NCBI GenBank assembly: GCA_027002755.1 | Contig: JALWZI010000253.1 | Span: 1-11,697 of the forward strand | Source of the DNA: Campylobacteraceae bacterium | GTDB lineage: Bacteria > Campylobacterota > Campylobacteria > Campylobacterales > Sulfurovaceae | Length of the DNA: 11,697 nucleotides | Reading direction: 5' to 3' | Part shown: piece by piece, positions 1 through 11,697 of the stretch | How the letters are laid out: each line of letters begins with the position of its first letter | How positions within the stretch are numbered: position 1 is the stretch's first letter | Position numbers and translations under genes: made by a program | Notes under the pieces: model-generated | The model's input: the letters and a program-made list of their open reading frames with translations, nothing else | Databases searched by the model: none | What the model was told of the DNA's origin: nothing

Positions 1-919
1 CGACGATGGGTTCGGCCAGATGGCGCTCCATGAGGATCTCCACGGGGTATTCGACCCACTCCAGCCCCTCTTCGGCCAGCTTCTGTGCCCGTTTCTTGGT
101 CAGACGTTTGCCGGTGGCCACGATGACGTTGCCGTCAATGTCCTTGATATCGTACTCCGCACGACCGACGAAATCGGCCGGATCGAAACGGACGATGAAA
201 CGACCGTCACGGACATGGATCTCCTTGGTGGGGTAGAAGAGGCGGATGATGTCCTCTTTGGTGTAATCCAGTGCCCGGAAGAGGATCGTGACGGGGATCT
301 TCCGCCGTTTGTTGATCCGGGCATAGAGGATATCCTTGGCATCATACTCGAAATAGAGCCAGCTTCCCCGGTCGGGGATGATCTGGGCGGAGTAGACCAG
401 TTTGTTGGCCACGGTGGTCGCCTCGGCCTCTTTGAAGATGACCCCAGGGCTGCGGTGCAGCTGGTTGACAATGACCCGCTCCACCCCGTTGACGATGAAG
501 GAGGTGCGATCGGTCATCAGAGGAATATCCCTCACGTAGATCGCCTGTTCTTTGATCTCCTTGGGATCCAGGCGCTCGCCGGTCTTCTCGTCACGGTTCC
601 AGATCGTCAGAGCGATCTTGAGTTTGAGAGAGACGGCGTAGGTCAGTCCCCGCTCCATACACTCACGAATGGTGTACTTCGGCTTGATGATCTCGCTCCC
701 CTTGTAGCTCAGGGTGATGCGGTTCTGCTGATCATGGATCGGGAAGGAGGAGCGGAAGACCTTTTCAATGATACTGTTGGAGCGGTCTTTCGCATCCATC
801 ATCAGGAAGTTTTCGTAACTGTTCTGCTGAAGCTGAAGCAGATGGGGGATCTCGATCTGTCGCGGAGTTTTGGAGAAATCGACGCGGAGTCTGTTTCCGG
901 AGTGGAGTGAGTTTAACAT
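1..919 (-). CDS. rpoB: RNA polymerase beta subunit, N-terminal part (cut by window start)
   Basis: Beta subunit of DNA-dependent RNA polymerase. The visible 306 codons are the amino-terminal part of a protein that is usually well over 1,300 residues, so the 3' end lies outside the window. The frame stays open to the window edge. It begins [17 protein letters not shown] and continues with family-typical segments such as [20 protein letters not shown] and [21 protein letters not shown], which belong to the beta protrusion/lobe start. The ATG at 919-917 has an AAGG about 7 nt upstream. It is the last gene of the rplKAJL-rpoB cluster here and follows rplL after a 128-nt gap with two hairpins. In some Campylobacterota (Helicobacter, Wolinella) rpoB is fused to rpoC; the window cannot show whether that holds here. 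Confidence 0.97.
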
Positions 920-975
920 TGGCAGACCTTAATGTTTGGTTTCTGTGGTTGGTACTGTACGCAGATACACAAATA

Positions 976-1036
976 AACTATCGGAGATAGTTCCTCTCTG
1001 CATCCGAATCGGGGAGGAACCGGGGCCGGAGCCCCG
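976..1036 (-). other. Two hairpins in the rplL-rpoB spacer
   Basis: CGGGGC/GCCCCG (1021-1026, 1031-1036) forms a 6-bp stem with a 4-nt loop, 12 nt after the rplL stop. AACTATC/GATAGTT (976-982, 986-992) forms a 7-bp stem followed on the minus strand by TATTTG. In E. coli the same gap holds an attenuator and an RNase III site that lower rpoB expression relative to rplL; these stems are candidates for the same role. Confidence 0.5.
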
Positions 1037-1047
1037 AAAAGGTTGAC

Positions 1048-1422
1048 TTACTTGAGTTCGACGGTAGCGCCGGCTTCTTCGAATTGTTTCTTGAGCTCTT
1101 CGGCCTCCTCTTTGGAGACACCCTCTTTGATGACGGTGGGGGTCTCTTCGACGGCGGCTTTGGCCTCTTTGAGTCCCAGACCGGTGACGGCGCGGACCAC
1201 TTTGATGACGTTGATCTTCTTCGCACCGGCATCGGTCAGTACGACATTGAACTCGGTCTGCTCTTCGGCAGCCTCGCCGGCGGCAGCGCCGGGAGCGGCG
1301 GCAACGACGGTCGCCTGGGCGGAAACGCCGAACTTCTCTTCAAACTCTTTGACCAGCTCACTGAGCTCGAGAACGCTCAGGTTGGAGATGAATTCAAGTA
1401 CATCTTCTTTTGTACATGCCAT
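1048..1422 (-). CDS. rplL: 50S ribosomal protein L7/L12
   Basis: Stalk protein of the large ribosomal subunit that recruits and stimulates GTPase factors (EF-Tu, EF-G, IF2). It has 124 residues, the usual family length. The N-terminal dimerisation helices (about 1-30, [20 protein letters not shown]) are followed by an Ala/Gly-rich hinge (about 36-54). The C-terminal domain carries the conserved [20 protein letters not shown] helix and ends in VELK. The start ATG at 1422 is preceded by an AAAGGA ribosome binding site. It lies directly after rplJ, with a terminator-like hairpin in the gap, and before rpoB. Confidence 0.98.
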
Positions 1423-1451
1423 GTTCTATCCTTTTACGGTTATATTCTCAT

Positions 1452-1478
1452 AAAAAGAGTCCCGCCGCAGCGTGACTC
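1452..1478 (-). terminator. Terminator-like hairpin between rplJ and rplL
   Basis: On the minus strand GAGTC (1478-1474) and GACTC (1461-1457) form a stem extended by CGC/GCG around TGCG with one mismatch, followed directly by TTTTT (1456-1452). This is the shape of an intrinsic terminator, placed inside the operon just before the rplL ribosome binding site. It is more likely a partial attenuator or 3'-end/processing structure than a full stop. Confidence 0.5.
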
Positions 1479-1486
1479 ACCTTCAC

Positions 1487-1972
1487 TTATGCTTCCTCTT
1501 CTTTTTTCTGGCGAAGAGCGTCCAGTCCGATGGTGAAGTTGCGGACAGGCGCCATCCAGACATTCAGAAGCATACCGATCAGTTCGTCACGGCTGGGCAG
1601 CTTGGCCATCGCCATGATGGTTCCGAGGTCGACAGCTTTGCCTTCCAGGGCACCGGACTTGATCACAAAGCGATCTTTGAACTCGGTGGCAGCTTTGTCG
1701 GCTGTCTTACAGGTCGAGATCTGATCTTCGCCCCAGACTACCAGGTTGGTGTCCCGGAGTTCCAGATCTTCGATCCCCGCATTCTTCAGGGCCAGCGTCG
1801 CCAGGGTGTTCTTGACGACTTTGACCTGGGCGTCGTTGGCGGCGGCCAGGGCCCGGACACTTTCCAGTTCCTGGCAGGTCAGACCCTTGTAGTCACAGAC
1901 GACTACCGCATTCGACGCACTGAAGGCAGCGGTCAGATCAGCGACGAGCTGTTCTTTCTCTGCTCTGGTCAT
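1487..1972 (-). CDS. rplJ: 50S ribosomal protein L10
   Basis: L10 anchors the L7/L12 dimers to the 23S rRNA at the stalk base and, with L12, usually represses its own mRNA. The 161-residue protein has the typical opening TRAEKEQLVADLTAAFSASNAVVVCDYKGL, the KVVKNTLATLAL segment, and a C-terminal helix (IGLDALRQKKEEE) that serves as the L12 docking helix in the family. The ATG at 1972 has AAAGGAG about 5 nt upstream. A 123-nt leader separates it from rplA, fitting the autoregulatory L10 leader found here in many bacteria. Confidence 0.97.
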   Translation of the reverse strand: MTRAEKEQLVADLTAAFSASNAVVVCDYKGLTCQELESVRALAAANDAQVKVVKNTLATLALKNAGIEDLELRDTNLVVWGEDQISTCKTADKAATEFKDRFVIKSGALEGKAVDLGTIMAMAKLPSRDELIGMLLNVWMAPVRNFTIGLDALRQKKEEEA

Positions 1973-2095
1973 CGTTTCTCCTTTCAGACCTCCAACAGGG
2001 CTTCCTCCGAAGAGGAGAGTCCGTCCCGGAGGAGACGGGCTCCGTTTAAGCTTTCGCCCCTATTGTCTTCAGTCAAGATAAAGGCCGTCGCGGCC
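1973..2095 (-). promoter_or_regulatory. rplJ mRNA leader (L10-type autoregulatory region)
   Basis: The 123-nt gap between rplA and rplJ contains a TCCTC/GAGGA stem closed by TTCG (2003-2016) and, upstream of it, a CCGTC/GACGG stem (2021-2038) extendable by GAG/CTC. At its 5' end a 7-bp hairpin (2081-2097) overlaps the rplA stop. Position and paired stems fit the L10 leader, which the L10-L12 complex binds to limit rplJL translation. Assignment rests on position; I did not identify the conserved kink-turn. Confidence 0.55.
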
Positions 2096-2800
2096 TTATT
2101 TGATCTCCATCAGTTCGTTGGTGTCAAGCTTGACGGAGGGGCTCATGGTGAGGCTGAGCGCGGCGTTTTTGATGTAGCGGCCCTTGGCGCTGGCGGGCTT
2201 GGCCCGGTTGATCTTTTCGACGAAGGTCTTCAGGTTCTCGACAAGCTGCTCCTCGCTGAAGCTTGCTTTGCCGATCCCGGCGTGCATGTTCCCCTTCTTG
2301 TCGACACGGAAGTTGACCTGGCCCCCTTTGGCGTTCTTCACCGCCTGGGCGACATCCATGGTCACGGTCCCGGTCTTGGGGTTGGGCATCAGGCCCTTGG
2401 GTCCGAGGATCCGGGCGACTTTACCCAGGACACCCATCATGTCGGGCGTGGCGATAACGATATCGAAATCGATCTTGCCGTTCTGGATCTGCTCGATCAG
2501 CTCGTCACTGCCGACCAGATCGGCCCCGGCGGCCTTGGCTTCGTCGACTTTGTCACCTTTGGCGAAAACGGCGACACGGACGGTCTTGCCGGTCCCGTGA
2601 GGCAGGACGACGGATCCGCGGATCATCTGGTCCGCATGGCGGGGATCCACGTTCAGGTTCATGGCCACTTCGACGGTCTCGTCGAATTTGGCGGATTTGA
2701 GGTCCTTGACGGTCTTGACCGCCTCTTCGACGCTGTACTCTTTGTTCCTGTCGATCTTTTCCAGAAGGGTCTGTTTTCTTTTGCTCAGTTTCTTTGACAT
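2096..2800 (-). CDS. rplA: 50S ribosomal protein L1
   Basis: L1 binds 23S rRNA at the mobile L1 stalk next to the E site and in many bacteria represses translation of its own operon. The 234 residues match the family length. Recognisable segments include [55 protein letters not shown] and the C-terminal [12 protein letters not shown]. An in-frame ATG 25 codons upstream exists, but the start at 2800 ([10 protein letters not shown]) is chosen because GGAG lies 6 nt before it and the extra residues would not resemble L1. The stop codon sits inside a 7-bp hairpin (2081-2097). Confidence 0.97.
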
Positions 2801-2855
2801 GTTATTCTCCGCTTTATTTGCTCCCACTTTCTTTTGGATCCAAGTGGTCAAAGGA

Positions 2856-3281
2856 TCAGTCGACGATTTCGACACCCATGCTTCGGCAGGAGCCGGCGAT
2901 GATCTTGGCCGCCTGCTCCCGATCGTTGGTATTGAGGTCCTCGATCTTCAGATCGACGATCTTCAGCAGCTGCTCCTTGGTGATGGTGGCCACCTTGTTG
3001 AGCAGGGGATTGTCGCTCCCCTTTTTGATGCCCGCCTCTTTCATGATCAGATCGCTCGCGGGAGGCTGCTTGGTCTCGAAGGTGAAGCTGCGGTCGGTGT
3101 AGACCGTGATCTCGACAGGGATCTTGAAGCCCATCTTGTCTTTGGTCTTCTCGTTGAAGGCCTTGCAGAACTCCATAATGTTGACACCGCGCTGACCGAG
3201 AGCGGGACCGACCGGAGGAGAGGGGTTGGCCTGTCCTGCAGGAATCATCAGTTTGAATTTTTCAGCAACTTTCTTTGCCAT
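2856..3281 (-). CDS. rplK: 50S ribosomal protein L11
   Basis: L11 binds the GTPase-associated region of 23S rRNA and takes part in factor binding and in RelA-type stringent signalling. It has 141 residues, standard for the family. The N-terminal domain shows the proline-rich [20 protein letters not shown] signature followed by [10 protein letters not shown]; the C-terminal RNA-binding domain includes the [17 protein letters not shown] stretch and ends in [11 protein letters not shown]. The ATG at 3281 has AAGGAA upstream. It follows nusG after 16 nt and precedes rplA after 55 nt. Confidence 0.98.
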
Positions 3282-3297
3282 CGTCTGTTCCTTACGT

Positions 3298-3828
3298 TTA
3301 GATTATTTTTTCCACTTGGGTGTAGAGGATCTCCACGGGGGTGTTCCGTCCGAAGATCGAAACATTGAGCTTGAGCTTTCCGTGATCCAGATCGTACTCC
3401 TCAACCATTCCGGTAAAGTTCGCAAATGGTCCATCAATGATACGTACCATCTCGCCGGGCTCGAAATCGACTTTCGGGCGGGGCGGTTTCTTGCTCTCCA
3501 TCTTCTCCAGGATCAGTTTGATATCCGATTCGTTCAAAGGCGTAGGCGTCTTCTGCTCCCCGATGAAGCGGGAGACCCGGGGAAGATTCTGGATCTTGTG
3601 CCAGAGATCGGTATCCAGGTCGATATGGGCGAAGACATACCCCGAATAGAGGGAGCGTTCGGTGATCTTCTTCTGGCCGTTCTTGACCTCGATCACCTCT
3701 TCCGTGGGAACGACGACCATATCGATCTTGTCCTGAAGACCGTAGTCTTCGGCCATCTGTTCGATCGCCCGCTTGACGGAGCGTTCACTTCCCGCGTAGG
3801 TTTGGATTGCGTACCATTGATGAGCCAT
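3298..3828 (-). CDS. nusG: Transcription antitermination/elongation factor NusG
   Basis: NusG binds RNA polymerase through its N-terminal domain, and through its KOW domain contacts ribosomal protein S10 or Rho, coupling transcription to translation and termination. The 176-residue protein starts [20 protein letters not shown], typical of NGN domains, contains [14 protein letters not shown] and VSRFIGEQ, and carries a KOW motif at about residues 121-146 ([19 protein letters not shown]). A longer frame adds 11 residues upstream, but the ATG at 3828 begins the conserved sequence and has AAGG about 8 nt before it. secE ends 13 nt upstream. Confidence 0.98.
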
Positions 3829-3841
3829 CGTGAAGCCTTGC

Positions 3842-4021
3842 TTATAGGGTTGAAGAGACAACAGCCGACATCAGCATGTCAACCAGTGCCAGGAAAATAG
3901 ATATTACGGTCACGACCATTACTACGGCAACAAAAGCCTGACGGACCTGCACTTTCGTCGGAAAAATGACTTTGTCAAGTTCGACTTTGGCGTCTTTGAT
4001 AAATTTGATAATCTTGTTCAT
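3842..4021 (-). CDS. secE: Preprotein translocase subunit SecE
   Basis: Small essential subunit of the SecYEG protein-conducting channel in the inner membrane. The 59 residues are the short single-span form: an amphipathic N-terminal helix (KIIKFIKDAKVELDKVIFPTK, residues 3-23) containing the conserved VxFPT-type turn, then one transmembrane helix (about 29-55). The ATG at 4021 has an AAGAAGG ribosome binding site just downstream of the CCA end of tRNA-Trp, so the coding region starts only 14 nt after the tRNA. The same frame continues upstream through the tRNA, but that part is not protein coding. Confidence 0.96.
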   Translation of the reverse strand: MNKIIKFIKDAKVELDKVIFPTKVQVRQAFVAVVMVVTVISIFLALVDMLMSAVVSSTL

Positions 4022-4035
4022 ATCTACCTTCTTGA

Positions 4036-4111
4036 TGGCAGGCCAAGAGGGACTCGAACCCCCGACACCTGGTTTTGGAGACCAGTGCTCTACCAACTGA
4101 GCTATTGGCCT
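4036..4111 (-). tRNA. trnW: tRNA-Trp (anticodon CCA)
   Basis: A 76-nt cloverleaf on the minus strand. Acceptor arms AGGCCAA/TTGGCCT pair over 7 bp, the D arm reads AGCTCAGTTGGTAGAGC, the anticodon loop is CTCCAAA (CCA, tryptophan), and the T arm contains GGTTCGAGTCC. The discriminator is G and the CCA tail is encoded (4038-4036). It is embedded between rpmG and secE, as in many bacteria. Confidence 0.97.
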
Positions 4112-4133
4112 AACGAGAAAAGGAGAGAAGCTC

Positions 4134-4286
4134 TCAGAGCTTCATCTCCTTGTGGACCGTATGGGTCTTGCACCACTTGCAGTACTTGCGCAGGGCAAGC
4201 TTCTCCGTGGTGTTCTTTTTGTTTTTTGTGGTGTGATAGTTGCGACGGGTGCACTTTTCACAGCCGAGATGAATTGTTTCTCTCAT
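4134..4286 (-). CDS. rpmG: 50S ribosomal protein L33, zinc-binding form
   Basis: A 50-residue large-subunit protein near the E site. The translation opens [20 protein letters not shown] and ends [10 protein letters not shown]. Two CxxC pairs (residues 9/12 and 36/39) mark the zinc-ribbon (C+) version of L33. The ATG at 4286 has TGGAGC upstream. It lies between tuf (42 nt upstream) and tRNA-Trp (22 nt downstream), the usual place for rpmG in this cluster. Confidence 0.96.
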
Positions 4287-4302
4287 CGTTGCTCCAGTTT
4301 AT

Positions 4303-4316
4303 GCCGGCGAACCGGC
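4303..4316 (-). other. GCCGG/CCGGC hairpin with UUCG loop between tuf and rpmG
   Basis: On the minus strand the 42-nt tuf-rpmG gap contains a perfect 5-bp stem closing a TTCG tetraloop. No T-run follows, so it is not a convincing intrinsic terminator. An RNA stability or processing element is possible; the role is inference. Confidence 0.45.
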
Positions 4317-4328
4317 CGTTGGGTGTGA

Positions 4329-5537
<1,209 letters not shown>

Positions 5538-5570
5538 AGTATTCTCCTAGCTTTGTGATTTGCGGCTGAT

Positions 5571-5576
5571 ATTATA
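5571..5576 (-). promoter_or_regulatory. Candidate -10 box of an internal tuf promoter
   Basis: A perfect TATAAT on the minus strand would place the transcript start near 5564, about 27 nt before the tuf ATG, with the AGGAGA ribosome binding site in between. The -35 region is poor, as is usual for sigma-70 promoters of Campylobacterota. The box lies in a 6-bp palindrome (CTGATA/TATCAG, 5566-5580). Confidence 0.55.
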
Positions 5577-5607
5577 TCAGAATCTGCTTAGACCCCATGC
5601 CCAACGC

Positions 5608-5649
5608 TATGGACAAGACTCCAACCCTGAGGTTGTACTCCTGTCCATA
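5608..5649 (-). repeat. Long interrupted hairpin between tRNA-Thr(GGT) and tuf
   Basis: Arms TATGGACA (5608-5615) and TGTCCATA (5642-5649) pair perfectly over 8 bp, and inside them AACC/GGTT (5623-5626 and 5631-5634) closes a CTGA loop. The intervening parts are unpaired. No T-run follows on the minus strand, so it is not a terminator. A processing site separating tRNAs from tuf mRNA is plausible but inferred. Confidence 0.5.
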
Positions 5650-5672
5650 TTCAGCCGATGTGGTTGATGATC

Positions 5673-5747
5673 TGGAGCCCAGAAGCGGATTTGAACCGCC
5701 GACCTCTTCCTTACCAAGGAAGTGCTCTGCCCCTGAGCTATCTGGGC
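5673..5747 (-). tRNA. trnT: tRNA-Thr (anticodon GGT)
   Basis: A 75-nt cloverleaf on the minus strand with acceptor GCCCAGA/TCTGGGC, anticodon stem CTTCC/GGAAG around loop TTGGTAA (GGT, threonine), T arm with GGTTCAAATCC, discriminator T and encoded CCA. It is the last of four tRNAs before tuf. Confidence 0.97.
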
Positions 5748-5845
5748 GTTGATAAAGTATGTTTGAATAATGACAGTGCGTAAGCTTTAACTGCGAAGAT
5801 ACATCTGAAACCAGTGTAGAACAGTTATTCAGCTCCCAGTATTGT

Positions 5846-5922
5846 TGGAGCGGGAGACGGGACTCGAACCCGCGACCCTCAGCTTGGAAGGCTGACGCTC
5901 TAGCCAACTGAGCTACTCCCGC
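5846..5922 (-). tRNA. trnG: tRNA-Gly (anticodon TCC)
   Basis: A 77-nt cloverleaf on the minus strand with acceptor GCGGGAG/CTCCCGC, anticodon stem TCAGC/GCTGA around loop CTTCCAA (TCC, glycine), T arm GGGTTCGAGTCCC, discriminator T and encoded CCA. It is separated from tRNA-Tyr by 5 nt, so the two must be processed from one precursor. Confidence 0.97.
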
Positions 5923-5927
5923 GTCGA

Positions 5928-6013
<86 letters not shown>

Positions 6014-6053
6014 AAAAATATACCGGTCAAACACTGACACATTCGCTTTGCAA

Positions 6054-6130
6054 TGGAGCTGGTGATGGGACTCGAACCCGCGACCTGCTGATTACAAATC
6101 AGCTGCTCTAGCCAACTGAGCTACACCAGC
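6054..6130 (-). tRNA. trnT: tRNA-Thr (anticodon TGT)
   Basis: A 77-nt cloverleaf on the minus strand with acceptor GCTGGTG/CACCAGC, anticodon stem CTGAT/ATCAG around loop TTTGTAA (TGT, threonine), T arm GGGTTCGAGTCCC, discriminator T and encoded CCA. It is the first gene of the whole minus-strand block; a TATAAT box lies 26 nt upstream. Confidence 0.97.
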
Positions 6131-6156
6131 GCCGTTCCATCGCAAAATGGACCCGA

Positions 6157-6162
6157 ATTATA
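6157..6162 (-). promoter_or_regulatory. -10 box of the tRNA-tuf-rpoB block promoter
   Basis: A perfect TATAAT on the minus strand, followed by a GC-rich TTCGGG stretch, upstream of the first tRNA. The region before it is AT-rich (6170-6215), which could act as an UP-like element. No strong -35 is seen. It is the only good promoter sequence upstream of the tRNA-Thr gene. Confidence 0.65.
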
Positions 6163-6230
6163 ATGGAGGCTTCCTTAAACATTTATTAAAATATATGAAT
6201 TTTTCTCTTTTTCTCTCTCCGGCATTGGGA

Positions 6231-6236
6231 TATAAT
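6231..6236 (+). promoter_or_regulatory. -10 box of the yaaA promoter
   Basis: TATAAT on the plus strand, 28 nt before the yaaA ATG, giving an expected start near 6243 and a short leader with an AAAGG ribosome binding site. It diverges from the tRNA promoter about 70 bp away, in an AT-rich spacer. Confidence 0.6.
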
Positions 6237-6264
6237 AATCCGCTCATTTCATGAAAGGTTCATC

Positions 6265-7008
6265 ATGATCACGATTCTTCTGGCTCCCAGCGAGGGGAAA
6301 CGCCCGGGGGGCGAAGGGGCCTTCGATCCCTGCCGGCTGCTTTTTGATACCCTCTGTCCCCTCCGTCGTCGCCTGCTGGAGGCGTACCGTTCGCTGATCC
6401 GCTCCGGCGATCCCGAGACCCTGCAGAAGCTCTTCGGCCTCAAAAAAGCCCACGAGATCGCCCGTTACGCCTCCCTCGACCCCCTGGGGGCTCCGGTCCT
6501 TCCGGCCGTGGAACGTTACAGCGGCGTCGCCTTCGACCATCTGGACTATGCGTCACTTCCCGAAGCGGCCCGACGCTACGTAAGGGAAAATACCGTGATC
6601 TTCTCCAATCTCTTCGGCCCGGTCCTAGCCGGTGATCCTCTGCCGGACTACCGTCTCACCCAGGGGGCGGCTCTGGGGGAGATCCGGCCCGAAGTCGAAT
6701 ACCGCAAAGCGGCCTCTCCTCTGCTTGATCACGCTCTGGAGGGAAAAGAGATCCTGGATCTCAGAGCCGGATTCTATGACAAATTCTACAAGCCCTCCCT
6801 CCCCTATACCACGCTAAAATTCCTCAAAAACGGCAAGGTAGTCAGCCACTGGGCCAAGGCCTACCGGGGGCTGGTCCTGCGCCAAATAGCCCTGCACGGG
6901 GTGGAGAACCTTGAGGCGTTTCTGGCTCTGCCGATCCCCGGTCTCGCCCTGGAGGAGATCCGGGAAGGAAAGCTTCGCCGGGAAGTGATCTACCGTATTG
7001 ACGAGTAG
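6265..7008 (+). CDS. yaaA: YaaA family peroxide-stress protein (DUF328/UPF0246)
   Basis: In E. coli YaaA is made under OxyR control and limits free iron and DNA damage during peroxide stress; it also has a DNA-binding fold. The 247-residue protein fits the family length (about 240-260) and has its landmarks: an N-terminal LLAPSEGKR at the position of the usual LSPAKT-like start, an AVERYSGVAFDHLDY segment, IFSNLFGPVLAGDPLPDYRL (the family's SGLYGLLxPxDxIxPYRLEM region), a central FYDKFYKP, and a C-terminal VVSHWAKAYRGLVLRQI that corresponds to the conserved SxxAKKARG stretch. The ATG at 6265 has AAAGG 6 nt before it. It opens a probable operon with the two genes that follow. The family call is firm; the physiological role is taken from E. 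coli. Confidence 0.88.
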   Translation: MITILLAPSEGKRPGGEGAFDPCRLLFDTLCPLRRRLLEAYRSLIRSGDPETLQKLFGLKKAHEIARYASLDPLGAPVLPAVERYSGVAFDHLDYASLPEAARRYVRENTVIFSNLFGPVLAGDPLPDYRLTQGAALGEIRPEVEYRKAASPLLDHALEGKEILDLRAGFYDKFYKPSLPYTTLKFLKNGKVVSHWAKAYRGLVLRQIALHGVENLEAFLALPIPGLALEEIREGKLRREVIYRIDE

Positions 7009-7010
7009 CC

Positions 7011-7109
7011 ATGAGACTTCCCGACGAAGAGCAGCTCTATCGGATCATGGTCTTTCTGCTCTTTCTCATGGTCGTACTGGGGATCCTTTTCGACACGCCA
7101 TGGCACTGA
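7011..7109 (+). CDS. Possible 32-residue single-span membrane protein
   Basis: A short frame begins 2 nt after the yaaA stop and encodes MRLPDEEQLYRIMVFLLFLM then VVLGILFDTPWH. Residues 10-27 are almost all hydrophobic and would make one transmembrane helix, preceded by an acidic, soluble N-terminus. There is no strong ribosome binding site (GACGAG overlapping the yaaA end), so translation would depend on coupling to yaaA. It is not a recognised family. The clean amphipathic-to-hydrophobic pattern and exact packing between yaaA and the next gene argue for a real microprotein, but chance cannot be excluded. Confidence 0.45.
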   Translation: MRLPDEEQLYRIMVFLLFLMVVLGILFDTPWH

Positions 7110-7139
7110 GAATGAATTATGCTGCAAGAAGGAGTTCAT

Positions 7140-7457
7140 ATGTTTGAAATGGGAGCGAAGTTCGAATCGGCATGGGAGAGCGAGAACAAAAAGAGAAAAC
7201 CTGCGCAAAGCTCCGGTGAAATTCTACCGCCGGAGAAACATCACCTCCGGTTCTCCCGGGAAAAGCGTCGCGGCAAAGTTGTCACACTCTGCGGACCCTT
7301 TTCTCTGGATAAAAAAGAGGGCAAAAATCTGCTGGCGGCTTTGAAAAAAGAGCTGGGGACCGGCGGAACGTTCCGCGGCGAGAACCTGGAACTTCAGGGA
7401 GAGTGTGCCGATGCCTTGCGCAAAGCCCTCGGGAAAAGGGGGTTTCGGTTCCGGTAG
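7140..7457 (+). CDS. SUI1/YciH-like translation factor homologue
   Basis: A 105-residue protein whose second half (about 44-105) resembles the SUI1 fold shared by eIF1 and bacterial YciH: GKVVTLCGPF, a helix LLAALKKELGTGGTFRG with the diagnostic GTGGT (73-77), LELQG, and the ending LRKALGKRGFRFR. In E. coli YciH is implicated in stress-linked control of initiation at non-canonical starts. The N-terminal 40 residues are charged and probably flexible. The ATG at 7140 is chosen over an in-frame ATG at 7119 because AAGGAG lies 5 nt upstream of it. It is 30 nt downstream of the small membrane ORF and probably co-transcribed with yaaA. No clear terminator follows. Confidence 0.85.
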   Translation: MFEMGAKFESAWESENKKRKPAQSSGEILPPEKHHLRFSREKRRGKVVTLCGPFSLDKKEGKNLLAALKKELGTGGTFRGENLELQGECADALRKALGKRGFRFR

Positions 7458-7530
7458 CGGGCAGAAATCCTCCGATCATCCCAAATCATGCAGTAGAAAG
7501 TGCACCAGATGTGCCAATACTCGGTCGGCA

Positions 7531-7579
7531 GGGGGGAGAAGTGTCACAACGACACAAACTGCTTTGTGTCGTTCGCTTC
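7531..7579. repeat. Palindromic repeat, copy 1
   Basis: A G-run plus A (7531-7537) precedes a 42-nt stem-loop. Lower stem GAAGTG (7538-7543) pairs with CGCTTC (7574-7579) with one G-U. A 4-nt bulge TCAC (7544-7547) follows on the 5' side, then a perfect 11-bp upper stem (7548-7558 with 7563-7573) closed by CTGC. It shares the G-run, GTCA, and core CAAACTGCTTTG with copy 2, exactly 114 bp downstream. An alternative fold uses TCACAACG (7544-7551) with CGTTGTGA (7599-7606) and CGTTCG/CGAACG (7570-7584). Confidence 0.85.
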
Positions 7580-7644
7580 GAACGCGGAGCGGTCGGAACG
7601 TTGTGAAGCCGCGGAGGCAAAAGCCAAAACGCAGGCGCACCCGG

Positions 7645-7693
7645 AGGGGGAGGAGCGTCAAGCGAAGGCAAACTGCTTTGCCTTCGTCGCTCC
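7645..7693. repeat. Palindromic repeat, copy 2
   Basis: Same architecture as copy 1: G-run plus A (ending 7651), lower stem GGAGCG (7652-7657) with CGCTCC (7688-7693), 4-nt 5' bulge TCAA (7658-7661), 11-bp upper stem (7662-7672 with 7677-7687, the lowest pair G-U) and CTGC loop. Outside the shared core the stem bases differ from copy 1 but remain paired. Confidence 0.85.
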
Positions 7694-7701
7694 GCACGGC
7701 G

Positions 7702-7758
7702 CTGCGTCTATGCCGCAGGCATCGCAGACGCCCGAAAAGGCTTTGGGCGAATCGCCCA
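7702..7758. repeat. Two further hairpins downstream of the paired repeats
   Basis: GCGTCT (7704-7709) and AGACGC (7726-7731) enclose ATGCC/GGCAT (7710-7714, 7718-7722), with CTGCG/CGCAG as an alternative outer stem. About 12 nt later TGGGCG (7744-7749) and CGCCCA (7753-7758) form a 6-bp stem with a 3-nt loop. They lie near the 3' end of the DUF309 gene and could act as transcript-end structures in either direction, though no T-run follows. Confidence 0.55.
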
Positions 7759-7809
7759 TGTCACCGATGATCGGTACAGATGACGTGCTGGCTAATGCAT
7801 CGTTTGGGA

Positions 7810-8133
7810 TCATATCTTCCACCTGAGCCGCAGATGCTCTACCATATCTGTCGCTTTCTTCAGACACGGTTCCCGGCGGATCCTGCGCTCGTAGCCTGCC
7901 ATGGCGACCTGAGCGACCCGGCGGGATTTGGGGCGGTCGCGCCGGAGATGTTCGAAGGCGATGGCGGCGTTGATCAGCCCTTTGACCGGTCCGGCCAGAG
8001 GATCGCGGCTGCGGCGCAGAGGATGCCACGCCTCCTCCAGCACCTCATGAGCCTCGAAATACTCCCCCGCTTCCAGGCGGCGGCAAAAGCTCACGAGCGC
8101 CTGCTCCAATTCTTCATTTCTCCGAAAGTTCAT
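7810..8133 (-). CDS. DUF309 family protein
   Basis: A 107-residue helical protein with the hallmark of the DUF309 family: CRRLEAGEYFEAHEVLEEAW at about 17-36, followed by GPVKGLINAAIAFEHLRRDRP (48-68) and a basic C-terminus. The family's biochemical role is not known to me; the conserved EAHE/LEE acidic-histidine residues suggest a small binding or structural protein. The ATG at 8133 has GGGAG about 7 nt upstream, inside the preceding gene, and the two genes overlap by 20 bp, so they are probably translated together. It is convergent with the SUI1-like gene across the hairpin-rich spacer. Confidence 0.82.
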   Translation of the reverse strand: MNFRRNEELEQALVSFCRRLEAGEYFEAHEVLEEAWHPLRRSRDPLAGPVKGLINAAIAFEHLRRDRPKSRRVAQVAMAGYERRIRREPCLKKATDMVEHLRLRWKI

Positions 8134-8383
8134 TCCACTCTCCCACGGGGTAGAAACGCTTGATCCGGTATCCGTCCCGGCTCATCTCATCCTCCGGATC
8201 GAAACGGTAGGCTTCGAAATGGTCATTGAGGATCGCGGCAAGATACTGCAGACGATCCTCGACGGAAATATCCGGAAGCTCCCTGCTCAGGAAAGTGTAG
8301 AGATCCTCCGGCTGCCGCTGTGCCCGGGTATGAAGCTTCAGGATCGTTCCGAGACTCAGATCGGGCTTCTCTGACCGGTCCAT
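8114..8383 (-). CDS. Uncharacterised 89-residue protein, coupled to DUF309 gene
   Basis: No family recognised. The protein is small, acidic and apparently soluble, with an N-terminal mainly helical half (LGTILKLHTRAQRQPEDLYT, PDISVEDRLQYLAAILNDHF) and a charged C-terminus containing DEMSRDGYRIKRFYPVGEW. No signal peptide, membrane segment or cysteines are seen. A strong GGGAGG precedes the ATG at 8383, and the 3' end overlaps the DUF309 gene by 20 bp, which supports real coding and a shared function. A TAGAAT at 8413-8408 is a possible -10 box for this pair. Confidence 0.75.
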   Translation of the reverse strand: MDRSEKPDLSLGTILKLHTRAQRQPEDLYTFLSRELPDISVEDRLQYLAAILNDHFEAYRFDPEDEMSRDGYRIKRFYPVGEWNELSEK

Positions 8384-8466
8384 AGATCCTCCCTTTCGAA
8401 CCCGGATATTCTACCGACAGGTACGCCGGAAGATCGTCCGGGGTGTTTTCTATGAAATTGGAATGT

Positions 8467-8472
8467 TATACT
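8467..8472 (+). promoter_or_regulatory. Candidate -10 box of the TraR/DksA-type gene
   Basis: TATACT on the plus strand, preceded by an AT-rich stretch, 28 nt before the chosen ATG at 8500. A G-rich ribosome binding site lies between them. The -35 region is weak. Confidence 0.5.
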
Positions 8473-8499
8473 ATCCAAAAAGGGGGAAGGGGGAATCTA

Positions 8500-8844
8500 A
8501 TGCTGTCCGAAAAAGAGAGAGAACAGATCCGGGAAGCGGCAAAACGTGAGATTCGTCGCATCAGCGAGCAGATCCGGAAACTTGAATCGAAGATCTCTCC
8601 CGTCTCACCCGACTGCTCCCTCGGGCGGTTGACACGTCTCGAAGCGATGGGGGAGAAGGCGGTCAACGAAGAGCTCCTGGCCCGGGACCGGCTGCGGCTG
8701 CTTCGCCTGGACAACACCCTGAAGCGCCTCGACGAAGCCTCTTTCGGCCTCTGCATCGACTGCGAAGAGCCGATCCCCCTCCCCCGGCTTCTGATCCGGC
8801 CGGAGAGCCTGCGCTGTGTCGCCTGCGCCTCGGACCGGGGTTGA
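8500..8844 (+). CDS. TraR/DksA family zinc-finger regulator
   Basis: DksA-type proteins enter the RNA polymerase secondary channel and modulate initiation, often with ppGpp. The 114-residue protein has an N-terminal coiled-coil (about 1-80) and a C4 zinc finger with cysteines 85, 88, 106 and 109 (C-x2-C-x17-C-x2-C; FGLCIDCEEPIP, LRCVAC). The stretch SLGRLTRLEAM (40-50) at the coiled-coil turn is typical of short TraR/DksA relatives; the DxxDxA tip motif of E. coli DksA is not present as such, so it need not act as a full DksA. The ATG at 8500 is chosen over a frame 19 codons longer because a TATACT box and a GGGGG/AAGG ribosome binding region lie in the would-be coding extension. Its stop lies 5 nt from that of the convergent repressor gene. 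Confidence 0.88.
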   Translation: MLSEKEREQIREAAKREIRRISEQIRKLESKISPVSPDCSLGRLTRLEAMGEKAVNEELLARDRLRLLRLDNTLKRLDEASFGLCIDCEEPIPLPRLLIRPESLRCVACASDRG

Positions 8845-8849
8845 AGCGA

Positions 8850-9506
8850 TCAGAGCCGCTCGATATTTCCGACGACCCGGCCGACGATCTCCACCTGCTC
8901 CGGAGGAAGGACCTCGGGCGTATAGAGCGGATTGTCGGAGATCAGTTCCACCATGCCGTCGGCCCGGCGCCGGATCCGCTTGACAAAGAGGCCGTTGCCG
9001 GTGGCCGCCACGAAGATCCCGTCTTTGGTGGGATCGGTCTGGCGGCGGTCGACGAAGACGATGGAGCCGTCCGGCAGGGTCGGCTCCATAGACTCCCCCT
9101 CCACATGGATCGCCTCGATTTCGCCGGAAGGCAGCGGACCGACGAGATTCTCCATGATGGTCCGATCCACATCGAGATACTCATACCCCTCGTCGAAGAC
9201 CTCCGCCCCGCCCCCGGCGCTGGCCCGGATATCGGCGAAATAGCGGACCCGGAAGAATTTGCCCGTCTCCTCCACCAGCATCTCCGCCGGCTGATCGAAG
9301 AAGAGCCAGTTGATGCTGATCTTTCTGCGGGCACAGAACTCCATGATCTCCCGGTAGGGGATCGACCCCCGCTTCTTCATCGTCGCGAAGGTCGCCTGGG
9401 CGATCCCCAGCTCCGCCGCCACATCCTTGTCGTAGACCTTGCCGCCGATCTTTTTGGAGGAGATGATATCCTTCATCTTCTCGATCACCTCATGGAAGTC
9501 GATCAT
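8850..9506 (-). CDS. LexA/CI-like repressor with S24 self-cleavage domain
   Basis: A 218-residue transcriptional regulator. Residues 1-70 form a CI-type helix-turn-helix domain (DKDVAAELGIAQATFATMKK, then the family's EFCARRKISINWLFF). The C-terminal S24 peptidase domain has the catalytic serine in HVEGESMEP (Ser139) and the lysine in GLFVKRI (Lys176), spaced 37 residues as in LexA, with a likely Ala97-Gly98 cleavage site in the linker. Such proteins cut themselves when RecA filaments form, relieving repression. AAGGAG lies about 6 nt before the ATG at 9506, and a palindrome covers its promoter, suggesting autoregulation. No phage genes are nearby, so it may be a chromosomal stress regulator; targets other than its own promoter are unknown. 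Confidence 0.9.
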   Translation of the reverse strand: MIDFHEVIEKMKDIISSKKIGGKVYDKDVAAELGIAQATFATMKKRGSIPYREIMEFCARRKISINWLFFDQPAEMLVEETGKFFRVRYFADIRASAGGGAEVFDEGYEYLDVDRTIMENLVGPLPSGEIEAIHVEGESMEPTLPDGSIVFVDRRQTDPTKDGIFVAATGNGLFVKRIRRRADGMVELISDNPLYTPEVLPPEQVEIVGRVVGNIERL

Positions 9507-9522
9507 GAAATCTCCTTTTTTA

Positions 9523-9556
9523 TTGACAGTGTATCATAAATATTCTTATTTTATGA
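9523..9556. promoter_or_regulatory. Divergent promoter region with candidate repressor operator
   Basis: TCATAA (9534-9539) and TTATGA (9551-9556) are perfect inverted arms around an 11-nt AT-rich centre. On the minus strand a TTGTCA-like -35 (9559-9554) and a TATGAT -10 (9538-9533) for the repressor gene overlap both arms. On the plus strand a consensus TTGACA (9523-9528) lies 17-18 nt before TTATTT/TATTTT and could serve the 44-residue ORF. That a CI-type protein binds this palindrome is inference. Confidence 0.5.
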
Positions 9557-9630
9557 CAATTTGAAATATTTTTATTCGGGCTCATTTACCGAAGATACAA
9601 TTTGGAAGATTTGTAAGGAAGGAATGAAAA

Positions 9631-9765
9631 ATGAATATAAGAAAAGACAGAAACCTTCTCGCCGACGCCATCGCCCGGGGGGTGAAGACCGCCGCCGAGC
9701 TGGCCGCCTATCTCCGAATGCTGGAGGGGGCCGCCGGTCTCGTTCCCAAAAGCGCTCAGGCGTAG
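9631..9765 (+). CDS. Possible 44-residue protein divergent from the repressor
   Basis: A short frame encodes MNIRKDRNLLADAIARGVKT then a helical AAELAAYLRMLEG and a tail ending SAQA. AAGGAAGG lies about 8 nt upstream of the ATG, and third positions are strongly G/C as in neighbouring genes, unlike the AT-rich spacer before it. The centre could form a short helix-turn-helix-like pair of helices, but it is too short for a standard Cro. Its stop lies 8 nt inside the 3' end of the convergent DUF2853 gene (10-bp overlap). The position, divergent from an autoregulated S24 repressor, suggests a target or partner. No family recognised. Confidence 0.5.
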   Translation: MNIRKDRNLLADAIARGVKTAAELAAYLRMLEGAAGLVPKSAQA

Positions 9766-10097
9766 ACGGACTCTTTGCCGTACTTCTTGACCAGGAGCGC
9801 GTAGAAGAGCGCCCGGTACTTGTTGCGGTTGGAGCTGCCCATCTTTTCGCAGACCTCTTTGATGGCCGCATCGAGTTTCTCGTCACTCTCGGCGAGCCCC
9901 AGCTTTTTCTTCAGAAAGTTTTCCCGGACCCTCGCCAGTTCGGAAGCGTCGGAACAGGAGACCGTCTCCGCATCTTTGTTGTAGATCGAGGGACCGAGTC
10001 CATTGGTCACCTTGCTGATCAGCTCTTTGTCCAGCCCCAGTTTCAGATCGGCAGCCGCCTTTTGGTACTGGGCGATCTTTTCGTCTTTTTTACTCAT
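9756..10097 (-). CDS. DUF2853 family protein
   Basis: A 113-residue soluble, mainly helical protein with the sequence pattern of DUF2853: KVTNGLGPSIYNKDAETVSC at about 30-49, ELARVRENFLKKKLGL, and the C-terminal EVCEKMGSSNRNKYRALFYA followed by LLVKKYGKESVY. The family has no established biochemical function that I know. A strong AAGGAGGAGG precedes the ATG at 10097. A CATAAT box at 10136-10131 is a likely -10, with a 16-bp palindrome (10144-10159) at the -35 position. The 3' end overlaps the small divergent ORF by 10 bp. Confidence 0.86.
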   Translation of the reverse strand: MSKKDEKIAQYQKAAADLKLGLDKELISKVTNGLGPSIYNKDAETVSCSDASELARVRENFLKKKLGLAESDEKLDAAIKEVCEKMGSSNRNKYRALFYALLVKKYGKESVYA

Positions 10098-10130
10098 GGA
10101 TCCTCCTCCTTCAATGATGGATACCCCTAT

Positions 10131-10159
10131 ATTATGCCATAGAATGCAATCGTTTGCAT
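10131..10159 (-). promoter_or_regulatory. Promoter and palindrome upstream of the DUF2853 gene
   Basis: CATAAT (10136-10131, minus strand) is a plausible -10 box. At the expected -35 position lies the perfect palindrome ATGCAA-TCGT-TTGCAT (10144-10159; 6-bp arms, 4-nt centre). The position fits an operator or activator site rather than a terminator, because the stem is AT-rich and no T-run follows. Confidence 0.45.
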
Positions 10160-10202
10160 ACCATTGTCCTCTTCGGGGCGATCCATGCCGAAAGACTCTC
10201 CG

Positions 10203-10580
10203 TTACATCGTCTCGCTGTCGATGGTGATGACGGTATGCACATTGCCCCGCGGATTGAAATCGGCCACCAGTTTCATCCGACGGGGGGCCAGTTTGCGAT
10301 AGAGGGTATCGAAGATCTCATTGGCGGCGTTTTCGTGGGAGATGTAGCGATCCATAAAGCTGTTGATATAGAGCTTCAGCGCTTTGAGCTCGATCACCTT
10401 TTCGTCCGGAACGTAGCTCAGATGCATCGTGGCGAAATCGGGATAGCCCGAACGGGGACATCGGCACATGAACTCGGGCAGCTCGATATCGATCGTATAC
10501 TCTTTGTCGTGTTCGTTGGGCCAGAAGTTCTCTTCCGCTTCGATGTCGAACTCCCGGATCTCTTTCTCTCCGTATTTCAT
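10203..10580 (-). CDS. queF: NADPH-dependent 7-cyano-7-deazaguanine reductase (preQ0 reductase)
   Basis: QueF reduces the nitrile of preQ0 to preQ1 for queuosine modification of tRNA wobble bases. The 125-residue protein is the short, single-domain type I form. Catalytic residues are visible in FMCRCPRSGYPDFA: Cys41 forms the thioimide with substrate and Asp48 is the acid. The QueF motif ELKALKLYINSF (64-75), which binds NADPH, is followed by SHE with the substrate-binding Glu83. A longer frame adds 47 unrelated residues, but MKYGEKEIRE at 10580 has AAGGAG upstream. That ATG overlaps the stop of the upstream EAL-type gene as ATGA, so translation is coupled. No other queuosine gene is in the window. 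Confidence 0.95.
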   Translation of the reverse strand: MKYGEKEIREFDIEAEENFWPNEHDKEYTIDIELPEFMCRCPRSGYPDFATMHLSYVPDEKVIELKALKLYINSFMDRYISHENAANEIFDTLYRKLAPRRMKLVADFNPRGNVHTVITIDSETM

Positions 10581-11697
10581 GATGAGGCTCCTTGGGGTTT
10601 GAAAGGGTTGTAGAGTGCGACGAACTCCTCCTCCTTGAGGATCCTGCCGGCGGCGAAGCCCTGGATATAGTCCACTCCCAGCTCCTGCAGCAGCGTCACT
10701 TTGTTCCGGTTGTCCACCCATTTGGCCGCTGTCAGCATCTTCATCTCGTGGGCCATGGCGATGAAGGAGCGGAGGATCGAAGTGTTTTTGCCGCTCTCCA
10801 GATCGAAGGTATACTCCCGATCGAATTGGATCATGTCGAAGGGGAAGTGTCGCAGGTACTCCATGGAGGCGTTGCTGGAACCGAAGTTGTCCAGGCAGAG
10901 ACGGACCCCGCTGTGTTTGAGCATCTTCAGCCGCTCCAGGTACTCTTCGAGGCGGTGGTGGCGCTTACGTTCGTAAAGCTCGACGATCAGGCGGTGGGGG
11001 CTGACCCCCGAATCCTTCAACCTCTCGAAAAACTGTTCCAGAAACTGATCTTTACGCAGGGAGAAGGGAGAGAGATTGAAGCTCAGGGAGATCTCCTCAT
11101 CCACCAGCCTGGCGTTTTCCAGGGAGCGCTCCAGGATCAACAGATCGTAGGCTTCACCCAGATTGTGCCGGTTGACAATGGGGAGGAAGTCCCTCGGCGC
11201 GATCGTCGAACCGTCGGCTGAACGCATCTTGACCGCCACTTCGTAGATATCGGTTTTGCCGGTCGCAAGATTCTGCAGGGGCCGGAACTGGACAAAGAGG
11301 TCCCGGCGCTCCAGCGCATCGATCACCGCCTGTTCCTCTTCCGAAAGCTTGCGGGCATCGGAGACCTTCTGTTCCGGGAGCCGTCGCGCACGCTGCTCCT
11401 GCTGCACCAGAAGGTCCCGAAGCTGTTCGATCGCCTTGTCCGGATCCTCGATATTGTTGCGGATCACCGCAAAGGAGCAGTGAACCTCTACATCGTCAAA
11501 AAGTGTGTGGGCTTTAAAAAACCGGGCGAGCTCCTCCCTCACCTTCTCCGGATCCTCCTCCACCGCCAGCAGAAACTCCGCCCCGTTCTTCCGTCCGATC
11601 CACGCCCGGTTCCCGAAACGGTGCAGCACCTCTTCATCCAGTGCCCGGACCAGCTCTTTGAGGATGTGGTCGGCTTTGTTGACACCGTAGGTCTCGT
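10577..11697 (-). CDS. Degenerate GGDEF-EAL domain protein (5' end outside window)
   Basis: At least 373 residues are visible; the start lies beyond the window end. The first part is the C-terminal half of a GGDEF domain (YGVNKADHILKELVRAL, then GRKNGAEFLLAVE where an active cyclase would have GGDEF). A linker helix rich in Q/R/E leads to an EAL domain (about 11330-10600). There the EAL motif reads YEVAVKM, SxNLS is kept as SFNLSP, DDFG is DNFG, the KID lysine is replaced (IQFD), and the EGVE loop is AKWVD, although the final YIQGF remains. Loss of the metal-binding Asp, Lys and Glu suggests no phosphodiesterase activity, leaving c-di-GMP sensing or protein binding as options. It is start-stop coupled to queF. 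Confidence 0.88.
   Translation of the reverse strand, partial: ETYGVNKADHILKELVRALDEEVLHRFGNRAWIGRKNGAEFLLAVEEDPEKVREELARFFKAHTLFDDVEVHCSFAVIRNNIEDPDKAIEQLRDLLVQQEQRARRLPEQKVSDARKLSEEEQAVIDALERRDLFVQFRPLQNLATGKTDIYEVAVKMRSADGSTIAPRDFLPIVNRHNLGEAYDLLILERSLENARLVDEEISLSFNLSPFSLRKDQFLEQFFERLKDSGVSPHRLIVELYERKRHHRLEEYLERLKMLKHSGVRLCLDNFGSSNASMEYLRHFPFDMIQFDREYTFDLESGKNTSILRSFIAMAHEMKMLTAAKWVDNRNKVTLLQELGVDYIQGFAAGRILKEEEFVALYNPFKPQGASS

Follow-up and report, generated by a model that had tools for sequence, protein, structure and literature searches.

Paired hairpins between convergent genes in a Campylobacteraceae genome: probable copies of a REP-like double-hairpin repeat nested in a MITE-like element

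The window, the whole 11,697-nucleotide stretch of DNA analysed here, is contig C253 of a 1.57 Mb Campylobacteraceae genome assembled into 300 contigs and 75.6% complete. A SUI1/eIF1-like gene and a DUF309 gene on the opposite strand converge on a spacer that holds two 42-nt hairpins, 114 bp apart and each found once in the window (Table 1). Four open frames that overlap these copies have no Pfam match; open frames that cross the repeats could be annotated as short genes. Elsewhere in the window, the minus strand of 4036-6130 carries an EF-Tu gene with tRNA-Thr, Tyr, Gly and Thr genes upstream and a tRNA-Trp gene downstream, and 8850-9506 (minus strand) encodes an S24 peptidase with a phage CI-type repressor helix-turn-helix domain.

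Table 1. Features of the convergent spacer and its flanking genes (window coordinates).
Feature	Position	Strand	Basis or remark
SUI1/eIF1-like flanking gene	7119..7457	+	PF01253, E 4.2e-8; directed toward the element
Left target-site duplication ATCAT	7475..7479		Sequence and 5-bp duplication statistics
MITE-like element (non-autonomous, terminal inverted repeats), holding both hairpin units	7480..7808	+	Aligned with 44 other genus copies
Left terminal inverted repeat CCCAAATCATGCAGTAG...	7480..7503	+	Column counts, 42 copies
Double-hairpin unit 1 (type B second hairpin)	7535..7618	+	R1 match 7535-7583, 60.8 bits (training copy); ends by eye
Hairpin H1 of unit 1 (first of the initial annotation)	7538..7579	+	RNA folding; single occurrence
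Double-hairpin unit 2 (type A second hairpin)	7649..7732	+	R1 match 7649-7697, 71.9 bits (training copy); ends by eye
Hairpin H1 of unit 2 (second of the initial annotation)	7652..7693	+	RNA folding; single occurrence
Right terminal inverted repeat ...CTAATGCATCGTTTGGG	7785..7808	-	Column counts, 42 copies
Right target-site duplication ATCAT	7809..7813		Overlaps the TGA stop of the opposite-strand DUF309 gene
DUF309 flanking gene	7810..8133	-	PF03745, E 1.3e-14; directed toward the element

Folded as RNA, pieces of 52 and 53 nt give both hairpins (H1) a 6-bp lower stem, a 4-nt 5' bulge, an 11-bp upper stem and a CTGC loop, with z-scores of -2.9 and -2.8; 2/200 and 0/200 dinucleotide shuffles fold equally well. 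Folding and coordinates thus confirm the initial annotation, which had described twin 42-nt hairpins with one fold and compensated arms, and the core and flank that it had reported as common to both copies are as stated. Its description of the shape is right for the window copies but does not hold as the family norm. In an alignment of 31 copies the common H1 has a 5-bp lower stem and a 5-nt 5' bulge, GTNAA, facing a single 3' A; in the window copies C replaces this A and forms a sixth lower-stem pair.

How much of this structure is maintained by selection? The loci then available were first scanned with the structure taken into account, which gave 36 CTGC-loop hairpins, and in the 31 aligned copies 99.4% of 495 cells hold standard pairs, a level reached by 0/500 shuffles, with double changes at 13 of 16 pairs and 100 doubly changed cells. 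Since this set came mostly from the structure-aware scan, the pairing test was redone on structure-blind sets. In the 46 distinct 36-mers among the 77 stretches of a pattern search across species genomes (below), 97.8% of the 322 unconstrained stem cells pair, against a mean of 63% and a maximum of 71% when arms are re-dealt. A looser scan of the fetched loci yielded 95 distinct 36-mers, in which 98.6% of the 665 free cells pair; the copies are mutually related, so that these counts are not independent events. Bulge and foot bases are near constant in the 95 36-mers (G 91, T 93, A 88 and A 93, for example), partly by construction, as they were the anchors of the scan (up to 3 mismatches in 18). 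In the 31-copy alignment the bulge G, the T and one bulge A each reach at least 90%, as do the bases of the loop, which was itself selected. H1 structure is conserved through compensatory change, and the proposal in the initial annotation that structure is under selection gains support from the structure-blind sets and the relatives alike.

The layout first described stands for the hairpins and is refined in two respects: H1 is the first half of a two-hairpin unit of ~85-95 nt, and the units lie inside an element with terminal inverted repeats (TIR). Among 125 distinct pieces downstream of H1, the second hairpin is of type A in 50, of type B or grouped with B in 52, and of another kind in 23, under a simple sorting rule that placed at least one odd piece in B. 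The variable 4-bp stem of type A pairs in 90.6% of cells (45/46 copies parsed; shuffled mean 58.5%, maximum 68.3%), and pairing in type B was judged by eye.

A covariance search of the genome and its relatives, the check that the initial annotation had called for, found further copies. The model, R1, matches 41/60 relatives at E <= 0.001, with at least 10 copies in the source genome and up to at least 20 in G034, the highest of the 60; its 31 training copies, both window hairpins among them, match by construction. At E <= 1e-6 it matches 25 of 150 genomes drawn from the phylum, in 17 of 39 genera. All R1 counts are lower bounds, as filters were strict and only part of the candidates were scored. 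Within the genus, counts run from 0 (G007 and the incomplete G012) to 11 (G006 and G008). A pattern in which only the bulge, loop and foot bases were fixed picked out 77 stretches in 84,980 species genomes; the titles of 76 name Campylobacterota, Epsilonproteobacteria or a member group or genus, with Helicobacter sp. 11S02596-1 supplying 15. The odd one, L168:4386-4421, is titled as a Caldisericaceae MAG contig and may be a binning error. Among viral contigs the pattern matched once, in L231 (IMGVR_UViG_2791355308_000003), where the hairpin lies near one end of the stretch examined; a plasmid collection queried with unit 2 and a phage collection queried with the whole element gave no match. 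The spread of the unit over the phylum is patchy. A local tandem duplication with chance structure could explain why only the two window sites of the source genome match the strict pattern GTCA-N8-CAAACTGCTTTG at <=2 mismatches, but the R1 matches in relatives, the 77 stretches and the compensatory change refute it, and its probability is negligible.

The segment that encloses the hairpins has a distribution of its own. Blastn with 7458-7830 matches 43/60 relatives at E <= 1 (weak matches included) and gives 18 matches in the source genome. The matches resolve into two end pieces and a variable middle, and middle-only matches extend to other genera and families. The ends are inverted, CCCAAAT..ATGCA in the window; across copies the element starts with CCCAAA and finishes with TTTGGG. 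Of 45 genus copies with both ends (the window included, from regions fetched), 28 are short and 17 long. The short ones, mostly ~165 bp, have no hairpin units; where unit 2 would lie, they show a small stem-loop particular to them (by eye). Two units are present in the window and in L042, and one in most of the other long copies.

Parsing left 42 of these copies, and 24 are flanked by an exact 5-bp duplication matching WTNAW, where 1000 shuffles gave 3.2 on average and 10 at most; the 42 include at least one mis-parsed row (L069) and two pairs with shared flanks (L035/L060 and L058/L073) that are not independent. The three unparsed copies are L070, L041 and L052, and L070 and L052 showed exact 5-bp duplications in another parse. 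At other lengths exact flank matches number 0 (3 bp), 2 (4 bp), 0 (6 bp) and 0 (7 bp). The segment at 7480-7808 therefore combines terminal inverted repeats with a target-site duplication of constant length, two properties of a MITE. Because the two-unit layout recurs in L042, which comes from a different genome of the genus, the window element probably moved with both units already inside. Surveyed by presence alone, a candidate parent, DDE_Tnp_1, is found in 2/13 genus genomes and not in the source genome. The MITE ends have no match in the Y1 loci searched. A second MITE-like element, with ends TTTCACTCGAT, encloses a hairpin unit in L040, L079, L084 and L085 (by eye). Its ends read TTTCACTCGATAGCTCTGGCAGTCGC.../...CGCCATCGAGTGAAA, also by eye, and its flanks recur in L170 and L180.

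Outside the MITE-like elements, copies favour gene 3' ends. The 46 hairpin-bearing spacers, counted once each, comprise 19 convergent, 4 divergent, 18 tandem sense and 5 tandem antisense cases. Convergent spacers are enriched (19/46 vs 20/116 other spacers; Fisher p=0.002), divergent ones depleted (4/46 vs 40/116; p=0.0007), and sense orientation prevails in tandem spacers (18 vs 5; p=0.011); the test set structure-blind copies in spacers of >=40 nt against others of >=100 nt from the same loci and defined genes by a simple open-frame rule. In 11/83 structure-blind matches the unit starts exactly 3 nt past a same-strand stop codon, several of them in orthologous genes. Parsing FabI loci at the 3' end succeeded in 21/30; the unit provides the stop codon in G010 and G011, and other genomes (G000 and G001, for example) have no unit there. 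Some copies are vertically inherited, with one gene end occupied in several genomes, and these counts thus overstate independent insertions.

Units also lie within CRISPR repeats or repeat remnants at eight loci, six of them among the 77 stretches: L166, L174 and L229 by shared 10-mers, L136 and L203 by aligned repeat copies, and L171, L213 and L285 by eye, with no shared 10-mer in L213. The shared-10-mer test covered 105 places, 90 of them in loci without an array-like repeat, and its calls at L176, L198 and L224 were rejected, as these are arrays of the units themselves. In 5 of the 8 CRISPR loci the left junction is near the ...AAGG run of the repeat, its exact point blurred by the G run. 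In L285 (G032:C10:163500-165600) a CRISPR array is followed by five units, each after an apparent CRISPR-repeat remnant (by eye; part of the stretch reads N). L203 encodes an RT-Cas1 fusion (2562-4766, minus strand; RVT_1 and Cas_Cas1 by Pfam) beside its unit-containing arrays, and sequence clustering alone places relatives in L213 and L136, the one in L136 being short.

A third kind of site is the tRNA T-arm. At all four T-arm loci seen, L160 (Leu), L206 (Pro), the Asp locus of G039 (L131/L286) and L165, the junction follows ...GAACC. In L160, L206 and G039 the unit is preceded by an exact duplicate of the tRNA 3' end (25 to 39 nt of 40 compared) and followed by the intact tRNA; L165 has the same junction as G039, and its stretch ends before any intact tRNA. 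L160, L165 and L206 are three of the 77 stretches. In all three matched 16S-23S rRNA spacers of G053 (L090, L091) and G083 (L270) a unit lies beside tRNA-Ala, in an apparent degenerate second copy of that tRNA (by eye), and the matched spacer of G088 (L271) lacks the stretch with the unit. Tandem arrays of units, for example L171, L176, L198, L224 and L288, run mainly head-to-tail (uncounted). The sites of the unit are thus of unrelated kinds: gene ends, two MITE-like families, CRISPR arrays, tRNA T-arms, rRNA spacers and tandem arrays. Together with the further copies, these unrelated sites and tandem arrays bear out the suggestion of the initial annotation that the hairpins belong to a REP/BIME-like mobile palindrome.

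Could the hairpin instead be kept for a role in the RNA of 3' UTRs, such as mRNA end protection, RNase III processing or slowed transcription, with its spread secondary? The bias toward convergent and away from divergent spacers, the sense orientation in tandem spacers and the starts at a fixed 3 nt past the stop would all suit such a role. However, presence is patchy even within the genus, and a position inside CRISPR repeats, rRNA spacers or broken tRNA copies is hard to reconcile with an mRNA 3' end. The copies inspected have no U-run after the hairpin (by eye), so that it is not an intrinsic terminator by sequence. An excess of G.T over A.C cells, 13 to 4 in the upper stem, becomes unclear over all stems (29 to 23 with the lower stem added); the same comparison gives no clear support for single-strand use of the unit. 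We regard an RNA role as the primary reason for the family as unlikely.

The junctions bear on how units arrive. Among 102 distinct flanks, target duplication is absent for most unit copies: 15 share >=14 nt with the downstream side (controls, 4/204 comparisons). Several of the 15 are themselves unit arrays or CRISPR repeats, and in only six (L131, L152, L160, L188, L206 and L224) does the shared piece stop no more than 1 nt from the presumed junction. Compared by eye with a known or near-empty counterpart, occupied sites have lost 1 to ~9 target bases to the unit, which is not a clean transposition signature. General insertion just 3' of hairpins was considered and dropped, as stems of >=5 bp occur at 7/114 junctions (6.1%) and in 6.5% of 1482 controls (Fisher p=0.63; Mann-Whitney p=0.08 for stem length); by eye, such a position fits the T-arms, some CRISPR repeats and one MITE site.

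Repeats of this size, location and tandem arrangement recall REPs or REPINs mobilised by a RAYT (Y1) transposase, a link that the initial annotation had raised as speculation, and Y1 genes are indeed present in 36/60 genomes. Their distribution runs against it: 25 genomes have both hairpin and Y1, 16 the hairpin only, 11 Y1 only and 8 neither (Fisher p=1.0, Spearman 0.07). No Y1 match occurs in nine genomes carrying 3 to 11 copies (G000, G003, G004, G005, G006, G025, G041, G044 and G053; G000, G005 and G006 are <90% complete), nor in that of Helicobacter sp. 11S02596-1. The CTGC/GCAG hairpin is found at 0/20 RAYT-like loci, defined by longer Y1 genes, mostly ~256 aa, and searched over up to ~1.9 kb a side, less at contig ends. 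Inverted repeats of another, unrelated sequence, containing GGGTCAGG, flank four of the five RAYT-like genes examined. Mobilisation by a RAYT transposase is therefore very improbable for this family.

Those GGGTCAGG inverted repeats accompany one ~256-aa Y1 gene each in L105, L108, L109 and L118 (G010, G001, G008 and G011). They resemble the GGGGWSAS motif of TIR-associated tyrosine transposases given in the available part of PMC3733652, and this gene looks like such a transposase, unrelated to the window element. Searches for Y1 and one DDE family found no mobilising gene. Among 409 proteins within 2.5 kb of hairpins, the 25 largest clusters contain no mover-like family and consist mostly of orthologous-looking neighbours. 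Reverse transcriptases occur at three of these loci, one of them the RT-Cas1 fusion, and are attributed to the CRISPR arrays there.

Together, these results suggest, with a probability of roughly 0.7, that the window hairpins represent a non-autonomous, REP-like mobile double hairpin of Campylobacterota, present here in two copies nested in a MITE between convergent genes. We infer the mobility of the unit from its distribution, from near-empty sites and from MITE copies with and without it. The unit would move as a folded single strand; recognition would fall on its unpaired, constant segments (the CTGC loop and the GTNAA/A internal loop), and the stems would need only to pair; the mover would be a protein encoded elsewhere, other than a Y1/RAYT transposase. 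Copies at gene 3' ends may persist because the unit brings its own stops (TGA, and TAA in GTTAA) and would do little harm. A bolder version of this mobile double hairpin is a tentative possibility: a phylum-specific, protein-less mobile element whose enzyme reads the fixed internal loop and the CTGC loop, with CRISPR repeats and tRNA T-arms among its recurrent targets. It would also remodel CRISPR arrays, as the five units after the array end in G032 would indicate.

Several known systems share parts of this design. BOX elements of Streptococcus pneumoniae contain inner stem-loop modules in variable number, and Correia elements have inverted ends; both are non-autonomous. The window element resembles both in being non-autonomous, BOX in its modular stem-loops and Correia in its inverted ends, but its inner modules also occur free of the MITE, in other genera and at other kinds of site. 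Fungal mitochondria harbour double-hairpin elements. As far as the material available on mitochondrial elements (fungi, sponges) goes, the likeness is a repeated hairpin unit with no recognised coding capacity; the present family is instead bacterial and phylum-wide, has a conserved internal loop and occurs in CRISPR repeats and tRNA arms. The ends of IS200/IS605 elements and integron attC sites are hairpins with unpaired bases that are recognised as single strands. Here, unlike in IS200/IS605, there is no linked Y1 gene, and the RYYYAAC / GTTRRRY box arrangement of attC is absent by eye.

The closest comparison is with REP/BIME sequences, of the GTAG and CGTC kinds, as presented in the available part of PMC3733652. 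Those too are short repeated hairpins with compensatory stem variants, found at gene 3' ends, in convergent spacers and in clusters; some bring stop codons, and REPs inserted within palindromes are reported there. The unit here differs in having two hairpins, a conserved asymmetric internal loop (GTNAA/A) and a CTGC loop, in its mainly head-to-tail arrays and in its numbers, at most 20 R1 matches per relative among those listed for the 60 relatives (lower bounds). Compared with GTAG REPs, the gene 3'-end location in convergent or tandem spacers is the same, but the hairpins lack an unpaired GTAG tag at the 5' foot (GTAG is mostly present but lies 3' of the stem, its G and T paired) and no RAYT gene flanked by the repeat was found.

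Membership of the CGTC-tagged REP super-family (Di Nocera 2013) deserves separate weighing, as the accessible text of PMC3733652 describes transposase-less CGTC REPs and counts Sulfurovum sp. NBC37-1 among their hosts. The sequence of the 5' bulge is CGTN, and CGTC in some copies; the 4-nt loop and the gene-end preference also agree with that text, and the absence of a Y1 link would be in line with the lack of a dedicated transposase. Set against its description, used here in place of a consensus, the family lacks the CGTC tag, the 8-9 bp stem from AT and the CCA tail. The upper stem is 11 bp and mostly starts with G or A against T, there is an additional lower stem beyond the bulge, a second hairpin follows, and the fourth bulge base is mostly T (57/95, with 22 A, 11 C and 5 G). 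We consider such membership quite improbable.

The initial annotation had not recognised a described family, and neither Rfam nor the literature supplied one. Rfam has no family on the hairpins, either in the window at gathering scores or at 13 loci at E <= 1, where its matches (tRNA, rRNA and sub-threshold antisense or plastid ones) lie off them. No report of this hairpin family was found among the papers listed by literature searches, as far as the sources were available, with the CGTC REPs set apart by text features alone. The available portion of PMC6006769 contains no mention of Epsilonproteobacteria, Sulfurovum, Nitratifractor or Campylobacter, and names Helicobacter solely for H. pylori IS608; a palindrome-count table in the part of PMC12306157 at hand includes three epsilon genomes. 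As far as could be checked, the hairpin family is new and its kind is known.

REP-like repeats are mostly explained through RAYT transposases; this family combines strong structural constraint with a whole-phylum range and, over the genomes tested, is not associated with RAYT genes. Annotation is also affected, through the copies in CRISPR arrays, tRNA arms and rRNA spacers. The spread of transposase-less palindromic repeats becomes testable in carriers such as Helicobacter sp. 11S02596-1 and the complete genome G011. The latter, a single contig of 2,101,285 bases, also encodes seven equal-scoring 143-aa TnpA genes of the IS200 type.
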